Part shown: piece by piece, positions 1 through 64,000 of the stretch | Layout of the letters: every line of letters begins with the position of its first letter | Position numbering within the stretch: the stretch's first letter is position 1 | Assembly (NCBI GenBank): GCA_903847315.1 | Contig: CAINDG010000008.1 | Location: 1-64,000, forward strand | DNA: 64,000 bases | Direction of reading: 5' to 3' | DNA from: an uncultured Planctomycetota bacterium | GTDB taxonomy: Bacteria > Planctomycetota > Phycisphaerae > Sedimentisphaerales > UBA12454 | The notes under the pieces: generated by a model | What the model saw: only the letters and a program-made list of their open reading frames with translations | What the model was told of the DNA's origin: nothing | The model's database searches: none | Made by a program: the position numbers and the translations under genes

Positions 1-244
1 ATTTCTCGGTGATATGCACCAAAGGCTTGGGAAAGAAGAAAGGCCTTCCCGATCCATCTCCCTCCTGATAGACCTTGAAGAGGGCCCAGACAAAGCGCTG
101 GGCCTCATGGATATAGTCGTTGTAGGTCTTCCCTGTCGGTTCTCCGCCCGGTCCGATAGCCGGGACGTCCTCGAAGTGTTTTGGAACCTCCCAATAGAGG
201 TTGAGGTCGGTAAAAATGGCTTGGCCGCCCCGGGCAACGGCCTG
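1..244 (-). other. NrdD-like (anaerobic ribonucleotide reductase) coding fragment
   Basis: Translated on the minus strand in the frame of the HDOD gene, this segment reads ARGGQAIFTDLNLYWEVPKH, then a GDGSGRPFFLPKPLVHITEK block. Both match the catalytic-domain region of anaerobic ribonucleoside-triphosphate reductase as I know the family. Codons are G+C-rich (GCC, CGG, GGC, CTC, GAC), unlike the adjoining HDOD codons. The change falls at or next to a CTGCAG at 242-247. Either two unrelated sequences were joined in assembly or library making, or this is a real but very unusual fusion. The first seems more likely. Confidence 0.7.
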
Positions 245-1414
245 CAGTTTTATAGATTTTGTGATTTGAGGGTCGAAACCTGTATCAGCAATCGATGGAG
301 GATTATCAGATATCGAAAATTGCAATATATCGTTTGCTGCTATGACAGTTTCATATTGCTTATTGTCCTGCGGAGTTAAAAATATGCCCGCTCTTTCCGC
401 GTTAAAAATGCTGCATATCAAACTGCAAATTGTTCCTATAGTATCAATTACCGATGAAGCGGGATTTAACGAAGCTGAAATTGCCGCAAGGAAATCTAAA
501 AAATTCTGCTCCGATGAATTTTCAAACAGAGACATACAGACTTGTTTTGCGGTTTCTATATCGAATTTTTGCTGGTCAGTTGCTTTAACATTCATTTCGG
601 CAATAAAATTTTTCAGTTCCTCTGTTATCTCGTCTATATCCTGAACGTTCAGGGAAATTTTTGCTGGGATATTTACCGGTTCGCTGCCGGATGTAATATT
701 TTTAACCAGCATATCCGCCAGTCGAACAGTCTGAATAATTTCGTTATTCGGCAGATTGTCTAACGTATCCGCCGCGGCGGTACAGTAAAGCCATGCCGAA
801 TCGGCGACGGCTTGAGGCAAAAACCATTTCTGAGCGAGTTGACGGGAAAGTATATTATGGGTTATTCCGAAATTTTCCTTCTCAATCCGTAAAAGAACAG
901 AATTATCGCCTTGCGATTCTTCGAGCATCATTACAAGACTTTTAGGATAAAGTTCCGCAATCGCAAGCAGGCCGATATCGGCAAAAAGACCGGCAAAAAA
1001 CGAAAGGCTCTCAGAAATCTGTCCTGTCTTTTTCGCGATAAGTCTCGCTGCAAAAGCCCTCGCTGCAGAAGACTTGTTCATCTCGGCTATCGGGATTTGT
1101 GAATGCAGGTTTTCGATATCGAAGGTTTTAAGGCCAAAAAACATCTTGAGAAGTTTTTGGCTTGGGATTTTGTCTATAAGCTGCTGGAAATTCAGATTGT
1201 CAAACGAGAATTCGACGCTGTTTCGTCTGCAGAGATTGATAACCGCAATCGCGACGGCAGGGTCTGTTTCTATCAGGTTGCAAAGCCCGGATTTATTGTC
1301 GATTATGGATTTCACGCAGCTTGTTACACTGTCGGGATGAACGGCAGGCAAATCAAGCTGACGGAAAGCAAGTTCGACGTTCCGTGCGGAGACATTTACT
1401 AATGGACTGCTCAT
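1..1414 (-). CDS. HDOD/GAF-like signalling protein, open at left edge, with NrdD-like tail in frame
   Basis: The reading frame is open from the ATG at 1414 to the window edge (471 codons). The ATG is preceded by GGAGGAAGA. Residues ~10-260 look like an HDOD domain, the HD-related module of signalling proteins, with the motif FFAGLFADIGLL near residue 140. Residues ~300-385 resemble a weak GAF-like sensor (SICSIFNAERAGIFLTP region). From about residue 392 (base ~244 downward) the protein becomes NrdD-like and base composition jumps to clearly higher G+C. The HDOD part follows the HTH-receiver gene by 29 bp on the same strand, so the two probably form an operon in which the HDOD protein is an output partner. 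The HDOD assignment is fairly sure. The true C-terminus is unknown because of the odd junction. Confidence 0.75.
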   Translation of the reverse strand, partial: MSSPLVNVSARNVELAFRQLDLPAVHPDSVTSCVKSIIDNKSGLCNLIETDPAVAIAVINLCRRNSVEFSFDNLNFQQLIDKIPSQKLLKMFFGLKTFDIENLHSQIPIAEMNKSSAARAFAARLIAKKTGQISESLSFFAGLFADIGLLAIAELYPKSLVMMLEESQGDNSVLLRIEKENFGITHNILSRQLAQKWFLPQAVADSAWLYCTAAADTLDNLPNNEIIQTVRLADMLVKNITSGSEPVNIPAKISLNVQDIDEITEELKNFIAEMNVKATDQQKFDIETAKQVCMSLFENSSEQNFLDFLAAISASLNPASSVIDTIGTICSLICSIFNAERAGIFLTPQDNKQYETVIAANDILQFSISDNPPSIADTGFDPQITKSIKLQAVARGGQAIFTDLNLYWEVPKHFEDVPAIGPGGEPTGKTYNDYIHEAQRFVWALFKVYQEGDGSGRPFFFPKPLVHITEK

Positions 1415-1443
1415 TAATCGTGCTTCTTCCTCCGCTATGCGAA

Positions 1444-2043
1444 TTATAATTCAAGGACAGCAGCTATCCTGTCAATAAGTTCCGTTATATTGAAAGGTTT
1501 TTTGACAAACGCTTCTGCGCCGGCTTTTAGGAGGTCGTCGATTTCGGTTTGATTTATGACGCCGCTGATAATGATTATCCTTGTGTTGGCAAATTCAGGG
1601 TCCTGTTTTATTGTTTTGCAGACGATATTGCCGTTGACGTCAGGCAGCATATAATCGAGCAGGATAAGGTCAGGCCTGAACTTTTGCGTCATAATGCCGG
1701 CATCATAACCTGTCGATGCGGTTCTGACATCGAACCTTCCATCTCTGGCCAGGACATCCGTCATCAGTTCGACAATCTCTGCGTCATCATCAACGATAAG
1801 CAGACGCTTCTTGCCCGATTGTATTGATACTATCGGGATATTATTTTCTTTCATAAATTTCAGGAGACTGTCGCGAGGAATTTTGCGAAATTTGGAGCCG
1901 GGTATGCGAAAGCCCCGCAGCCTTCCCGAGTCAAAACATCTAATGATTGTCTGCTGGCTGAGATTGCAAAGATCTGCAGCTTCACCTGTTGTGAAAAGTT
2001 CCTTCATTGTATCCATACCTTGTCTTCCCTTCTGAATGTCCAT
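1444..2043 (-). CDS. HTH (MerR/excisionase-like) plus receiver-domain response regulator
   Basis: This is a 199-residue protein. Residues ~13-70 form a MerR/excisionase-type helix-turn-helix (FTTGEAADLCNLSQQTIIR, then SGRLRGFRIPGSKFRKIPRD). Residues ~78-199 form a receiver domain with the acidic pair in LLIVDDDAE, the phospho-acceptor Asp in LILLDYMLPD and a conserved Lys in VKKPF. DNA binding before the receiver is the reverse of the usual response-regulator order. It is probably a phosphorylation-controlled DNA-binding protein, and its DNA target is unknown. Upstream of the ATG is AGGAG at good distance. A second ATG at codon 10, after GAAGGGAAG, is an alternative. The HDOD gene follows by 29 bp, so co-transcription is likely. 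Confidence 0.88.
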   Translation of the reverse strand: MDIQKGRQGMDTMKELFTTGEAADLCNLSQQTIIRCFDSGRLRGFRIPGSKFRKIPRDSLLKFMKENNIPIVSIQSGKKRLLIVDDDAEIVELMTDVLARDGRFDVRTASTGYDAGIMTQKFRPDLILLDYMLPDVNGNIVCKTIKQDPEFANTRIIIISGVINQTEIDDLLKAGAEAFVKKPFNITELIDRIAAVLEL

Positions 2044-2077
2044 ATTCGGCGGTCTCCTAAGTTACCTTTTCTGCCTA

Positions 2078-2106
2078 ATTTAACTGCCAAGCCTTGTTTT
2101 TGTCAA
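2078..2106 (-). promoter_or_regulatory. Candidate sigma70 promoter for the HTH-receiver/HDOD operon
   Basis: On the minus strand, TTGACA (2106-2101) is separated by 17 nt from TTAAAT (2083-2078, 4 of 6 consensus), about 35 nt upstream of the ATG at 2043. Confidence 0.45.
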
Positions 2107-2333
2107 GATTTAAAATAAAAATTGTGAAAATATCTGTGTTTTTAGAGGACTTACATTGTAACGTAAGATATCCACTATTGTTTATCGTTATCGTTCGAAT
2201 ATTGTTACTTATGCTGGAGCAAGTAGTTAAAAAGAATACCTCAAAAAAGTTGAGAAAAGGCTATCGCTGCGTTAGACTTTGTAATTATAAATAAAAATCA
2301 GTGAAGTTCCGTTATTTTTCGGGATTAAAGTAG

Positions 2334-3980
2334 ATGAAGCAAACAAAATACCTGTTAATTTTATTATTGCCGTTGGGTTTTGTTGCCGGTTGTATCCAGG
2401 GTCAGGCGAACATATCCCTGAATCCTGATGGCTCCGGCAAAATAGCGTTTGAGGGACTCTACGACCCGTGCTGTTGTTCGGAAAACACCGAAAATGTTTC
2501 GCAAACCTTTCAAAATTTTGTCAAACAGGTAAAGAATACATTGGTTCAATGCCGGGGGGTTGAGGCGTGGAAAGACGTAAACTGGCGAATCCTCGACAAT
2601 GGAAAAATTTACTTTAAGGCCCAGGCATATTTCAAATCCATCGACGATGTTGCTATTTATCTTGGGAATATAAGGGGCAGTCTTAAGGCTTCTTACCAGA
2701 AGAATGAAAAACAGCAGTGCCTTGTTGAATTAAAGTCACTCATAACAGAGCCGAATTTGATATACAGTCCGGGGGGAAATGCGCCGGAACATTATAAACT
2801 TTTTCGCGAGACCGCCGAGCAAATGCTAAAAACGCTTCGGCTGGACATAATACTTAATCTGCCCTCGGAGATAGCGAGTGTTGAAGGGTTCAGCAAGATT
2901 GATTCGCGGACTGTTCAGCATCTTATCGATGGGAGTCAGATGGTATATCTGCTTGAAACCATTAAGAAGCAGGAACGGTACGAATTGGCTGAAAGATGGA
3001 ATTATAACCGTGCGGAATTTATAAATAATGAATTGCTGCCTATGTGGTACGGCAGCCAGAAACCATTGCGGGTTTATTTCGCAGACAGCAACGAGCGTCT
3101 TTTCGATTATGAAAAAGAAAAATCCGAGGCGCAAAAAGAATATCATTCTATTACAGAAAGGCTCGAATCGGCAGCGGGAATTGTCATAGCCGGGTCCGAA
3201 CCGAATAAAGTTGAGATTAGTCAGCCCAACATACCGCCGGACAGTACGGTTGAAATTGACACGGATATAAATGCACGGCTGCGCAGCGGGCTTGCGATTG
3301 AGGCAAAAGCCGATTACGAGCGGGCTGCCGAAATTTATTCGAGATTGATAGCGGATAATCGAACAGCTTCGAAATATCGTGCCCAGGCGTATTACAGGAA
3401 GGGGATGTGCCTTTTTGAAATGGGACAAACCGACAAAGCAATTGAGCAATTTAATTATGTTCTGAGCAATTTTTCATCGCAGCAGGTCGCATCGCTGCGG
3501 TCTCTTAAAATGATACAGGATATTCGTTCCGGCACGGCTAAAAGAAAAACAGACAAAAAATCGTCTGATGCGCCGACGGTCGTCAGCACAAGTCCCGATA
3601 ATTTCATAAATGACGTTAATTCCAAACTTGACAAAATAGTGATTAAATTCAGTGAACCTATGGACGATTCGTGCTGGTTTTATTCTTCATTTGCGCCTGG
3701 GATATTGCCGCAGATAACAGCCGAGCCGTCTTTTGATTTGCCCAGACAGGAATGGACTCTGCCGGTCAGGCTCGAACCGGGTAAAATTTATGCGATTGCC
3801 TTTAATTGCGGCGATGCCGTAAAAGATAAGGAAAATTTTAAAGCGGGCTTTCGCAGCTTTTCGGGCAAAATGAGCAGACCGTTTATTCTTGTTTTCGCCA
3901 CGGCAGATGGTAATAATATGCCGACCGAAATCGGCGAAACTCTGATTTCGAAAAGTGAAGAAATAAATTCCAAGCCGTAA
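2334..3980 (+). CDS. Predicted lipoprotein with TPR segment and C-terminal Ig-like domain
   Basis: The 548-residue product starts with a lipoprotein signal: a charged start, a hydrophobic stretch and the lipobox FVAGC, with the lipidated Cys at about residue 20. Residues ~60-300 match no family I recognise. Residues ~320-385 contain a TPR-like helical pair (YERAAEIYSRLIADN, then AYYRKGMCLFEMGQTDKAIE). Residues ~405-530 look like a bacterial Ig-like domain of the SbsA/Big_5 kind, from PTVVSTSPDNFINDV and IVIKFSEPMDD. It is probably anchored in the outer or inner membrane facing the periplasm. Its role is unknown. It stands alone on the plus strand, divergent from the regulator operon. Confidence 0.8.
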   Translation: MKQTKYLLILLLPLGFVAGCIQGQANISLNPDGSGKIAFEGLYDPCCCSENTENVSQTFQNFVKQVKNTLVQCRGVEAWKDVNWRILDNGKIYFKAQAYFKSIDDVAIYLGNIRGSLKASYQKNEKQQCLVELKSLITEPNLIYSPGGNAPEHYKLFRETAEQMLKTLRLDIILNLPSEIASVEGFSKIDSRTVQHLIDGSQMVYLLETIKKQERYELAERWNYNRAEFINNELLPMWYGSQKPLRVYFADSNERLFDYEKEKSEAQKEYHSITERLESAAGIVIAGSEPNKVEISQPNIPPDSTVEIDTDINARLRSGLAIEAKADYERAAEIYSRLIADNRTASKYRAQAYYRKGMCLFEMGQTDKAIEQFNYVLSNFSSQQVASLRSLKMIQDIRSGTAKRKTDKKSSDAPTVVSTSPDNFINDVNSKLDKIVIKFSEPMDDSCWFYSSFAPGILPQITAEPSFDLPRQEWTLPVRLEPGKIYAIAFNCGDAVKDKENFKAGFRSFSGKMSRPFILVFATADGNNMPTEIGETLISKSEEINSKP

Positions 3981-4030
3981 TTCAGTTATCGGTTATCAGT
4001 TATCGGCAGAGGGGACGAGTTTTCGCGATT

Positions 4031-4059
4031 CATCGGGGAAATTGAGGACCGCCCCGATG
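4031..4059. terminator. Hairpin between convergent genes
   Basis: CATCGGGG (4031-4038) and CCCCGATG (4052-4059) form a perfect 8-bp inverted repeat between the 3' ends of the lipoprotein and HNH genes. No T-tract follows, so it may be a weak bidirectional terminator or a dispersed repeat. Confidence 0.35.
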
Positions 4060-4078
4060 AGATAGCCAAAGCGGCATC

Positions 4079-4669
4079 TCACGGGGTAAACTTTTTTTGC
4101 GAGTCGTTAGGAAAATTTAATACCGCAAAATCACGGTGGTATATCTTTGCGGCGTTATCGTAAGCCTTTGCAGCGTCAACTTCATTTTCAAATAAACCCA
4201 AATATATGCGTTTTCCCTTACAATAGATAATAGCCTGCCATTTGTTTATTTTTTTAATGAGACCGACGCCCCTGTATTTAGAAGTCTTGTCTTTAGTGTT
4301 TATTCTTTTATTACAGCAGTTTTGCCACTGTTCGGCAAAACGAAGATTAGCCTTTCTGTTGTCGAGACTTTCATGATTGCGATGGTCAACGAAACTACCT
4401 TTGGGGGCATTCATAATAAATCTGTGCATATACAAAATTTTTCCATCGTTAAACACCGCGGCATAGCCTTTGCCTTTGATTTCGTTAAGATGCCAATCAT
4501 ATTGAGACAAATTCTGAAAATCCTCAGGGTCAACGATGGCAAAGCGGTCTTTAGTTAATCTAATTCTGCGAAAAGAATAGCCGTAGCGTTTCTTTCGATA
4601 GCGAAGGAGGAAATAAAGAATGACGGATTCTATAACGGCCGGGATTTTAATTTGAAATCTTAAATACAT
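4079..4669 (-). CDS. HNH endonuclease with AP2 DNA-binding domain
   Basis: This 196-residue protein resembles mobile HNH-AP2 endonucleases. Residues ~40-130 hold an HNH_3-type nuclease core (MHRFIMNAPKGSFVDHRNH, then LDNRKANLR and NCCNKR). Residues ~132-190 hold an AP2/ERF-like DNA-binding domain, with SKYRGVGLIKKINKWQA and a YLGLFENEVDAAKAYDNAA helix. Such proteins behave as free-standing homing endonucleases. The start is taken at the ATG at 4669, four bases after AGGAGG; a GTG lies directly upstream. It borders an A+T-rich island and repeat debris, consistent with lateral arrival. A regulatory DNA-binding role cannot be excluded. Confidence 0.85.
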   Translation of the reverse strand: MYLRFQIKIPAVIESVILYFLLRYRKKRYGYSFRRIRLTKDRFAIVDPEDFQNLSQYDWHLNEIKGKGYAAVFNDGKILYMHRFIMNAPKGSFVDHRNHESLDNRKANLRFAEQWQNCCNKRINTKDKTSKYRGVGLIKKINKWQAIIYCKGKRIYLGLFENEVDAAKAYDNAAKIYHRDFAVLNFPNDSQKKFTP

Positions 4670-5248
4670 CACTCCTCCTGTAAAAGATAAACTCGAAATT
4701 CGAAATCCGAATTACCAAAACTTCAATGTTCAAAACCGTTTTAGATATTTGAGAATTAGAATTTAGAATCCTTCAGCTTCGTTCAGGACAGGTTTGTTTC
4801 GGATTTCGATATTCGGATTTCGTATTTTCTATTATTTAGGATATAAAACTGCTGAAATTGGTAATTTCAAAAAGAAATCAACTGGGAATTGGAAAAATTA
4901 TTAGCCTATTATGCGTAGAAATAAGGACTTACGAGAAATATTCACTTTTCACCTAACTATGACTATATTATACCATATTTTTAATAAAAATCAATAGAAA
5001 ACGGCATTTTCAAAAAAAAATGTCGCCCTGAGCTTGCCTGTGGTGAGCTCTGTCGAACCATCGAAGGGTCTATTTCTTTCTCACTTTTCACATCGGAGCC
5101 GCAGCGCAGATCCCGACGCATCGGGACTTTTCTTACTTTTCTTACTTTTATCCCCTTTGATTTCACGATTTTTGAGGATATAATTTCACTGTTTCTTTGA
5201 GGGGCAACAAAGATTATAGATTTATTGAAAAATTTGGAAGGAAGAAAA
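4670..5248. repeat. Gene-free A+T-rich spacer with repeat debris
   Basis: I see no gene here. CGAAATCCGAAT (4701-4712) is inverted at 4811-4822 (ATTCGGATTTCG), and near-copies of TCGGATTTCG lie between. At 5026-5068 is a CCCTGAG...CGAAGGG repeat of the same type as the one at 17526-17578. At 5111-5126, TCCCGA-CGCA-TCGGGA forms a short hairpin. These look like dispersed, non-coding repeats beside the HNH and HEPN genes. Confidence 0.6.
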
Positions 5249-5578
5249 ATGGAAATCCCAAATATTAAAGAAATTTTTGAATTAATAAAAAAGGGAGCAA
5301 CTATAGAAGCGCAGCAAAAAATAATTGAGTTAAAAGAAACAATAATTTCATTACAAGAGGAAAATCTAAAATTAAAAGGAGAAAATCTATCACTGCAACA
5401 GCAAATTGAATTATCAGAAAAAGGGGAACGTTGCCCTAAATGCAGGAAAGGGATTTGGAATTTAATAAAAAGTGAACCACATTCTACCTTTGGAAGGCTC
5501 GGGGTTTTAGAAAGAACGTATAAATGCTCAGAATGTGGTTTTACTGAAGAACATATTTTTGACCCACACAAAGAATAA
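5249..5578 (+). CDS. Small coiled-coil zinc-ribbon protein, partner of the HEPN gene
   Basis: The product has 109 residues. The first ~60 form a strongly predicted coiled coil rich in Glu, Lys, Leu and Gln (for example ELKETIISLQEENLKLKGEN). The C-terminal half is a zinc ribbon with two CxxC knuckles, CPKC and CSEC. I chose the ATG at 5249 because GGAAGGAAG lies just upstream; an in-frame TTG at 5225 is less likely. The stop is 35 bp before the HEPN gene on the same strand, so the two are probably co-expressed. It could be an antitoxin, adaptor or sensor for the HEPN protein. The function is not known. Confidence 0.75.
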   Translation: MEIPNIKEIFELIKKGATIEAQQKIIELKETIISLQEENLKLKGENLSLQQQIELSEKGERCPKCRKGIWNLIKSEPHSTFGRLGVLERTYKCSECGFTEEHIFDPHKE

Positions 5579-5613
5579 ATAACTGTTTAATAAATAGGAA
5601 TAATTTTGGAATA

Positions 5614-6888
5614 ATGGCACAATGGCATAGAAAATATAATCCTTCTATATTGGTTCAAGAACTGGAGAAATCCCGATCTATCAATAGCGAAGGCAAGGCG
5701 CAATTTGACGGCTTTGGAATGATGACAATATCGCCAAAATTACAAGAGATGATATGCATGAATTCGGAAATAACTCATGAGGACAAACATGGGATTGTTA
5801 TGCAATCTATTTTTAATGCTGGCCGCGACACTTTAACGGCCGAAACTATATTAACAGAAATAAATCAACTTGAGGGAGCCTATTTGTCCTCTTGCGAACA
5901 TAATTATATTGTTGTAACTTCCTTGTCCATCGACAAAAATCACCATAAACTTCCTAATGTTAAAATTGATGACAACAAAATTAATTTTAGTGCATCTTTA
6001 CCAAAAAGTTTTGCAAAAGCAATCGACAATATGCAATCTATTATTTATTTTACTAATAAGAAGAAATTGCCTTCAGACTATCTACAAGCAAGAGTATCCG
6101 TACGTGCTAAAAGTGTATACTTGGCGGCTGAAAAAGCTTTAGATTCACTAAATTTCTTTAGGGGAATTCTTAATTTTGCGATAAATTTTGGCGGACAAAC
6201 TTTTTCTTTTGGAGGAGGTTATAATAAACCTATCAATAGAATTCTTTTGGGGCCAATCCACACATTGCACAAACCAAATGGAGAAATAGCCGTTAAAGAT
6301 GTTCATTGGTTCGAACAAGGATATCAGGAGCCGTTGCAACCTTATTATGATATCAGTATTGTTAATTCTATTGCTAAATTCGATAGAATAATGAAAGCTG
6401 TTAACAAAATTTACAAAAATATTAAAAAAAGTAAAATAAAAGAAGAACTCCAAAATGCAATATTACTCTACAATAATGCTCTCGATAGTTATGATTACGA
6501 GGTATCATATATCAAGTTATGGGCTACTTTAGAATTATTGACGGCAACAGGGCAAGATGATAACCATAAGGTTACTGTCAGACGAGCTGCTTTTATATTT
6601 AATAACCCAGAGCAGGAAAAGATACATCTGGAATTGCTTAGGAATTTCCGTAACAACCTAGTACACCGGGGATATATGAATGCGAAGTTAGAAATATTCG
6701 TATATGACCTCAAATTGTATGTCGAAAGGTTATTACGCTTTCTTATATTTAACCAATCTCGATTTGAGAATTTTAGCGATGTAGGATATTTTCTGGATAG
6801 AAATATCGAATCCGATACATTAGACAGAAAATCAAAATTAATCAATTTTGCTAAAAAATTAAATAAATCACGGAACCCAAATAAATAA
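5614..6888 (+). CDS. HEPN-domain protein (Apea-like), candidate RNase of a defence or toxin module
   Basis: The protein has 424 residues. Residues ~1-270 are unassigned. The C-terminal part carries the HEPN signature RNxxxH as FRNNLVHRG near residue 350, inside a helical bundle that continues to YVERLLRFLIFN. HEPN proteins with this motif are often metal-independent RNases in toxin-antitoxin, abortive-infection and CRISPR-related systems, and the Apea-like subgroup is defence-linked. The gene is visibly more A+T-rich than its neighbours and sits beside a mobile-type endonuclease, suggesting horizontal transfer. The upstream coiled-coil zinc-ribbon gene is its likely partner. The motif is clear; the enzymatic role is inferred. 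Confidence 0.75.
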   Translation: MAQWHRKYNPSILVQELEKSRSINSEGKAQFDGFGMMTISPKLQEMICMNSEITHEDKHGIVMQSIFNAGRDTLTAETILTEINQLEGAYLSSCEHNYIVVTSLSIDKNHHKLPNVKIDDNKINFSASLPKSFAKAIDNMQSIIYFTNKKKLPSDYLQARVSVRAKSVYLAAEKALDSLNFFRGILNFAINFGGQTFSFGGGYNKPINRILLGPIHTLHKPNGEIAVKDVHWFEQGYQEPLQPYYDISIVNSIAKFDRIMKAVNKIYKNIKKSKIKEELQNAILLYNNALDSYDYEVSYIKLWATLELLTATGQDDNHKVTVRRAAFIFNNPEQEKIHLELLRNFRNNLVHRGYMNAKLEIFVYDLKLYVERLLRFLIFNQSRFENFSDVGYFLDRNIESDTLDRKSKLINFAKKLNKSRNPNK

Positions 6889-7150
6889 TTTAGGAATAAA
6901 TTAGGGTCAGACACCGTTTCCTGAAAAAACCATTGCACCACGAAGGACGCGAAGCGACACGAAGAATTATAATATATTTTTTTTAATTATATAAATTTTC
7001 CCTTTGTTTCTCGGGTGTTGCAATGACAGAAGATACCTTTTTCCTTACTTCCATACATCCTTGCTTCTTTACTTCTTTTATGCTATATATCTGTGTTAAG
7101 GAGCCTGTCCTCGCGCAGGCGGGGATGGCTAAAATTACGGAGTAAAATTA
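6889..7150. other. Non-coding spacer with repeat fragments
   Basis: No gene is seen. GGGTCAGACACCGTTTCC (6903-6920) and CCACGAAGGACGCGAAGCG (6938-6956) are short phrases typical of dispersed non-coding repeats in environmental genomes (recalled, not searched). The mdh gene starts at the right end. Confidence 0.4.
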
Positions 7151-8083
7151 ATGAAACGAAAAAAAATTACGGTAGTAGGCGCGGGCAATGTCGGAGCGAC
7201 AACGGCTTTTATGGCCGCTCAAAAGGAACTGGGCGATATTGTGCTTATCGATATTGTCAAAGGTCTTGCGGAAGGAAAGGCCCTCGATATGTCGCAGGCA
7301 TCGGGCCTGTGCGGATATGACTGCAAAGTCACCGGCACAACCAACTGGACGATAACCGGCGGCAGCGATGTCGTAATAATAACAAGCGGCCTGGCCAGAA
7401 AGCCGGGTATGAGCAGGGACGATTTGCTGGCGAAAAATACCGAAATAGTCAAAAGCGTTACGGAACAGGTTGTAAAATTTTCGCCCGAAAGTTTCATCGT
7501 TGTCGTCTGTAATCCGCTCGATGCGATGGTAAACGCCGCGGCGATGGTGAGCGGCTTCGAGAAAAATAAAATAATGGGAATGGCAGGGGCCCTCGATACC
7601 GCGAGATTCGCGTTTTTTATTTCTGAAAAACTTTCCGTCAGCGTCAAGGATATCCGCTGTGTCCTTATGGGCGGGCATGGCGACGATATGGTTCCGCTGC
7701 CGAGATTTACCACCGTTTCAGGAATACCGCTGCCCGAACTGCTCGACGAGAAAACAGTTGAAGAAATTGTACAGAGAACTCGGATGGGCGGCATTGAAAT
7801 TGTCAACCTGATGGGAACGAGCGCATATTACGCACCGGCGGCGGGAGCGGTAAAAATGGCTGAGGCCATATTGCTCGATAAAAAGACAGTATTGCCCTGC
7901 TGCGCATACTGCAATAAGGAGTATGGCGTCGGCGGCTGCTTCGTCGGCGTACCTGTAATTATCGGCGCCGAAGGCGTTGAAAAAGTTATAGAACTCGACC
8001 TTGACGAAAGAGAAAAGAAAGAACTTGCCGCTTCGGTTGGGCATGTCAAAGAACTGATAAACACACTCAAAAAGTTCATTTAA
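7151..8083 (+). CDS. mdh: NAD-dependent malate dehydrogenase (LDH-like type)
   Basis: The 310-residue protein interconverts malate and oxaloacetate in the cytoplasm. It has the NAD-binding loop VGAGNVGATTA near the N-terminus, the mobile loop ARKPGMSRDDLL with two substrate-binding Arg (the first marks malate rather than lactate preference), NPLD, and the catalytic His in GGHGDDMVPL. The length is normal for the LDH-like bacterial MDH family. It is a stand-alone gene followed by tRNA-Leu. A GTG or other alternative start is not needed: the ATG at 7151 is preceded by ACGGAGTA. The assignment is secure. Lactate dehydrogenase is unlikely because of the Arg in the loop. Confidence 0.93.
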   Translation: MKRKKITVVGAGNVGATTAFMAAQKELGDIVLIDIVKGLAEGKALDMSQASGLCGYDCKVTGTTNWTITGGSDVVIITSGLARKPGMSRDDLLAKNTEIVKSVTEQVVKFSPESFIVVVCNPLDAMVNAAAMVSGFEKNKIMGMAGALDTARFAFFISEKLSVSVKDIRCVLMGGHGDDMVPLPRFTTVSGIPLPELLDEKTVEEIVQRTRMGGIEIVNLMGTSAYYAPAAGAVKMAEAILLDKKTVLPCCAYCNKEYGVGGCFVGVPVIIGAEGVEKVIELDLDEREKKELAASVGHVKELINTLKKFI

Positions 8084-8162
8084 GCCGATGCGGGAATGAT
8101 TTTGCTTGACCAAAAAGCTTAAATTGCTAAAGTGTTTCTGTTAAAGCGTTAGAAGTTTTTCT

Positions 8163-8246
8163 GCGGATGTGGCGGAACTGGCAGACGCGCAGGTTTCAGG
8201 TACCTGTGAGCTTACGCTCTTGGAGGTTCGACTCCTCTCATCCGCA
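8163..8246 (+). tRNA. tRNA-Leu(CAG)
   Basis: The acceptor stem GCGGATG pairs with CATCCGC. The anticodon arm is CAGGT-TTCAGGT-ACCTG with anticodon CAG. There is a long type II variable arm (GAGCTTACGCTC) and a T arm GAGG-TTCGACT-CCTC. CCA is not encoded. Length is 84 nt. Confidence 0.96.
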
Positions 8247-8293
8247 TTAATCTATTGCCAAAACTGGGGAACGGTGTGTAGAAAGGGATACAA

Positions 8294-9253
8294 GTGAAAA
8301 TTAAGAACAAAACAAGCGGTATTATTTTCTGTCTGGTTGTATTGGGAGTTTTTCTTGCGATGGCTGTTCCCGCAATGGCCGAGCAGTCGCAATCGGCGCA
8401 AACCGCTGTGGAAGCATCAAAAACGAATCCGCAGCATATTATTGATGTTATAAAGCAATTTCTCGCAACCGAGGGAACTGCTTTCGCTTTGAATCTGTTG
8501 GCCGCGATTCTTATCTTCGTGATAGGCCGCTGGGCGTCAAGATTGATTTCCACGATTATTGCGCGGGTAATGACCAAGGCCAAAATCGAGCAGCTTCTTG
8601 TTACATTCGTCCAGCATCTAAGCTATTTCGGTTTGCTGGCGTTTGTGATTATCGCTGCTCTTGACCGAATCGGAATAAAACTTACAGCCGCGATTGCTGT
8701 GCTCGGTGCCGCGGCGTTGGCTGTCGCCTTTGCGCTGCAGGGGTCTTTGTCGAATTTCGCCGCCGGCATACTTATGGTCATCTTCAAACCGTTCAAAGTA
8801 GGCGATTTTGTCGAGATAGCCTCAGTTCAGGGAACAGTCCAGGAGATACAGGTTTTAGCCACAGTGCTTAACGCGCCGGACAATGCCCGCATTATTATTC
8901 CAAACGCGCAGGTTACAGGCGGCACAATTCGTAACTTCACTGCTAATGACACAAGAAGAATCGACCTGACAATAGGCGTTTCATACAATGACGACCTGAA
9001 AAAAGCCAAACAGGTTATAGAAAACGTTCTTGCCGCCGATGCAAGAATTCTTAAAAATCCCGCACCGACAGTTGCCGTCTCTGAGCTTGGCGAAAGTGCC
9101 GTAAATATAGTTGTCCGACCCTGGGTAAAGTCCGCGGATTATTGGGATGTATATTTTGACATAACGGAAAAGCTGAAACTTGCCATTGAAAGCAACGGAT
9201 TGACAATACCGTTTCCGCAGCGCGATGTGCATATAAAAGGTAAAACCGTTTAA
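8294..9253 (+). CDS. Small-conductance mechanosensitive channel (MscS family) with signal peptide
   Basis: This 319-residue protein is a homologue of MscS, which releases solutes on hypo-osmotic shock. Residues ~1-28 form a signal peptide ending near AMAEQ. Three membrane segments follow. The third, pore-lining helix has the typical Ala/Gly pattern (AALAVAFALQGSLSNFAAG) leading into IFKPFKVGDFVEI at the start of the cytoplasmic beta domain. The length is close to E. coli MscS plus the leader. The start is a GTG at 8294 preceded by AAAGGG. The gene is monocistronic as far as I can see. A cleavable signal peptide before MscS is seen in many Gram-negative homologues. Confidence 0.9.
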   Translation: MKIKNKTSGIIFCLVVLGVFLAMAVPAMAEQSQSAQTAVEASKTNPQHIIDVIKQFLATEGTAFALNLLAAILIFVIGRWASRLISTIIARVMTKAKIEQLLVTFVQHLSYFGLLAFVIIAALDRIGIKLTAAIAVLGAAALAVAFALQGSLSNFAAGILMVIFKPFKVGDFVEIASVQGTVQEIQVLATVLNAPDNARIIIPNAQVTGGTIRNFTANDTRRIDLTIGVSYNDDLKKAKQVIENVLAADARILKNPAPTVAVSELGESAVNIVVRPWVKSADYWDVYFDITEKLKLAIESNGLTIPFPQRDVHIKGKTV

Positions 9254-9414
9254 AATAAGCAGTGCCGTAATAACATAACAATCTTATCTGCAACGTAACT
9301 ATCCTGTTTTCAAAGACTTGCTGTTTTTTGTGTGGGGGTAAATTCAAGACTTCAGCCGCAAAAGACCGATAACAGTTATATAGCAAATTTAAATCGTTTT
9401 TACAGATACTGTCT

Positions 9415-10215
9415 ATGTTCCCAGCGATTGAATACTATCAAAGTCTTGCGGAAAAGTTTCAAAGCCGGATTCTGACGGTGCCGGGAATTATTGTAGTTGT
9501 AACCGGGCTTTGTATCTGGCTGGCGGGACTGCGATGGCGAAAAACGTTTGCCGCTATAGCGGGAGGCGGAACTCTTGCCGCTATCGCTGTAAGCCTCGGC
9601 AGGAATGATGTTCCGGTCGTTCTTACTGTGGTTCTTATCGGAATATCAGTTGGAGCGTTGATTGAAAAAATTGTATTGGGATTTTTTGGAGCCGCTGCCG
9701 CCGCTGTGATTGTTCTTTTAATAATGTCGGCGAATTTGCAAAGTCAGCCCAATAGCGGTTATGTGCCGCAGGATTCTTATCCGAAGTGGCCCCAATATCA
9801 GCAGGGCGATATTGCGATAAACCCGTCGCAGGCGGCTGAAATAACTATAAAAATGGCTTCATATTTTGCCGAAAGGGCAATCGCCGGCGTTAAGTCGGCT
9901 CCTATGGTCGCTTTTGCTGCGGCCGCTGTTACCGCGTTAGTCGCCGGTTTTATTGCTTTGCTGATGCCGCGGTTATTTATCGCTGTTATTTCTTCCTCGC
10001 TGGGCTCGGCAATTATTTTTACAGGTATACTTATGCTGCTTTTTTACAAATGTTCGAAACCAGTAAATTATATCGCTGAAAAAAATCATTTTTTTTCGAT
10101 GGTTTTTGCGGCAATGATTCTTTTCGGTACTGTGATACAACTTATTCTGTCACCGCCGGCAGTAAAACAAATTGAAGATTATATGCCGGTCAAGAAAAAG
10201 GGAGATAAAAAATGA
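9415..10215 (+). CDS. Multi-pass membrane protein, first of a paired TMEM198-like set
   Basis: The 266-residue protein has about six or seven hydrophobic helices, a periplasmic or cytoplasmic loop near residues 105-155, and a basic tail (KKKGDKK). The pattern of Gly/Ala-rich helices following a WLAGLRWRKTFAAIAGGG turn is like that of the next gene, suggesting the two are distant paralogues. The start at 9415 lacks a clear ribosome site. The stop overlaps the next start by 4 bp (ATGA), so the pair is translationally coupled and may form one membrane complex. No function is known to me. The similarity to the TMEM198/DUF4203 family is weaker here than in the partner. Confidence 0.75.
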   Translation: MFPAIEYYQSLAEKFQSRILTVPGIIVVVTGLCIWLAGLRWRKTFAAIAGGGTLAAIAVSLGRNDVPVVLTVVLIGISVGALIEKIVLGFFGAAAAAVIVLLIMSANLQSQPNSGYVPQDSYPKWPQYQQGDIAINPSQAAEITIKMASYFAERAIAGVKSAPMVAFAAAAVTALVAGFIALLMPRLFIAVISSSLGSAIIFTGILMLLFYKCSKPVNYIAEKNHFFSMVFAAMILFGTVIQLILSPPAVKQIEDYMPVKKKGDKK

Positions 10216-10901
10216 ATATGCTTTTTGTTCTTGCGGAAACGACCAAAGCAGCCCAAAGTCAGCAGATTATATCGATGGATATGTTCTGGGAGCAGGTAAC
10301 CAAATTAAGCTGGCTCGAAGCGCTTGTGGCTGTCTCTTTCGGCGCTGTTTATCTTATTTACGGCTGGCGAATCTTTAAGGTTCTCGCTGTCGTGAGCTTC
10401 GGAATGGTGGGTCTGTTTCTCGGTATGCAGCTCGGCCAAAAAATGGGTTCCGAACCCAGTTCTATAATGTGGGGCGGCGTGGCAGGGCTTATTATAATGG
10501 CGATTCTTTCAATACCCCTGATGCACTGGGCAGTCAGTGCGCTTGGCGCTGTGGCAGGCGGAGTAATAACAGGCTGTGTTTGGTATGCTATGGGATTGCC
10601 TCATCAGTATATCTGGGCGGGAGCCATTGTCGGCGTTGTCGCAGGCGGTATGATTTCATTTATTGTCTTCAAAATTTCCGTTATGCTTTTTACCAGTTTA
10701 GGCGGGGCTATTCTGGTAATTACAGGATTACTGGCTCTTGCGCATCTTTACGAACAGAATCAAACCGAAAATGGAACTTTTATATATTCGCTCGTCAATC
10801 AATATAACTGGTTTATGCCCGCGATACTAATATTTACTACCTTTATCGGTATGGTTATTCAAAATAGACTGGTCAAAGGCGCTTCAGACTGGAAATTATA
10901 A
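10212..10901 (+). CDS. TMEM198/DUF4203-like multi-pass membrane protein
   Basis: This 229-residue protein has about seven membrane helices with many small residues. The YGWRIFKVLAVVSFGMVG segment and later GAVAGGVITG, GVVAGGMISF repeats resemble the TMEM198/DUF4203 family of seven-helix proteins of unknown bacterial function. It overlaps the previous membrane gene by 4 bp and converges with mtnN, sharing 6 bp at their 3' ends. The paired arrangement suggests a hetero-oligomer. The family assignment is by pattern only; a transport or scaffolding role is a guess. Confidence 0.72.
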   Translation: MNMLFVLAETTKAAQSQQIISMDMFWEQVTKLSWLEALVAVSFGAVYLIYGWRIFKVLAVVSFGMVGLFLGMQLGQKMGSEPSSIMWGGVAGLIIMAILSIPLMHWAVSALGAVAGGVITGCVWYAMGLPHQYIWAGAIVGVVAGGMISFIVFKISVMLFTSLGGAILVITGLLALAHLYEQNQTENGTFIYSLVNQYNWFMPAILIFTTFIGMVIQNRLVKGASDWKL

Positions 10902-11645
10902 CTGGTCGAGAAAATTTTGGATAATTCCCCGTGAGTAATGGCTTATAACTTTTGACAGGAAAAGCGGGAAATCTGTTTTTGCGCTTTTATCGGCTTTATC
11001 AGAAATCACTTTTACGACCGCCAGCGGAATCTTGTGTTCATAACATACTTGTGCCACTGATGCGCCTTCCATTTCGACACATTTTATATCGGGGAAAACA
11101 TTGCGTAATTGCGATAACACATCCGTGCTCGATATGAATTGGTCTCCGCTTGCGATTAGACCCTGGTATATTGCAGGTTTGGTGATATGAAATCTGGCAG
11201 GATTATCGATGCTATGTTCGATGATGCCGCTCGAGATAAACTTTTTTACCGCTGAAATTGCATAATTTCTTAGACGAGTGTCCGTTTCAAAACGCGACAT
11301 CCCTAAAAGCGGAACTTGATATTTCGGAAATATCGGGCTGGGGTCAAGGTCATGATGAATCAAGTCTTTGGCGACAATAACATCACCAATATTGAGTTCC
11401 CCCGATGCGGCACCGGCTACTCCGAATAGAATAATGATTTCAGCGCCGCAATGAACTAATAGAGTTGTGGCTGCTGACGCTGATGCTGTCTTGCCCCATC
11501 CTGAGGCTGTAACTACCACGTCTTTGTCATAGAGCAGGCCGGAATGATAAGTCCTGACCCCGATATCTTCCTGAGTGCGATTTTTAATATCGCTTATAAG
11601 CGGAGCAACTTCCTCATTCATTGCCCCCATAATTCCTATTCGCAT
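10896..11645 (-). CDS. mtnN: 5'-methylthioadenosine/S-adenosylhomocysteine nucleosidase
   Basis: The 249-residue enzyme cleaves MTA and SAH to adenine plus the thio-sugar, recycling products of SAM metabolism. Family features are seen: the start MRIGIMGAMNEEV (catalytic Glu of the GAMxEE motif), GVAGA around residue 76, the substrate-binding VEMEGAS motif with the conserved Glu, and VISDKAD with the catalytic Asp near the C-terminus. The usual SDxAD form is slightly changed to SDKAD. The length is slightly above the usual ~230. It is a single gene convergent with the membrane pair. A futalosine or other purine nucleosidase is a possible alternative. Confidence 0.9.
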   Translation of the reverse strand: MRIGIMGAMNEEVAPLISDIKNRTQEDIGVRTYHSGLLYDKDVVVTASGWGKTASASAATTLLVHCGAEIIILFGVAGAASGELNIGDVIVAKDLIHHDLDPSPIFPKYQVPLLGMSRFETDTRLRNYAISAVKKFISSGIIEHSIDNPARFHITKPAIYQGLIASGDQFISSTDVLSQLRNVFPDIKCVEMEGASVAQVCYEHKIPLAVVKVISDKADKSAKTDFPLFLSKVISHYSRGIIQNFLDQL

Positions 11646-11756
11646 AAATTATTTCCTTGTTAGATTGGTTTCTTACTATACTTATTTTCAGGCCTAAAAC
11701 AAGAGATAAAAAATCCTTGATTTTCATTAATGGGGAACCGATAATTAGGCGAACTG

Positions 11757-11830
11757 GGGCGGTTAGCTCAGTTGGCTAGAGCGCCTGCTCGACACGCAGG
11801 AGGCCGTAGGTTCGAGTCCTATACCGCCCA
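11757..11830 (+). tRNA. tRNA-Val(GAC) with C at position 33
   Basis: The acceptor stem GGGCGGT pairs with ACCGCCC. D arm GCTC/GAGC and anticodon stem CCTGC/GCAGG are intact, and the loop TCGACAC gives anticodon GAC. T arm is GTAGG-TTCGAGT-CCTAT. Position 33 is C where U is nearly universal. CCA is not encoded. Confidence 0.93.
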
Positions 11831-11864
11831 TTGTAATCCCTACCGTAAAATTTCCGCAGATATA

Positions 11865-12266
11865 TTAGCCGGTGAATGTTCCGCTGCGGTTCATAGCCTC
11901 CGCATCTGCTTTTGATGGGTCCGGCATCGGCTGAAGGATAGCGGTATCGGACGAACTTATCTCGGCAGGCAGACCGTCGATTTGGACTGTGAACATCAGA
12001 GGTCCGACTTGAATGCGGTCGCCAGCCTTGGCTTCCGCTTCATTTTCGATTTTATTGCCGTTGATAAATGTGCCGTTGCTTGAACTGAGGTCGCGGATTT
12101 TTAACGCATTCATTTCCTGACTGAATTGACAGTGTCTGCGAGAAACTACCGGTAGGGGAATACGAAGGTCGCAATCCGGGCCTCTGCCGAGAATGGTTGC
12201 CTTATTGCGGATAGGGAATACTTTTTTGTTACCGTCTTTTTTCAACAGTATTAAAACAATATTCAT
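11865..12266 (-). CDS. FHA-domain protein
   Basis: The 133-residue protein is essentially one forkhead-associated domain, which binds phosphothreonine peptides. The core motifs are ILGRGPDCDLRIP, the SRRHC turn with the conserved Ser and His, and SSNGTFING. The C-terminal ~35 residues are Ser/Asp/Pro-rich and may be a flexible tail. I chose the ATG at 12266 because AAAGGGAG lies just upstream and the FHA fold starts soon after; a longer frame to 12353 adds 29 residues without a ribosome site. No kinase gene is adjacent, so its partner is unknown. Confidence 0.9.
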   Translation of the reverse strand: MNIVLILLKKDGNKKVFPIRNKATILGRGPDCDLRIPLPVVSRRHCQFSQEMNALKIRDLSSSNGTFINGNKIENEAEAKAGDRIQVGPLMFTVQIDGLPAEISSSDTAILQPMPDPSKADAEAMNRSGTFTG

Positions 12267-12438
12267 ATGCTCCCTTTCAGGCTGCAGTATGGAGCAACTT
12301 ATATTATACCACAGCATTTTGATTTTGCAAGACTTTATGTAATCTGGACTCAATTTTCTTTTTTAAACAGGCCTGTTTCATTGACATTAAAGGCTGGATT
12401 TAATAAACTGCCTGCTTCTTTTAACTTTTGAGGCATAA

Positions 12439-13083
12439 ATGACTTATAAAGCGGCAATTTTCGACCTTGACGGAACGCTCGTAAATTCGCTCGAAGACCT
12501 CGCTGACGCAACTAATTACGCGCTAAAGAGTTTTAATCAGCCGGAAAAAGAGTTACAAGCGTTTCCGCAAATGGTAGGCGAAGGAACGAGAACGCTAATC
12601 AAAAGGGCACTTGATAACGAAAACCCGGAACTTATAGAAAAAGTGCTTTTGAAAATGCGCGAGAAATATATGCAAATATGCCTTAATAAAACCAGGCCAT
12701 ATAAAGGGTTAGTGGAAGTCGTAACCGAATTTGCTAAAAGAAAAATTAAATTGGCTGTCCTGACAAATAAAGACCAAAAAATGGCGGAAAAAATCGTCAG
12801 CCATTTTTTCGACGGCTTCTTCCAAATCGTAAAAGGCACTACAGATGCTGTTCCTGTAAAACCTGAGCCTTTTGAGGCTCTGCAAGTACTTGCAAAACTT
12901 GGAGTTAAACCAGAAGAAACAATCTTCGTCGGCGATAGCAAAACCGATATGCAAACCGCGAAAGCGGCAGGTATTAAAGCAGTGGGCGTAAGCTGGGGTT
13001 TTAGAGATAAAAAAGAACTAACAGAAGCAGGAGCAGAGAAAATCATAGATGAGCCGAGTCAGCTATTGAAATTTTTTCAATAG
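12439..13083 (+). CDS. gph: HAD-family phosphatase, phosphoglycolate phosphatase-like
   Basis: This 214-residue HAD hydrolase shows motif I FDLDGTLVNS with the nucleophile Asp, motif II Thr in AVLTNK, the Lys of motif III in KPEPF, and motif IV VGDSKTDMQTAK. A helical cap lies between motifs I and II as in the Gph/PGP subfamily. It likely removes phosphate from 2-phosphoglycolate or a similar small sugar phosphate. The exact substrate cannot be read from the sequence. It is a single gene, followed by a long repeat-containing spacer. Confidence 0.83.
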   Translation: MTYKAAIFDLDGTLVNSLEDLADATNYALKSFNQPEKELQAFPQMVGEGTRTLIKRALDNENPELIEKVLLKMREKYMQICLNKTRPYKGLVEVVTEFAKRKIKLAVLTNKDQKMAEKIVSHFFDGFFQIVKGTTDAVPVKPEPFEALQVLAKLGVKPEETIFVGDSKTDMQTAKAAGIKAVGVSWGFRDKKELTEAGAEKIIDEPSQLLKFFQ

Positions 13084-13517
13084 CTGATTGTATCTCGTAT
13101 CGCCCCGATACGTCGGGGTCTCCGCTACAGCTTCGACGCTTCGCTCCGATGAAGAGTATCTCGCTATAACTCGTTTGTTTGCGTTAGCATTTTTACCATA
13201 ACTTCTTATTTTATTTTTAAAAATAAAGAGTTATGGCAATTTTTTTCGGCCAAAAGCGCAATTTTTTCAGCCAAACGCGCAAGTTGGGTCAAAATGAGGA
13301 TGTTTTTTGCCACAGATTTTGAATATTTTGCCTACAAATCGGTAAAAATCGGGATTTTTTCCGTGTTTTTTGGCGTTTTTAAGCTTTTGCGCGCAGTGGC
13401 TTTTGCAAGTATCTCGTGAAGAGTGAAGGGTATCTCGTATCTTGCGGATGAAGATGTTTTTTGTTGAGTTTGGGAAGAAAAAGAGTAGAATTTGTTCAAA
13501 TCAATGAGGGAAAAAGC
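13084..13517. repeat. Non-coding spacer with several repeats
   Basis: No gene is seen. CCCCGA-TACG-TCGGGG (13103-13118) is a hairpin. An imperfect palindrome runs 13197-13235 (14 of 16 paired). A 21-nt tandem repeat lies at 13241-13261 and 13262-13282 (19 of 21 identical; TTTTTTCGGCCAAAAGCGCAA first copy begins with six T). Four TATCTCG phrases are scattered through it. The right end holds a 25-nt repeat shared with 16998-17022. Confidence 0.6.
13467..13491 (+). repeat. 25-nt direct repeat, copy 1
   Basis: This segment (AGTTTGGGAAGAAAAAGAGT followed by AGAAT) is identical to 16998-17022. Both copies lie shortly before a plus-strand gene and end in TAGAAT, which could serve as a -10 box. Confidence 0.7.
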
Positions 13518-15740
13518 GTGAGCGAAAAACAGGTATTCGTAGGAAGAGAAGAAGAACTTAAACAGTTCAAACAAATCCTCGAAAATCTACAAGGACAAGC
13601 AATTTTAGTCATCGGTCAATCAGGTATGGGGAAAACATTCCTCGTCAATAAAATGGCGGAAATTGCACAAAATCATCCAGACCTGAAGTGCGGATGCATT
13701 AGATATGAAGTAACTCCAACCGATTCCGTTGATTCTACAATGGAACGGATGATGGATAATGCTTTTGATGCGGCACAAGTTACCGAAGGTTCTTTTGCAG
13801 GAACGGAACGGCGATTAGAACAATGGAAAGCCTTGTTAAATATTATTAACCTTGGAGATTTGGTTTTAAGCCTTCGCAGAGATCCAGCAAAACATACACG
13901 AGAGCAATTTCTCGATAGATTGAATTTGATTTCAAAGAAAATGCAGGAGAATGGTAGGGCGATATTCATAATCGACCCGGAAAAGTATATGCAAAAAGAA
14001 AGCGACCCGTCGTGGGCGATTGTCGTTGAGCAATTGCCAGAGAAGATAAAATTTGTTTTCGCACAACGAAGTGAAGATGCTCTGGTCGATAGTGAAACTT
14101 TTAACCAGTTAAAGAACGTGATTCGTATCCCCCCAAAGCATCTCGATGTTCTAGATGAATCAGCTGTCGATGAATTGATACAATTAGAATCATCACAGAT
14201 TAAATATCCGATTAGTGAAATAAAAAAAGTAATATCCAGCTATAAGGGGCATCCTTATGCTGTCGGGGCGGCTTTGGAATTGTTGAAAGCAGGGACAAAA
14301 TTAGAAGAACTGCCAAAACATAACAAGCCTGTAGATTTTGCGAAAGCGCAATGGAATAAAATTTGCGAAAAAGGCGATGATGCGATTGCATTGTTTGAGG
14401 CATACACAATTTTGGAAGTGGGTGTACCGGATGATATTGCGGGGTATGTAAGCGAATTAAATTCCACAACGTTAAAGCGATTGCAAAATGACAATTATCT
14501 TAAAGGACTTTTGCGAGAGGAAGGAGAGGGAAAGAGGATTTATCATTCGATATTAGCTGATTTCATACTTGGGCAAATGAATGAACTTGAGAAAAAGAAA
14601 TGTCATAAAGGAGCAATGAAAATTTACTGGGGTAAATTAAAAAAGGCCAAAAAAGAAAAAATTAAACCAGATGAGCTTGCGGCAACGAGACTACCCGAAC
14701 ACGTTTTAGAAACTGTCGGGCAGGAAGTCTTCGTAGATATATTTGTAAATGAATGTTTTGTCCCTCTGCATACCCTCGGTGCATTAGATACCTGCATTAG
14801 TCTGTCCGAGCGGGCATTGAAGATGGTTAAGAAAAATTCAGACAAAGAGGCGGCTCTTTTAGGCAATCTCGGCATTATTTACGAGACACGTGGTGAATTG
14901 TTTAAAGCAGAAGAAGCATTTAATAAAGTACTTGAAATTGGAAATAAACTTAGCCGACCAGATATTATATCGCCGATTTATTGTAACTTAGGCGTTATTT
15001 ACAAAACGGGTGGCGAATTGAATAAAGCTGAAGAAATGCATAAAAAGGCCTTAGAGATAAACAAAAAATTCGGCGATCAAAACGGATTGGCAAAGAACTA
15101 TTGTGGTCTTGGCCTTATTTATGAAGCACGTGGCGAACTATATAAGGCGGAAGAAACTTACAAAAAGGCACTGGAAATAAATAAAAAACTTGGCAATCTT
15201 GCTGGCATAGCAACTGACCGTGGCAATCTTGGCAATATTTACTTTAAACGCAAAGAGTTGGATAGAGCAAAAGAAGAATATAATAAAGCCCTTGAGATTG
15301 CGGGGAAAATAGGTGATAGGGAGAAAATGGCATTTGGTTATGGCAGTCTCGGTACAATTTACTACACATGCGACGATTTGAAAAAAGCTGAAGAGATGTA
15401 TAAAAAAGCATTGGAGATTAATGAAAAGATTGGCGCACTTGAGGGAATGTCAGGGTGCTATTGCGGTCTTGGCGTAGTTTATTATAAACGTAAGGAATTT
15501 GACAAAGCAGAAGTAATGTATAAAAAGGCATTGGAGATTGATGAAAGAATAGGCAATCTAGAAGGGGCGGCAAGACAATATGGCAATCTTGGCATAATTT
15601 ATAAGATATACGGAGATTTGAAAAAAATGGAAGAATACTGGTTAAAGGCGCGAGATTTGTATGCGAAAATTGGAATGCCTAATGAATTAAAAAATGTGCA
15701 GGGATGGATTGATGATGCCGAAAAAGAAAATCGAAAGTAG
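13518..15740 (+). CDS. STAND-type ATPase with C-terminal TPR array
   Basis: This 740-residue protein has an AAA/NB-ARC-like NTPase domain at residues ~5-260, with FVGREEELKQF and a Walker A loop GQSGMGKT. A winged-helix-like region follows. About nine TPR units fill residues ~440-720, each with a Kinesin-light-chain-like A/YKKALEI pattern at ~40-residue spacing. STAND proteins act as ligand-triggered switches, and several are antiphage sensors. No separate effector domain is seen, so the output may be another protein. I chose the GTG at 13518 because GAGGG lies 7 nt before it; the frame stays open from a TTG at 13461. It is flanked by repeats and is mobile-looking. Confidence 0.82.
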   Translation: MSEKQVFVGREEELKQFKQILENLQGQAILVIGQSGMGKTFLVNKMAEIAQNHPDLKCGCIRYEVTPTDSVDSTMERMMDNAFDAAQVTEGSFAGTERRLEQWKALLNIINLGDLVLSLRRDPAKHTREQFLDRLNLISKKMQENGRAIFIIDPEKYMQKESDPSWAIVVEQLPEKIKFVFAQRSEDALVDSETFNQLKNVIRIPPKHLDVLDESAVDELIQLESSQIKYPISEIKKVISSYKGHPYAVGAALELLKAGTKLEELPKHNKPVDFAKAQWNKICEKGDDAIALFEAYTILEVGVPDDIAGYVSELNSTTLKRLQNDNYLKGLLREEGEGKRIYHSILADFILGQMNELEKKKCHKGAMKIYWGKLKKAKKEKIKPDELAATRLPEHVLETVGQEVFVDIFVNECFVPLHTLGALDTCISLSERALKMVKKNSDKEAALLGNLGIIYETRGELFKAEEAFNKVLEIGNKLSRPDIISPIYCNLGVIYKTGGELNKAEEMHKKALEINKKFGDQNGLAKNYCGLGLIYEARGELYKAEETYKKALEINKKLGNLAGIATDRGNLGNIYFKRKELDRAKEEYNKALEIAGKIGDREKMAFGYGSLGTIYYTCDDLKKAEEMYKKALEINEKIGALEGMSGCYCGLGVVYYKRKEFDKAEVMYKKALEIDERIGNLEGAARQYGNLGIIYKIYGDLKKMEEYWLKARDLYAKIGMPNELKNVQGWIDDAEKENRK

Positions 15741-15741
15741 A

Positions 15742-15804
15742 CCCCGCACCAATTTGTTTTATCGTAGCGATATAGGAATTATTGAATAGTAAATAGGTGC
15801 GGGA
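15742..15804. repeat. Hairpin repeat, copy 1 (CCCGCACC family)
   Basis: CCCGCACCAATTTG at the left end is mirrored by AAATAGGTGCGGGA at the right, so the ~63-bp unit can fold as a long hairpin. It starts right after the stop codon of the STAND gene. A second copy is at 17409-17502. Confidence 0.7.
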
Positions 15805-15828
15805 CAGGCGGGCGGGGTTGACCCTTTG

Positions 15829-16923
15829 TTATGTTTGCTGGCGCATAAAGTCGATGACTTGTCTGAAACCGGCGTGTTTTTTGCCATTGTTCCACCAGAT
15901 ATTTCCCTCGACCAGATACAATCCTTCCGGCGTTACAGCCACATCCCAGCCGATTGTGCGGATTGGAAGGAAGACAATCGCCGCCTTGCTTACAAGTTCG
16001 CAGGCCTGGTTCCATCGCGGAACCTGAAAACCCACTAACGGCAGATGCGTTTTGGGATGATGGGTGTAAGTATGCGGGCCCAGACCGTCGCCGGTTATGT
16101 GAATTCCTGCGCCGGTGCGGCCATCTGTCAGATTTATGGGAAGTTCCGTGCTGCCGGACATATCGACCATCTCGTTATCGGATATCCTCTCGTCAACTAT
16201 CATTCTCATTTCGCCCAGGATGATGCGGCAGTTTCCCTGCTTATCGATAAGGGTAACAATGCGGATGCACTGAAGATATTCCACGCCGCTCAGCCGACAG
16301 ATATCGGGATGGCTTTTGAGCCGTTCCTGCAGGACCCAGCCATCGCCGCTGGTTTTTTGTAACAAGCGTTCAGCCAAAGCATCGGCAGTCCACCGTCTGC
16401 CTTTTGTGTCGCGGAAACCGCCATCACAGCGAGTCAGGATATCGAATCCCTCAGCGACGGTGCCGCGGATTGGTTTAATGATAAACTCGTTCGGCAGGGT
16501 GGAGGAAAAACGGTTGGCCCATTCCTGGCGCGATGTTGGCGAAGAGCCGTCCGCGCACCATCCGGCCCCGCCGGGCATAATCAGGGCATACAGCTTCGGA
16601 ATGGGTAAGCCGTGCGAGATGCAATGCCTGTAGAAGACGCCTTTGTCTTTGAGCATATACTCGAGGGATTCCGGATTGAGCGCCTTTTGTACTTTGGTCA
16701 TTTCCCACCGGCTGACAAATCCCGCCTCAGCTCCACAGGGACATTGCGGGTGAAGAAGTCCAAGTCTGAATGCCTCGATAGGGGCGAATCGGCGAGTTCG
16801 GTACAGTTTGTTCGCACGCCGCACCATTCGCCACAGCAGGGGGCTGTAAAGCGGGGCAATTCGCCGAGATACTTTTATCGCATCGAGTGTTCTCGTCAAA
16901 AAACGATTTATGCGTCTAATCAT
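15829..16923 (-). CDS. ATP-grasp protein of the sugar-transfer-associated type
   Basis: The 364-residue protein resembles the ATPgrasp_ST family, found in polysaccharide and cell-surface gene sets. The ATP-grasp features are FIIKPIRGTVAEGF (nucleotide-binding Lys and Gly-rich loop), WVLQERL, and the metal-binding GWDVAVTPEGLYLVEGN near the C-terminus. The likely chemistry is ATP-dependent ligation of a carboxylate to an amine or thiol. The acceptor is unknown. Its codons are more G+C-rich than the neighbouring STAND gene, and it sits between two copies of a hairpin repeat on the opposite strand, suggesting separate acquisition. The start ATG at 16923 has no strong ribosome site. Confidence 0.8.
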   Translation of the reverse strand: MIRRINRFLTRTLDAIKVSRRIAPLYSPLLWRMVRRANKLYRTRRFAPIEAFRLGLLHPQCPCGAEAGFVSRWEMTKVQKALNPESLEYMLKDKGVFYRHCISHGLPIPKLYALIMPGGAGWCADGSSPTSRQEWANRFSSTLPNEFIIKPIRGTVAEGFDILTRCDGGFRDTKGRRWTADALAERLLQKTSGDGWVLQERLKSHPDICRLSGVEYLQCIRIVTLIDKQGNCRIILGEMRMIVDERISDNEMVDMSGSTELPINLTDGRTGAGIHITGDGLGPHTYTHHPKTHLPLVGFQVPRWNQACELVSKAAIVFLPIRTIGWDVAVTPEGLYLVEGNIWWNNGKKHAGFRQVIDFMRQQT

Positions 16924-16997
16924 ATTTTGAATAGAATATCAGACATGTCTCGAAAAGTCAAAATTTGGTCGTTGACCCGCCTCGCTACGGCGGGTAA

Positions 16998-17022
16998 AGT
17001 TTGGGAAGAAAAAGAGTAGAAT
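16998..17022 (+). repeat. 25-nt direct repeat, copy 2
   Basis: Identical to 13467-13491. It lies 20-44 nt before the ATG of the small membrane protein, after a CCCGCC...GGCGGG hairpin phrase (16977-16995). Confidence 0.7.
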
Positions 17023-17041
17023 AATGATACAGGAGTGAATA

Positions 17042-17398
17042 ATGTATGAACGTCATTCAGAACCGCTGCTGCCGATAAGGCAGTTTGTATATCGATTTAT
17101 CCGGCACGCTTTAGTTGCGTTTGCTGTTATCGCGGTTGCGCTGGGGATAGGGATATTCGGCTACCATTATTTTGCGGGACTTTCATGGCTTGATTCTTTT
17201 CTCAATGCCTCGATGATTCTTGGGGGTATGGGGCCGGTTGATGAACTGCATTCCTCCGCGGCTAAGTTATTTGCCGGTTTCTATGCGCTTTTCGCAGGGC
17301 TTGGATTCATTGCTTTTGCGGGCATCCTTATATTGCCGTTTGCACACCGTTTTCTGCATATTATCCATTTAGACGACGACGAAAAAGGGAACGGATAA
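17042..17398 (+). CDS. Small two- or three-helix membrane protein, pore-domain-like
   Basis: The 118-residue protein has helices at residues ~20-45, a re-entrant-looking segment (LNASMILGGMGPVDEL) and a second helix near 80-105, then an acidic tail (LDDDEKGNG). This helix-loop-helix order resembles the pore module of Ion_trans_2 potassium channels, but the TVGYG filter is absent. I would call it a channel-like protein of unknown function. An ACAGGAGTG site precedes the ATG by 7 nt. It is followed directly by the second hairpin repeat. Confidence 0.7.
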   Translation: MYERHSEPLLPIRQFVYRFIRHALVAFAVIAVALGIGIFGYHYFAGLSWLDSFLNASMILGGMGPVDELHSSAAKLFAGFYALFAGLGFIAFAGILILPFAHRFLHIIHLDDDEKGNG

Positions 17399-17408
17399 TG
17401 AAATCCGA

Positions 17409-17502
17409 CCCCGCACCAATTCATTATACCGTAGTGATAATAGGAACCCCGCCGCAACGTGCTGCGGGACTAGCGTAATTGAATAGCAAATTGGTGCGGG
17501 AC
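17409..17502. repeat. Hairpin repeat, copy 2 (CCCGCACC family)
   Basis: CCCCGCACCAATT at the left pairs with AAATTGGTGCGGGAC at the right. Compared with copy 1 it carries ~30 extra bases in the middle (AACCCCGCCGCAACGTGCTG then CGGGACTAG). It begins 11 bp after the stop of the small membrane gene, as copy 1 begins just after the STAND stop. Confidence 0.7.
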
Positions 17503-17525
17503 AAGCGAATCCACTGATAAGTAAG

Positions 17526-17578
17526 CCCCTTCGACTTGGTTCGACTACGCTCACCATGAATCGCTCAGGGCAAGGGGG
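17526..17578. repeat. Dispersed repeat with inverted ends
   Basis: CCCCTT...CAAGGGG ends enclose TTCGACTACGCTCACCATG. The same kind of unit occurs at 5026-5068 and, shortened, near 35179-35196. Confidence 0.5.
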
Positions 17579-17623
17579 ATTTGTTTGCGATTTCGATAGT
17601 CGAGTGATAAAATAAGACGAAGC

Positions 17624-18835
17624 ATGGACGCAAAGGGATTTTTGAAACAATGGCGGTTTACGCTGGTTCTGATGTCCGCGGTGGCATTTGGTGCCGGATT
17701 GGGATATTTCATCGGCGTCAAAGCGGGGGTATTGAAACCTTTTGGGGATGTGTTTTTAAATCTGCTGTTCACGGCTGTTGTGCCGCTGATATTCTTTTCT
17801 CTGTCTTCGGCAATCGCGGCAAGTAACAATATCAAGCGTCTTGGCCGAATAGCAGGACTAATGCTCGTTGTATTTTTTATGACGGGTGTAATATCATCGG
17901 CACTGATGGTGGTTGCGGTAAAAATCTTTGACCCGGCAAAAGGGTTAACCTTATCGCTTGCCGAGCCGGCGGCGCAGGAGAAGGACGGTCTTGCGAACAA
18001 GATTGTCAATACCGTTACTGTAAGCGATTTTGCCGGCTTGCTGAATCGCAGAAATATGCTTGCCCTGATTGTATTTTCCGTTCTTACCGGATTTGCCTCG
18101 CAGGCGGCGGGCGTAAAGGGCAAAACATTTCGGGAATTTCTGGTTAGCGGGTCTGAAGTAATGGGTCAGCTAATAAAAATAATAATGCTCTATGCGCCGA
18201 TTGGGCTTGGTGCATATTTCGCATACCTGGTCGGGACGTTCGGGCCGCAAATTTTGGGCTCATACGCGCGAGCGGTAGGGCTGTACTATCCTTTGGCGAT
18301 TATTTATTTCATATTCGGATTTACCATTTATGCTTTTATCGGCGGGGGCAGTAAAGGCGTGAAGGATTTCTGGACGTTCATTCCTCCGGCGGCATTGACG
18401 GCGTTTGGGACGGGAAGCAGTCTTGCTGCGCTGCCGGCCAATCTTGAAGCTGCCCGGCGCATCGGTGTGCCGGAAGATGTACGAGAGATAGTGCTTCCGC
18501 TGGGTGCGACGATTCATATGGACGGTTCGTGTCTGGCGGCAATAATGAAAATTTCGGTGCTGTTTACACTGTACGGGCGGAGTTTTTCGGGAGTGGAAAC
18601 TTTGGCAGGCGCTATCGGGGTCGCGATTCTTTGCGGGGTTGTAATAAGCGGCATACCGAGCGGAGGAGTTCTGGGTGAAATGCTGATTGTAACGCTTTAC
18701 GGATTCGGGCCGGAGACGCTTCCTATAATCTCAATGATTGGCACTGTAGTTGATCCGCCCGCGACGATGATAAACTCTTCGGGCGATACTGTGGCGGCGA
18801 TGATGATAAATCGTTTTCTGAAAAACGGAAAATAA
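17624..18835 (+). CDS. Dicarboxylate/amino acid:cation symporter (SDF/DAACS family)
   Basis: The 403-residue protein matches the GltP/DctA family, which imports glutamate, aspartate or C4-dicarboxylates with Na+ or H+. Eight membrane helices and two re-entrant loops fit. Family signatures seen: the Ser/Gly-rich hairpin tip FGTGSSLAALP, HMDGSCLAAIMKI, SGIPSGGVLGEM and the C-terminal VVDPPATMINSSGDTVAAMM with the substrate-binding Asp, Thr and Asn. The exact substrate cannot be read. The family usually has ~410-430 residues, so length is normal. Spacing to neighbours suggests a single gene. Confidence 0.92.
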   Translation: MDAKGFLKQWRFTLVLMSAVAFGAGLGYFIGVKAGVLKPFGDVFLNLLFTAVVPLIFFSLSSAIAASNNIKRLGRIAGLMLVVFFMTGVISSALMVVAVKIFDPAKGLTLSLAEPAAQEKDGLANKIVNTVTVSDFAGLLNRRNMLALIVFSVLTGFASQAAGVKGKTFREFLVSGSEVMGQLIKIIMLYAPIGLGAYFAYLVGTFGPQILGSYARAVGLYYPLAIIYFIFGFTIYAFIGGGSKGVKDFWTFIPPAALTAFGTGSSLAALPANLEAARRIGVPEDVREIVLPLGATIHMDGSCLAAIMKISVLFTLYGRSFSGVETLAGAIGVAILCGVVISGIPSGGVLGEMLIVTLYGFGPETLPIISMIGTVVDPPATMINSSGDTVAAMMINRFLKNGK

Positions 18836-18873
18836 AAGTCCGGTTTAAAGATTAAATTGAAAGGAGCCATAAA

Positions 18874-19146
18874 ATGGCTAAAAAGAGAAAACAGAAAACC
18901 AAAACGGATGCAGCGGGGTATGTCGAAAAATTAAGCTCACAAGTTTTCGACAGAATAAAAAAAGAGCTTGAAAAATCGTTCAGAGTAATGCCCTCCGATA
19001 AGATGAAAAAGATAAAGAAAATGCTGCCGGGCCTGAAAAAACAAGTCCAAAAGAGAATAAAAGAAGAGCTTGCAAAATCATTCAGGATGACACCCGCCAG
19101 CAAGGTAAAGAGCAGAAAAAAGACAAAAAAGGCCAAGAGAAAATAA
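18874..19146 (+). CDS. Small basic protein with internal duplication
   Basis: The 90-residue, Lys-rich protein contains two copies of a ~28-residue unit: QVFDRIKKELEKSFRVMPSD (from ~residue 24) and QVQKRIKEELAKSFRMTPAS (from ~residue 57). Both ends are lysine-rich, as in DNA- or RNA-binding proteins. A strong site, GAAAGGAG, precedes the ATG by 7 nt. I do not recognise the family. A nucleoid- or ribosome-associated role is only a guess from charge. Confidence 0.7.
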   Translation: MAKKRKQKTKTDAAGYVEKLSSQVFDRIKKELEKSFRVMPSDKMKKIKKMLPGLKKQVQKRIKEELAKSFRMTPASKVKSRKKTKKAKRK

Positions 19147-19239
19147 GAGCACAAGGGCATAAGACAGAAGAAAGAGATTGCCGCGGCCAAGGGCCTCGCA
19201 ATGACGCGTCGCCGTGCCGGCGACGGCTAAACGACGTGG

Positions 19240-19259
19240 ATTCCCGTTTCCACGGGAAT
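19240..19259. repeat. Perfect inverted repeat
   Basis: ATTCCCGT-TTCC-ACGGGAAT forms an 8-bp hairpin. The phrase TGGATTCCCGTTTCCACGGG is a dispersed-repeat type I recall from many environmental genomes. Confidence 0.55.
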
Positions 19260-19275
19260 GGCAAACCCAGTCTGA

Positions 19276-19298
19276 ACCCCCAAGATAAACCTGGGGGT
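19276..19298. terminator. Hairpin upstream of thrS
   Basis: ACCCCCA (19276-19282) pairs with TGGGGGT (19292-19298). It lacks a run of T, so its role as a terminator for the small basic gene is uncertain. Confidence 0.3.
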
Positions 19299-19315
19299 AT
19301 TAGGATTATTTGTAT

Positions 19316-19343
19316 TTGACAAATTTTGGTGAGTTGTTAAGAT
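19316..19343 (+). promoter_or_regulatory. Candidate promoter of the thrS-infC-rpmI-rplT-pheS operon
   Basis: TTGACA (19316-19321) and TAAGAT (19338-19343) are 16 nt apart, about 65 nt before the thrS start. Confidence 0.5.
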
Positions 19344-19409
19344 TATTAATAGTTTACAGTTAACGGTTTATAGAAATATTATTTGAGGTTTAAGGGCGGA
19401 ATATAATCG

Positions 19410-21329
19410 ATGGTGAAAGTAACGCTGCCTGATGGCAAAGTATTGGAAGTTCAAAACGGCCTGACGATAGGTCAGGTAGCAGAAAAGATAGGGGCAAGAC
19501 TCGCTCGTGACGCGGTTGCGGGCAAAATTAACGGCCAAACGGTCGATTTAAACACACCAATCAAAGAAAATGTATCCCTTTCAATCATAACAGCTAACAA
19601 ACCTGATGGTCTGGAGATAATACGGCATAGCTGCGCTCACGTTATGGCTGAGGCGATTTGCAGTATCTGGCCGAAGGCACAATTGGTTTACGGGCCGACG
19701 GTCGAAGACGGGTTCTATTACGATATCGACCTTGACGAGCCGATAAGGCCTGAAGATTTTGAAAAAATCGAAAAGAAAATGGCTGAAATCGCCGAGAAGA
19801 AACTGCCTTTCGTCAGGAAAGAATTGGGCAGGGAGCAGGCGATAAAGCACGTTGCCGGCAATAAGTATAAAATCGACAATATCGGCAGGGCGCAGGGCGA
19901 TACGATAAGTTTCTATTCGCACGGCGGCGGGTTCGAGGATTTGTGCAGGGGGCCTCACGTGCCGAGCACCGACAGGATAGGCAGTTTTAAAGTTATGTCG
20001 GTGTCGGGTGCTTACTTCCACGGCGACCAGGCTCAGAAAATGCTTCAGAGGATTTACGGCACGGCGTGGGCGACAAAAAAGGAACTTGACGAATATCTGC
20101 ACAGGCTCGAAGAGGCGAAGAAACGCGACCACAGATTTTTGGGCAAGCAGCTCGATTTGTTCGGCATTTACGACGATATCGGGCCGGGGTTGGTACTTTG
20201 GCATCAGAAGGGGTCGTTAATCAGGCATATAATCGAAGCGTTCTGGAAAGAAGAACATCTTAAACGCGGATACGATCTTATTTATACGCCTCATATCGCT
20301 ATGGAGAAGATTTATCAGCGAAGCGGACATCTGGAAAAATACGCGGATATGATGTATTCGCCGATGGATATTGACGGGCAGAATTATTATCTCAAGCCGA
20401 TGAACTGTCCGGGACATTATATGATTTATAATTCTACTCCGCGGAGCTACCGCGATTTACCGATGCGGTTCTGCGAATTGGGAATGGTTTACCGGTACGA
20501 GCCGAGCGGCACGCTGCACGGGATGCTGCGGGTACGCGGGTTTACACAGGACGATGCACATACGTTCTGTACGCCGGAGCAATTGGGGCAGGAGCTTGAT
20601 TTGATTCTCGAATTGATGCACTTTATGATGACGACCTTCGGATATACGTACAAGGCGTATTTGGCGACCCGGCCGGCGAAATTCCTGGGAACTGAAGAGG
20701 AATGGGAGCGGGCGACAAGAGAATTGCGGCTTGCGCTGGAACGGCGGGGACTGGCTTATGAGGTCGATGAGGGCGGCGGCGTGTTTTACGCGCCGAAGAT
20801 AGATATTAAGCTGATAGATTCGCTTGGACGCGAATGGCAGGGACCGACGCATCAGGTTGACCTGCAGGCGGCTAAGCGATTCGGCATTCATTATGTCGGA
20901 GCCGATAATGCGCTGCACGAACCGGTGATTATTCATCGGACTGTGCTGGGCAGTATGGAACGGTTCATCGGCGGGCTGATTGAGCATTACGGCGGCGATT
21001 TTCCACTGTGGCTTTCGCCTGAGCAGATGAGGGTGCTGACTATCAGCGAAAAGACAAATGATTACGCACAAAAGCTGCATCAGAGATTGAAGGCGGATGG
21101 TTTGAGGTGCGGGATCGATACTTCGAATGAAAAAGTCGGCGCGAAAATTATCCGGGCACATAGCGATAAAATACCTTATATGCTCGTTGTTGGGCCTAAA
21201 GAGGTGGAAACTGAAAGCGTAAATGTCAGAATTCGCGGGACTAACGAGAGTAAAAGCGTCGGAGTCGAGCAATTCATTGCCGCAACGAAAGAGAAAATTA
21301 AAACTAAAACACAGGATATAAATTTATAA
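19410..21329 (+). CDS. thrS: Threonyl-tRNA synthetase
   Basis: The 639-residue enzyme charges tRNA-Thr. Its domains are in the usual order: TGS (~1-61, start MVKVTLPDGK), the editing domain with HSCAHVMAEA near residue 73 (HxxxH), the class II catalytic core (~245-535; motif 2 around MVYRYEPSGTLHGM) with zinc ligands in MNCPGH, DDAHTFC and GPTHQVDL, and the anticodon-binding domain at the end. The length is standard. It opens an operon with infC, rpmI, rplT and pheS, an order well known in bacteria. I am confident of the assignment. Confidence 0.97.
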   Translation: MVKVTLPDGKVLEVQNGLTIGQVAEKIGARLARDAVAGKINGQTVDLNTPIKENVSLSIITANKPDGLEIIRHSCAHVMAEAICSIWPKAQLVYGPTVEDGFYYDIDLDEPIRPEDFEKIEKKMAEIAEKKLPFVRKELGREQAIKHVAGNKYKIDNIGRAQGDTISFYSHGGGFEDLCRGPHVPSTDRIGSFKVMSVSGAYFHGDQAQKMLQRIYGTAWATKKELDEYLHRLEEAKKRDHRFLGKQLDLFGIYDDIGPGLVLWHQKGSLIRHIIEAFWKEEHLKRGYDLIYTPHIAMEKIYQRSGHLEKYADMMYSPMDIDGQNYYLKPMNCPGHYMIYNSTPRSYRDLPMRFCELGMVYRYEPSGTLHGMLRVRGFTQDDAHTFCTPEQLGQELDLILELMHFMMTTFGYTYKAYLATRPAKFLGTEEEWERATRELRLALERRGLAYEVDEGGGVFYAPKIDIKLIDSLGREWQGPTHQVDLQAAKRFGIHYVGADNALHEPVIIHRTVLGSMERFIGGLIEHYGGDFPLWLSPEQMRVLTISEKTNDYAQKLHQRLKADGLRCGIDTSNEKVGAKIIRAHSDKIPYMLVVGPKEVETESVNVRIRGTNESKSVGVEQFIAATKEKIKTKTQDINL

Positions 21330-21370
21330 CAGGATGTTTATAAAATTATTGAGATTGAAAGGAAAATAAT

Positions 21371-21880
21371 ATCAGTAAGATAAAACTCAGAATCAACGAG
21401 CAAATCCGTACAAGTCCGGTTCGTCTTATAGGTGCCGACAACAGTCAGATAGGAATTGTGAGTATCGAACAGGCGATTGCGCACGCTGTAGAGGCGGAGT
21501 TGGATTTGGTAGAGATTGCTCCGGAAGGCAGCCCGCCGGTTTGCCGGATAATGGATTTCGGCAAATATCTGTATGAGCTGAAAAGGAAAGAAAAACAAAA
21601 CCTGAAAAAACAGCATACGATTACCCTGAAAGAAATTCGGCTGCGTCCAAAGACAGACCCGCACGATTGCGAAACAAAAGTGAATCATGCCCGCGAATTT
21701 TTCAAGAAGGGCCATCATGTTCAGTTTACTATGATGTTCAAAGGTCGCGAAATGATGCATTTGGATCTGGGACAGGCGATGATGAACAAGATAGTCGAGC
21801 AGCTCGAAGATGTCGCTAAAGTCGACCGTCCGCCAGTCGTAATGGGCAAAAGAATGACAGTGCTGATGTTACCGAAATAG
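21371..21880 (+). CDS. infC: Translation initiation factor IF-3, apparent AUC start
   Basis: The 169-residue factor binds the 30S subunit and checks start codons. From the ATC at 21371 the frame reads ISKIKLRINEQIRTSPVRLI, which is the conserved IF-3 N-terminus, then IAPEGSPPVCRIMDFGKYLY, the linker and the C-terminal domain. No ATG, GTG or TTG lies between the upstream in-frame boundary and the conserved N-terminus; the first GTG (21458) would remove it. AAAGGA lies 7 nt before the ATC. In E. coli, infC starts at AUU and IF-3 represses its own translation through this rare start. An AUC here would fit the same logic. The start remains inferred. Confidence 0.9.
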   Translation: MSKIKLRINEQIRTSPVRLIGADNSQIGIVSIEQAIAHAVEAELDLVEIAPEGSPPVCRIMDFGKYLYELKRKEKQNLKKQHTITLKEIRLRPKTDPHDCETKVNHAREFFKKGHHVQFTMMFKGREMMHLDLGQAMMNKIVEQLEDVAKVDRPPVVMGKRMTVLMLPK

Positions 21881-21919
21881 GCGGCAGCAGAACAAGGCGA
21901 AGAAAACGAAAGTAAATTG

Positions 21920-21948
21920 TTGACCTTGAGGCGAAAGGTTGCTAATAT
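21920..21948 (+). promoter_or_regulatory. Possible internal promoter before rpmI
   Basis: TTGACC (21920-21925) and TAATAT (21943-21948) are 17 nt apart, 45 nt before rpmI. The spacer contains an ACCTT...AAGGT hairpin (21923-21939), so a regulatory hairpin is an alternative reading. Confidence 0.35.
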
Positions 21949-21993
21949 ACCAATCTTTATTTTTTATAAACAAGAGTTATGAGGTTCTGAAAT

Positions 21994-22191
21994 ATGCCCA
22001 AGAAAAAGACACATAAGGGATTAAAGAAACGCGTAAAGGTAACTGCAAACGGCAAAGTTAAAGCTCATAAGAGCTTTAAGGGGCATTTGATGAGCGGAAA
22101 ATCGTCAAAGAGACGCCGCCGATTAGGCAGACCAATTATCATTTCTGAAATATATGCCAAATATATGAGAGAAATGCTTAACAAAGATTAA
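21994..22191 (+). CDS. rpmI: 50S ribosomal protein L35
   Basis: The 65-residue basic protein begins MPKKKTHKGLKKRVKVTANG and has the conserved HKSFKGHLMSGKSSKRRRRL stretch of bacterial L35. It is a component of the large ribosomal subunit. It lies 113 bp after infC and 15 bp before rplT, in the standard infC-rpmI-rplT order. The length is typical. Confidence 0.96.
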   Translation: MPKKKTHKGLKKRVKVTANGKVKAHKSFKGHLMSGKSSKRRRRLGRPIIISEIYAKYMREMLNKD

Positions 22192-22206
22192 TAAAGGAAG
22201 GCTGAC

Positions 22207-22563
22207 ATGCCACATGTAAGAAAGGGTTCAGCAACCCGTAAAGCAAGAAAAAGAGTCCTTAAAAGCGTTAGGGGACACCGAGGCCTCGCAGGCAGGGCTT
22301 ACCGGATGGCCAAGGAACAGATAGTACGGTCTGGGGTCTTCGCGAGAATCGGACGCAAGCAGAAGAAAAGACAGTTCAGAAGACTGTGGATTACACGATT
22401 AAACGCGGCATGCAAAATGCGAAAGATTAGCTACAGCCTGTTTGTCAACGGCTGCAAGAAAGCATCCATCGGCCTTAACAGAAAAATGCTAAGTGAAATT
22501 GCCATTCATGACCCGGCCGCATTCGATGCCATAGTTGAAAAGGCACGAACCGCTTGTGCTTAA
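22207..22563 (+). CDS. rplT: 50S ribosomal protein L20
   Basis: The 118-residue basic protein shows the L20 signature (GSATRKARKRVLKSVRGHRG, then RIGRKQKKRQFRRLWITRLN and the NRKMLSEIA region near the end). It binds 23S rRNA early in 50S assembly. In several bacteria L20 represses its own operon through a structure near rpmI. No clear such structure can be proven here. The stop overlaps the likely pheS start by 8 bp. AAGGAAGG precedes the ATG. Confidence 0.97.
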   Translation: MPHVRKGSATRKARKRVLKSVRGHRGLAGRAYRMAKEQIVRSGVFARIGRKQKKRQFRRLWITRLNAACKMRKISYSLFVNGCKKASIGLNRKMLSEIAIHDPAAFDAIVEKARTACA

Positions 22564-23545
22564 ACAATTCGAACAAATCGGTAAGGACGCTTTAGAATCG
22601 CTCAGAAAGGTAAGCAATTCTGCGCAACTCGAGGAATTTCGCGTCCATTTCCTGGCGAGAAAAGGGATTGTTACTGATATGCTGAGCAAAATCGGCGCCT
22701 TTCCGGCAGAGCAGAGGAAAGATGCCGGCGCTCTTGCCAATAAAATCAAACAGGAAGTAACCGCGGCGTTCGAACATCTTAAATCATCTCTACAGGGCAC
22801 GACTGTACAAAAAGGACCAATCGTCGATGTAACTTTGCCTGGGGTTGAATTCGAAAAAGGCAAGGCTCATATAATAACGCAAACCATAAACGAACTGCTC
22901 GAGATATTTGGCAGGATGGGATTTTCCATCGCGTACGGGCCTGAGGTGGAAGACGAGTGGCATAATTTTGTCGCGTTAAATATCCCGGAAGGACATCCGG
23001 CAAGAGACCCATCGGATAATTTCTGCATAGATAATAATAAACTGCTGAGAAGCCAGACATCGACAATTCAAATCCGCACGATGGAAAAGCAAAAGCCGCC
23101 GATAAGGGTGGTTGCGCCGGGCAGAGTTTACAGGCCTGATACGGTCGATGCGACGCATATGTTTATGTTTCATCAGCTCGAGGCGCTGGTGGTCGATGAA
23201 GGCGTCTCAATGGTCGATATGAAAAGCACTATAGCGCAGTTTATAGCCGTCTTTTTCGGCAAGGACGTAAAATGGCGGTTGCGGCCGAGCTTTTTCCCGT
23301 TTACAGAACCGAGCGCGGAAGTGGATTTGCTGTTTGTCGCCAGCGACGGGACGGAAAAATGGATTGAAGTCGGCGGCTGCGGAATGGTTGACCCAAATGT
23401 TCTTAACGCAGTCAATATAGACAGCGAAAAATACACAGGCTGGGCGTTCGGGTTCGGAATTGAACGGCTGGCGATGCGAAAATACGGAATAACCGATATC
23501 AGACTGTTTACAGAAAACGATATCCGCTTCCTTAAACAGTTTTAG
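22556..23545 (+). CDS. pheS: Phenylalanyl-tRNA synthetase alpha subunit
   Basis: The 329-residue catalytic subunit shows the class II motifs: GFSIAYGPEVEDEWHNFVAL (motif 1 region), the HQLEALVVDEG segment, and motif 3 GWAFGFGIERLAMRKYGI. I prefer the GTG at 22556, because the protein then starts VLKQFEQIGKDALESL like other PheS proteins. An in-frame TTG at 22535 adds 7 residues. Unlike the common pheST pair, no pheT follows: the next gene is convergent and overlaps by 4 bp. The beta subunit must be elsewhere in the genome. Confidence 0.95.
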   Translation: MLKQFEQIGKDALESLRKVSNSAQLEEFRVHFLARKGIVTDMLSKIGAFPAEQRKDAGALANKIKQEVTAAFEHLKSSLQGTTVQKGPIVDVTLPGVEFEKGKAHIITQTINELLEIFGRMGFSIAYGPEVEDEWHNFVALNIPEGHPARDPSDNFCIDNNKLLRSQTSTIQIRTMEKQKPPIRVVAPGRVYRPDTVDATHMFMFHQLEALVVDEGVSMVDMKSTIAQFIAVFFGKDVKWRLRPSFFPFTEPSAEVDLLFVASDGTEKWIEVGGCGMVDPNVLNAVNIDSEKYTGWAFGFGIERLAMRKYGITDIRLFTENDIRFLKQF

Positions 23546-25119
23546 AGGCTTTTGAAGTTCCTGACAAGTCTAATGAACTCTTTGGGGTTAACTATTTTTA
23601 CCTGGTTTTTATCCACATAAGCAGATTTGAAAAGCAGTTCGCGCATCTGCACCGGTGTAAGCTCCGGACGCAATTGCCATCCCATAGCAATTACGCCTGA
23701 ACAGTAAGGAATTGCCCAGCTTAGGCCGCCTCTGCCGCAGTACTGGTAGCCGAATTTTCCTTTTTCATATTCTTCTGCTGTTGTTCTTGGACTGGCTGGA
23801 ACAAGAATCTTTCCAGGCATTGCCCTTGCTTCCAGACCAGGGTAACCGGGTTTGCACTTGGTTATGTCCTCAGGCTCATTCGCGTCATACCAGCACGGCC
23901 CGATAATTCCATGATGGTCGGTGCAATCGAGCACCAAAATACCAGATGCCTCGGCCTGGGCGTAAGCGCTGTCCCATTTTTCCTGGCCTTGTTCAGACGG
24001 ATGGCCTGCTATGCCGGGCGCTGCTGAAACCGACACTACACGAATTTTTTCAGAGTCCGACAGCGATTTATTTTGTTGAACAATCCAGTTGAGCGCCTTT
24101 GCGCAATCGACCTCATAAACTCCGCCCCTGGTGGCGCAATAGTACACACGTGCATCCGGAGCGGTTCCGCAATTTGTTCCGACAAGCAGACTTGTCACGG
24201 CAGGGCCGTGCATACTGCCTTGCTCTCCTGAAGCCAAATCGTGGTATGCAGCAATCTTGCCGGCATATTCAGGATGACCTCCAATCACAAACTGGTCGAT
24301 GATAGCAACATTTACGCCTTTTCCAGTAATTCCCTGCTTGTGCAGTTCCCTGATGCCTAAGCCGGGATTCATTGCGTCAGTCATTAATTTATTGGGGTCG
24401 CAGCCGGCGGGCATTTTATTCAATGAAGGCCAAACGGTATCTTTATTAAAGGTTAGTGTCGGCAAAAGTCCCTTTTGTTTTGAAAGGTCTAACTTGCTTA
24501 AATTGCTCCAGCGTACATCATTGAACTCTTTAACAGAATCGAAAGAACGGCCCATCGACATGGAACGGTTGGCTTTTTGATGCATCTGGGAGGTTACATA
24601 CAGAGCGACCACCTTATAGTTGTTAAAGAAAAATCTGACATTCTGTTCGCTTCGGCCGTAATAGCACCGTCCTGCGTAACTATCGATATCTTTATATAAA
24701 ACTTTGTCTTTGTATTCATTTTTCTGATTTACCACAGTTTCTGCCGGCTGGCCTATTAACTGGAGAACTTCATCAAGCGAAGACCCTATTTTAATTTTAT
24801 CACGAAAGACAAAACCCGACTGCTGCTCAAATCGCAGTTCAACAATATGGTCGTTAACTATCATTATGTATAATCCGCCGGGATAAACAGCCACATAATT
24901 TGAGGGCAGGTTTTTTCGTTCAAAGGTTTTTTCGCCGCTATCTCCTCCGACATATTTTTCCGGCTCGCCGAAGATGCTTATGATTTTATCGAGGCCTGCC
25001 GTGTTAATATCTAACTGGGCGACTTTGGCGTTGATATCCGATACGGACTCGGCTGCGATACAAATGTTTAATGATATTAAGACGGCGATGAATAAACTGG
25101 CAAATAATTTCTTTGGCAT
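23542..25119 (-). CDS. Secreted subtilisin-like serine protease (S8)
   Basis: The 525-residue protein has a signal peptide (residues ~1-22). Residues ~30-210 hold two or more short beta repeats (IISIFGEPEKYVGGDSG and VLQLIGQPAETVV). These may form a pro- or binding domain. The C-terminal ~280 residues are a subtilase: catalytic Asp in NVAIIDQFVIGGHPEY, His in GSMHGPAVTSLLVG, and Ser in GGLSWAIPYCSGVIAM, with all three residues present. The site order is normal for S8. It is likely periplasmic or exported. It is the last gene of the 12-gene minus-strand run and ends convergent with pheS. Substrate unknown. Confidence 0.85.
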   Translation of the reverse strand: MPKKLFASLFIAVLISLNICIAAESVSDINAKVAQLDINTAGLDKIISIFGEPEKYVGGDSGEKTFERKNLPSNYVAVYPGGLYIMIVNDHIVELRFEQQSGFVFRDKIKIGSSLDEVLQLIGQPAETVVNQKNEYKDKVLYKDIDSYAGRCYYGRSEQNVRFFFNNYKVVALYVTSQMHQKANRSMSMGRSFDSVKEFNDVRWSNLSKLDLSKQKGLLPTLTFNKDTVWPSLNKMPAGCDPNKLMTDAMNPGLGIRELHKQGITGKGVNVAIIDQFVIGGHPEYAGKIAAYHDLASGEQGSMHGPAVTSLLVGTNCGTAPDARVYYCATRGGVYEVDCAKALNWIVQQNKSLSDSEKIRVVSVSAAPGIAGHPSEQGQEKWDSAYAQAEASGILVLDCTDHHGIIGPCWYDANEPEDITKCKPGYPGLEARAMPGKILVPASPRTTAEEYEKGKFGYQYCGRGGLSWAIPYCSGVIAMGWQLRPELTPVQMRELLFKSAYVDKNQVKIVNPKEFIRLVRNFKSL

Positions 25120-25154
25120 ATTAACTCCTTTTTGCGGAAATTATTTTATTTGTG

Positions 25155-25988
25155 TCAATTCATTATTCCTTTTGCGGCAAGTCTTTTTGCGGTCCTCGAT
25201 TCAATTTTCTTGGCGAGTTTGTCTTTGTTAATTGGGATTTGCTGCTGAGCGAGATAAGAGGTCAAAAAACAGGTCCTGTCCTCATCGGTAATGTTTTGGC
25301 GGAACATATTTATCTGGACAAGATTTTTAATCCTCAGCCGGAGAGACAGATTATCGAATTTTTTCGTTCTTTCGTTGTCGAGAAAGATAAAATCATATTT
25401 ATCTTTGGAATCCTTTTTATTAAATAGATTTCTCGACTGCGCTTCGCTGCGCTCGAAATGACAATGAGCGGATTTTACGAGGACATTACCAAGTCTTAAA
25501 TCGCCGTGGAAAATACCCTTGTTGTGCATCAGGCCGATAGTTTGGCCGAATTGCTCAATCAGCGATTGTTTTTCAGAGCCGGATAGTTCGCTGAGCAATT
25601 GCGACAGGGGAGTGCTGTTTTGAACTTCTAATGTTATAAAAAATTTCCTGCCGCAGGCAACGGCAGGGGGAACTAAAAAACCATTTTGTTTTAACATTTG
25701 ACCGGCGTCGAAGGCCTTTTGTGCCCGGGTGAAACAAATAAGGCCTTTTAAAATATCGAGCAAGCCGCGATTGAGATACTGCTTGAGGACGAGATTATAG
25801 ACCTTTGCCCTGAATAAAACACTGAACTTTGAGACAATCGCGAACTTCGAAGACGCGAGTTTGTCAAAAGAACTTCTCTGGCCGTTGGATGTCTTTGCGG
25901 ATGAAGAAACGACAGATTCAAAAGCTGAGGGGAAATCGTCAGCGAGTTTAATTTTCCAGCCGGCTAATTTAATTGTGCTATAAGTCAT
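25155..25988 (-). CDS. LPS/Kdo-kinase-like protein (InaA/KdkA family) with repeat-encoded insert
   Basis: The 277-residue protein resembles small lipopolysaccharide kinases that phosphorylate inner-core sugars. Catalytic features are GIFHGDLRLGNVLV (HxD and downstream Asn) and FIFLDNERTKKF (metal-binding Asp). Between these two motifs sits an extra ~28-residue stretch (CHFERSEAQSRNLFNKK), which is a translated intergenic-type repeat. The lpxI gene lies 6 bp upstream and lpxD before that, which supports a role in lipid A-core modification. Whether the insert harms the fold is not known; the frame and motifs are intact. Confidence 0.78.
   Translation of the reverse strand: MTYSTIKLAGWKIKLADDFPSAFESVVSSSAKTSNGQRSSFDKLASSKFAIVSKFSVLFRAKVYNLVLKQYLNRGLLDILKGLICFTRAQKAFDAGQMLKQNGFLVPPAVACGRKFFITLEVQNSTPLSQLLSELSGSEKQSLIEQFGQTIGLMHNKGIFHGDLRLGNVLVKSAHCHFERSEAQSRNLFNKKDSKDKYDFIFLDNERTKKFDNLSLRLRIKNLVQINMFRQNITDEDRTCFLTSYLAQQQIPINKDKLAKKIESRTAKRLAAKGIMN
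25426..25466. repeat. Dispersed repeat inserted in frame inside the kinase gene
   Basis: AGATTTCTCGACTGCGCTTC through to CGAAATGACAATG. Its reverse complement shares TTGTCATTTCGAGC and GTCGAGAAATCT with the copy at 63141-63184, while the hairpin centre differs. Read on the minus strand it encodes CHFERSEAQSRNL. Confidence 0.8.
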
Positions 25989-25994
25989 ATCAGT

Positions 25995-26831
25995 TTAATA
26001 GCCGAGGACGGCGATATTCAATTTGTTCGCAAGCTCTATTGTCTGCGGCTTGTCGATAATGATGGTTTTGGCCGCCTCGACGACAAGGCAGGAGCCGCCG
26101 TTTTGCGACAGTGCTTTGATTGTATCGGGTCCGACGCAGGGCATATCAAAACGGGCGTCCTGGTCGGGTTTTGAGGCTTTTAAAAGGGTCCAGAAGCCTT
26201 TTTTGCAGGTCTGGCCTGCACGGGCAATCATTTTCTCGGTACCTTCAACGGCCTCGACGGCAATCACGGTTCTTTCCTTGACGGCGATAGCCTGTCCAAT
26301 GCCCATTTGTGCGATTGATTTGAGCAGCGGCCAGCCAAAGTCGATATCCTGCCGAATGTCGGCGGGGGGCTGGGTTTTTGTCATTACGCCTTTATCGGCC
26401 AGATGCTCTTTACAAAATTTTGTCGAGTCCTGCAAAATAACACCTCCGCTTGCAAGCTCATCCGCAATGGCCTGCAGGATAACCTGGTCGCTTTTATTTT
26501 TTTTCCTCAGACGCCAATAGTAAATTCTTATCGCCCGCCAGTCGGGCAGATACTTTAAAATCCGCCAGGGCGTAAAAAGTTTTTCCTTTTGAACTTTGCC
26601 GACCATAATGGCGTCGGTTGCGCCCTGACTTTTTAATTTTCTAATCCAGGCGCCCGGTCGCGCGAGCGGAACCTGAACGTAAAAATCGACTTCATCTGCA
26701 AGGCCGGGGTCAGGATTGTCTCCAAGTCCGGCACATACAACTTTCAGGCCTGCCTGTTTTGCGCCTTGGGCAACGAGAAACGGCAGCCTTCCAGCTCCCG
26801 CTATCAGACCTATTATTTTTTTTTCATTCAT
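25995..26831 (-). CDS. lpxI: UDP-2,3-diacylglucosamine pyrophosphatase LpxI
   Basis: The 278-residue protein matches LpxI (DUF1009), which hydrolyses UDP-2,3-diacylglucosamine to lipid X in lipid A synthesis in bacteria lacking LpxH. It begins KKIIGLIAGAGRLPFLVA and has the C-terminal AVKERTVIAVEAVEGTEKMI and GGSCLVVEAAKTIIIDKP motifs. Start M7 of the longest frame (26831) is preferred. Its ATG overlaps the end of lpxD by 8 bp, which suggests coupled translation. The neighbour lpxD catalyses an earlier step, so the pair supports a lipid A-containing outer membrane. Confidence 0.93.
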   Translation of the reverse strand: MNEKKIIGLIAGAGRLPFLVAQGAKQAGLKVVCAGLGDNPDPGLADEVDFYVQVPLARPGAWIRKLKSQGATDAIMVGKVQKEKLFTPWRILKYLPDWRAIRIYYWRLRKKNKSDQVILQAIADELASGGVILQDSTKFCKEHLADKGVMTKTQPPADIRQDIDFGWPLLKSIAQMGIGQAIAVKERTVIAVEAVEGTEKMIARAGQTCKKGFWTLLKASKPDQDARFDMPCVGPDTIKALSQNGGSCLVVEAAKTIIIDKPQTIELANKLNIAVLGY

Positions 26832-27840
26832 TCTTAGAGGATTTTTCAAGGCGACTAATTGCCTTTTTCATTTCCGGCAGGTCTTCAATAAGACTGTAGG
26901 CACGTTTTGCTTTCGCAGCATCGATGGCCGGGGCGCCGACGACAGACTGGCCATCGGGAATATCATTTATTACACCCGCCTGAGCGGCAATCATGACGCA
27001 ATTTCCGATTTTAATGTGTCCGACAATACCGGCCTGAGCGGCAATGACGCAGTGATGGCCGATTGTCGTAGAGCCGGCAACGCCAATATGGCTGACGAAC
27101 AGACAGTGGGGGCCGATTTTTGCGCCGTGGCCGATATTGATAAGGTCGCCGAATTTGCAGCCTGCGCCGATAATCGTATCGTCAATAGCACCGCGCTGAA
27201 TACTGCAATTTGCGCCGATTTCAACATCGTCTTCGATAATAACTTTTCCGATCTGCGGAATTTTGTGATGCTTGCCTTTGTATGTCGCGTAGCCGTAGCC
27301 GTCTTTGCCGATTGATGAATTAGAATTAATGATGACGTTGTTGCCGAGCGTACAGCCGTCGTAAATTACTGCATTCGGATATAGAATGCAGTTGCTTCCG
27401 ATTTTTGAATCGGAGCCGACGAACGCGCCGGGATAGATAACCGTGTTTTCACCAATAACAGCGTTATCGCATACGGTTGCGAAATCGTAAATGTTGCAGC
27501 CTTTACCAATGCGGGCTGTTTCGGCAATCGAGGCTTTTTTCGAGATGCCGGTTTGTTTGTGCTGCCTGTGGCCGTAAAGAAGGATAGTGATTTGAGCATA
27601 GGCGTAATACGGGTCTTCAGTAATAAGCAGCGAGGCAGGGCAGGGAACGTCTTTGCCGACAATTACGGCGCCGGCTTTAGTGGTCGCAACGGCCTTTGCG
27701 TATTTCGGATTGGCAAGGAAACTTATGTCTGAAGAGGTCGCGTTTTCAAGGGTCGCGACGGAAGAAATTTTTATTTGCGCATCGCCCTTGACCTTACCGC
27801 TAACGTACTGAGCCAGTTGTTCTAATGTTTTTGTGGGCAT
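26824..27840 (-). CDS. lpxD: UDP-3-O-acylglucosamine N-acyltransferase LpxD
   Basis: The 338-residue enzyme adds the N-linked acyl chain to UDP-3-O-acylglucosamine in lipid A synthesis. It has an N-terminal uridine-binding domain (ISSVATLENATSSDISFLAN), a left-handed beta helix of hexapeptide repeats (IGKGCNIYDFATVCDNAVIG onward) with the catalytic His in the IGHGAKIGPHCLFVSHIGV stretch, and a C-terminal helix. Length is normal. The heptosyltransferase gene lies 58 bp upstream in the same direction. Confidence 0.95.
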   Translation of the reverse strand: MPTKTLEQLAQYVSGKVKGDAQIKISSVATLENATSSDISFLANPKYAKAVATTKAGAVIVGKDVPCPASLLITEDPYYAYAQITILLYGHRQHKQTGISKKASIAETARIGKGCNIYDFATVCDNAVIGENTVIYPGAFVGSDSKIGSNCILYPNAVIYDGCTLGNNVIINSNSSIGKDGYGYATYKGKHHKIPQIGKVIIEDDVEIGANCSIQRGAIDDTIIGAGCKFGDLINIGHGAKIGPHCLFVSHIGVAGSTTIGHHCVIAAQAGIVGHIKIGNCVMIAAQAGVINDIPDGQSVVGAPAIDAAKAKRAYSLIEDLPEMKKAISRLEKSSKNE

Positions 27841-27898
27841 TTGTTGTCTTTATATCCTTTGATTTAAACAAATCATTATAACGCTTAGATATTGCAGG

Positions 27899-28972
27899 TC
27901 AAGAACTTAAGAATTTAAGGACTGCCCGGCTGACTTGACTGACTGCATCCGGAGAGGGGTTTTGGAAGTCCGAATCGTCAAATTTGAAGGCTTTTACCTT
28001 CGGGCCTGCGGGAGAATAAATTCGCGGATTAGTCGGGCCGAAGCAGGTAATCGCAGGAATACCAGATGCCGATGCGATGTGCGCAATGCCGCTGTCGTTG
28101 CCGATAAAACAGCCGGCGCAGCAGAGGAGCTGGAATGTCCGGGTAAGCGAGGTTTCTGAAATTACCGGCGCCAGGGCGGACAATCTATCGATGGTCTTTC
28201 TGTTAAAACGCTCCTGTTCGGCCGGCCCGAGCAGGAAAATTACGCCTGCCCCGACATCGAGCAGTTCTTCGGCTAATAGATAGAAGTTGTCGATGTGCCA
28301 GCATTTTTTAATGCCGCCGCTGCCGGGATGAATTATTACCGGCTTTTTATTTTTCTTTAAGCCGAGCGAGTCAAGAATAGACTTGCCCGCAGAGAAGTCG
28401 GACTTGAGCGGTTTGAGGTATTTTTTCTTATGGGCGGCCGAACGTGCCGATGAGCGGCGATGTTTGTGGTCGGGATAAGAATCGATAATAGAATCAATGT
28501 AAAATTTAGTTATATGATGTTTGTAATCGGCAGGCGGTTTGAGCTGAAGGGCGAGGACATCAACCTGATTGCTGCAGTTGGCAGTGAAAGCGAGGTTATA
28601 CTCAAAATCGTCGCCTGCCTGTCCCAAAAAGGTAAAGATATACGGATAACCGGCGAAGGCGGCTATGAGCGAGTCGTTCTCCCGAACGTCGAATTTTTTT
28701 CTGTCGATAAAAAGTCTGTGCAAATCGATGGAGTCGAGGTCTTTTATGCTGTCGATACAGGTTCTTGCGGGGAAATATTCCATATAATTACTTCTGCCGA
28801 GCATAGTTATCGAGCCGATATTGAAGGTTTTTTTGATAAACTCTGCTATCGGCAGTGTAAGAACACAATCGCCTATCGCGCCGGGCTGGATTATCAGGGC
28901 ACGGTTCGAGAGCCTGTGAGCTTTTGCCTCAGCAGAAGACAGGATTTTAAAAATATCTTGTTGTTTGTCCAT
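27899..28972 (-). CDS. Glycosyltransferase family 9 (heptosyltransferase-like)
   Basis: The 357-residue protein resembles LPS heptosyltransferases of GT9. The N-terminal domain has RALIIQPGAIGDCVLTLP. The C-terminal nucleotide-sugar domain has VIIHPGSGGIKKCWHIDNF and the conserved GNDSGIAHIASASGIPAI with FGPTNPRIYSP. Donor and acceptor sugars cannot be told from the sequence. Location between mnmA (sharing 1 bp) and lpxD supports LPS core assembly. A basic insert near residues 170-185 (HKHRRSSARSAAHKKK) is unusual but not disruptive. Confidence 0.88.
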   Translation of the reverse strand: MDKQQDIFKILSSAEAKAHRLSNRALIIQPGAIGDCVLTLPIAEFIKKTFNIGSITMLGRSNYMEYFPARTCIDSIKDLDSIDLHRLFIDRKKFDVRENDSLIAAFAGYPYIFTFLGQAGDDFEYNLAFTANCSNQVDVLALQLKPPADYKHHITKFYIDSIIDSYPDHKHRRSSARSAAHKKKYLKPLKSDFSAGKSILDSLGLKKNKKPVIIHPGSGGIKKCWHIDNFYLLAEELLDVGAGVIFLLGPAEQERFNRKTIDRLSALAPVISETSLTRTFQLLCCAGCFIGNDSGIAHIASASGIPAITCFGPTNPRIYSPAGPKVKAFKFDDSDFQNPSPDAVSQVSRAVLKFLSS

Positions 28973-30039
28973 TAGTCTATTGTCCGGTCAATCCATGCGC
29001 CGCCTGCGACTTTAAGGCCTGCGGGCGAGTCAATATAAAAAACCGCGGTCTGGCCGGGCGTTATCGCACGCAGCGGCTGGTCGAATATAATCTTAACCGA
29101 ATTTTGCTGCGGGTAAACCATTCCATTTACCGGCTTGTGATTATACCTGATTTTGATTTTCGCGGCAAACGGCTGCTGCGGCAGGTCGATGAGCCAATTC
29201 GGATTCGAGGCAAGAAGCGATTTGTGGACAAGGTCTTCGGATGGGCCGAGAGTAACGGTATTAGTTTCGCTATCGAGTTTTGTAACATACCAGGGCACGC
29301 CCATAGCGACCTTTACGCCTCTTCGCTGGCCGATTGTAAAATGATGAATGCCGGTGTGAGTGCCGAGGATTTTGCCGCTGCTGTCGATGATATTGCCTTG
29401 TTTGGCGATGTCCGGGCAGAGCTCTTCAAGTTTGCCGGCGTAATCATTGTCCGGAATGAAGCAAATTTCCTGCGAATCAGGTTTGGAGCTGACGGACAGG
29501 CCGAGTTTTTCCGCCAGACTGCGGGTATGGCTTTTGTCAAAATCGCTGAGCGGGAAAAGTATATAGGGCAGGACAGAGCGGTTAATCATCGCAAGGGCAT
29601 AGGACTGGTCTTTTGCGGTATTGGCTGCGGCGTAAAGAGCGGAGCCGGCATCGTCCTGACGAATCGCGGCGTAATGACCTGTGGCCATAAAGTCGGCGCC
29701 TTTGCTTTTGGCGTAGTCGAAGAGTTTGCCGAACTTGATATGGCGATTGCAGAAAACACAGGGGTTTGGGGTCCTGGCCTGCTTATACTCGCCGCAGAAA
29801 TAACCAAGGACTGTCCTGAAGTCGTTTCTTAAGTCCAGCGATTCAAATTTTATGCCGAGATATTTGGCGACAGCCTGCGCATCGTCACAATGCTGCTGTG
29901 CATTGTCGTGGACTATCATAAAAATGCCGGTGCAGTCGCATCCTGCCTCTATGAGCAAAGCGGCACAAGTAGAACTGTCAACGCCGCCGCTCATCGCGAC
30001 GAATACCTTTTTGCCTTTTATAGACTTTGTATTATCCAA
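28972..30039 (-). CDS. mnmA: tRNA 2-thiouridylase MnmA
   Basis: The 355-residue enzyme thiolates U34 of tRNA-Lys, -Glu and -Gln. The N-terminal PP-loop FVAMSGGVDSSTCAALL binds ATP. The two catalytic Cys are in NPCVFCNRHIKFG and DSQEICFIPD. GHYAAI and the C-terminal beta barrel are also present. Length is normal. The stop overlaps the next gene's start by one base. The upstream AsmA-like gene is 17 bp away. Regulation is probably that of the long operon-like run. Confidence 0.96.
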   Translation of the reverse strand: MDNTKSIKGKKVFVAMSGGVDSSTCAALLIEAGCDCTGIFMIVHDNAQQHCDDAQAVAKYLGIKFESLDLRNDFRTVLGYFCGEYKQARTPNPCVFCNRHIKFGKLFDYAKSKGADFMATGHYAAIRQDDAGSALYAAANTAKDQSYALAMINRSVLPYILFPLSDFDKSHTRSLAEKLGLSVSSKPDSQEICFIPDNDYAGKLEELCPDIAKQGNIIDSSGKILGTHTGIHHFTIGQRRGVKVAMGVPWYVTKLDSETNTVTLGPSEDLVHKSLLASNPNWLIDLPQQPFAAKIKIRYNHKPVNGMVYPQQNSVKIIFDQPLRAITPGQTAVFYIDSPAGLKVAGGAWIDRTID

Positions 30040-30056
30040 GCCGGTGCACAGCGATT

Positions 30057-30899
30057 TTAGTTTTTCTTCTTTTCAAACAATCCTTTGAGCTTATTTGTCA
30101 CATCCTGTGTTCCTTGGTCTGTAGAGTTGCCTGCGGGTTTGTCTGCAGGTTTTAAAAGCCCTTTCATGGTTTCGGTGGCCGATTCAAGCGTTTTTCCTAC
30201 ATTCTGCTGAATGGAACCAGTTAAATCTGACGGGAAGATGCCGGCGCCTTTAGTCGCGATTTCGCTTGAAATCGCTGCGAAAATTTTGCCGACAACCTCG
30301 CCGAGCGATGATTTTTTGCCGCCTAAATCAGACATATGCATTGATGGGATTTTTAAAGTTAAAGCATCAGATTTGCCGGGTACAGGAAGAAGTTTTGCGG
30401 TTACACCAATATTTTTCAAATTGACATTTGAAATGTGAACGCTCTTGGCGTTTTTCGCGGGCTCTGTAGTCTTAGTCTCGGTTTGCTGCGGCTTTGGCAT
30501 CGATTTGAGCATATCGCTAACGTTGTTCGTAAGGCCTTTCTGCTCGATTACTATAGAAACGCCGTCAATCGTAATATCCTTGATTTCGATTGGATTGCTT
30601 AAAAGCCCACCGATACTGGTTGTTACCGAAATTGAGTTTGCTTCGAAAACATGCTTATACTGGTATCCGGGCGGGTTGCTTATTTTAAGATTGGAAATCG
30701 TAACATTGCCTGAAAGAAAGCTCAGGCTCACCTTTGATGCTGAGGCGTCGACGTTGAGCTGCTTTGCAATCGCGGATTGAATAGCATACTTGAGCATACC
30801 ATCGATGGAAACAAATCCGATAATCACCACAAGAAAAATTACTACAATTACAGCGATGAAAATGTTCGTGCCATGACTTTTTTTGGTTTTTTCGGCCAT
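30057..30899 (-). CDS. AsmA-like membrane-anchored protein
   Basis: The 280-residue protein has an N-terminal membrane anchor (FIAVIVVIFLVVIIGFVSID) followed by AsmA/DUF748-like beta repeats, for example VSLSFLSGNVTISNLKISNP and IEIKDITIDGVSIVIEQ. The C-terminal third is low-complexity with Lys, Thr and Asn. AsmA-like proteins, in longer forms, are thought to move phospholipid between membranes. This one is short and probably faces the periplasm. Its role is unknown. It sits between mnmA and a TPR gene in the minus-strand run. Confidence 0.78.
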   Translation of the reverse strand: MAEKTKKSHGTNIFIAVIVVIFLVVIIGFVSIDGMLKYAIQSAIAKQLNVDASASKVSLSFLSGNVTISNLKISNPPGYQYKHVFEANSISVTTSIGGLLSNPIEIKDITIDGVSIVIEQKGLTNNVSDMLKSMPKPQQTETKTTEPAKNAKSVHISNVNLKNIGVTAKLLPVPGKSDALTLKIPSMHMSDLGGKKSSLGEVVGKIFAAISSEIATKGAGIFPSDLTGSIQQNVGKTLESATETMKGLLKPADKPAGNSTDQGTQDVTNKLKGLFEKKKN

Positions 30900-30921
30900 T
30901 TTAGTTCCCTTCAGACAAAAA

Positions 30922-32616
30922 TTATGGGGTATAGTTTTCCTTAACGATTTTATTCAACTGATTTAAGAAATTTTCATCGACCTTGAAACCCTGCTGCTGA
31001 GCGATTTTGGCGTGGTTAAGGGCCTGCTGATAGCGGTTGAGCATATATAAAGTGATTGCAAGATTGTTGTGCGCAGCGGAATAGTTCCAGCGAAGTTCGA
31101 TGGTTTTTAAATAATACTCTTTCGCTTCTTCATATTTTTTCAGATCCGAATACGCGACGCCCAGATTGAAATAAAGGTCTGCATTTTTCGGGTCGAATTT
31201 TACCGCGGCTTGGTAGTTCTCAATGGCAAGGTCATAAAGTTTTCGGTTCATATAAGCATTGGCCAGATTATGATAGGCGGCAAACATATTAGGGTCGGAT
31301 TTTACGGCATTTTCATAGGACTGAATTTCTTCATCCGTCCGGCCGAGCTTATTATAAACAAGACCAAGGCCCAGATGCGCCCTGGCATTGAACGGCCCAT
31401 AGTATACAGCCGTTCGAAACTGCTCGACAGCCTCATTGTACATCTCTTTCTGAAGATACACATAGCCCAGACCACTGGCAGCCTCGACAGAATTAGTTTT
31501 GATGATAAGGGCGTGCCTGTAATTTGAGACAGCCTCATCCAATTGCCCATTGTCCTGATATATACCGGCCAGAGATATATAGATATCGACATCGTGGGCA
31601 TTGACGTCGGCTGCTTTTTTGAGCATCGCTATGGCTTTTTCGGTAAGACCTTTGGCGTTGTACGCATCCGCAAGACCTTTATAAATTTCAGCGTAGTTGG
31701 GGTCAAGCTCAAGAGCGATGTTGTAATTTTTGATGGCCGTGTCAAGGAGACCTTTTTTCCTGTAGGCGTTGGCGAGATTGTGATATGTTTTTCCCTCGGT
31801 TGAATTTATTTTCAGGGCGATTTCGTACTGCTCAATCGCCAAATCCGTCATATTCTTTCTGAGATAAATATTGCCAAGATTTGTTCTGGCTTCGGCCAGC
31901 GCAGGATTGAGAGCGACGGACAGCCGCTGATAATAAAAGGCATTTTCTATCTGGCCGCGATTGTAATAGCTGTTGGCCAGATTGTTAAAAAAACAGCCGA
32001 TAGTTTCTTTTTTGGTCAGGCTGCGAAGGTAAACGCCGGTATTATCAGGTATTTTAAATTCACTCATATAATGCTTGTCAGGCGGGCTGACTCCATTCTG
32101 AGTGGTTTCGATATTAAACGAATTGCCTTTACCCTGGTACCGGACGAAAAAATGACCCGGAGCGACTACGCCGTACAATGGCAGATTGAGCCTTTCGCCG
32201 ACGGAAAGATACAGCACAGACAGGCTAAGGCAATATCCTCTTTTGTTGTCGATAACAGTATTAAGAAAAAGGTCGTCGGGATTATCGGCGTTATCGACGG
32301 GCTTAAATCCTAATTCTGTGAATAAAACTTTATTTATTGCTTCTACCGTTCTGCGAGGGTTCGAGGAAGACGGGGCAAGTTTACGTACCTGTGCGGCGAT
32401 ATCGTCAATTTTGTCGAGATAGGAGTCGATATCAATCCGGTTATCCCATCTTTTGCTGACCAGCAGAACACTTGCCGCGAGGTCTATCTGGTCATCGTCA
32501 AGTTTCAGTACCTCTTCAATGGAATTGGGATAATATCCTGACTGGCCGGCACTCCAGGACGGGGCCGCAAGCAGACAAGCCGTAATCAAAACTAAAGAAC
32601 CAAATATTGTTTTCAT
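30922..32616 (-). CDS. Exported TPR protein with transglutaminase-like N-terminal domain
   Basis: The 564-residue protein has a signal peptide (residues ~1-23). Residues ~40-200 look like the SirB1/transglutaminase-like domain, with GYCLSLSVLYL (Cys), GHFFVRYQGK (His) and the NIETT segment. From about residue 205 there are ten or so TPR units at 34-residue spacing (for example EIALKINSTEGKTYHNLANA). It is probably periplasmic, assembling a complex. Whether the N-terminal domain is enzymatic is open. The start overlaps the DUF167 stop by 4 bp. Confidence 0.85.
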   Translation of the reverse strand: MKTIFGSLVLITACLLAAPSWSAGQSGYYPNSIEEVLKLDDDQIDLAASVLLVSKRWDNRIDIDSYLDKIDDIAAQVRKLAPSSSNPRRTVEAINKVLFTELGFKPVDNADNPDDLFLNTVIDNKRGYCLSLSVLYLSVGERLNLPLYGVVAPGHFFVRYQGKGNSFNIETTQNGVSPPDKHYMSEFKIPDNTGVYLRSLTKKETIGCFFNNLANSYYNRGQIENAFYYQRLSVALNPALAEARTNLGNIYLRKNMTDLAIEQYEIALKINSTEGKTYHNLANAYRKKGLLDTAIKNYNIALELDPNYAEIYKGLADAYNAKGLTEKAIAMLKKAADVNAHDVDIYISLAGIYQDNGQLDEAVSNYRHALIIKTNSVEAASGLGYVYLQKEMYNEAVEQFRTAVYYGPFNARAHLGLGLVYNKLGRTDEEIQSYENAVKSDPNMFAAYHNLANAYMNRKLYDLAIENYQAAVKFDPKNADLYFNLGVAYSDLKKYEEAKEYYLKTIELRWNYSAAHNNLAITLYMLNRYQQALNHAKIAQQQGFKVDENFLNQLNKIVKENYTP

Positions 32617-32918
32617 TTGCTCTCACTCAAAATTGCGATGATGTTTTCCTGCGTTATATTTTTTACAGACACCTGTTTTACCTTTGCCGTCAGACCCGTA
32701 ATAATAGTTATTTGCGATTTCGGGACGTTTAATTTTTCCGAAAGGAAATTGACAAGAGCTTGATTGGCCTTGCCTTTTTCCGGAACGGCGGAAAGCTTGA
32801 CTTTTAACATACCATTATAAATTCCCGCTATCGCTGTTTTGCTGCTGCGGGGGACGACCTTTACGCTAAAGAGCAATCGGCCGTCTTTGCAGATAGTATT
32901 CAGGGTATTCTCAGACAT
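32613..32918 (-). CDS. DUF167 (YggU) family protein
   Basis: The 101-residue protein shows the DUF167/YggU pattern: KVVPRSSKTAIAG, KVKLSAVPEKGKANQALVNF and IITGLTAKVKQVSV. The family is widespread, small and soluble. Its function is not established. It overlaps both neighbours (8 bp upstream, 4 bp downstream), so translation is probably coupled. Confidence 0.92.
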   Translation of the reverse strand: MSENTLNTICKDGRLLFSVKVVPRSSKTAIAGIYNGMLKVKLSAVPEKGKANQALVNFLSEKLNVPKSQITIITGLTAKVKQVSVKNITQENIIAILSESK

Positions 32919-33219
32919 CTAAGCCGTATTCCCTGATGTTTCTGCCGACAGCGGCCTGAATATAGCGTTCAACCTGCGAGGCAAGCTCACTAACCTCGTT
33001 TATTTGGAAATCCTCATAATGGCCGGGCACAAATTCGCCGTTCAGCGCTTTTTTGAAAATCTTAACCCTTATCACAGGGCAGTTGATGTCTTTTTTGCTG
33101 AAATCGGAGTTTTGATGCTCTGTAAGCTCAACCCGCCAGTCTTCGCTAATGAAAACCAGAGCTCTGCCCGTAAAAACAGAGGCTGGAAAATATTCGTAAA
33201 GTGATTTAAGTATATCCAT
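32911..33219 (-). CDS. Conserved small protein of unknown function
   Basis: The 102-residue protein begins MDILKSLYEYFPASVFTGRA and is mixed alpha/beta with no motif I recognise. It overlaps the DUF167 gene by 8 bp and lies 36 bp downstream of pyrD, all on the same strand, which supports a real gene. No membrane segment or signal peptide is seen. Confidence 0.7.
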   Translation of the reverse strand: MDILKSLYEYFPASVFTGRALVFISEDWRVELTEHQNSDFSKKDINCPVIRVKIFKKALNGEFVPGHYEDFQINEVSELASQVERYIQAAVGRNIREYGLDV

Positions 33220-33255
33220 TTTTATCGCCGAAAGTATTATAGCTTTTCGATATTA

Positions 33256-34194
33256 TTATTTCAAGCTGCCGATAAGCTCGGCAAGGGAAATTTTATGTTT
33301 CAAACAATATGTTTTTATTCCTTCCATAATTTTAACCGCACAATCCGGATAAATGAAACCGGCAGTGCCTATCGTAACGGCAGTCGCCCCGGCAATAATA
33401 AACTCAATGGCATCTGAAGCGGTTCTTATACCGCCGCCGCCGATTATGGGGACGCCGGCCGGTTTACCGACTTCGTTAAAGACTTTGTTCACAAGATAAA
33501 CCGCTATCGGCTTTATCGCAGGGCCTGAAAGACCGCCTGTGCGATTGGCCAGAACTGGGCGTTTAGTCTCAATGTCGATAACCATTGCGGTAAAGGTGTT
33601 AATCAGACTGAGCGCATCGGCGCCGCAATCAACGGCTGCGCGGGCAATGACGCTGATATCGGTTACGTTTGGCGTAAGTTTGACGATGAGAATTTTGTCC
33701 CTGACGACTTTTTTTACCTCGGTGGTAATCTGGCGGACAAGAGCAGGGTCGGTGCCGAAGGTTATGCCTCCCTGTTTGACGTTGGGGCAGCTTATATTCA
33801 GCTCCAGACCTGCTATTCGAGGACATTGCGACAACTTTTCAGCGACGGCAACATATTCATCAATGGTCTGGCCGGCAATGTTCACAAAGAATGGAGTTTT
33901 GTATCGCGCCATCATCAGGATTTTTTCCTGTATAAATTTTTCCACGCCGATGTTGGCAAGTCCGATGGCGTTGAGCATACCTGAATCTGTTTCGACAATC
34001 CGGGGAACATCGTTGCCCAGCCGAGGTTTGAGTGTAATGCTTTTTGTAATAAAGCCGCCGAGCAGGTTTATATCCATAAAATCGTCAAGCTCGTCTGCGT
34101 AACCGCACGTTCCCGATGCCGTTATCAGCGGGTTTTTGAGTTTGACCGAACCCAAACTAACCGAAAGGTCTATATCTTTATTTTTTATTCCCAT
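33256..34194 (-). CDS. pyrD: Dihydroorotate dehydrogenase, type 1B catalytic subunit
   Basis: The 312-residue FMN enzyme oxidises dihydroorotate to orotate in pyrimidine synthesis. Family features: PLITASGTCGYADE, ELNISCPNVKQGG (the Cys general base of class 1 in the loop region), ILIVKLTPNVTD, GGLSGPAIKPIA and GGGGIRTASDAIEFIIAGA. Type 1B works with PyrK, whose gene lies just upstream and overlaps by 10 bp. It transfers electrons to NAD+, as fits an anaerobe. Confidence 0.96.
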   Translation of the reverse strand: MGIKNKDIDLSVSLGSVKLKNPLITASGTCGYADELDDFMDINLLGGFITKSITLKPRLGNDVPRIVETDSGMLNAIGLANIGVEKFIQEKILMMARYKTPFFVNIAGQTIDEYVAVAEKLSQCPRIAGLELNISCPNVKQGGITFGTDPALVRQITTEVKKVVRDKILIVKLTPNVTDISVIARAAVDCGADALSLINTFTAMVIDIETKRPVLANRTGGLSGPAIKPIAVYLVNKVFNEVGKPAGVPIIGGGGIRTASDAIEFIIAGATAVTIGTAGFIYPDCAVKIMEGIKTYCLKHKISLAELIGSLK

Positions 34195-35129
34195 ACGACT
34201 TCATCAGACCAAAAAACAGGACCATCTTTGCAGCAGAGTTTGTATAAAGTGCCGCCGCTGGTTTTATCGCGGCATTTGACGGCACAACTCTGGCATAATC
34301 CCGTGCCGCAGGCCATCCGCCGCTCTAAGCTTACCTGGCAGGGGATTTTAAACTCGGAACTCAACGCGGCTGTCGCGGAAAGCATCGCTTCGGGGCCGCA
34401 GGTATAAATTATCGCATTCTTTCCATCAGGTTTGTTTTTTCTGAGCCAATCCGCGAGCGTCTCGGTAACGAATCCTTTAAAACCAACGGAGCCATCGTCT
34501 GTGCTTACAACGGTTTTAATATTATGTTTCGCAAATTCGCCTAATATAACATCGGACTTTATTTTCAGCTTGTCCGTTTTGATATCGAAAAATGACAGGT
34601 CAATTTTTGTCTTCGCGCCGACGAAGGCTATTATCTCTGTGTTCGGGCAGCGGTTTTTCAGAACCTTGGCAAGATGTATTAGCGGCGGGGCGCCCATTCC
34701 GCCGGCGGCAAGTATCGCCAATTTTTTATCTTCGGAAATTGTAAAGCCTGTTCCGAGCGGACCTATGAGATTGACTATATCTGTCGTCCTGAGAGTTTTC
34801 ATTCTCAAGGTCGCAGGCCCAAGGACACAATAAAGGATTTCTACGATAGTGCTGTTCTTGCTCGAATCGATATCTGCAAAACTGAACGGCCTTCGCAAAA
34901 GAATATTTCTGCGGGCAGAATCCGAAAGTTCCCCAGGTATGAGCTTTTCATCAGGCAGGGCAAGATTAGAAACATCAATTTGAATGAATTGACCTGCTGA
35001 TGCGTTAGAGAATGGAATGTGAGCTTTTTTTTCAAGCTCCAGGCTCAAACGGGAAAATTTATCGCCCAGGCCTCGATTCTGTAGGACAGAGGCGTTGAAA
35101 ATCCCTTTTTTTGTCGGCGAATTTGACAT
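34185..35129 (-). CDS. pyrK: Dihydroorotate dehydrogenase electron transfer subunit PyrK
   Basis: The 314-residue flavoprotein passes electrons from PyrD to NAD+. It has an FAD-binding barrel with RRPFSFADI, an NAD-binding region with LAILAAGGMGAPPLIHL, and a C-terminal [2Fe-2S] site built by CGTGLCQSCAVKC and a later Cys in KLCCKDGP. It is longer than the ~260-residue B. subtilis protein, mainly in the N-terminal part. It is the first gene of the long minus-strand run. An attenuator-like leader lies upstream (35199-35318). Confidence 0.94.
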   Translation of the reverse strand: MSNSPTKKGIFNASVLQNRGLGDKFSRLSLELEKKAHIPFSNASAGQFIQIDVSNLALPDEKLIPGELSDSARRNILLRRPFSFADIDSSKNSTIVEILYCVLGPATLRMKTLRTTDIVNLIGPLGTGFTISEDKKLAILAAGGMGAPPLIHLAKVLKNRCPNTEIIAFVGAKTKIDLSFFDIKTDKLKIKSDVILGEFAKHNIKTVVSTDDGSVGFKGFVTETLADWLRKNKPDGKNAIIYTCGPEAMLSATAALSSEFKIPCQVSLERRMACGTGLCQSCAVKCRDKTSGGTLYKLCCKDGPVFWSDEVVWE

Positions 35130-35198
35130 AAGTAGCTATATTAAAAACAATTACGCAATGAACTGTCAATATATTTATGGTGAGCCTGTCGAATCCAT

Positions 35199-35239
35199 AA
35201 AAAAACTTCCGGAATATTCATCCACTAGTATTCCGGAAG
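35199..35239 (-). terminator. Intrinsic terminator in the pyrK leader (candidate attenuator)
   Basis: CTTCCGGAATA and TATTCCGGAAG (35206-35216, 35229-35239) form a perfect 11-bp stem. On the minus strand it is followed by seven T (35205-35199), the form of a rho-independent terminator. It lies between a strong promoter and pyrK, 70 bp before the pyrK start. A smaller hairpin CGGCT-GAAG-AGCCG (35247-35260) lies just ahead. Confidence 0.7.
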
Positions 35240-35278
35240 CTTGCCACGGCTGAAGAGCCGCAAAATTCTTATCTTCAT
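35225..35278 (-). CDS. Possible 17-codon leader ORF in the pyrK leader
   Basis: The minus-strand ATG at 35278 opens MKIRILRLFSRGKLPEY, ending in TAG at 35227-35225, which lies in the loop of the terminator hairpin. By the promoter position, transcription would start only a few bases before the ATG, so it would be nearly leaderless. Its placement resembles leader peptides of transcription attenuators. There is no ribosome site, so real translation is unproven. Confidence 0.4.
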   Translation of the reverse strand: MKIRILRLFSRGKLPEY

Positions 35279-35289
35279 ATATGGCGCAA

Positions 35290-35318
35290 AGTATAACCAT
35301 CAGATTCGGCATTGTCAA
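35290..35318 (-). promoter_or_regulatory. Strong sigma70-type promoter for the pyrK leader
   Basis: On the minus strand TTGACA (35318-35313) is 17 nt from TATACT (35295-35290), nearly full consensus. Transcription should start near 35283, about 155 nt before pyrK. Confidence 0.65.
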
Positions 35319-35499
35319 TCCGACAGAGAAAATTGGTAAATATTTCATAACTCATTACGAGTAAATAAGTTACAGATGCAAAATGGCAGTTTCAGGAAAA
35401 ATTTAAAATAATCTGTGATAATTTGTCATAACTTATTGTCTTAAAATGATTTATATTAGTTGTTGATTTACAGTCATTTTTTTGTTAGAAATTCTGCCT

Positions 35500-36870
35500 A
35501 TGTCATTTATCAGAATAAGATGTTTTGCGGTATTAGCGCTGGCTTTCGCACAGCAGTGGGCCTGCGGTTCGTCCCTGCAGAATAAAATAGAGCAAATAAT
35601 TTCGAGAAAAGACCAAAAGGGTGTTGAATACAGCGTTATGGTTGTCGAGGCACAAACCGGCAAATGCGTTTTCAATTATAATCCCACAACCCCATTAACG
35701 CCGGCGTCAAATATGAAATTAGTTACAAGTTTCGCAGCACTGAAACGTCTCGGTATAGATTACCAATTTGTAACGAAGGCAGGATTGCAGGACAACAAGC
35801 TTGTTGTGATTGGCGGGGGCGACCCGCTTTTGGGACTTGCCGGCAAAGATTTCGTCAGACAGATTACAGAAGCTCTCAAAGCAAAGGCTATAGAAAAATT
35901 AGACGGGGTTATTATAGATAGTTCTGTTTTTGACGATGAGCGAGTTCAATCGAATTGGCCGAGAGAGCAGCTTAACAGACCCTATGCCTGCGAAATAAGC
36001 GGTCTTAACTATAACGGCAACTGCATAAAAATTACCGCGACAAATACCGCCGGCGGAATTAAACTGGCCAAAGAGCCGGACACCGCATTTCTTCGACTGC
36101 TTAACAGCGTAGCGATATCAAAGGGACAAAGCGCTATCGGCGCAAACCGCACAGAACAGGAAAATGTTATAGTAATTTACGGCAAATGCAAAAATACCGA
36201 TTCGTTCGATGTCGCTATTGAAAGACCGAGTTTGTTTTTCGGTTCTCTTCTTTCTGAAAACCTCAACAGAGCTGGAATTCAAATTCAAAACCCTCTGACC
36301 GAGGCAAGCGTAGAGCCGAAAAATATGCAAGTCATCGCCGAGTCCAATACGCCGATAATGGAAGTTATGCACAATTGCAACAAGGACAGTCTCCATATAG
36401 CAGCTGAATGTCTTTTTAAAATGCTGGGCGACAAAACCAGCGGCAAAATAGGAAGCTGGGAAACGGGCAGGAAGGCGGTAGAGAGCTATCTTACGAGCCT
36501 TGGCGCCGACAAGTCTGAGTTTTATATCGATGACGGCAGCGGGCTGAGCAATGTCAACAAATTATCCGCGGATGTTCTTACGAAGGTACTGCTCGATGCA
36601 TACAAGAGTGAGTTTTGGCCTGCTTTCAAGCAGACGCTGGCAGTCGGCGGGGTTGACGGGACGATAAAAAAACAATTTTATAAAGGCCGATACCGCAACA
36701 AAGTTTTTGCTAAAACCGGCTATATAAATAACGTTCGCGCTTTATCGGGAGTATGTGTGTCAGCAAATAAGGACAGGGAATACATTTTCTCAATCGTCAC
36801 AAACAACGCGAACTATCCGACCAAAAAGGCCATATTCGATATTGTGGAAACAATAATTGACGGGGGCTAA
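35500..36870 (+). CDS. dacB: D-alanyl-D-alanine carboxypeptidase/endopeptidase (PBP4, S13)
   Basis: The 456-residue penicillin-binding protein trims or cuts peptidoglycan cross-links in the periplasm. An N-terminal signal peptide spans residues ~1-23. The active-site motifs are SxxK as SNMK (Ser70), SxN as SGLSN, and KTG in AKTGYINNV. The position of SxN far from SxxK, with a large insert, is typical of PBP4. The ATG at 35500 is chosen over an upstream TTG at 35482. It diverges from pyrK and converges with the histidine kinase gene. Confidence 0.93.
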   Translation: MSFIRIRCFAVLALAFAQQWACGSSLQNKIEQIISRKDQKGVEYSVMVVEAQTGKCVFNYNPTTPLTPASNMKLVTSFAALKRLGIDYQFVTKAGLQDNKLVVIGGGDPLLGLAGKDFVRQITEALKAKAIEKLDGVIIDSSVFDDERVQSNWPREQLNRPYACEISGLNYNGNCIKITATNTAGGIKLAKEPDTAFLRLLNSVAISKGQSAIGANRTEQENVIVIYGKCKNTDSFDVAIERPSLFFGSLLSENLNRAGIQIQNPLTEASVEPKNMQVIAESNTPIMEVMHNCNKDSLHIAAECLFKMLGDKTSGKIGSWETGRKAVESYLTSLGADKSEFYIDDGSGLSNVNKLSADVLTKVLLDAYKSEFWPAFKQTLAVGGVDGTIKKQFYKGRYRNKVFAKTGYINNVRALSGVCVSANKDREYIFSIVTNNANYPTKKAIFDIVETIIDGG

Positions 36871-36872
36871 GA

Positions 36873-37655
36873 TTACGGGTTTTCGCCGTCCGGCAAAGTA
36901 ATGATAAATTTTGTGCCGGTGCCGGGTTTAGACTGAACCTCGATAGTGCCATTATGAGAATTGACAATCTCTTTGCAAAATACAAGCCCCAGCCCTGCAC
37001 CAATTCTGCCGGCAGGGGATTGCGGGGTCTTGGTGGAAAAGAACGGCTCGAAAATTTTCTTCATATCCCTCGGCTCGATTCCACAGCCGGTATCGCTTAC
37101 CTCTATAACAACCGTGCTATCTTGTCTTTTGGCGTTTATCAGAAGCGTACCGCCGGCCGGCATCATTGCTTCGCGTGCATTTAAAATCAGGTTCATTAAA
37201 ACCTGCTGTAGTTGTACCGGCACCGCAAGAATATCAAGACCATCGGAAATTTCCATTCTGACTTTAATTTTGTCTTTCTCGAAATCTCTTCCGATACAGG
37301 AAAATACTTCTTCGACAAGCTGTTTTAGTCTGCATATCCGTTTCTCGACGGCTTCGCCGTTTACGATAGCGAGAATGCTTTCAAGAATTTCCGCGGCCCG
37401 GGCGCTGTTATGTACGGTTTTTTGCAGGGCTTTCTGTGTCAGTTGACTGTCCTGCGGATTATTCAGCGCTACCTGGGCATAATTGCCAAGCGGCATAAGG
37501 ATATTATTAATTTCATGAGCTACAATGGCACTGATAGTGCCTAAATTGGCAAGGGTCTGAAGCTTGGCCATACGTGCCTGAAGTTCTTTGTTCTGCTGGA
37601 GTTGCAGATTAATCTCTTTGTTAAGAGAACGGCGTTTCACAATTAGCTGCTGCAA
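36873..37655 (-). CDS. Soluble histidine kinase
   Basis: The 260-residue protein has no membrane segment. Residues ~1-30 form a coiled coil. A HisKA dimerisation region with the phospho-His in IVAHEINNIL (~residue 47) is followed by the HATPase_c domain with NLILNAREAM (N box), SDTGCGIEPRD (G1) and GAGLGLVFCK (G2). There is no sensor domain, so another protein or the coiled coil must provide input. The start is a TTG at 37655 with GGGAGGAC just upstream. It diverges from the 86-residue protein and receiver genes, which may be its partners. Confidence 0.9.
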   Translation of the reverse strand: MQQLIVKRRSLNKEINLQLQQNKELQARMAKLQTLANLGTISAIVAHEINNILMPLGNYAQVALNNPQDSQLTQKALQKTVHNSARAAEILESILAIVNGEAVEKRICRLKQLVEEVFSCIGRDFEKDKIKVRMEISDGLDILAVPVQLQQVLMNLILNAREAMMPAGGTLLINAKRQDSTVVIEVSDTGCGIEPRDMKKIFEPFFSTKTPQSPAGRIGAGLGLVFCKEIVNSHNGTIEVQSKPGTGTKFIITLPDGENP

Positions 37656-37760
37656 GGTGTCCTCCCGGGACTAAAACAAAAAAGTCTTTAAAAAAAATTA
37701 CAATAAGATAAAATTACAATATTATATTTATCGACATTTAGGGAGTTTTTCCTTAAAGAT

Positions 37761-38021
37761 ATGGATAATAAAACTATTCTTGACGAATTACTGGACTTGC
37801 TCGAGAAGAACGGTGTTAAAATACGTAAAGATTCGCTTGGCGGCGGCAGTTCCGGCTTGTGCAAGATAAAAAATGATTTTATCTTCTTTATGGATACCGA
37901 CTCCAGCTCTTATGAAATCGCGGCAATTTGCGCAAAGGCTGTCGGTCAGGTTGTAGATATCGAAGCAATATACCTCAAACCGGAGGTCAGGTCTTTTATA
38001 GAACAGAATATGAAAAATTAA
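37761..38021 (+). CDS. Small protein of unknown function in signalling cluster
   Basis: The 86-residue soluble protein begins MDNKTILDELLDLLEKNGVK. It includes a Gly/Ser stretch (LGGGSSGLCKIKNDF) and a DTDSSSYEIAAICAKAVG region. I do not recognise the family. The receiver-domain gene starts 23 bp later on the same strand, so it may be a partner of that regulator or of the opposite-strand kinase. Confidence 0.72.
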   Translation: MDNKTILDELLDLLEKNGVKIRKDSLGGGSSGLCKIKNDFIFFMDTDSSSYEIAAICAKAVGQVVDIEAIYLKPEVRSFIEQNMKN

Positions 38022-38044
38022 CAGCTAACCAAAAGGCAGAGACA

Positions 38045-38524
38045 ATGACAAAAACTATAGCAAATCAGAAGAAAAACGATGAAAGCCTTAAGACGCCGGC
38101 AATACTTGTTGTTGACGATAATGAGCAGAATCTTGAGCTTCTCCAGGCATATCTTGAAGATATTCACTGCCGGACAATACCCGCAAGAGACGGCATAGAA
38201 GCGCTCGAGATTATCAAAAAATCAAAACCTGATTTAGTGCTGCTCGATGTTATGATGCCGAAAATGAGCGGCTTTGAGGTGTGCAGAAGGATAAAAAATA
38301 ATCCGCAGACCGCGGATTTGCCGGTGATTATGGTGACGGCTCTTAACGAGCTTGGCGATATCGAAAGGGCGATTGAATCCGGAACCGACGATTTTCTCAG
38401 CAAGCCTGTCAATAAGCTGGAGCTCGTAACCCGCGTAAAAACAATGCTGAAGCTCAAACATCTGTCCGACCAGCTGGAAAGAACAATCGCGTATCTGAGC
38501 GAAATCGAAAAACAGGCAAAATAA
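38045..38524 (+). CDS. Single-domain response regulator (CheY-like)
   Basis: The 159-residue protein is a receiver domain at residues ~20-140. It shows ILVVDDNEQN (acidic pair), the phospho-acceptor Asp in LVLLDVMMPKMSG, the Thr switch in VMVTAL and the Lys in FLSKPVNK. A short helical tail follows. No output domain is present, so it acts by protein contact. The ATG at 38045 after AAGGCAGAGAC is chosen; a longer frame from 37928 overlaps the previous gene. Confidence 0.93.
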   Translation: MTKTIANQKKNDESLKTPAILVVDDNEQNLELLQAYLEDIHCRTIPARDGIEALEIIKKSKPDLVLLDVMMPKMSGFEVCRRIKNNPQTADLPVIMVTALNELGDIERAIESGTDDFLSKPVNKLELVTRVKTMLKLKHLSDQLERTIAYLSEIEKQAK

Positions 38525-38541
38525 AAAAGAGGAGTAAGGCG

Positions 38542-38850
38542 ATGACGGAACAGGAACAGCAACCGCCGCAGCAAATAAATGCGGAACAAGGGCAAAGTGG
38601 GGGTATAACGCCGGAAATACTCAAAAGCGCATTGAAGGCGTTCAAGAAGCGGCTAAAACTTACTGTACTGGATGACGATTCGCGACTCGGGCGTAGTGTG
38701 TTTTCGAGCGGGCATACGGGAGTTTACGCGATACGGCCGCCTAATCAGTTTCCCAGTGAAGTTTGGCAGGAATTGTGTCGGCAGGGCAAACTGCGAGACA
38801 GCGGGCACGGCTTGTATGAGATGGCTAAAGGCGAACAGGATAGGGCGTAA
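38542..38850 (+). CDS. Conserved small protein of unknown function
   Basis: The 102-residue protein has a Gln-rich N-terminus (EQEQQPPQQINAEQGQ) and a conserved C-terminal part with LKLTVLDDDSRLGRS, VYAIRPPNQFPSEVW and GKLRDSGHGLYEMAK. I associate this pattern with small planctomycete proteins of unknown role (memory, unchecked). It lies 17 bp after the receiver gene with GAGGAG-like spacing, so the three genes 37761-38850 form one unit. Confidence 0.75.
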   Translation: MTEQEQQPPQQINAEQGQSGGITPEILKSALKAFKKRLKLTVLDDDSRLGRSVFSSGHTGVYAIRPPNQFPSEVWQELCRQGKLRDSGHGLYEMAKGEQDRA

Positions 38851-38857
38851 GGAATAG

Positions 38858-39238
38858 CTACGAAGCTGTTGTATCGCTTAAAAGCTTTTTTATCTGCTCT
38901 AATAATCTGCCGAAATCAAGCGGCTTGACAAAAACAATTTTGCCGCTTGTCCCTGACCTGTACTTTTCTTCTTCTGCCTTTGAAAGCATCGCAGTTAAAT
39001 ATATCACGGGAATATCTTTGGTTCGGGAGAACTCCTTCAATTTTAACGCCACTTCTCCGCCCTCCATATCCGGCATCAAGATATCAAGTATAATGATATC
39101 AGGGCGTTCTAATAATGCCAAACCTATGGCATCCATACCATTATTCGCACTGATAACAGAATATCCCGCATCTGTTAATCTTCTACCAAGCATCTGCAGG
39201 AAATCTTCTTCATCGTCGACAATAAGTATTTTCTTCAT
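38858..39238 (-). CDS. Single-domain response regulator, third downstream of CheB-CheR kinase
   Basis: This 126-residue receiver has ILIVDDEEDFL, phospho-Asp in IIILDILMPD, Thr in IYLTAML and Lys in FVKPLDFG. It overlaps the previous receiver by 4 bp (ATGA). The three receivers and the large kinase upstream look co-transcribed. It probably takes phosphate from that kinase. Confidence 0.93.
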   Translation of the reverse strand: MKKILIVDDEEDFLQMLGRRLTDAGYSVISANNGMDAIGLALLERPDIIILDILMPDMEGGEVALKLKEFSRTKDIPVIYLTAMLSKAEEEKYRSGTSGKIVFVKPLDFGRLLEQIKKLLSDTTAS

Positions 39239-39618
39239 AACATTTCCTTTTCAGTTTGTCCCAGGGTCTTTTCTACTATGCCGATCAAATCTTCAGGATC
39301 AAATGGCTTGGCAAGATAAGCGTCCGCTCCGCACTCCATAGCTCTTTCATCAAGAGTCTTGGTAGTAGCGGAGATTAAAATTACAGGGATATGCTTTAAC
39401 TTGTCGTCCTTCTTCAATATTTTGGTAACATCATCGCCATTAATCACCGGAAGATACACATCAAGAATTATCAAATCGGGTATAATTTGGCGAGCCAGAT
39501 TCAATACTTCCCGGCCGTCTACGCCGCTATATACCTCATAACCAGTTTTCTTTAATCTAATTAATGTAACTTTTAGCAGGTCCGGCTCATCGTCGACAAC
39601 CAGTATTTTTTTGCCCAT
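39235..39618 (-). CDS. Single-domain response regulator, second downstream of CheB-CheR kinase
   Basis: The 127-residue receiver has ILVVDDEPDLL, phospho-Asp in LIILDVYLPVINGDD, a Ser/Thr switch in ILISAT and Lys in LAKPFDPED. It lies 34 bp after the first receiver and overlaps the third by 4 bp. GAAAAGGAGAGG-type sequence near 39619 provides a ribosome site. Partner and output are unknown. Confidence 0.93.
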   Translation of the reverse strand: MGKKILVVDDEPDLLKVTLIRLKKTGYEVYSGVDGREVLNLARQIIPDLIILDVYLPVINGDDVTKILKKDDKLKHIPVILISATTKTLDERAMECGADAYLAKPFDPEDLIGIVEKTLGQTEKEML

Positions 39619-39652
39619 AGACCTCTCCTTTTTATTAAATATCGAATCCGGC

Positions 39653-40024
39653 TCATTTCTTAATCAAAACATCTTCTATTTTCTCTAACAACTTGCTCAT
39701 ATCTGTAGGTTTCACAAAATACCCGGACACTCCCAATTCTACCATAGCCTCTACTGTTTGCTTATCGCCCAGTGCTGTAAGCGCTATTACAGGTGTGTTA
39801 AATGTATTGACATTTGCTCTTAAATTCTCAAGAACCCCAATTCCGCCGCCTGCAGGCATTAAAATATCCAAAAGTATCAAATCCGGTTTTATTTTTATCG
39901 CCTGCGAGACCGCTTGTACAGAATCAAATGCTGCCTCTATCTGGTATCCGTTGACTCGCAACCTCTTGCTAATCATCTGTACCCAATCCGCATCATCATC
40001 AACTATCAAAATTGTCTTTGCCAT
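39653..40024 (-). CDS. Single-domain response regulator, first downstream of CheB-CheR kinase
   Basis: The 123-residue receiver begins MAKTILIVDDDADWVQMI and has phospho-Asp in LILLDILMPAGGG, Thr in VIALTALG and Lys in FVKPTDMS. It lies 54 bp after the stop of the CheB-CheR-PAS kinase on the same strand, with GGAGG before the ATG. It is a likely direct phospho-acceptor. Confidence 0.93.
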   Translation of the reverse strand: MAKTILIVDDDADWVQMISKRLRVNGYQIEAAFDSVQAVSQAIKIKPDLILLDILMPAGGGIGVLENLRANVNTFNTPVIALTALGDKQTVEAMVELGVSGYFVKPTDMSKLLEKIEDVLIKK

Positions 40025-40078
40025 AAGACCTCCATATCATATAACATTTTTTCACCATATACCACGGGTAAATTTTCC

Positions 40079-43000
40079 CTACTGTTTTTGCTTATCCAAT
40101 GCCTTTTTTAAATCGTTCTCGGTAATCTTCCCTTGTTCAACAAGAATCTCTCCAAGTTTCTTTTTCTCTTTAAGCTTCCTGGGAATAGTAAAATAAAAAG
40201 TCGAACCCTTACCCTCTTTTGATTCTGCCCATAATTCTCCTCCATGAGCAAAAATTATATCACTGGAAATCGCCAGCCCAAGGCCGGTGCCGCCTTTTTT
40301 CTTATCTCTTGTGCTGTCTAATTGCTCAAAAACCTGAAAAAGTTTCTTTATATCTTCGGCTTTAATACCAATACCGGTATCCTGAACCGCTATATGCACC
40401 GTATCGTCTTTCTGCTTTGTGCGGATAGTAATATTTCCTTTTTCGGTATATTTTATGGCATTACTCACCAAATTAGTAAGCACCTGAACTATCCTGTCTT
40501 TATCAAAACTTATCTTGGGTATGCTTTCATCTATATCCACTGCCAAATCCAGCCCCTTTTCTGTCGCCACAAGACGCATTTCATTACTGACATCCTGCAC
40601 TACCTGGTTAATATCGTTTTTCCGGATATCAAACTCCAGCTTCCCTGATGATATTTTCTGGTAATCCAAAACATTATTAATCAGGCGTCCCAATCTGTCG
40701 GTATTTCTCTTGGCGGTACTCAAAAGGTCCTTCTGCTCATCATTGATATCTCCTGCCAGGCCCTCTAAAACAAGATTTACGCCCTCTTTGATTGCTCCCA
40801 GCGGGCTTCGGAGTTCATGTGAAACCATAGAGGTGAACCTCGACTTTATCTCTACAGCGGCTTTTTGCTCATCAGCGTTTCTCAGTTCTTCTTCCAATCG
40901 CTTGTTCTCGGTAATGTCGCGTCCTTCGGAAATAAGAAATATCACCTTGCCATCTGCATCTTGAATGGGCTTCATCGAAAAATCTATATAATGAATGCTT
41001 TTATCCGCAGCGAGGTAGGTTGCCTCGAAACGCACAATTTCGCCTCGTGCAGCTTTTATTATGGCTTCACGCAGCTTATTCTGCATTTCTGTCGAATGTG
41101 CCCACCAGGGCGTATCCCAGAAAGGTTTGTCTAAACAATCCGATTCACCAATTCCTGCAAACTGCATTGCCGTCCTGTTTACCTCGAGGAGTGTACCGTC
41201 CAGTGCCATCATGCCGACAAACTGAAAAGACTGGTCAAAAATGGCACGAATTTTTCTTTCTTTTGCCAGCAGCGCATTCTCCATATTCTTTTGCTCGGTG
41301 ATATCCCTGACAGTTGCATGCAGGAATACCTCCTTTCCCTGCTCGACTCTCGATAACAGCACATTTGCCAAAAACTCCTCGCCGTTTGCACGCTTATGTG
41401 TCCACTCGAAAAAATGTGAGCCTTTGCGCATCGCCGTCTCTATCATATCTTTGGCCTTGACGTCCGAGGCTCGCCCGTCAGGCTGATGCACCGGAGATAA
41501 CTTCCAGGGTTCATAGGTTAAAAATTCCGCCTCGTTTTTCACCCTGAACATTTTTATCGTAGCAGGGTTTCCGGATGTGAATTTCCACGACGGCGGTTCA
41601 AGGGTCATAATAGCGTCACGGGACGACATAAACAGACTTCGATACTTATCCTCGCTCTCCCGCAGCAGGTCTTCTGCCTGCTTGCGCTCGGTGGTATCAT
41701 GAAAGAACCCCATTAGATACGTCTTCCCGGCAATTGTGATAGGTGTTGAATTAATGTCAGCATAAAAAATGCTGCTGTCTTTTCTCTTTACGGGTAAATC
41801 TTTGGCTAAGTGAATTTCTCCTTTTGCCTGCCTTTCAAATTGTTTAATAACGCAAGGAAGGTCTTTTTCGGGATGAATATCCATAACCCCTAAATCTTCA
41901 ATTTCCTCAGAGTTATAACCGAGCATCCGGCAGATTGAATTATTACCCATGTAGAATTTCCTGGTTTCCGTATCGACCACCAGTATTCCATCAACCGCAT
42001 TGTCAAAAACAGTTTTGAATTCTTCCTCATTTGCCAGCGCCAATTCCCTCTCCAATTTCCTGCGTTCGGTGATATTGATAAAAATCGCGACCACGCCGTC
42101 AATCTTGTTATCCATAGTCCGGTACGGCCTGATATATACCGAATACCAGTTTTCCTCTTTGTCCTCTATCTCAAATGCCTTTGGATGAAGGGTCTTTATT
42201 ACCTCCAAAAGCATTCCCTCGAAATCCGGAATATCTATATTGAGTTTAATTTTACTTATCGGTCTGCCGATATCTGATGAAATTACATTAAGAACCTTTT
42301 CTGCCTGTGGAGTTACTCTGCGTATACATAAGTCCGTCCCCATCATAATGACCGGCATATTGATACTGCCAAGTAAGTTTATCAGGTCGTTATTCAGCAG
42401 AATGACTTCCTTATTACGGTTCTGCAGTTCCTCGTTAGTGGTGACCAATTCTTCATTTGAAGACTGCAGTTCCTCTTTGGCAGTTTCCAGTTCCTCGTTA
42501 GTGCTTAGCAGTTCTTCATTACTTGACAGTATTTCCTCATTAGCCGTTTTCACTTCTTCATTCGCGTTTTCCTGTTCTTCTATAACTGTCTGGAGATATT
42601 CTTTTGTTTCCGTAAGCTCTTTCTGCAGGGAATCAACATATTTTTCATCTTTAACAGATTTCCTGTGCGCCTTTGGTAAATTCTTAGGCCTGACTGCCTT
42701 GGGAATTTCGTCAAAAAGCACCAGAAAGAATTCTTCTTTAAGGGGTCCGGATTTCACAGGGATAACTGTAACATTAATTCTCATCCTGCGGCCATTATAC
42801 TTTATATCCTCCGCTTCTATTTTTACTGTATGTTTTGTTCCCCTTGCTTTATATATCGCCGTGTGCAAAGGCTGAAACAGTCCTTTCGGCGCCAATTTGA
42901 ACAGGTTAAGGCTCGGTTTGCCTGCCGCTGATTCAAGATAGCGGCCGGTATGACCGCGGAACTGAACAACCTCCATATCACTGTCTATCAGCACCCCGCA

Positions 43001-44617
43001 AAGGGCGTATTCGCTAAGCACAACCTGCTCTACCATGTTCTCAATATCGGTTTCTTTGCCTTTCCTGGTACCTGTCTTTTCCTTAATTTCTAATTTCTTC
43101 AGCGGATAATATTTCTGACCTAATTCAAGTTTAGACTCTCCCGGCAGATATTTTTTTACGAAAATTCTCTGCTTTCTGTCCAGCGCCTTAAAAAGATTTG
43201 AATAACCGCCTGCGGATTCCGAGTTTCCTAAAACCAGAAACCCGCCGGGTCTTAAACCGTAGTGAAAATTATGGAATACTTTTTTCTGTAAAACCGGCTG
43301 AAAGTATATAATCAGGTTACGGCAGCTTATAAGGTCTAAATTGGAGAAAGGCGGGTCGCTGAACACATTCTGTTTTGAAAAAATACACATCTCCCTCAGC
43401 AGTTTGGAAACCTTATAAGAGTTGTCTGTTTTGGTGAAAAATCTTTTTAATCGCTCAGGCGTAACATCGTTTTTTATATTCTTGCCGTAAATGCCCCGGC
43501 GAGCCTTATCAATATTGCTGTCGCTTACATCGGTTGCAAAAATCCGGACAGGGAACGCGCTCCTTTTGTTGCCCAGCGATTCCATAAGGCATATAGCAAT
43601 AGAATAAGCCTCCTCGCCGCTCGAACATCCCGGAACCCATATCCTTGTCTCCTGACCTTTTGTCTTGTTTTTAAGAATCGCGGGTATTATCCGTTTTTTC
43701 AATGTATGAAAAACTTTCGGGTCACGGAAGAAACTGGTAACCTTTATCAATAAGTCTTCATAAAGCTTTTCTACCTCGTCTTTATTCTCGCGCAGGAACT
43801 TTATGTAGCCCCTGAGATTTTCCAATTTCAGTAAAACCATCCGCCGTGATATGCGTCTGCTGATGGTACTGGTTTTATAATGAGCCAAATCCAGCCCCTT
43901 GGCCGAACGCAATATGTCAAGAATACCTTCAATGCCTTTATCTGGCGTTACGATTGATTTATCTGCTTTAACAAGCCGCCCAGACGATATAAGGGGATGT
44001 TTTGCTATACATTCCAGCTCACTGGCAATCTTTTTGGGCGAAAGCACAAAATCCACACATCCGGCCCCAATCGCGCTTTGCGGCATACCGTCGTATTTAG
44101 CGGTTTTTTCATCCTGAGCAAAAATAATACCACCTTCGGCCTTTATAGCCTCGGCTCCCAGCGTCCCGTCTGTTGCTGTTCCTGAAAGAATAACTCCGAT
44201 AGCCCTGTTCCCATGCTCTTCTGCCAGCGAACGGAAAAACCAGTCTATCGGCATACGTTTTAACCCTGCATCGCGCATCTTGTTGAGTTTTAGTCTGCCG
44301 CCCGCGATAGAAACATTAGTGCTCGGCGGTATTACATAAACATTATTGATTTCTATGGGCATACCGTTCTTTATTTCTTTTACCGGCATTTTTGTTAATC
44401 TGGCAAGCAGTTCCGTCAGCATACTTTTATGTCCCGGTGCTAAATGCATTATAAATACAAATGCCATTCCCGGTTTAGCTGACAGATTTTTGAGTAATTC
44501 CTGATATGCTTCAAGACCGCCGGCTGATGCCCCGATACCGACAATAGGAAAATATGCTGTTTTGCGATTAGCGGGTATAATCTTTTTCTTTTTTGGCGAT
44601 GCTTTTGTTTTTTTCAT
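40079..44617 (-). CDS. CheB-CheR-PAS hybrid sensor kinase, 1512 residues
   Basis: A very large cytoplasmic signalling protein. Residues ~22-205 form a CheB methylesterase with Ser31 in GASAGG, His58 in IMHLAPGH and Asp150 in LSGTATDGT, all in place. Residues ~225-490 form a CheR methyltransferase (FRDPKVF, SAM loop WVPGCSSGEEAYSIA, CRNLIIYF). A coiled coil of NEE/L repeats spans ~655-745, followed by about four PAS domains (~750-1245). The HisKA has its His in MVSHELRSPL, and HATPase_c ends near 1485. The last ~27 residues read LGEILVEQGKITENDLKKAL, like half of a GspE/MshEN-type motif. No receptor gene is adjacent. It heads a run of three receivers. Confidence 0.93.
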   Translation of the reverse strand: MKKTKASPKKKKIIPANRKTAYFPIVGIGASAGGLEAYQELLKNLSAKPGMAFVFIMHLAPGHKSMLTELLARLTKMPVKEIKNGMPIEINNVYVIPPSTNVSIAGGRLKLNKMRDAGLKRMPIDWFFRSLAEEHGNRAIGVILSGTATDGTLGAEAIKAEGGIIFAQDEKTAKYDGMPQSAIGAGCVDFVLSPKKIASELECIAKHPLISSGRLVKADKSIVTPDKGIEGILDILRSAKGLDLAHYKTSTISRRISRRMVLLKLENLRGYIKFLRENKDEVEKLYEDLLIKVTSFFRDPKVFHTLKKRIIPAILKNKTKGQETRIWVPGCSSGEEAYSIAICLMESLGNKRSAFPVRIFATDVSDSNIDKARRGIYGKNIKNDVTPERLKRFFTKTDNSYKVSKLLREMCIFSKQNVFSDPPFSNLDLISCRNLIIYFQPVLQKKVFHNFHYGLRPGGFLVLGNSESAGGYSNLFKALDRKQRIFVKKYLPGESKLELGQKYYPLKKLEIKEKTGTRKGKETDIENMVEQVVLSEYALCGVLIDSDMEVVQFRGHTGRYLESAAGKPSLNLFKLAPKGLFQPLHTAIYKARGTKHTVKIEAEDIKYNGRRMRINVTVIPVKSGPLKEEFFLVLFDEIPKAVRPKNLPKAHRKSVKDEKYVDSLQKELTETKEYLQTVIEEQENANEEVKTANEEILSSNEELLSTNEELETAKEELQSSNEELVTTNEELQNRNKEVILLNNDLINLLGSINMPVIMMGTDLCIRRVTPQAEKVLNVISSDIGRPISKIKLNIDIPDFEGMLLEVIKTLHPKAFEIEDKEENWYSVYIRPYRTMDNKIDGVVAIFINITERRKLERELALANEEEFKTVFDNAVDGILVVDTETRKFYMGNNSICRMLGYNSEEIEDLGVMDIHPEKDLPCVIKQFERQAKGEIHLAKDLPVKRKDSSIFYADINSTPITIAGKTYLMGFFHDTTERKQAEDLLRESEDKYRSLFMSSRDAIMTLEPPSWKFTSGNPATIKMFRVKNEAEFLTYEPWKLSPVHQPDGRASDVKAKDMIETAMRKGSHFFEWTHKRANGEEFLANVLLSRVEQGKEVFLHATVRDITEQKNMENALLAKERKIRAIFDQSFQFVGMMALDGTLLEVNRTAMQFAGIGESDCLDKPFWDTPWWAHSTEMQNKLREAIIKAARGEIVRFEATYLAADKSIHYIDFSMKPIQDADGKVIFLISEGRDITENKRLEEELRNADEQKAAVEIKSRFTSMVSHELRSPLGAIKEGVNLVLEGLAGDINDEQKDLLSTAKRNTDRLGRLINNVLDYQKISSGKLEFDIRKNDINQVVQDVSNEMRLVATEKGLDLAVDIDESIPKISFDKDRIVQVLTNLVSNAIKYTEKGNITIRTKQKDDTVHIAVQDTGIGIKAEDIKKLFQVFEQLDSTRDKKKGGTGLGLAISSDIIFAHGGELWAESKEGKGSTFYFTIPRKLKEKKKLGEILVEQGKITENDLKKALDKQKQ

Positions 44618-44943
44618 GGGAACCTCTCAAAAGCAAAAAACCTAAATCCTGCCGTATCTGAAAAAAATGTATAAAAGGTTGGCTAATAAAAATTGAACAA
44701 ACTCTGTCCTCTCGATGTTCCTAATCGTTGCATAATAGCCAACTCTTTTTTGGCATATAAGCAATTGCCGAATCATCAATGTACCAATTTTCGGCTGTGA
44801 TTTAGTCCCAGTTATATATAAGACTATACAGGTCTAAAAAAGATGTCAAATAAAATTTTTCGACAAATAACCTTGTGCTTTGGAACAATTGATTACGTAT
44901 TTTAACAATAGCAGGGGGGCAGACTGCCAATTTTTGACATACC
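44618..44943. other. Spacer between CheB-CheR kinase and ankyrin gene
   Basis: No gene is seen in this 326-bp stretch. It holds an inverted repeat GTTGGCTA (44678-44685)/TAGCCAAC (44736-44743), followed on the plus side by a run of six T, and the promoter candidate at 44823-44849. Confidence 0.5.
44823..44849 (-). promoter_or_regulatory. Candidate promoter of the CheB-CheR kinase operon
   Basis: On the minus strand TTGACA (44849-44844) and TATAGT (44828-44823) lie 15 nt apart, shorter than the ideal 17. The kinase ATG is ~205 nt downstream. Confidence 0.35.
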
Positions 44944-46026
44944 TTATTGCTTTGCGCCGGCGTTTTCGAGCAGTTGGGCAATTTCTATATAACCATTGTT
45001 TTTAGCGAATGCTAATACTGTTACGCCGTCGCTGGTTTTTACATTGGCATCGGCTTTGTGTTCCAGCAGAAGTTTGACGATTTCTGTCCGGCCCTGCAAT
45101 ACAGCCGTTGTCAGGGGCAGAGAACCATCTTTAACTTTTACGTTGGCATCAGCGCCTTTTTCCAGCAGAAGCTTGATGATTTCCGTGTAGCCTTTCTGCA
45201 CCGCTGAAAACAGAACTGTGTCCTCTTCGTTATCTTTTACATTGACATCACCGCCGCTTGCCAGGAGGTGTTTGACAATCTCCAGATGGCCTTCCTGCGA
45301 CGCCAGCAGCAGGGCGGTTATGCCTTTGTTATCTGCGGCATTAACTTCAGCGCCATTTTCCAGTAAAAGTTTGACGGTTTCCGGAAAATTATAATAAGCC
45401 GCCAATATCAGTGCCGTTCCGCCATTGGTGGTTTTGAAATTGACTTGTGCGCCATTCTTCAAAAGAAGCGTAACAACGTCAGTACAGCCGTTAGTCGCCG
45501 CCATTATAAGTGCCGTTGCGCCGTCGTTAGTTTTGGCATTGACCTCGGCACCTTTTTTGATAAGAAACTTTACAATATCCGGATAACCATTATACGCGGC
45601 CCATATAAGAGCTGTTTCTCCGTTATTGTCCCGGGCATCTACCTCGGCGCCTTTTTCTATCAGAAGACAAACGGCATTATAGTGGCCGACAATTGACGAT
45701 GCCATCAGGGCTGTAGCGCCGCTGTTGGTTTTAATATTGACATCAGCGCCGTTTTTCAAAAGCAGCTTAATAATTTCCGTACGGGATTTCCTTGCCGCCA
45801 TATACAGTGCCGTTGTACCTTCCTTGGTTTGCACGTTGACCTCTATGCCATTAGCCAGTGCTTTTCGCACGGCAGGGAGGTTGCCGTCATACGCAGCCAG
45901 AATAAATTGAGAGTTCTTATCTAATATTATTTTCTTTACCGGTGTTTTCGTCTCCGGTTTTTGCTTTTCAGCAAAGGCTATAGATACAAGAGGAACACAC
46001 ATCAGAAAAAATAAGATACGTTTCAT
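44944..46026 (-). CDS. Exported ankyrin-repeat protein
   Basis: The 360-residue protein has a signal peptide (~1-19, MKRILFFLMCVPLVSIAFA). About ten ankyrin repeats of 33 residues fill the rest, each with the TALxxAAxxG...I/VxxLLxxGAxVN pattern (for example GATALMASSIVGHYNAVCLL). It likely works in the periplasm as a protein-binding scaffold. Partners are unknown. The start overlaps the stop of the 93-residue gene by one base, so the two may be translated together. Confidence 0.9.
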   Translation of the reverse strand: MKRILFFLMCVPLVSIAFAEKQKPETKTPVKKIILDKNSQFILAAYDGNLPAVRKALANGIEVNVQTKEGTTALYMAARKSRTEIIKLLLKNGADVNIKTNSGATALMASSIVGHYNAVCLLIEKGAEVDARDNNGETALIWAAYNGYPDIVKFLIKKGAEVNAKTNDGATALIMAATNGCTDVVTLLLKNGAQVNFKTTNGGTALILAAYYNFPETVKLLLENGAEVNAADNKGITALLLASQEGHLEIVKHLLASGGDVNVKDNEEDTVLFSAVQKGYTEIIKLLLEKGADANVKVKDGSLPLTTAVLQGRTEIVKLLLEHKADANVKTSDGVTVLAFAKNNGYIEIAQLLENAGAKQ

Positions 46027-46307
46027 TAGATCTCCCTTGAATTGATATTAATTTTTATGTGTCTGAGACAATCGCGATAATTATCATAGCCGTGATACGA
46101 CTTGTCAAGACGATTTGTGGTTTGTGTAAATAGCCATAAGTCTTTTATTTCTTCTATTTCCTCAGTCGATTTCGTCAAGTCCCATATAAAAAGTTCAGCC
46201 GGGCCGTTTAGGCCAGGGGCTTCGTCGTAACGGGTAAAGTCGCTAAACCCGTTATAGAAGTAGCGAAAAATCCTTGATTTTAAGTCAAAAACGCCGATTT
46301 TCTCCAT
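46026..46307 (-). CDS. Small hypothetical protein before the ankyrin gene
   Basis: The 93-residue protein begins MEKIGVFDLKSRIFRYFYNG and is rich in aromatic and acidic residues. No motif is recognised and no signal peptide is seen. Its stop shares one base with the ankyrin start. No strong ribosome site is visible. A real gene is likely but not certain. Confidence 0.6.
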   Translation of the reverse strand: MEKIGVFDLKSRIFRYFYNGFSDFTRYDEAPGLNGPAELFIWDLTKSTEEIEEIKDLWLFTQTTNRLDKSYHGYDNYRDCLRHIKININSREI

Positions 46308-46392
46308 AATTCCATTAAGACGGCTTATCTGCCTGTCGATAGTTTTATTGAGTACTTACGCGATTTTACAACAAAGAAAGGTCTATAAAAAT

Positions 46393-47970
46393 ATGTCAAA
46401 ATTGCTTGAAATTCTCGGCAGGGCGGTCGGGGTAAATACTGCGGGCCTGCTGTGGCACTGGATAGATACTGTAATAAAATCGAATCCTGACTACAGTCCA
46501 ATCAATGATATTTTAGACCTGATTTCCGTAGCCAGTTTTGATATCGCCGAAGAAAAAGCGGCGAAATATCTGCTCGAAAAGCCTGAATGCACTATCGGCA
46601 GAATGGTAATGGCAACACTTTGCCTGGAGAAATCAGACCTTAATGGGGCGATAGACAATCTTCAGTCAATTTATCGCAAGCAGCCCAATAATACTATCGC
46701 GCTTTATGCGATGGGGCATTGTTATGAGAGACTTTATAAGGAAGCCGAAGCGATAGAATTTTATCAGGACTGCCTGAAATTCAAGAACTACCTCGAATTC
46801 CCGAGATTGCGACTTGCCGCCATATATTTCAAAAACGGCCAGCTCGAAAAGACGGTGCAGGAATATCGAAGACAAATAGGCGAATACCCCGATGATATAG
46901 AAACTCTTGTGCTCCTGGGGCATTTGTATATGGAGACCGGCAATTATGAATCCGCGGCGGAAGCGTTCAGCAACGCTATCCTGATACATCCTGATAATTT
47001 CAGCGGTTCCACGGCAGAAGAAGAAAAAATAAAAGAGATGATAGAACAGCAGGGTCCCTTTCAGGCAATAGATTACCTGAAAGAACGTCTGGAAAAGCAG
47101 CCTGAAGATGCGGATTTGTACGTTCAGCTTGCCGAGGTTTTCATACTGGCAGAAGATTTTGCGCAAGCCGTCGCCTACTATGAAAAAGCCATAAAATTAG
47201 AGCCGAACTATCTTATGGCGTATGTAAGACTTGGTTCTTTGCATATGGCGAATTCAAATACGTCTCCGGCCGCTGAGCTTTTCAACAGGGCTTGTGCGAT
47301 AAATGACGAGATTGTCGATGCGTATGTAGGACTGGCCCAGGCACAAAAGAAACTTGGGGACGACGATTCGGCATATGCAACGCTGAATCTGGCTTCCGCT
47401 ATTGTACAAAACAGCTCCGTTTTGTTTGCCGAGACAGCAAGATTAAGACTGATTGCGGCGACCGGAACCGAAATAGACAAGCGTAAGGCAGACAAGACTG
47501 TGCTTGAGACCTTCGAAAAAGAATATGCGAACAATCCTGAAAACTTCCCTGTAGGATATGCCCTTGGGATGATTTTAATGAAATACAAACAGTATAAACA
47601 GGCTGCCGAAAAGCTTGCGGAAATTATCCGCGGAAACGAGACGAATTACAGGTCTCTTTCCCGGCTGACACTGTGCTGCACCGAACTTGGCGAAAAACCA
47701 ATGGCTCTGTCATACCTGAACATACAAAATAAGCTTTCCAGCCAGCTTATCGGCTTGCATTACAAAACAGCTCTGTTGTACTGCAATAGGGAAGCTTTCC
47801 TGAATGCAATACAGACAAGCCGGAAAGAACAGCTTAAGGATTTCGATGCGGAGCTGACTTTTACGACATTAAATGAAACCCTCCAGAATATGGGGCTTGT
47901 TGACCGTGCGTATGCCTGCTGGAATCTGATAGGCGATATGGTCAATATAGCGTCACATCAACCCGTTTAG
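46393..47970 (+). CDS. TPR protein
   Basis: The 525-residue soluble protein is built from TPR and TPR-like helix pairs from about residue 60 onward (for example YAMGHCYERLYKEAEAIEFY, LVLLGHLYMETGNYESAAEA, VQLAEVFILAEDFAQAVAYY). The final ~150 residues are helical and less regular. No signal peptide or catalytic domain is seen. I chose the ATG at 46393 because AAAGAAAGG precedes it; the frame is open from a TTG at 46348. It diverges from the ankyrin pair. A scaffold role is likely, with unknown partners. Confidence 0.85.
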   Translation: MSKLLEILGRAVGVNTAGLLWHWIDTVIKSNPDYSPINDILDLISVASFDIAEEKAAKYLLEKPECTIGRMVMATLCLEKSDLNGAIDNLQSIYRKQPNNTIALYAMGHCYERLYKEAEAIEFYQDCLKFKNYLEFPRLRLAAIYFKNGQLEKTVQEYRRQIGEYPDDIETLVLLGHLYMETGNYESAAEAFSNAILIHPDNFSGSTAEEEKIKEMIEQQGPFQAIDYLKERLEKQPEDADLYVQLAEVFILAEDFAQAVAYYEKAIKLEPNYLMAYVRLGSLHMANSNTSPAAELFNRACAINDEIVDAYVGLAQAQKKLGDDDSAYATLNLASAIVQNSSVLFAETARLRLIAATGTEIDKRKADKTVLETFEKEYANNPENFPVGYALGMILMKYKQYKQAAEKLAEIIRGNETNYRSLSRLTLCCTELGEKPMALSYLNIQNKLSSQLIGLHYKTALLYCNREAFLNAIQTSRKEQLKDFDAELTFTTLNETLQNMGLVDRAYACWNLIGDMVNIASHQPV

Positions 47971-48112
47971 GCAGAATAAGCTCTTTATTGATATCTGAGG
48001 CCTTTTTGTGAAAAAGCCGAATGAAACATAACATATATTATGGGACTATCAATAAAGAGCAGAAAAACAACTTATACTCTAAAACTAACAGCTTAAAACA
48101 ACCTAAAGGTTT

Positions 48113-48760
48113 TTATTCGTTCAACTCAGGGATTCTGTTTGACTTCTTTTTTACAGCCGGGGCTGGCTGGCTTGGCACAGGCGGATTGACTTTTGGTGCG
48201 ATTTTAGCAGGACAGGTATGATTTTGGATATTAGACCGGCTGACAACCTCAACAGCTTTTGCAATATTTTTATCGCCATATTGTAATGAAAGGCCGGAAA
48301 CAAATCCACAGGTATTAACAACACGGCCTGATGACTTTTCTATATCGTCCGGCAGATATTTCGAGACTAAAGAAATCTCTTTTAAAGGTGATATCGCCAC
48401 GGCAAAAAGAATAAAATTGACAAGGACAAATCCGCCGACAAACCCCAAAATCGGGCTGCTTATTTTATCAACTATTACCGGGAATATTGCATAGTAAGTA
48501 GTTGTCAAAAAAGTGGAACTAAGGTAATTAGTGATAATGAAATAAACAGCTGCTATCACGACCATAACCACGACATTAGCATAAGAGCCGAGGAAATTCA
48601 GTCGCTGCCCTGCCCATGAGAGAACCGGGGAGGTAAGCATCAAACCGAGATATACGGCAATAATAACATTGAATAGAAATGCCCAGGTCGCGAAGAGCCC
48701 CTTCTTGTAAGCCCAAACCCCGAACAAGGCCGCAATGATTAACGAAATAAGTTCAGACAT
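48113..48760 (-). CDS. CvpA-family-like membrane protein
   Basis: The 215-residue protein has four or five membrane helices in its first ~140 residues (LISLIIAALFGVWAYKKG and GFVGGFVLVNFILFAVAI among them). Its topology and Gly/Pro turns recall CvpA/colicin V production proteins. The C-terminal ~70 residues are soluble and end in a Pro/Lys-rich tail. It lies 9 bp downstream of the PilB/GspE-type ATPase gene. The two may act together. The CvpA assignment is by pattern and moderate. Confidence 0.75.
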   Translation of the reverse strand: MSELISLIIAALFGVWAYKKGLFATWAFLFNVIIAVYLGLMLTSPVLSWAGQRLNFLGSYANVVVMVVIAAVYFIITNYLSSTFLTTTYYAIFPVIVDKISSPILGFVGGFVLVNFILFAVAISPLKEISLVSKYLPDDIEKSSGRVVNTCGFVSGLSLQYGDKNIAKAVEVVSRSNIQNHTCPAKIAPKVNPPVPSQPAPAVKKKSNRIPELNE

Positions 48761-48769
48761 ATTTCTGTC

Positions 48770-50317
48770 CTAATTAGCAGTAACTTTTTTAACTTCGTCA
48801 AGCGATGTAATGCCGGCAACAGCATGTTTCATCGCCTGTTTCTGCAAGTTGGATTTCATTTGTTCATCATCTTTAGTACTGTTTGCAACGGTAATTTTAC
48901 CCATAGAAATCTTATTTTTGGCTTCGTTATCAATAATCATAACATCGAAAACTCCGATTCTGCCTTTATAGCCGCTATCATTACATTTGCTGCAGCCTAC
49001 CGGGGCGCATATTGTCTCAGGGTCGATGTTCTTTTGCTGAAAAGCCTTTATCTGCGATTCACTTAACGCAGCAATTGTTTTGCAATTATCGCAGAGTTTT
49101 CTAACGAGTCTCTGTGAGATTACAAGGTCAAGACCAGATGCCATTAGCAAGGGGCTGATTTTCAGGTCTAAAAGACGTACCAGTGAAGCGGTGTTGCTGC
49201 TGCTGTGCAGGGTAGCTATGACGAGATGTCCTGTCTGGGCAGCCTTTAAGGCGATAGATGCCGTTTCATCATCACGAATCTCGCCTACACAAATTATATC
49301 CGGGTCCTGCCTCAGCACGCTGCGAAGAGATTTTGCGAAAGTAATGTCCGCCTTCGGATTGACCTCAATCTGGCTGGCGCCTGCCAGAACATATTCGATC
49401 GGGTCCTCAATCGTAATCACATTTCTTGTGTAAAAATCTATTTCTCTAAGCATGGCATAAAGTGTAGTGCTTTTGCCGCTGCCGGTTGGGCCGCAGAGAA
49501 GAATCATTCCAGACTCTTTAGCTAAAACATTCCTGACAATCTGACAGGCCTGCTCATCCATTCCAATTTCAGGCAGGGTCTGAGGCGCAAGTTTCTGGTT
49601 TAATATCCTTATGGAAAGTTTTTCGCCATGCAATACACCGGCACTGGCAACACGGAACGAAATTGTACCGTCAGGCACCTTCGCAACAAAAGCGCCATCC
49701 TGCGGCCGACGTCTTTCCGCTATGTCCATTCCAGAAATGGCCTTTATGCTGTTTACCACGGCTGCACAGGCCTGGGCCCCGATTCTTTTATATGGTCTCA
49801 ATACCCCGTCAACCCTGAACCTGATGTCGTATTCGAAATCTTCAGCCGGATTGATGAGTATATCGCTGGCCAGCAGTTCAACCGCATCGCTTATTAACCG
49901 CTCCGCAACAGCAACCGTCTGTCTTGCATCACTATTTTTGCCGGATTGGCCGCCATAGACTTCATTAATACTTTTGCCCGAAGGGTCGAGAAGTATTATA
50001 GAAGAGCTGCCCCGTGCACCGGTAATTTTTGTGTACTTAATTGCCTTTACAGCATGACCAAAAGTTGAAACCATTGCTTCAACAATTGTAATCCCCGTTT
50101 GCTCGACCTTCTTACAAACGGCATAGGTAAAGGCTAAAAACAGGACAAAAGGAGCTGCAAAAAGCATTAGTATGTTCATCCAGGCCTTTAAACGGCCACT
50201 TATCAGGGAGCTAAACTCAAAACGCTTAATCAGATACATACACAGATAGAACCAGAGGATAAGAAACGCCATTTTAAATGGGCTAAACAACCATTCTGTC
50301 TCAGCAAGTAATTTCAA
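48770..50317 (-). CDS. PilB/GspE-type ATPase with N-terminal membrane helices
   Basis: The 515-residue protein has the secretion/pilus ATPase core: Walker A GPTGSGKST, an Asp box (EDPIEYVLAGASQIEVN), Walker B DPDIICVGEIRDDETA, and the His box GHLVIATLHSS. A zinc tetracysteine site near residue ~420 has CDNC and CSKCNDSGYKGR. The N-terminus is unusual: two membrane helices (~12-30 and ~45-68) take the place of the usual soluble N1/MshEN domain. Family ATPases are normally soluble and dock on membrane partners. It is paired with the CvpA-like gene. No pilin or GspF gene is adjacent. Confidence 0.85.
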   Translation of the reverse strand: MKLLAETEWLFSPFKMAFLILWFYLCMYLIKRFEFSSLISGRLKAWMNILMLFAAPFVLFLAFTYAVCKKVEQTGITIVEAMVSTFGHAVKAIKYTKITGARGSSSIILLDPSGKSINEVYGGQSGKNSDARQTVAVAERLISDAVELLASDILINPAEDFEYDIRFRVDGVLRPYKRIGAQACAAVVNSIKAISGMDIAERRRPQDGAFVAKVPDGTISFRVASAGVLHGEKLSIRILNQKLAPQTLPEIGMDEQACQIVRNVLAKESGMILLCGPTGSGKSTTLYAMLREIDFYTRNVITIEDPIEYVLAGASQIEVNPKADITFAKSLRSVLRQDPDIICVGEIRDDETASIALKAAQTGHLVIATLHSSSNTASLVRLLDLKISPLLMASGLDLVISQRLVRKLCDNCKTIAALSESQIKAFQQKNIDPETICAPVGCSKCNDSGYKGRIGVFDVMIIDNEAKNKISMGKITVANSTKDDEQMKSNLQKQAMKHAVAGITSLDEVKKVTAN

Positions 50318-50430
50318 GTCTTATTGCCCCTCGCAAATCCAAATTTTCCTTAATCCTTTAATGTTAATAAACAAGATAAGATAATGCAACAAAAAAAAGT
50401 TAAATAGGTAAGGCATAACAGGCTTTTTTA

Positions 50431-50458
50431 TTGACAGTTAAGTCATATAATTTATAAT
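50431..50458 (+). promoter_or_regulatory. Near-consensus sigma70 promoter of HEAT-repeat gene
   Basis: TTGACA (50431-50436) and TATAAT (50453-50458) are 16 nt apart, about 62 nt before the ATG at 50521. Confidence 0.7.
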
Positions 50459-50520
50459 CTGTTATATCTGAAATTATTCTTTGGCGGTCTTGATTGTCTA
50501 ATAACTTTGGAGATGTACAG

Positions 50521-52290
50521 ATGAGCAAAAACTTTTTGATGTTTTGTGGATTGTGTATTTTACTTAGCCCGCTTATTGTTAAGGGGCAATCTTCGGTTGA
50601 AGACGATTGGAATGATTTTCTACATTATACAGTCATAGGGCGATTCGACCTTGCATCTGGTTTCGCACAGAAGATTATCGACAGCAACTCCGATCCCGTG
50701 ACCCTGTTGAAATTAAGCGAGGACAACCCTCGAGGCTACGCAATTCTTGTACGTGTCAGCTCAAACAATCCTGAGATAGCCCCCCTTGCGACAAAGATTC
50801 TTGATATCATTGAAAAGGGACGTCTTGTTCGCCGAACCAACCCTGAAATCATAACGGAAGAAATCAAAAGGCTCAACAGCACTGTTCGCGGCAAATATAC
50901 CGCCATAGAGAGACTCCGCAACGCAGGCGAATATTCGATACCCTATATGCTCGACGCTTTGGCGGACGAACAAAGAAAAGAGGAATTCGCCAATATCACC
51001 TCCGCCCTGCCGGAAGTAGGACGAGCTGCGATAAGACCTCTGACAGCGGCGCTCGCGATGGACAACACGGCAGTAAAAGCTGAAATTATAAAAGCTCTGG
51101 GCAAAATCGGCTATCCGGAGTCGCTTGGGTATCTCAAATACATCGCCGAGAACGATAGTTCCGAACAGCTCCGAAATCTTGCGGTTGCGTCAATAAACCA
51201 GATAGACTCGGCAAATGCCGGCAAAACCGCGGCAGAACTGTTCTTCCAAACAGCGGAAAATTACTATTATAAGGCAGATTCTCTTGCACCGATTTCCGAT
51301 GGAAATAGCGCAAATATATGGTTTTGGGATAAACAGGCCGCTCGGCTGGTTCGCCTGCAGGTCAAAAAGACATATTTTTATGAGCTTATGACAATGCGGT
51401 GCTGCGAATGGGCATTGCGAGCCGACAAGGATTTCGGTGGAGCCATCTCACTGTGGCTGTCAGCCTTTTTCCGAACAGACGGCAAGAGCATCGAATATCC
51501 TGAATACTTCGGCAAAGGTCACGCCGATGCTATGACTTACGCGACAACCGCGGGGCCGGAATATCTCCATGGAGTTCTCGAACGGGCGGTGAAAGACAAC
51601 GATAGCGTTATAGCACTGGGAGCAGTCGAGGCTTTGGCCAAAAATGCCGGCGAAAAATCTCTTATGTACAGACTGCAAACTTCACAGCCGCTTATCGAGG
51701 CTTTATCCTTCAACGACAGGTCTGTCAGGTACAGCGCCGCGATAGCACTGACAATGGCGGAGCCTGCTGAAAAGTTTACCGAAAGCGAACTGGTTGTAAA
51801 TAATTTGGCTGAGGCGATTACCGCACAGGCGGACGCAAACTGGCCGAAGAACACTGCTGATAACTATGCGATTCGTTCGGCCCAGGCAATGCTGAAATCA
51901 GCTGAATCACGAAACACCGCTATTAATCTTTCCGGCGCTTTAGAAGCAATAATAAAGACGACAGAAGACAAGCGGGATGAAATGAAAATATTTGCCTGCC
52001 AGATACTGGCGTATATGTCGAGCCCTGACGCTCAAAGGGCTATCGCTAATGCAGCCTTAAACAAGGACAATCCAATTGATATCCGAATTTCGAGTTTTGA
52101 AGCTTTGGCAATATCCGCAAAAGTTAATGCTAACCAACTGCTTGACAGTCAGATAGACCAGATTTACCAGCTTGTAGAATCGCGGGAAATCAAACAGGAA
52201 CTGCGGTCATCGGCGGCTGCGGCCTTTGGTGCGCTGAATCTGCCGAGCAGACGGGTTAAAGACCTGATTCTCGACCAGTCGAAAATGTAA
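50521..52290 (+). CDS. Exported HEAT-repeat protein
   Basis: The 589-residue protein has a signal peptide (~1-21, ending near VKGQSS). Repeats of the HEAT type cover much of the rest, for example YMLDALADEQRKEEFANI, AIRPLTAALAMDNTAVKAEI, ALGKIGYPESLGYL and SVRYSAAIALTMAEP. It is probably a periplasmic scaffold. I chose the ATG at 50521 because GGAG lies 9 nt upstream; an in-frame TTG at 50494 lacks support. It is followed by a small unknown gene and a beta-propeller gene on the same strand. Confidence 0.85.
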   Translation: MSKNFLMFCGLCILLSPLIVKGQSSVEDDWNDFLHYTVIGRFDLASGFAQKIIDSNSDPVTLLKLSEDNPRGYAILVRVSSNNPEIAPLATKILDIIEKGRLVRRTNPEIITEEIKRLNSTVRGKYTAIERLRNAGEYSIPYMLDALADEQRKEEFANITSALPEVGRAAIRPLTAALAMDNTAVKAEIIKALGKIGYPESLGYLKYIAENDSSEQLRNLAVASINQIDSANAGKTAAELFFQTAENYYYKADSLAPISDGNSANIWFWDKQAARLVRLQVKKTYFYELMTMRCCEWALRADKDFGGAISLWLSAFFRTDGKSIEYPEYFGKGHADAMTYATTAGPEYLHGVLERAVKDNDSVIALGAVEALAKNAGEKSLMYRLQTSQPLIEALSFNDRSVRYSAAIALTMAEPAEKFTESELVVNNLAEAITAQADANWPKNTADNYAIRSAQAMLKSAESRNTAINLSGALEAIIKTTEDKRDEMKIFACQILAYMSSPDAQRAIANAALNKDNPIDIRISSFEALAISAKVNANQLLDSQIDQIYQLVESREIKQELRSSAAAAFGALNLPSRRVKDLILDQSKM

Positions 52291-52457
52291 CTGTCGAAGT
52301 TGTTTGATTTTTGAGATGCGAATATTGTTTAAGTTCTTAACAATCAAACTCTTAGCATACGCAGGACACACTATTTAAATAGTTGCAGTATAATTTGTTT
52401 TTGATTGAAAATTGCCTGTTTTTCCTGTAATATATTGCCTATAGCGAGGTGCCTGTT

Positions 52458-52757
52458 ATGGCTAAAATTACCGAAAAAGACGGTAGAATTGACGAGAAAA
52501 AGCGTAAAACCGCAGTGGCGGATTTCGTCAGAGGTCTTTCGGCAGAACACAAAATGCTGATAGTTCTCAAAAGCCAGCTTTACGGCGGCAAATGGGAACC
52601 TATGTATCAGGATTTGAAAAACCGGCTGGAAGGCAAGCCATATATTTTTAAACTGGCAAACCGCATTAACGACGACATAGAAAGAATCGAACAGATGCGG
52701 CAATTCGAACAGCAGCATCACGTTGACCTGTGCGATTATGTCGATTCCGTAGAATAA
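52458..52757 (+). CDS. Conserved small soluble protein
   Basis: The 99-residue charged, helical protein begins MAKITEKDGRIDEKKRKTAV and has no motif that I can name. GAGGT lies 7 nt before the ATG at 52458. It is located between the HEAT and PQQ-like genes and may be co-transcribed with the latter. The function is unknown. Confidence 0.75.
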   Translation: MAKITEKDGRIDEKKRKTAVADFVRGLSAEHKMLIVLKSQLYGGKWEPMYQDLKNRLEGKPYIFKLANRINDDIERIEQMRQFEQQHHVDLCDYVDSVE

Positions 52758-52807
52758 TTATACAATCTTTTATAACCCCGCCCCAGGCGGATAAATTTTA
52801 ATGGAGA

Positions 52808-53908
52808 ATGACATTGAGAAACTTTTGTTTGAGCTGGTCGTTTGTTTTGGTTTTTTTAACAATTTCACCTCTAAAATCCAATGCGGTTGTAACTGAAAAG
52901 CTGCTCAATCAGGCAAATCTTGCGACGGTCTGGCAGAGTGCGATAGCCTTAAATCCGGCCGGCCAGACAAGTCCCCAGGAGAAGGTTCAGAGAATAACCG
53001 TACTCGGCGATTATCTGTATATATTAACCGACGGCAATTATTTGTTCTGCCTGAACAGGAATACAGGTCAGCTGCAGTTTGGCGATTCTGTCGCGACGCC
53101 GAGGCTGCCTGTTTCCGAGCCGGCAGATTATAATAATATCGCGTATATAATCGCCGCCAATAAGCTGGTAGCGATAGACCCCAAGCAAGGCACAATGCTT
53201 TACAGTAAAAAAATACCATTTTTAGTATCCTCAGCAGCGGCAGCGGCTAATTCGTCATATTTTTATTTTGCCGGGGCGGACAGACTTTTACACATAGCAA
53301 ACCTGAAGGATGTAAGGGAAGTTTTCAAGGCAAGCGCAGATAAGGTTTCGGATGTTACAAGCGTCATTGCCACGGATAGTTTTGTGTTTTTTGCCACCGA
53401 CGGCGGCGATGTAATATGTATGACTGCCGGCGGACCGAAAAAAAAATGGCAGATGAACGCTGATGGCGCAATTACGGCGCCTTTGGTGAAAAACGGCGGC
53501 TGGATTTATACAAGCAGCAAAGACACGAACCTTTATAAACTCGATGCCAAAAACGGCAAAATGAAGTGGAAGTTCCGTGCCGGTTCCGCCCTGCTCACGT
53601 CAGCGAGAGCTGCTGAAAATGCCGTTTATCAATACGCCCAGGGCAAAGGTCTTTACGCGGTTGATGCAAACAGCGGAAAACAATTATGGCTTTTAGCCGA
53701 AGGCGTTGACCTGCTGGCACAGGACGGCAATACTGCTTATGTCTTCGATAAAAATAATATGTGTATCGCTATGGACAATAAAGAGGCTAAAAAGATTTAT
53801 ACAATTAATTTCGCCTCTGTAACGAGTTTTGCAAGCAATGTATATGATTCAAGCATATATATTATGGAAGACAAAAACATCTCGTGCGTTAAACCCATCA
53901 GGAAATAG
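52808..53908 (+). CDS. Exported PQQ-like beta-propeller protein
   Basis: The 366-residue protein has a signal peptide (~1-25). The rest is an eight-bladed-type PQQ/BamB-like beta propeller; blades show LYILTDGNYLFCLNRNTGQL, LVAIDPKQGTMLYSKKIPF, LYKLDAKNGKMKWKFRAGS and LYAVDANSGKQLWLL. It likely binds other envelope proteins rather than PQQ. The start is uncertain: the ATG at 52808 is only one base after GGAGA, while a TTG two codons later has better spacing. Confidence 0.87.
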   Translation: MTLRNFCLSWSFVLVFLTISPLKSNAVVTEKLLNQANLATVWQSAIALNPAGQTSPQEKVQRITVLGDYLYILTDGNYLFCLNRNTGQLQFGDSVATPRLPVSEPADYNNIAYIIAANKLVAIDPKQGTMLYSKKIPFLVSSAAAAANSSYFYFAGADRLLHIANLKDVREVFKASADKVSDVTSVIATDSFVFFATDGGDVICMTAGGPKKKWQMNADGAITAPLVKNGGWIYTSSKDTNLYKLDAKNGKMKWKFRAGSALLTSARAAENAVYQYAQGKGLYAVDANSGKQLWLLAEGVDLLAQDGNTAYVFDKNNMCIAMDNKEAKKIYTINFASVTSFASNVYDSSIYIMEDKNISCVKPIRK

Positions 53909-53940
53909 AACAGGCAACTTCAGGGAGCAGAACGAATCAA

Positions 53941-55551
53941 ATGGATGTGAAAATCAAGACAGCACTTATCAGTGTATCGGACAAAGCAGGTATTGTTGAT
54001 TTCGCAAAAAATCTTTCCGCAATGGGCGTTAAAATCATCAGCACCGGCGGAACGGCAAAGGCACTTGCGCAGGCCGGCGTTAACGTGGTCAGTATAGATT
54101 CCGTAACCGGTTTTCCCGAAATGATGGATGGCAGAGTAAAGACGCTCCATCCTAAAATTCACGGCGCCCTGCTCGGCGTAAGAGACAACAGCGAACATCA
54201 GGCAGCGATGAAAAAGCACGGCATAGAGCCGATTGATATGGTTTGCATTAATCTTTATCCATTCGAACAAACTGTCGCAAAGCCCGATTGTAAATTCGAG
54301 GATGCGATTGAAAATATAGACATCGGTGGGCCGAGTATGGTTCGCTCAGCGTCGAAAAATCATAAATTTGTTGCTGTCGTTACGAATCCTGCCCAATACG
54401 ATGAAATTATTTCTGAAATGAAAAATAATAAAGGCTGCATCAGCCAGAAGACCAGAAGCAATCTTGCGAGAATAGCGTTTGGCCTGACGGCAAGCTACGA
54501 TACAGCAATTTCAAAGTATCTTAATCAGCAGGCCGGCGTAAGGTATCCTGAAAGAATAAGCATTTCGCTTGCCAAGATAATGGAGCTTCGCTATGGCGAA
54601 AATCCGCATCAGAGGGGTGCGTTTTATAAGCTGCCTGCAAATAATGAAACGAGCGTTTCTTCCGCCAGTATTATGGAAGATGAGACGCAGATAAGCTTCA
54701 ATAATCTGCTCGACGTAAACGCGGCATTTGAACTGGTAAAAGAATTTTCAGAGCCTGCCGCGGTAGTCGTAAAACACCTCAATCCCTGCGGCTGTGCGAT
54801 TGATAACGATATTCATAAGGCATATCAGAAGGCTTATGAAACCGATGTCGTCAGCGCATTCGGCGGAATAGTCGCCCTTAACAGGAAGGTCGATAAAGCC
54901 CTTGCGACAACCATAATGGAATCCTATTCGCTTTTCGGCAAAGCCAAAGGCGCAGGCGGATTTTTCGCAGAAGTTATAATCGCACCGGGTTTTGATAAAG
55001 ACGCCATTGAAACCATAAGGACATTAAAGCCGTGGGGCAAGAGAGTAAGATTAATGTCAACCGCCCCAATCGACAGGACGAAAATCGACAACAGTGAATT
55101 CGATATACGCTGCATCATCGGCGGTCTGCTTTTGCAGGATAGAGACCTCATCGGCTGGGAGCCGGCGTTGCTGACTTATCCGACAAAGGTAAAACCGAAC
55201 AAAGAACAACTTGAAGATTTGCGGATTGCCTGGATTTGCGCAAAACACGTCAAGAGCAATACGATAACGCTGGTAAAAGACAGGAAACTAATCGGCGTCG
55301 GCGCAGGCCAGATGAACCGCGTCGAATCAGGACAGTTAGCATTCAAACACGCAGGCGCAGAAACAAAAGGTTCCGCGATGGGTTCTGACGCGTTTTTCCC
55401 GTTTCCGGATAACGTCGAAAACGCCGCGAAGGCGGGCGTTGCCTGTATAATTCAGCCCGGCGGGTCAAAGAAGGACGATGAGGTTATCGCCGCTGCAGAT
55501 AAATACGGAATTGCGATGGTCTTTACCGGCAAACGGCATTTTAAACACTAA
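53941..55551 (+). CDS. purH: Bifunctional AICAR transformylase/IMP cyclohydrolase
   Basis: The 536-residue enzyme makes the last two steps to IMP in purine synthesis. The N-terminal cyclohydrolase has ALISVSDKAGIVDFAK, ISTGGTAKAL, GGRVKTLHPKIHGALLG-like DGRVKTLHPKIHGALLG and INLYPFEQT. The C-terminal transformylase has RYGENPHQRGAFY, the catalytic KHLNPCG and QPGGSKKDDEVI near the end. It is complete and of normal length. The gene is preceded by the beta-propeller gene by 32 bp and followed by mprF by 30 bp. Confidence 0.97.
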   Translation: MDVKIKTALISVSDKAGIVDFAKNLSAMGVKIISTGGTAKALAQAGVNVVSIDSVTGFPEMMDGRVKTLHPKIHGALLGVRDNSEHQAAMKKHGIEPIDMVCINLYPFEQTVAKPDCKFEDAIENIDIGGPSMVRSASKNHKFVAVVTNPAQYDEIISEMKNNKGCISQKTRSNLARIAFGLTASYDTAISKYLNQQAGVRYPERISISLAKIMELRYGENPHQRGAFYKLPANNETSVSSASIMEDETQISFNNLLDVNAAFELVKEFSEPAAVVVKHLNPCGCAIDNDIHKAYQKAYETDVVSAFGGIVALNRKVDKALATTIMESYSLFGKAKGAGGFFAEVIIAPGFDKDAIETIRTLKPWGKRVRLMSTAPIDRTKIDNSEFDIRCIIGGLLLQDRDLIGWEPALLTYPTKVKPNKEQLEDLRIAWICAKHVKSNTITLVKDRKLIGVGAGQMNRVESGQLAFKHAGAETKGSAMGSDAFFPFPDNVENAAKAGVACIIQPGGSKKDDEVIAAADKYGIAMVFTGKRHFKH

Positions 55552-55581
55552 TACGGGTTTTTTATAGCCTAAGTTGATATT

Positions 55582-58137
55582 GTGAAAAAAATTTTACGCA
55601 ATATAAGTCCATTCATTAGCGCAATCCTTTTTGGGGTTGCCCTGCTTGTAATTCATCACAAGCTCAGGCTGTACCATTATCGTGATATTGTAAACGAAAT
55701 ATCACAAAAGCCCCTGCTGCCGCTGATGGCGGCGGTGCTGCTGACCTTTCTGGATTACTTCATTTTGACAGGCTATGATACTTTGGCTCTTCGCTATATC
55801 GGTCAGCTTCTGAAATATCCACAGATAGCTTTTGCATCGTTTATAGGTTATGCCTTCGGCCATAACGCGACAGTTGTAGGCGGCACCGCCGCTCGATACA
55901 GAATTTATTCTTCACTGGGGATAGGCATTGTTGATGTCGGCAGGCTCGTAATTTTCAATAGTCTGACATTCTGGCTTGGCTTTTTATTTACGGGAGGATT
56001 ATTTTTCCTGTTCCTGCCTGAACCTGTACCTCTGCCCGAATCAGTTCATCTGCCTTTCGGCTCAGTGCGGTCGATAGGCGTTATTTTTCTGATTCTTATT
56101 TTAGCATACATAACAATCGCCCTTTTTGTAAAAAAATCCCTGAAGATAAAACAGTGGGAATTCAAGATGCCGACGCCGCAGGTTTGTCTTGGTCAGATTA
56201 CAATTTCGTGCGTAGATTGGCTTGTGGCCGCCGGTGTTCTGTATATGCTGCTGCCCCCGCTGGCAGGATTAACTTATATGAAGTTCGTGGGTATTTTTTT
56301 GCTGGCACAGGTCATTGGACTTGCAAGCTCCGTTCCGGGAGGATTAGGAGTATTTGAAACTGTTATTCTGCTGCTGCTTTCGGATTTTGAAGCTGATGCC
56401 GCTATTACCGCTTCTGTTATATTATACCGGTTGATTTATTATCTGCTGCCATTGTCAGTTGCTTCTGTTATGCTCGGCAGTCATGAATTATTATCAAACA
56501 GGCAAAAGGTAAAAAAATACAGTCTTGTTTTAGGCCGGCTTAGCACAGCACTTGTCCCCCAGATATTCAGTCTTACTATCTTTCTCGCGGGTGTTGTTTT
56601 ACTCGTTTCAGGCGCCCTTCCATCCGAGAAAAGCCGTTTGGAAATATTGAGAGATTTTCTGCCGCTTCCTGCGATAGAACTGTCACACTTTTTGGGTAGC
56701 ATTGTTGGTGCAGGGCTTTTTATTTTGGCTCGCGGCCTGCAGAAAAGAATTAACGCAGCCTATCATTTCACTATCATATTGCTTACAGCGGGCATAGTGT
56801 TTTCACTGCTTAAAGGGCTCGATTACGAGGAAGCGATTATTTTGACCGTTATGCTTGGGGCTCTAATACCCTGCAAAAAAGAATTTTACAGGAAGGCATC
56901 GCTGCTTACAGAGCCGTTTTCAGCAATGTGGGTTGTCTCGATAATCGCAGTGGTGGCTTGTTCATTCTGGCTCGGCATGTTTTCTCATAAGCATATTAAA
57001 TACTCAAATGAATTGTGGTGGCGTTTTACCTTCTCTGGTGGCGCGCCAAGGTTCTTAAGAGCTACGACGGCTGCCGTGATTTTCCTGTTATTCTATTTCT
57101 TTTCAAGAATTCTTAAACCCAAAGGCAAAGCTGCCATTGCCCGCCGGGACGACGACAATCCGGAAAAGATTTTGCCGATTGTTCAGGCTTGTCCCAAAAC
57201 TTATGCCTGGCTTGCCCTGCTTGGCGATAAAAGATTTTTATTTAACGAGGCCGGCGATACATTCATTATGTATGCCGTACAGGGCCGAAGCTGGGTTGCA
57301 CTGGGAGACCCCGTCGGACCGCAGGATCAATGGCGGGATATTATATGGGATTTCAGGGAGTTGTGCGATAAATACGACGGCTGGCCTATCTTTTATCAGG
57401 TGGAAAAGACGCATCTTGACTTATATGTTGAACTGGGAATGAATTTTCTCAAACTCGGAGAAGAAGCTATCGTTGATATTCAGAATTTCTCGCTCGAAGG
57501 CAGTATTCACAGGAATCTGCGCAATACCCATAATAAAATGACAAAAGAAAACTTTACCTTCTCGATAATTCCGCAGCAGGATGTACCGGGTGCTATGCCC
57601 CTGCTCGAGGAAGTATCTAATCAATGGCTGGCGGAAAAGAAAACGAGAGAAAAACGATTCTCTCTGGGTTTTTTCAATCCGGAGTATCTGGCCAGAACAC
57701 CTGTTGCAATTGTTAAAAAGGACGACAAAATTATTGCCTTTGCCAACATTTTGGCCGGCAGCCAAAAAGATGAATTGTCGATCGACTTGATGCGTTTTCT
57801 GCCGGATAGTCCGGACGGAATAATGGACTATCTTTTCACGGAACTGCTTGGCTGGGGAAAACAGGAAGGCTTCCGCTCTTTTAATTTTGGTATGGCTCCC
57901 CTGTCAGGACTTGAGAACAGACCTCTTGCTCCTTTATGGATGCAGACCGGCGCTTATCTATTTAAATACGGCGAGAATTTCTATAATTTCCAGGGCCTGC
58001 AGCAATACAAGGAAAAATTCAAGCCCGACTGGCAGCCAAGATATCTTGCCTGTCCTAAAGGATTTATTGTACCAAGAGTACTGACAAATATAGCCGCTCT
58101 TATTTCAGGCGGTATAACCGGCATCGTTAAAAAATAG
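55582..58137 (+). CDS. mprF: Phosphatidylglycerol lysyltransferase-like protein MprF
   Basis: The 851-residue protein has ~12-14 membrane helices in an N-terminal flippase region (UPF0104-like; GHNATVVGGTAARYRIYS, SSVPGGLGVFETVILL) and a C-terminal soluble aminoacyltransferase domain (DUF2156; ~540-830) with WVALGDPVGP, FYQVEKTHLDLYVELGM and FGMAPLSGLENRPLAPLW. MprF adds lysine or another amino acid from tRNA to phosphatidylglycerol and flips the lipid, making the membrane less anionic. The amino acid used cannot be told. The start is GTG at 55582. Confidence 0.93.
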   Translation: MKKILRNISPFISAILFGVALLVIHHKLRLYHYRDIVNEISQKPLLPLMAAVLLTFLDYFILTGYDTLALRYIGQLLKYPQIAFASFIGYAFGHNATVVGGTAARYRIYSSLGIGIVDVGRLVIFNSLTFWLGFLFTGGLFFLFLPEPVPLPESVHLPFGSVRSIGVIFLILILAYITIALFVKKSLKIKQWEFKMPTPQVCLGQITISCVDWLVAAGVLYMLLPPLAGLTYMKFVGIFLLAQVIGLASSVPGGLGVFETVILLLLSDFEADAAITASVILYRLIYYLLPLSVASVMLGSHELLSNRQKVKKYSLVLGRLSTALVPQIFSLTIFLAGVVLLVSGALPSEKSRLEILRDFLPLPAIELSHFLGSIVGAGLFILARGLQKRINAAYHFTIILLTAGIVFSLLKGLDYEEAIILTVMLGALIPCKKEFYRKASLLTEPFSAMWVVSIIAVVACSFWLGMFSHKHIKYSNELWWRFTFSGGAPRFLRATTAAVIFLLFYFFSRILKPKGKAAIARRDDDNPEKILPIVQACPKTYAWLALLGDKRFLFNEAGDTFIMYAVQGRSWVALGDPVGPQDQWRDIIWDFRELCDKYDGWPIFYQVEKTHLDLYVELGMNFLKLGEEAIVDIQNFSLEGSIHRNLRNTHNKMTKENFTFSIIPQQDVPGAMPLLEEVSNQWLAEKKTREKRFSLGFFNPEYLARTPVAIVKKDDKIIAFANILAGSQKDELSIDLMRFLPDSPDGIMDYLFTELLGWGKQEGFRSFNFGMAPLSGLENRPLAPLWMQTGAYLFKYGENFYNFQGLQQYKEKFKPDWQPRYLACPKGFIVPRVLTNIAALISGGITGIVKK

Positions 58138-58195
58138 AAAATTAATATCCTCATAAATACCCTTAAAACGTCCTTTAAGTCAACAGAGGTTTTAT

Positions 58196-58224
58196 TTGAC
58201 AAAATAGCATAAATAACATAGAGT
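58196..58224 (+). promoter_or_regulatory. Candidate promoter of the PfkB kinase gene
   Basis: TTGACA (58196-58201) is 17 nt from TAGAGT (58219-58224), about 50 nt before the ATG at 58275. Confidence 0.4.
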
Positions 58225-58274
58225 TGATGGATTATTCGTTAATGATTCTTTAAGATTGTTTATGGAGGTTTGCT

Positions 58275-59354
58275 ATGAGTAAGTTAGTTGTGCCCCAAAA
58301 AGGCGCTTTGGATTTCTTATCTCTCGGTGCGGTAGTATGCCGATTGGACCCCGGAATTATTCCATTCCATAAGGCGACCAACTTTCAGGTTCACGTCAGC
58401 GGAGGCGAGTATAACGTTGCTGCTAATCTGTCGGACTGCTTCGAGCTGAATACGGGTATCGCTACGGCGATGGTGAAGTATCGTCTCGGCCGATTGATTC
58501 AGGAACGAGTAAGAGCAATGGGCGTAAAGCCGTTTTACGTCTGGTTCGAGCGCGACGGCGTTCAGGGGCCGAATATGGCACTGGTTTACAGCGACCGCGC
58601 ATTAGGCGTACGTACGCCGGAAGTGGATTATAACCGCGCTATCGAAGCGGCTGCGCAGCTCAAGCCGGGCGATTTAAACTGGGCGGAAATTTTTAAGGAT
58701 GGCGTTCGATGGTTCCACAGCGGCGGAATATTCGCTGCCCTGTCGGAAACGACCTCAGAACTAATCATTGAAGCTATGAAATACGCCAAGTCCAAAGGCG
58801 CAGTTACCAGCTTTGATATTAACTACCGCGCTAAATTGTGGAAGTTCCGCGGCGGACAAAAGAAAGCAGTAGAGATACTGCGGCGGATTGTGGAAAACGT
58901 CGATGTTCTGGTCGGCAATGAAGCGGATATGCAGGACGGTCTTGGAATAAAAGGACCCGACGTTGTTAAACAGTCCAAACTCGACCCTTCGGTTTTTGTC
59001 GCTGTGATTGGCGAAGTTGTAAAGCAGTTTCCGAATGTAAAAGCGGTTGCCACAACGCTCCGCGAAGAGCATTCCACTAATCACCACACATGGAGTTCAG
59101 TGGCCTGGGTTGACGGCAAGGTTTATCAGGCTCCGACCTGCGAACTTAATGTTTACGATAGAGTCGGCGGCGGCGACGGTTTCGCATCAGGATTTTTCTA
59201 TGGCTTGCTCACCGGCAGGTCTCCTGAAGAGGCGGTAAAGCTCGGCTGGGCACATGGCGCTCTGCTTACCACTACGCCGGGCGATACGACAATGGTGACT
59301 CTCGAACAGGTTGAGAACTTTATTAAAGGTTCTCGCGGCCGTATCCAGCGGTAG
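58275..59354 (+). CDS. PfkB-family sugar kinase, probably 2-keto-3-deoxygluconate kinase
   Basis: The 359-residue protein is a ribokinase-fold kinase. It has the N-terminal sugar-binding motif VSGGEYNVAANLSD, a central NYRAKLW, and the catalytic VGGGDGFASGFFYGLL with the base Asp. The pattern SFDINYRAKLW resembles KDG kinases, which make KDPG in uronate/pectin breakdown; fructokinase is an alternative. GTTTATGGAGG precedes the ATG. The neighbouring gnd and LarA-like genes fit a sugar-acid pathway. A terminator follows. Confidence 0.85.
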   Translation: MSKLVVPQKGALDFLSLGAVVCRLDPGIIPFHKATNFQVHVSGGEYNVAANLSDCFELNTGIATAMVKYRLGRLIQERVRAMGVKPFYVWFERDGVQGPNMALVYSDRALGVRTPEVDYNRAIEAAAQLKPGDLNWAEIFKDGVRWFHSGGIFAALSETTSELIIEAMKYAKSKGAVTSFDINYRAKLWKFRGGQKKAVEILRRIVENVDVLVGNEADMQDGLGIKGPDVVKQSKLDPSVFVAVIGEVVKQFPNVKAVATTLREEHSTNHHTWSSVAWVDGKVYQAPTCELNVYDRVGGGDGFASGFFYGLLTGRSPEEAVKLGWAHGALLTTTPGDTTMVTLEQVENFIKGSRGRIQR

Positions 59355-59383
59355 GAAATTCTTAAGTCAGAATAATAAAAAAG

Positions 59384-59411
59384 CCCTGATGAAATATCAG
59401 GGTTTTTTTTT
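59384..59411. terminator. Bidirectional intrinsic terminator
   Basis: CCCTGAT-GAAAT-ATCAGGG (59384-59402) is followed by a run of nine T, and preceded by A-rich sequence for the other strand. It separates the convergent kinase and gnd genes. Confidence 0.85.
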
Positions 59412-59427
59412 GTTTCCCGAGATTTTT

Positions 59428-60888
59428 TTATGCGATATAGGTAGAGGCGCTTGTATTGCCGCCGCGGCCTGTCCAATTTGTATGGAAAAATTGTTTGCGA
59501 GGTTTGTCAACTCTTTCGTAAGTATGAGCGCCGAAATAATCTCGCTGAGCCTGCAGCAGATTTGCCGGCAGTCTTTCGCAGCGATAACCGTCATAATAAG
59601 CCAGAGCTGAGCAAATGGTCGGCATCGGTATGCCCATATCAACGGCGGCCCTGACGACTCTTCTCCATGAACTTTGTGCTTTTTTGACCGCGCTTTTGAA
59701 GAATGGGTCGAGCAACAGGTTCACTTGATTTGGATTTTTCGTGAAAGCGTCTTTTATCTTGCCCAGAAATGCCGAGCGGATAATACAGCCGCCTCGCCAC
59801 ATAAGAGCGATTCCGCCGTAGTTGAGATTCCAGCCGGATTCCTTTGCGACAGATCTCATAAGCTGATAGCCCTGAGCGTAACTTACGATTTTAGAAGCGT
59901 AAAGTGCCTTTCGCAAATCTTCAATCATTTTTGCTTTGTCGCCTTTGAACTGTTTTGCGGGGCCGGCAAGAATTTTTGACGCTTCGACTCGTTCTTCCTT
60001 CATCGCCGACAGGCATCTTGCAAAAACGGCTTCGCCTATGAGTGTCAGCGGCTGGCCGGCATCAAGAGCAGCGATAGCAGTCCATTTTCCGGTGCCTTTC
60101 TGCCCTGCTGTATCGAGAATTAAATCGACAACCTCATTGCCCTGTTCATCTTTATATCCAAGGATATCACGGGTGATTTCGATAAGGTATGAATCAAGCT
60201 CGCCTTTGTTCCACTCGGCAAGAACGCTGTTCATTTCAGTGTTTGTCATACCGAGACCCTGCTTCATCATTTGATAGGTTTCGCAAATCATCTGCATATC
60301 GCCGTATTCGATGCCGTTATGCACCATTTTAACGAAATGACCTGCGCCATTTTCGCCGACCCATTCGCAGCAGGGTTCGCCCTTATCGGTATGAGCGGAG
60401 ATTTTCTGGAATATCGGTTTTACAGAAGGCCATGCAGCAGGCGAGCCGCCGGGCATAATCGATGGGCCGGTCAAAGCGCCTTCTTCGCCGCCTGAAACGC
60501 CGGTGCCGATATAAAGTTTGCCTTTGCTTTCGACATATTTCGTTCTTCTTGTCGTATCCGGGAAATGGCTGTTTCCGCCATCGATGATAATGTCGCCGTT
60601 TTCAAGATGTGGCAGCACCATTTCGATAAAATCATCAACCGCTTGTCCCGCTTTTACCATCAGCATTACCTTGCGAGGCGTCTTAAGATTTGCGCAAAGC
60701 TCCTGGATGGAATGACAGCCGATTATATTTTTGCCCTTCGCCCTGCCCTTAATAAAATCATCGACCTTTGAAACGGTACGATTAAAGCAGGCGACTGTAA
60801 AGCCTTTGCTTTCCATATTGAGAATGAGATTTTCACCCATTACAGCAAGACCAATAAGACCTATATCCGCTTTTCCTGCATTTGTCAT
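59428..60888 (-). CDS. gnd: 6-phosphogluconate dehydrogenase (decarboxylating)
   Basis: The 486-residue enzyme oxidises 6-phosphogluconate to ribulose-5-phosphate with NADP+. The NADP-binding loop is GLAVMGENLILNMESKGF with NRT following. The catalytic region has VSGGEEGALTGPSIMPGG, then GAGHFVKMVHNGIEYGDM with the catalytic Lys and Glu. The C-terminal tail RGGNTSASTYIA closes the active site of the partner subunit. The length is normal for the long form. Its ribosome site GAAAGGATG lies within the last codons of the HNH gene, 1 bp upstream. Confidence 0.96.
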   Translation of the reverse strand: MTNAGKADIGLIGLAVMGENLILNMESKGFTVACFNRTVSKVDDFIKGRAKGKNIIGCHSIQELCANLKTPRKVMLMVKAGQAVDDFIEMVLPHLENGDIIIDGGNSHFPDTTRRTKYVESKGKLYIGTGVSGGEEGALTGPSIMPGGSPAAWPSVKPIFQKISAHTDKGEPCCEWVGENGAGHFVKMVHNGIEYGDMQMICETYQMMKQGLGMTNTEMNSVLAEWNKGELDSYLIEITRDILGYKDEQGNEVVDLILDTAGQKGTGKWTAIAALDAGQPLTLIGEAVFARCLSAMKEERVEASKILAGPAKQFKGDKAKMIEDLRKALYASKIVSYAQGYQLMRSVAKESGWNLNYGGIALMWRGGCIIRSAFLGKIKDAFTKNPNQVNLLLDPFFKSAVKKAQSSWRRVVRAAVDMGIPMPTICSALAYYDGYRCERLPANLLQAQRDYFGAHTYERVDKPRKQFFHTNWTGRGGNTSASTYIA

Positions 60889-60889
60889 T

Positions 60890-61504
60890 TTAAATCATCC
60901 TTTCATTAAGATTTTGTTTCATAATTTTCATATTTACTTGCGCTAAAGTGCGACCGCTTTTTTTAAGATTACATTCTGCACAAGCAACTACAAGATTGTC
61001 TAATTCGGTTCGTCCTCCAAGTGAATAAGGAATAACATGGTCAATATGAATTCCTTTTTTGTCAAGTTTTTTGCCACAATATTGACAAATACGGTTATCC
61101 CTCAAAATAACTTCATTTCTGATGGTTGATTGAGTTTTTCTTTGCAGTCCTTTTCGCGTATGGTATCGAGCATATTGTTGTAAAATGTTCCGTGCAGATT
61201 CCTTTGTGTCTTTATCAGCAAGAGGATTATTTTCAACATTTTTTAGTTCGGAAAGAACTTCTTCGACATGCATTACTGTATGAGGGGCAAGTTGAAACTT
61301 GCTTTCCCAATTATCATCCAAATTCATATCTACTTCTTGAAGTTCTTTTGCATAAGGTATAAGCTTTTTGGCTTCATTCAAAGCCTTTGTTAATTGGGGA
61401 GACGGTAATTTCCAGAGGTTAGATTTTTCAGGAATACTAACCTTCCACCATTTTAAAATATTATCAATTAATATTCCATTATCTAATTTATATACATATC
61501 CCAT
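60890..61504 (-). CDS. HNH endonuclease
   Basis: The 204-residue protein has a C-terminal HNH nuclease domain with zinc-binding CQYCGKKL, the HIDHVIPYSLGGRTEL active site and CAECNLKK. The first ~110 residues are helical and include LQRKTQSTIRNEV, and contain no other domain I know. The stop is one base before the gnd start, so gnd translation may depend on this gene's transcript. The A+T-rich codon use differs from gnd. It is probably a recent insertion. It could also be a defence-type nuclease rather than a mobile one. Confidence 0.87.
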   Translation of the reverse strand: MGYVYKLDNGILIDNILKWWKVSIPEKSNLWKLPSPQLTKALNEAKKLIPYAKELQEVDMNLDDNWESKFQLAPHTVMHVEEVLSELKNVENNPLADKDTKESARNILQQYARYHTRKGLQRKTQSTIRNEVILRDNRICQYCGKKLDKKGIHIDHVIPYSLGGRTELDNLVVACAECNLKKSGRTLAQVNMKIMKQNLNERMI

Positions 61505-61609
61505 CTCAAACTCTCCATTAGATTACAGTTTCGCGACCCATCTTTGTTACGTGAAACGTTTGACGTATGACGAAACGAGCTGCGCAACTGCAACCGTTTT
61601 ACGTTTTAT

Positions 61610-62869
61610 TTATATAAATCTTTTTTTATATGCCCATAATCCTAAGCCCGGACTGGAGATGAAAAAGATTTTTTCTCCATCGGGCATATCGTTAAAACCA
61701 TTATGTAATTTTTCGGGGTTATACCTTTTCAGCATTTCAGACAAATCTTCATAACTGAAATTGACCGATTCGATTTCTTTCCTTGTTAGTTTTCCCGGAC
61801 AGTAAGTTATTTTAAATCTTCCCTCGCTTGAGCCGTGGATAAGATGAGCGGCGGCGCTTAAATTCGCCTTTAAATCGTCATTTTTCTCGACAAGTTCGAG
61901 GACTTTCTTTGTGCCGATATAACCATATTTTCTGATAAGCGTATCTATTTGTTTGTCTTCGCCGAATTCCTTAAGACCCGGCGCAAGAACAACAAGTTCT
62001 CCGCCGTCAGCCATAGCCATTCTTGTCCGATATATGCTTTTATTGCCGAGCCAGGTGCTTTTATATTCGTGCGGGTCGAGATAAACGACCACCTTTTTCA
62101 ACGGCTCCTCGAGCATTGTAAAATTGACCTTTAAACAAAGCTCGCAGGCCTTGTTGAAACAGTTAATATCGTCGCCTATAAAAATTCCCTTGGTTTTGTT
62201 GTCCGTCGAGACAACAGTAAGTGCATAAACAATCGGCAAACCTTTGACAAAATGTTCCGATGCGTAATTAAAAACTTTTCTGACGGGGTTGTCGGCCCTG
62301 CCCATAATTTTTTCCATATCGCAGACGGCGCCGAGAAAATGGCTTCTGTTGATGCCCTCCGGTCCGCCGGTGCCGACGAAAATATTTTTATTGTAATTGG
62401 CCATACCTGCGACTTCATGCGGCACAACCTGCCCGATTGACAAAATCAGGTCGAAATTCCCCTCGACAAGCAGCTTGTTTACCTGAACAGGCCATTCATA
62501 ATTTACTTTATTATTGCTGATTTTTTTAATGAAATCTGCCGGCACATAACCGAGCGTTACATTGTCGGTTCGCCAGTTATAACTTCTAAAAAGATTCAGA
62601 GGAGTTTGGCCGTACATTTTTTTTATTTCCGCTTCCGTCATCGGAAAATGTGTTCCAACAGCAGGCAGAACGTCGGTAAGTTTATTGCCGTAATACTGCC
62701 AGGCCAGATATGTAAGCTCGCCCGCCCGTGAATAAAAACGCGTAATGTCAGGACAGATTACAAGGACTTTTTTGCGATTACCAAGCTTGCCAAGTGCGGC
62801 ATATAGACCTTCTTTGAGGTCGTCAACGCTTAAACTCGTATCAGGATTTCCTTTACTGTAAAGCAGCAT
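61610..62869 (-). CDS. LarA-family (DUF2088) nickel-pincer racemase/epimerase
   Basis: The 419-residue protein belongs to the lactate racemase LarA family, which uses a nickel-pincer nucleotide cofactor. Residues aligning with the known active site are present: His74 in VGTHFPM, His151 in QVVPHEVAGM, Lys161 (10 residues later, the cofactor tether in LarA) and His177 in INRSHFLG (26 after His151, the Ni ligand in LarA). The substrate is unlikely to be lactate alone. The neighbourhood with a KDG-kinase-like gene and gnd suggests a sugar acid. No larBCE maturation genes are adjacent. Confidence 0.85.
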   Translation of the reverse strand: MLLYSKGNPDTSLSVDDLKEGLYAALGKLGNRKKVLVICPDITRFYSRAGELTYLAWQYYGNKLTDVLPAVGTHFPMTEAEIKKMYGQTPLNLFRSYNWRTDNVTLGYVPADFIKKISNNKVNYEWPVQVNKLLVEGNFDLILSIGQVVPHEVAGMANYNKNIFVGTGGPEGINRSHFLGAVCDMEKIMGRADNPVRKVFNYASEHFVKGLPIVYALTVVSTDNKTKGIFIGDDINCFNKACELCLKVNFTMLEEPLKKVVVYLDPHEYKSTWLGNKSIYRTRMAMADGGELVVLAPGLKEFGEDKQIDTLIRKYGYIGTKKVLELVEKNDDLKANLSAAAHLIHGSSEGRFKITYCPGKLTRKEIESVNFSYEDLSEMLKRYNPEKLHNGFNDMPDGEKIFFISSPGLGLWAYKKRFI

Positions 62870-63054
62870 AGTATGTCACAAGTCCTTTTAATATAATAGG
62901 TTACAGTTTTAGCAATTGGTTCATTTACCGAACCAAAATTTATATCAGAATTGCAGGTTGTTTTCAAGGATTTTATTAGGATTTAGAGTTGGGATAACGT
63001 CAATGGGCTTTTGCTTTACAATAGTTGTCTGTAAGGTTATATTTGTTTTTTTGT

Positions 63055-63126
63055 GCCGATGTAGCTCAACGGTAGAGCGCGGCTTTCGTAAAGCCGAGGT
63101 TTTGGGTTCGAATCCCACCATCGGCT
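63055..63126 (+). tRNA. tRNA-Thr(CGT)
   Basis: The acceptor GCCGATG pairs with CATCGGC. The D arm is GCTC/GAGC, and the anticodon arm CGGCT-TTCGTAA-AGCCG gives anticodon CGT. The T arm is TTGGG-TTCGAAT-CCCAC. CCA is not encoded. Confidence 0.96.
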
Positions 63127-63140
63127 TTTGGCAACGACAG

Positions 63141-63184
63141 TTGTCATTTCGAGCGAAGCCCCTTATGGGCGAAGTCGAGAAATC
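63141..63184. repeat. Dispersed repeat, second copy
   Basis: TTGTCATTTCGAGCGAAGCC and GCGAAGTCGAGAAATC bound the unit. It shares its ends with the reverse complement of 25426-25466 but has a different centre. It lies between tRNA-Thr and the next gene, and ends 7 nt before its ATG. Confidence 0.75.
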
Positions 63185-63191
63185 TTATTCT

Positions 63192-63455
63192 ATGAAAAAT
63201 ATAAATAAAACAAATCTGACCGACACACCTAAAGATATTCTCGAAATTCAATATGATTTGTATCGCAAAATGAGTCCGGCGAAAAAATTCAGGATTGTCT
63301 GTGACGCTTATCGTTTCGGGCAGTCTCTTGCAATGACTGGAATAAAAATGCGATATCCCACTGCCGACAAAAGAGAGGTTTGGCGTATATGGGCAAAACA
63401 GCATCTTGGAGAAGAATTATATAATAAAGTCTATGGGGGCAAATCTAATGAGTGA
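63192..63455 (+). CDS. Small partner protein of a nucleotidyltransferase
   Basis: The 87-residue helical protein shows a conserved pattern I have met next to nucleotidyltransferase genes: YRKMSPAKKFRIVCDAYRFG, AMTGIKMRYPTADKREVWRI and GEELYNKVYG. There is no signal peptide or catalytic motif. It overlaps the next gene by 8 bp (ATGAGTGA), so the two are coupled. An antitoxin or substrate-binding partner is possible. The ribosome site is weak; the preceding dispersed repeat may supply part of it. The frame is open upstream from 62916, but that includes the tRNA, so the ATG at 63192 is chosen. Confidence 0.8.
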   Translation: MKNINKTNLTDTPKDILEIQYDLYRKMSPAKKFRIVCDAYRFGQSLAMTGIKMRYPTADKREVWRIWAKQHLGEELYNKVYGGKSNE

Positions 63456-64000
63456 TGTTCAGCAGAGTGAAGTAATTAAAATATTAACAGACATCCTCGA
63501 TGAATTGAAAATAGGATATGCCATCGGCGGTTCAATCGCGAGTTCGATATATGGGACGCCGCGTTTTACACAGGATGCGGATATTTCGGTACAACCTTTT
63601 TCGTCCGTTGCAGAACGGTTTTATGAAATGCTGAAAGACAGTTTCTATATCAGTAAAGAGGCTATGTATCAGGCAATTAGTTCCCATAGCAGTTTTAATG
63701 TAATTCATTTTGAGACTGCTTTTAAAATAGATATATTTACGGTAAACACCGATTTTGAAAGACTGCTTCTAACACGCAGCAAAAAAAACAAAATTGAGGA
63801 ATCTATCAATAAGGCTTTCTCGCTCGTATCGCCTGAAGATATTATATTATTAAAACTCAAATGGTATAAACAGTCAGATTGTGTTTCAGAACGCCAGTGG
63901 TCGGACGTGCAAGGCGTTCTGGCAGTGCAGAAAGAACGACTCGATTTTGATTATTTAAAGAATTGGGCGAAAAAGCTGGAATTAAACGAACTCCTCCAAA
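63448..64000 (+). CDS. Nucleotidyltransferase-fold protein, open at right edge
   Basis: At least 184 codons are visible. The N-terminal nucleotidyltransferase core has AIGGSIASSIYGTPRFTQDA then DISVQ, with the Gly-Gly-Ser loop and an Asp pair, and a later third acidic position in HFETAFKIDIFTV. The rest, with SPEDIILLKLKWYKQSDCVS and WSDVQGVLAVQKERLDFDYL, is conserved in this type. Members resemble AbiEii- or DUF6036-like nucleotidyltransferases. The overlap with the 87-residue gene suggests a two-component module. The C-terminus is outside the window. Confidence 0.85.
   Translation, partial: MSDVQQSEVIKILTDILDELKIGYAIGGSIASSIYGTPRFTQDADISVQPFSSVAERFYEMLKDSFYISKEAMYQAISSHSSFNVIHFETAFKIDIFTVNTDFERLLLTRSKKNKIEESINKAFSLVSPEDIILLKLKWYKQSDCVSERQWSDVQGVLAVQKERLDFDYLKNWAKKLELNELLQ

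Follow-up and report, generated by a model that had tools for sequence, protein, structure and literature searches.

In Escherichia coli, the gene for translation initiation factor IF-3, infC, reportedly starts at AUU and is controlled by IF3 itself. This is said to be the work of Butler et al. in 1986 and 1987 and of Sacerdot et al. in 1996. The IF3 gene of Myxococcus xanthus, dsg, is said to start at AUC, a result attributed to Cheng et al. in 1994; if so, it would resemble the gene described here as another IF3 gene with an AUC start. Gvozdjak and Samanta reportedly described in 2020 bacterial genes that prefer non-AUG starts, and their work may already contain part of the survey given below. 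On the infC starts of planctomycetes, no publication was found in an open-access library. Further cases are described in two articles. In the first, infC starts at ATT in E. coli and at ATC in Streptomyces, IF3 is thereby autoregulating, and the infC starts of most Streptomyces are misannotated (PMC5472188). In the second, ribosome density is reported at the AUA start of infC in Staphylococcus aureus by Ribo-Ret (PMC13009471).

We analyzed a stretch of 64,000 nucleotides (the window) from an uncultured Planctomycetota bacterium. The analysis suggests, with a probability of about 0.82, that infC in the window starts at AUC and limits its own translation through a start disfavored by IF3. The relevant features are as follows.

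19410 to 21329, + strand: thrS, the gene 5' of infC (TIGR00418, 675.8 bits)
21356 to 21358, + strand: in-frame TGA, the nearest in-frame stop 5' of the ATC
21357 to 21363, + strand: Shine-Dalgarno sequence (SD) GAAAGGA, 7 nt 5' of the ATC, its AAAGGA part at 21358-21363
21371 to 21373, + strand: proposed AUC start of infC, the ATC column in relatives
21371 to 21880, + strand: infC, translation initiation factor IF-3, 169 codons from the ATC and then a TAG stop (21878-21880)
21458 to 21460, + strand: GTG, the first table-11 start of the infC frame, 29 codons 3' of the ATC, probably not the true start
21994 to 22191, + strand: rpmI (L35; TIGR00001), ATG start, control gene
22207 to 22563, + strand: rplT (L20; TIGR01032), ATG start, control gene

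Judged by gene order alone, infC belongs to the thrS-infC-rpmI-rplT cluster. Order and orientation agree, and these genes and pheS all lie on the + strand at 19410-23545. The E. coli order is thrS-infC-rpmI-rplT-(pheM)-pheS, and the window has a similar thrS-infC-rpmI-rplT-pheS. The list of open reading frames gives a TTG at 22535 for the pheS frame; a GTG at 22556, which overlaps the stop of rplT, seems the more probable start (22535-22558). The infC start of E. coli and the one proposed for the window are both mismatched at the third base and follow an SD. The codon is AUU there and AUC here, and the feedback has been tested in E. coli, whereas we infer it here. Streptomyces infC is the same gene with the same ATC codon (PMC5472188), in a distant phylum; the window codon rests on comparison. 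S. aureus infC shares the gene and the AUU/AUC/AUA class. It has AUA with ribosome evidence (PMC13009471), whereas the AUC in the window is proposed from aligned genomes.

The frame of infC is open from the AAG at 21359 to the stop at 21878-21880. Its product read from 21371 is IF-3, matching TIGR00168 with 201 bits (cut-off 60) over residues 5-169. The Pfam IF3_N model matches with 101.7 bits (cut-off 26.9), and its position 1 falls at 21392; this is the sole IF3_N match in the genome. The codons after the TGA are AAG GAA AAT AAT ATC AGT AAG ATA AAA CTC, followed by AGA ATC AAC (R-I-N, 21389). We searched the infC frame between the TGA and the R-I-N for ATG, GTG or TTG and found none, so the gene encodes IF3 with no AUG, GUG or UUG available before the conserved N-terminus. 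An earlier note on this DNA, made from the letters, had claimed just this absence, and the codons confirm it. It had also placed AAAGGA 7 nt upstream of the ATC, and its coordinates are correct. A standard in-frame start farther upstream, which the note had named as evidence against its reading, is excluded by the TGA, which closes the frame.

The GTG at 21458 is the first table-11 start of the frame. Starting there would give a shorter IF3 and leave the upstream stretch untranslated. We regard it as a very unlikely start, because the preceding sequence encodes the conserved IF3 N-terminus. The GTG would remove 22 of the 70 IF3_N model positions, and the protein of the stretch 5' of it is largely kept in relatives although the codons change. 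A gene finder restricted to ATG, GTG and TTG would choose this GTG and cut IF3 short. The same complaint is made for Streptomyces in PMC5472188.

Initiation at the AUC would be guided by GAAAGGA. This SD is without a GGAGG core, which counts against the preferred reading of an IF3-disfavored AUC start. No 16S match was found in the assembly of the genome itself, and 16S of relatives was used instead. It was searched for in 12 relatives, matched in 8 and read at its 3' region in 7; all 7 have GGATCACCTCCTTTCT. GAAAGGA is complementary to this region if the mature 16S end reaches that far. The RNA fold predicted for 21300-21420 does not surpass those of shuffled sequences (z 0.47), and we therefore claim no leader structure. 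Rfam at gathering scores found three tRNAs only in the whole window.

Comparison with close relatives points to the ATC as the start. The genus and family supplied eleven genomes, including the window's own (L002-L012), that align without gaps over the 169 codons. At column 1, the window's own genome and its nine closest relatives carry ATC, and the eleventh genome carries ATT; the earlier note had proposed this comparison as a check. Among the ten closest genomes, the third base differs in 49% of same-residue codons on average, and only 10 of the 169 columns are codon-invariant. Four of these are ATG, and column 1 is the sole isoleucine column among them: the 13 others of the 14 isoleucine columns never keep one codon across the ten. 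Ten of the gaplessly aligned genomes have sequence at the column of the TGA, five codons before the start, and 8 of them keep it. In the remaining one, L011, the contig starts 2 nt ahead of the ATC; its SD is therefore out of view and its upstream columns are meaningless. A twelfth family member (L013) has an ATT preceded by AAAGG. At the true place, 10 of 12 family loci have an ATH codon and an SD but lack a standard codon; none of the 12 does so when the anchor is moved by 40, 60, 80 or 100 codons. A short stretch lacking a standard start is not unusual in itself, occurring in 33, 0, 55 and 70 of the 95 order loci with the anchor moved into the gene. What stands out in these alignments is the fixed ATC, rather than the missing standard start. 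Together with the codons of the open frame, the start column strongly supports initiation of infC at AUC 21371, as the earlier note had proposed from the window. With a draft genome of 54 contigs, a sequencing or assembly error might have deleted a normal start. This explanation is scarcely credible and is already contradicted by the nine other genomes that carry the identical ATC.

The leader contains another possible route into infC. An out-of-frame ATG at 21334 opens a frame of 11 codons that ends with TAA 21367-21369, 1 nt before the ATC, and is also present in L005. Ribosomes starting there might enter infC by a +1 frameshift, or translation might be coupled to the AUC by reinitiation. 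L009 has a different out-of-frame ATG 16 nt before its ATC by our reading. We consider this route highly improbable. By reading, the frame from ATG 21334 occurs in L002 and L005 only, whereas all ten closest genomes have the ATC. Any ATG within 45 nt before column 1 is found in just 4 of the 11 family loci with leader sequence, where the 45 nt of L013 are partly coding owing to an insertion. The frameshift from ATG 21334 was rejected, since the small frame is confined to the window and L005.

Two side observations concern this leader. The small frame at 21334-21369 spans the SD in the window and in L005, and coupling by reinitiation is possible. The 60 nt before the ATC (21311-21370) are identical at 59 of 60 positions between the window and L005. 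Within infC itself the two share 17-28 of 30 positions per block, and the leaders of L003, L004 and L008 have 10-23 of 30 identical per block. The near-identical leader may reflect a constrained leader in two species, or a recent exchange.

We extended the comparison to a survey of 261 non-duplicate loci: 12 from the family, 95 from the order, 47 from the class, 52 from the phylum and 55 named loci, mostly from other phyla by title. It originally held 270 loci, and 9 duplicates (L001, L032-L039) were dropped before counting. Matches were found in 55 of 59 genomes of relatives, 108 of 118 of the order, 58 of 61 of the class and 58 of 59 of the phylum; these draws overlap. Fragment-only matches were left out of the counts (G111; G142, G152, G156; G173, G190). 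The start caller is crude: among the start-like codons in frame, it picks the one whose SD is best. Its SD reference is TAAGGAGGTGA, whereas the complement of the relatives' 16S is AGAAAGGAGGTGATCC. The anchor position is doubtful for some distant loci, such as L062, L065, L067, L070, L073, L074 and L076. The counts include loci L173-L191, of which those called standard or unclear were read individually. The survey loci are related by descent, so that the figures are counts and not independent trials.

The caller gave AUC, AUU or AUA for 11 of 12 loci of the family, 74 of 95 of the order, 39 of 47 of the class, 33 of 52 of the phylum and 35 of the 55 named loci. A standard codon was called in 0, 15, 6, 9 and 6 loci of these groups, respectively, and the caller was unclear in 1, 6, 2, 10 and 14. 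AUG was called in none of the 154 loci of family, order and class, in 4 of 52 of the phylum and in 3 of 55 named loci. By these calls, most sampled order members keep the AUC/AUU/AUA class, which is also frequent in the sampled loci of other phyla. Reading of individual loci refined the picture. GTG replaces ATC, ATT or ATA in nine order loci (L165, L176, L179, L183, L190, L197, L204, L205, L207). Two others have a TTG-like start (L174, L215), and six are ambiguous (L031, L173, L180, L193, L203, L219). An ATC- or ATT-like start was read in L014, L025, L095 and L101; the caller gives TTG for L014, L095 and L101, where the ATC at the usual column looks better. Several loci of the phylum draw have an ATG, GTG or TTG start. 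One phylum locus (L258) has an apparent infC start at CTG after GGAGGTGA, and the open stretch before its conserved motif has no ATG, GTG, TTG or ATH codon.

Moving the anchor by 40, 60, 80 or 100 codons provided a background for these calls. At the true place, an ATH codon and an SD occur, with the examined stretch free of standard codons, in 10 of 12 loci of the family, 57 of 95 of the order, 15 of 47 of the class, 19 of 52 of the phylum and 27 of the 55 named loci. With the anchor moved, the order gives 2, 0, 0 and 5 of 95. When standard codons are disregarded, the order has 80 of 95 at the true place vs 13, 10, 2 and 5 moved, the class 41 of 47 vs 8, 1, 3 and 18, and the phylum 33 of 52 vs 14, 3, 5 and 11. 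The background of the caller outside the family is not negligible. Against it, the evidence is strong in the family and order and weaker per locus beyond. In 179 Planctomycetota loci, ATH codons at SD distance (an SD of 5 or more, aligned spacing 3-8) number 77 in frame vs 7 and 3 in the other frames; 102 of the 179 have no ATH codon in the tested spacing. ACH codons, often the codon just before the start, come next in this test with 33 in frame.

Control genes gave a different start. Of the 107 family and order loci, 30 allowed rpmI and rplT to be located, and both genes begin with ATG in every one of the 30. One rpmI among the 30 has S, not P, as its second residue. More distant groups were left unused, as the alignment at residue 1 is often shifted there. 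The E. coli infC, used as a sequence control, has its ATT start after GGAGG.

The following mechanism would account for the start. The ordinary initiator tRNA would start infC at AUC 21371, guided by the GAAAGGA SD. Because the third base of AUC would be unpaired with the CAU anticodon, IF3 would destabilize the initiation complex. Plentiful free IF3 would keep infC translation low, and scarce IF3 would let it rise. The weak start would thus act as a negative feedback that matches IF3 to the ribosome supply, like E. coli infC with AUU. For the window, the start-codon class and the gene order make such autocontrol plausible.

An AUC start may instead be merely weak and keep IF3 low, with no meaningful IF3 feedback in the clade. 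GTG or TTG is seemingly used by several order members, which loosely acting selection for a low rate would tolerate. However, a merely weak start could also be obtained via GTG, TTG or a weak SD, and the caller finds AUC, AUU or AUA in 124 of the 154 family, order and class loci, AUG in none. We consider this explanation improbable and prefer feedback through an IF3-disfavored AUC. Strict feedback would not be kept everywhere, as suggested by the order loci with GTG or TTG, codons better tolerated by IF3, and in some genera the start has apparently relaxed to GUG. A broader reading, which we offer tentatively and with some doubt, is that, throughout the Planctomycetota class of this genome, infC is held off AUG and drifts among AUC, AUU and AUA, locally GUG or UUG, under standing selection for an IF3-sensed start. 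If this is true, the genera with GUG would be natural material for testing what disappears along with the feedback.

An AUC start of infC has already been published for Streptomyces and an AUA start for S. aureus, and the window case is not new in kind. The AUC start is sound but not novel, because it fits the long-known self-limitation of IF3. What is new here is that the AUC/AUU/AUA class of infC starts appears to be frequent throughout one planctomycete order and turns up again in other phyla. A weak, IF3-sensitive infC start that is this widespread would mean that IF3 self-limitation of the E. coli type is probably ancient or has often re-evolved.

Follow-up and report, generated by a model that had tools for sequence, protein, structure and literature searches.

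A membrane-anchored PilB/GspE-family ATPase and its CvpA-like partner in Planctomycetota and Lentisphaeria

Standard ATPases of the PilB/GspE family attach to GspL or PilM through their N1 domain and power the GspF/PilC platform. The stretch of DNA analysed here (the window, 64,000 nucleotides of an uncultured Planctomycetota bacterium) encodes a member of this family, called mGspE, that carries hydrophobic N-terminal segments of its own and is followed by a gene for a CvpA-like protein. The locus raises the question of whether the two neighbours belong together and, if so, what kind of device such a motor might serve. An earlier note on this DNA had proposed a minimal, unusual secretion or envelope machine.

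The two-gene operon and its products

Both genes lie on the minus strand, the CvpA-like gene downstream of mGspE after a gap of 9 bp, and the earlier note was right in coordinates, strand and spacing (Table 1). The TTG start of mGspE is backed by an upstream GAGGGG and by the same start position in orthologues. The pair is flanked by a divergent HEAT-repeat gene upstream and a convergent TPR gene downstream, so the operon of the window consists of only two genes. The observation that no pilin or platform gene lies near was borne out, as searches with PF00482 (GspF) and PF07963 (pilin N_methyl) gave no match on the 87.9-kb window contig C8. An exported HEAT-repeat protein (window 50494-52290; L107, L109, L113, L117, L220) neighbours the pair in two of the order's families. 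In one, its gene lies upstream and diverges from the pair; in the other, it lies downstream and converges on it, as an in-place inversion of the pair would produce. At 40079-44617, the window also encodes a 1512-aa hybrid protein that looks like a CheB-CheR-PAS-histidine kinase.

Table 1. Features of the mGspE-CvpA operon, in positions of the window
Feature	Position	Strand	Basis
CvpA-like (Colicin_V) protein, 215 aa, four hydrophobic segments and C-terminal helices	48113..48760	-	Pfam, model
mGspE, membrane-anchored PilB/GspE-family (T2SSE) ATPase, 515 aa, TTG start	48770..50317	-	PF00437 match, orthologues, model
Zinc-binding cysteine pairs of mGspE, C409xxC412 ... C442xxC445	48983..49093	-	Motif alignment
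Walker B region of mGspE, DIICVGEIRDDE, intact	49265..49300	-	Motif alignment
Walker A of mGspE, GPTGSGKS, intact	49469..49492	-	Motif alignment
Conserved linker SIILLDPSGKSINEVYG, mGspE residues ~105-122, joining the membrane part to the N2 domain	49952..50005	-	Alignment
Second hydrophobic segment of mGspE, residues 49-68, with an invariant proline (P56) at its centre, either a full span or re-entrant	50114..50173	-	Hydropathy, alignment, model
First hydrophobic segment of mGspE, residues 13-34, W22 invariant in alignment A1	50216..50281	-	Hydropathy, alignment, model
GAGGGG, probable ribosome-binding site, 9 nt upstream of the mGspE TTG	50327..50332	-	Read from sequence

The catalytic part of mGspE is of a familiar kind. 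It matches Pfam T2SSE (PF00437) with 372 bits against a cut-off of 24.9, and the Asp box EDPIEY and the His box GHLVIATLHS complete, together with the Walker motifs, a full catalytic set that is accompanied by the two CxxC pairs; these catalytic and zinc elements are mostly invariant or nearly so among 25 orthologues. A broken ATPase is ruled out for the window, since every motif is intact, and the protein is predicted to hydrolyse ATP, presumably as a hexamer. The AlphaFold2 model (pLDDT 85) has its best PDB matches in Thermus PilF, Geobacter PilB and Vibrio GspE (E ~1e-40, 36-37% identity), and a sequence search of the PDB put the same families on top. A Tad, archaellum or VirB11 identity was rejected because PilB/GspE/PilF rank first by both sequence and fold. 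The core is therefore PilB/GspE-like, yet the protein is not a standard member, as its scores fall far short of the curated cut-offs of the GspE equivalog TIGR02533 (389.7 bits, cut-off 630.25) and the PilB equivalog TIGR02538 (382.7 bits, cut-off 675.65). It shares with PilB/GspE the N2 and C-terminal ATPase domains, Walker A and B, His and Asp boxes and CxxC zinc pairs, but lacks the N1 domain, has membrane segments of its own and adjoins CvpA in place of GspF/PilC, GspL/PilM or pilin genes. Compared with the PilT/PilU family (TIGR01420), the mGspE of the window is PilB/GspE-like in its zinc motif, has the membrane anchor and is without an adjoining PilT.

The T2SSE match covers only residues 133-509, and residues 1-132 are composed of two hydrophobic segments and the conserved linker, with no N1-type domain (T2SSE_N/MshEN) among the Pfam matches. 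Hydropathy places the segments at about 12-30 and 49-67; in the AlphaFold2 model, helices span residues 13-34 and 41-74. Hydropathy, model and Pfam coverage agree with the earlier reading that two N-terminal membrane helices take the place of the usual soluble N-domain. The loop joining the segments is positively charged (mean net +1.7); this charge, the shortness of the second segment and its central invariant proline leave room for a re-entrant second segment in place of a complete membrane crossing.

To our knowledge, no mechanism has been established for CvpA, a widespread protein, and we know of no work that connects Escherichia coli CvpA with a secretion ATPase. The partner in the window shares with the CvpA/Colicin_V family, for example E. 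coli CvpA, the four-helix N-terminal region, matching Colicin_V (PF02674) at residues 3-128 with a marginal 29.6 bits against a cut-off of 29.3, while relatives score up to 46.1. Unlike the E. coli protein, the planctomycete CvpA-like gene is fixed beside a secretion-type ATPase, and in Phycisphaerae its product carries a long C-terminal region. The model (pLDDT 85) has the four hydrophobic segments and two further helices. A sequence search found no PDB chain for the protein, and none of the fold matches of its model among solved structures was convincing. The CvpA of enterobacteria and vibrios is needed for deoxycholate resistance by a mechanism that is not known (PMC6705877). This envelope role, which has no known pilus involvement, and the window contig without a pilin gene would suit a filament-unrelated, ATP-driven transport or maintenance device in which CvpA is a channel or a lipid or polymer carrier gated by the ATPase ring. 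We regard such a device as unlikely, since the PilB-like core and the PilT adjacency described below suggest pilus-type mechanics and the unconvincing fold matches of CvpA included no recognised transporter fold.

Conservation of the gene pair

The earlier note had held that its reading would fail if close homologues lacked the N-terminal helices or if the two genes did not co-occur. The first ortholog set came from 40 relatives, which yielded 24 full-length orthologues and, with the window, 25 loci. Every one of the 25 has the N-terminal hydrophobic segments, and in every one a CvpA-like gene follows immediately on the same strand, which argues for a pairing beyond chance. Neither of the two refuting conditions was thus borne out. 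Profiles of the partner and of the ATPase N-terminus, both run over the same 297 genomes of the class, gave 54 strong matches for the ATPase and 55 for CvpA, with 52 paired. Of the order's 69 genomes, both genes occur side by side in 53 (counting two loci split by contig ends as pairs) and both are missing from the other 16; no genome has one without the other. The apparent exceptions were read by eye: G199 is a missed ATPase and G214 an ATPase cut by a contig end, while the unpaired matches of G280 and G230 sit at contig ends; two of the four were thereby proved to be pairs, and the other two are loci split by contig ends. In G010 (L106 8790-13325), the ATPase-CvpA pair is duplicated in tandem.

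Beyond the order, the N-terminal profile brought up 80 loci in the named collection, 75 of which could be scored (a readable ATPase and enough downstream sequence). CvpA is directly downstream of 39 of the 41 membrane-anchored ATPases, the other two (L167, L179) being followed by another gene, and GspF occupies this position in none of the 41. The 34 ATPases without a predicted anchor are followed by GspF/PilC in 17 cases, by other genes in 15 and by CvpA in two; one of these, L125, has its start at a contig end, and the start of the other, L135, may be mis-called. The association between anchor and CvpA over the 75 loci has a Fisher p of 1.8e-16, a value that overstates independence as the loci are related. 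The membrane-anchored loci belong to Planctomycetota (Phycisphaerae, Isosphaeraceae, Planctomycetaceae and records labelled Kuenenia) and Lentisphaeria; in the latter, the CvpA partner is present at L130-L133 and L135. In L133 (409-3972, Lentisphaerae), the ATPase lies within a 1187-aa open frame that also encodes additional hydrophobic segments; this may be a fusion or a frame that was called too long. An ordinary GspE paralogue beside a chance CvpA neighbour would fit a catalytic core that is 36-37% identical to standard PilB/GspE, but it fails against the strict pairing across the order, several planctomycete families and Lentisphaeria; we consider it extremely improbable, and chance adjacency is ruled out by the pairing statistics of the order genomes and the named loci.

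When the search with the ATPase profile was widened to the phylum, it led to homologues of a Planctomycetia type (the class name is inferred), which have a signal-peptide-like start and extra membrane segments and are followed by Colicin_V genes. Two of these partners score 46.1 and 32.8 bits against Colicin_V and three score 21.6-26.7 (cut-off 29.3); they were located through the ATPase alone, CvpA having no part in the search. A profile of the longer membrane region found it in 102 of 392 phylum genomes, including nearly all genomes of the class of the window (only G190 was listed without it), and its absence elsewhere in the phylum may partly reflect limited profile sensitivity.

The ancestry of the anchored forms was examined in a quick tree rooted with soluble ATPases as the outgroup. 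The membrane-anchored ATPases and one soluble FHA-GspE form one clade (support 100), within which 43 catalytically dead mGspE sequences make up a single clade (support 84) adjoining active Isosphaeraceae/f48 forms (support 98), and Lentisphaeria, G300, the FHA-GspE and the window type form another group (support 96). In a wider sample, also analysed with a quick tree, a single clade of membrane-anchored forms was not rejected (p-AU 0.774) and had the higher likelihood. When the N-terminal membrane part of the window type was compared with that of the wider group by hhalign, the probability was 8.6% and E was 0.004, evidence of homology that is weak alone. The pair of the window is a catalytically intact, order-specific member of a lineage of Planctomycetota and Lentisphaeria.

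PilT triads and the catalytically dead clade

PilT is the pilus-retraction ATPase, and its family supplies a recurrent operon partner of many mGspE relatives. The genome of the window itself has a second Colicin_V match, on contig C31, where PilT, a membrane-anchored GspE-like pseudo-ATPase and a CvpA with a long C-terminus follow one another (L188 8138-12144). This PilT passes TIGR01420 (379 bits against a cut-off of 319), and the Walker A of the GspE-like protein reads GPKKSGVT. This gene order is found throughout the class. In all 27 aligned membrane GspE-like proteins of such triads, the Walker A lysine is lost and the Asp and His boxes are degraded, with both CxxC pairs kept in every one, whereas the Walker motifs of the neighbouring PilT are intact in 17 of 17 checked. 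The first triad set had been chosen by CvpA; a second set of 19 further loci, picked by the membrane profile of the ATPase alone, has CvpA in 18 and PilT in 18 and carries the dead form into other planctomycete families. The association is therefore true in both directions. Altogether, the 43 dead sequences come from several planctomycete families and retain the anchor and the gene order.

Active forms are also accompanied by PilT, which lies upstream of active mGspE in 13 loci (L090 and L134 being the same sequence), as it does for the dead form at most of its loci, and is intact wherever its motif was read. L192 (2685-9490) and L206 (3640-10461) have a four-gene order of PilT, an active soluble FHA-domain GspE, a dead membrane GspE and CvpA. 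The C-terminal region of CvpA in some dead triads (L190, L192, L194-L197) is several hundred residues long and had no Pfam match where scanned (L190). In L194 (2309-4375), a protein read from its sequence as PilM-like is encoded upstream of the long CvpA gene, a possible link to pilus assembly.

What the motor may serve

The genome of the window has thirteen T2SSE matches, and GspF is found on six other contigs (C40, C38, C29, C25, C7 and C44), each gene adjoining another ATPase. It also encodes 27 pilin-type N_methyl proteins, mostly in ordinary clusters and none near the window or the C31 locus. GspF is encoded elsewhere in 78 of 78 tested genomes carrying the anchored ATPase and CvpA (no genome was found without it), so mGspE could act on a distant ordinary GspF platform. 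It could accordingly be an auxiliary motor of a conventional type IV pilus or type II secretion system working on GspF/PilC, with CvpA as an extra anchor or regulator. This would agree with the presence of GspF in all 78 genomes, the pilin-type proteins of the own genome, PilT as the recurrent neighbour, and L224, whose triad has PilT, GspF and pilin genes ~3-6 kb away. The exclusion of GspF from the position next to all 41 anchored ATPases speaks against it, as do the commitment of each own-genome GspF gene to a different ATPase and the strict retention of CvpA, which is not predicted for a loose accessory. On balance, we judge an auxiliary motor to be somewhat improbable.

Our preferred reading, to which we give an even chance, is that mGspE and CvpA form one membrane complex, a PilB/PilT-type motor that uses its own anchor and CvpA instead of GspL/PilM and GspF/PilC. 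Like its relatives, mGspE would be a hexamer, with its N-terminal segments keeping it at the membrane, and CvpA, which occupies the genomic slot of GspF/PilC, would most likely couple the ATPase cycle to the membrane. The substrate might be a pilin-like fibre or some other component of the envelope. The hexamer, the physical complex and the role of CvpA as a platform are what we infer from the gene facts. In a fuller form, a PilT ring and a membrane GspE-like ring, either active or a conserved pseudo-ATPase, might serve the same CvpA-containing platform, and the ring of a dead mGspE might be a fixed docking or regulatory ring. Only tentatively do we extend this to an ATP-driven machine in the envelope of Planctomycetota and Lentisphaeria, with CvpA in the place of GspF/PilC and a membrane-embedded GspE-like ring, dead in one large clade, that would dock or couple the PilT motor.

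There is a realistic chance that mGspE-CvpA is a distinct machine. The claim of the earlier proposal that an unusual anchored motor is functionally tied to CvpA has strong support from a gene order conserved in Planctomycetota and Lentisphaeria. A secretion or envelope machine is a putative assignment. The word minimal is doubtful, as PilT is in the operon of many lineages, the own genome has a second triad, and conventional pilus and secretion parts are encoded elsewhere in the genome. As far as sequences allow, the system appears to be an envelope machine that has not been described before, with a catalytically dead motor subunit in many lineages. The literature search found no paper combining CvpA, GspE and Planctomycetes, and the papers naming both GspE and CvpA were pathogen or isolate genome reports only; the main text of a survey of type IV filaments names neither CvpA nor planctomycetes (PMC6668835). 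The strict partnership with a PilB/PilT-type motor provides a concrete biochemical role for CvpA to test, and a self-anchored pilus-type ATPase without an adjoining GspF gene challenges the view that this motor family works on GspF/PilC only. The conservation of an anchored pseudo-ATPase beside an intact PilT over many planctomycete families suggests a two-ring design.

Crateriform structures that span the envelope, join the membranes and bear dextran-binding fibres are an unexplained feature of planctomycetes (PMC5394234), which also have large orphan families of pilin-like/DUF1559 proteins (PMC8567305; PMC10632474). Genetic tools exist for them (PMC11958385). A machine of CvpA and PilT could power the pilus-like fibres or crateriform structures, and a link of mGspE-CvpA to these structures or to the orphan pilin-like proteins is a speculation that the known fibres, protein families and genetic tools make testable. 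The orphan pilin-like proteins have a phyletic range similar to that of the machine, but the own genome has only the 27 N_methyl proteins.

Follow-up and report, generated by a model that had tools for sequence, protein, structure and literature searches.

The analyzed window comprises the first 64,000 nucleotides of a contig of 87,870 bp (G000:C8:1-64000) and ends within a pair of overlapping genes. The first gene encodes a small protein of 87 residues, starts at the ATG at position 63192 and terminates at the TGA codon at positions 63453–63455. The second encodes a nucleotidyltransferase (NTase) whose ATG lies at position 63448, such that the two reading frames share 8 bp, exactly as described in the original prediction. 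The NTase gene is truncated by the end of the window, and the 3′ end missing from that description was recovered from the parent contig, where the complete gene spans positions 63448–64029 and encodes 193 residues. The original prediction overlooked a tRNA-Thr(CGU) gene that ends 65 nt upstream of the start of the small gene (Table 1). The spacer between them carries a REP-like repeat with 10 other matches across the genome (about eleven places in all); this repeat is missing from the spacers of the relatives and was inserted between the tRNA-Thr and the small gene only in this genome. Both reading frames presented dN/dS values of 0.11–0.16 relative to the homologous genes of two relatives (L028 and L038) and are therefore real genes, each under purifying selection. 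The same gene order and spacing of the pair were observed in about 100 genomes.

Table 1. Features at the end of the window (positions of the contig, which are also those of the window).
Feature	Positions	Strand	Evidence
tRNA-Thr, anticodon CGT (CGU)	63055..63126	+	ARAGORN; Rfam RF00005, 69.2 bits
REP-like interspersed repeat, one copy, in the spacer between the tRNA and the putative antitoxin gene	63141..63185	+	GTCATTTCGAGCGAAGC...GAAGTCGAGAAATCT; also given as GTCATTTCGAGCG...CGAGAAATCT
Small protein, 87 aa, MenA1-like (Rv0078B-like) putative antitoxin	63192..63455	+	Translation; MenA1 alignment; PF18993 in relatives; PDB profile match; structural model
Nucleotidyltransferase, 193 aa, MenT1-like putative toxin	63448..64000 (to 64029 of the contig, past the window)	+	Translation; MenT1 profile match; Foldseek; invariant residues

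We searched for relatives of the pair using one alignment of the NTase (A1) and one of the small protein (A2). An initial search found the small gene in 14 of 199 Planctomycetota genomes, with an NTase gene adjoining it nearly always. Scanning 84,980 genomes with A1 yielded at least 567 relatives, and among the best 80 of these, which were examined as loci of named genomes, the small gene was directly upstream of the NTase gene or fused to it in 79; the sole unpaired locus (L101) begins 80 nt from a contig end. The two genes typically overlap by 1–22 nt or are separated by a gap of a few bases. Within the 199 Planctomycetota genomes, the small gene directly preceded 34 of the 43 closest NTases (E < 1e-40) and was found with a single one of the 39 NTases in the band from 1e-24 to 1e-14. 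Of the nine exceptions among the closest NTases, four were paired when a wider profile was used and one has the small gene after the NTase gene, raising the count to at least 39 of 43. The pair is a conserved operon with a near-universal association among close NTases. The profile search for co-occurrence proposed in the original prediction thus bore out the pairing, and NTases often lacking the partner, which that prediction had named as evidence against a module, were not observed among the close relatives. The swapped order, with the NTase gene first, was seen at loci L205 and L206. Small genes without an intact NTase gene occur at four loci (L121, L122, L125, and L127), and remnants of an NTase gene follow some of them in one frame or another.

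Relatives of the pair were detected in more than 10 bacterial phyla, including the Acidobacteria and Planctomycetes in which the original prediction had placed similar pairs. The phyla are intermixed in the NTase tree, where four label changes are needed for Planctomycetota and eight for Chloroflexota, a distribution that suggests, rather than proves, horizontal transfer. At six loci, the small domain is fused N-terminally to the NTase in a single protein. These fusions are hosted by a Herpetosiphon plasmid, a Nostoc plasmid, Marithrix, a Nitrospirota genome, Argonema, and one planctomycete, and belong to Chloroflexota, Cyanobacteria, Gammaproteobacteria, Nitrospirota, and Planctomycetota. A search of plasmids with the small protein found none, and a search with the NTase found six cyanobacterial and Herpetosiphon plasmids; both copies examined were fused. 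We found no relative among IMG/VR viral sequences (A1 scan) or phage records (tblastn), and a viral or phage origin of the pair was rejected on these grounds. These empty searches are no argument against a role in defense.

Two further plasmid loci were observed. The Pseudanabaena plasmid ABRG53a (L218) carries at positions 2695–3549 a gene as long as the fused ones (855 bp, 284 aa), in which the C-terminal portion matches the NTase; this gene stands directly after a caspase-family gene, with CHAT-domain genes on both sides, which suggests a defense or cell-death setting. The Planktothrix agardhii plasmid p1 (L025) carries an NTase gene at positions 3950–4552 for which no small gene was detected. 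Its immediate upstream neighbor is an IS701-like element, which may have taken the place of the small gene.

We then considered the relatives of the NTase. Pfam assigned the protein to DUF2204, barely over the cut-off, and 24 of its 102 aligned relatives match DUF6036. These function-unassigned families are broader than the one described here, and the remoter NTases of the same genomes mostly occur without the small partner. A profile built from the 102 NTases retrieved MenT1 (8an4) from the PDB with an E-value of 5e-7, and the direct alignment of the window NTase with MenT1 gave z = 7.2, a score that none of 2000 shuffles reached. The AlphaFold model (pLDDT 96.8) led to the same protein: the best five Foldseek matches were all MenT1 chains (E = 1.4e-8, TM = 0.66) and covered 187–191 columns, which corresponds to the full length, at a low identity of 17–18% over the structure. 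Further matches included LnuA and ANT(2''), and MenT3 ranked low (E = 0.015). The NTase presents the motif GGS...R39-F-T41-x-D43-x-D45 followed by K136 and D153; R39, T41, K136, and D153 are invariant across the 102 NTases, and D43 and D45 are conserved in at least 90% of them. In the direct alignment, R39-F40-T41-x-D43-x-D45 falls on R37-F38-T39-x-D41-x-D43 of MenT1. Judging from their invariance and from the distance between them (17 residues, compared with 15 in MenT1), K136 and D153 are likely the counterparts of K137 and D152. The toxicity of MenT1 requires D41, K137, and D152, and its T39 is a phosphoacceptor that is phosphorylated when MenA1 is present (PMC10435456, PMC11375011).

The comparison with AbiE made in the original prediction can be weighed on the same data. 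AbiEii and MenT toxins both belong to the DUF1814 superfamily (PMC11375011), and 23 of the 102 NTases weakly match the AbiEii family PF08843. However, the window NTase scores 12.1 bits against this family, below the cut-off of 22.5; PADLOC matched neither window protein; and an AbiEi partner is absent from all loci examined, the partner here being a helical protein of 87 residues without a winged helix or AbiEi domain. More generally, AbiEi–AbiEii, MenA3–MenT3, and MenA4–MenT4 resemble the pair in having NTase toxins of this wider superfamily but differ in their antitoxins, which are larger or unrelated (winged-helix or kinase-like domains), and their toxins came low in the fold search. An AbiE-type (type IV) toxin–antitoxin system is therefore very improbable.

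The small protein is predicted to form three helices (residues 14–25, 29–54, and 60–81; model pLDDT 88.5). Pfam matched nothing in the window protein, PF18993 included, and a search of its own genome with PF18993 gave no match. This family, named "Rv0078B-related antitoxin", was matched by 19 of 103 related small proteins, with a best E-value of 4.5e-7. Rv0078B is another name for MenA1, which acts as antitoxin to MenT1 (PMC10435456). Direct alignment of the small protein with MenA1 gave z = 7.3, again with none of 2000 shuffles scoring as high, and a MenA1 chain (8an5_C) was the second match (E = 0.053) of the small-protein profile among 177,635 PDB sequences. Foldseek was uninformative, as no PDB structure, MenA1 included, matched the small-protein model. 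The core that can be aligned to MenA1 begins around residue 29, at the second predicted helix, and a tryptophan aligns with W47 of MenA1. Each of these links is weak by itself; their strength lies in the fact that all of them name the partner of the NTase's nearest likeness. Two independent weak matches, one per gene, point to both partners of one known pair.

Reversed roles, as in HEPN–MNT systems, would make the small protein the toxin and the NTase an enzyme that modifies and silences it. An NTase encoded beside a small helical protein fits such a two-gene arrangement, and orphan small genes do occur. However, none of the 103 small proteins matched a HEPN family domain, the NTase is of the MenT1 type and resembles this toxin rather than the MNT antitoxins, and orphan small genes often stand beside NTase remnants, contrary to the expectation for a toxic small protein. 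We regard this scenario as highly doubtful.

We consider instead, with a probability of roughly three in four, that the pair is a divergent toxin–antitoxin system of the MenAT1 type. As in MenA1–MenT1 of M. tuberculosis (Rv0078B–Rv0078A), a small helical antitoxin gene would precede an NTase toxin gene, the toxins are of similar size (193 residues here, 196 in MenT1), MenT1 is the best structural match with the R-F-T-x-D-x-D motif in both, and the antitoxin core can be aligned. In contrast to MenA1, the putative antitoxin is 87 rather than 68 residues long; its N-terminal helix (14–25) and the nearly invariant D11, T12, and R25 of the family have no MenA1 counterpart. The fusions and the tRNA-Thr location are further differences. 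The part of the original prediction that saw a toxin–antitoxin pair is supported, in that the data favor a conserved pair of this type, and the AbiE-type comparison is not, as the partner is not AbiEi. The pair was also said to have no assigned function; because the most closely related proteins of solved structure are MenT1 and MenA1, a function can now be proposed by homology.

MenT1 adds nucleotides to the 3′ ends of tRNAs and arrests growth, and MenA1 neutralizes it by forming a heterotrimer, T39 being phosphorylated (PMC10435456, PMC11375011). In E. coli, MenT1 has no effect (PMC10435456). By analogy, the free NTase would add nucleotides (cytidines in the case of MenT1) to the 3′-CCA end of tRNAs, and this extension would block aminoacylation and translation. 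The small protein would bind close to the active-site loop of the NTase and keep the enzyme silent, possibly through induced phosphorylation of the invariant Thr41, which corresponds to T39 of MenT1. With the translational overlap, the antitoxin would be made first and both proteins would be produced together. Toxicity, tRNA target, neutralization, and Thr41 phosphorylation are all inferred from MenAT1. Such a pair may serve in phage defense, in the stabilization of a genomic site, or in stress response.

The tRNA-Thr(CGU) site was compared across the family (hereafter, "toxin" and "antitoxin" denote the putative roles). Nine genomes carry the cassette or a remnant of it behind the same tRNA-Thr. 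The pair is intact in six genomes that belong to the same genus and family (G000, G207, G199, G200, G202, and G210). In three others, the antitoxin frame is open and the toxin is broken or missing: in G204 it is cut short around codon 111, not far from the end of a contig; in G205 it is absent; and in G206 it contains frameshifts. Four genomes (G201, G203, G208, and G209) have no pair at the site. In the congener G201, the tRNA is immediately followed by the sugar-kinase gene that stands after the pair in G207, which shows either a clean insertion of the pair (about 955 bp, ~0.95 kb) or its clean deletion from G201. Toxin decay was more frequent than antitoxin decay (9 against 1), which by our own estimate does not reach significance when gene length is taken into account (p about 0.13), and we rejected this asymmetry as proof of toxicity because it is statistically weak.

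Behind the toxin gene, the 3′ end of the tRNA is copied in G000 (36 of 44 bases, contig positions 64027–64070) and in G210 (17 of 24 bases); no copy was seen at the other occupied sites. A direct repeat was therefore rejected as a general mark of the site, and a second tRNA at positions 64027–64070 was rejected because ARAGORN calls none there. The site presents features of integrative elements that use tRNA genes, namely insertion at the tRNA 3′ end, a direct repeat (G000 and G210), and an empty site (G201). The ~0.95 kb insert consists of the two genes only and has no integrase of its own, nor space for one. The pair is an accessory cassette located after tRNA-Thr. G000 also carries a membrane ORF on the minus strand (contig positions 64116–64622; 4116–4622 of L009) with weak similarity to SLATT/8xMP, situated past the tRNA-end repeat and before the sugar-kinase gene; this ORF is missing in L028 and is possibly a second cassette at the same tRNA site.

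These data also bear on the possibility that the two proteins form a two-subunit NTase with a non-toxic task, such as the modification of RNA or of a metabolite, in which the small protein would be a substrate-binding or activating subunit. The fusions of the two domains would fit a permanent complex, LnuA and ANT(2'') are among the structural matches, and purifying selection is strong. However, the pair is patchy within a single genus, with a clean empty site and decay in three relatives, and the small protein appears homologous to a proven antitoxin. We consider this explanation unlikely and retain the MenAT1-type toxin–antitoxin system as the preferred one.

The ATG of the antitoxin gene lies 2–3 nt past the end of the tRNA in both G205 and G210. 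This spacer is too short for a promoter of its own, and the pair is therefore likely co-transcribed with tRNA-Thr in these genomes. A promoter scan gave no more matches than in shuffled sequences. We offer as a speculative and improbable extension that the pair is a toxin–antitoxin mini-island without integrase, for which the 3′ end of tRNA-Thr is both landing site and expression device: the tRNA promoter would drive the genes and 3′ processing would free a nearly leaderless message. If this were true, a toxin acting on tRNA ends would be wired to tRNA maturation.

When MenA1 was described, no more than 21 relatives could be detected, of which 15 were encoded beside a MenT gene (PMC10435456). 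Should the present family be MenAT1-like, this type of tRNA-modifying toxin would be far more common, with loci numbering in the hundreds across Chloroflexota, Planctomycetota, and many other phyla. The literature covered, a partial collection in which absence is weak evidence, yielded nothing on the family in Planctomycetota or Chloroflexota, on the fusions, or on the tRNA site; the MenAT studies found mostly concern Mycobacterium. The new elements here are the extended antitoxin, the natural fusions, and the tRNA-site cassette. The fusions constitute a single-chain route to study the hold of the antitoxin on the toxin. The tRNA-Thr sites, some occupied, others decayed or empty, form a natural series for the gain and loss of toxin–antitoxin pairs.

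Finally, two additional arrangements were observed among relatives. One Sedimentisphaerales genome contains the pair twice in tandem (L032, positions 4881–6579). In two more distant relatives (L034 and L035), the pair again follows a tRNA-Thr gene, here at a distance of several hundred bases, and the next gene appears by eye to be LarE-like.
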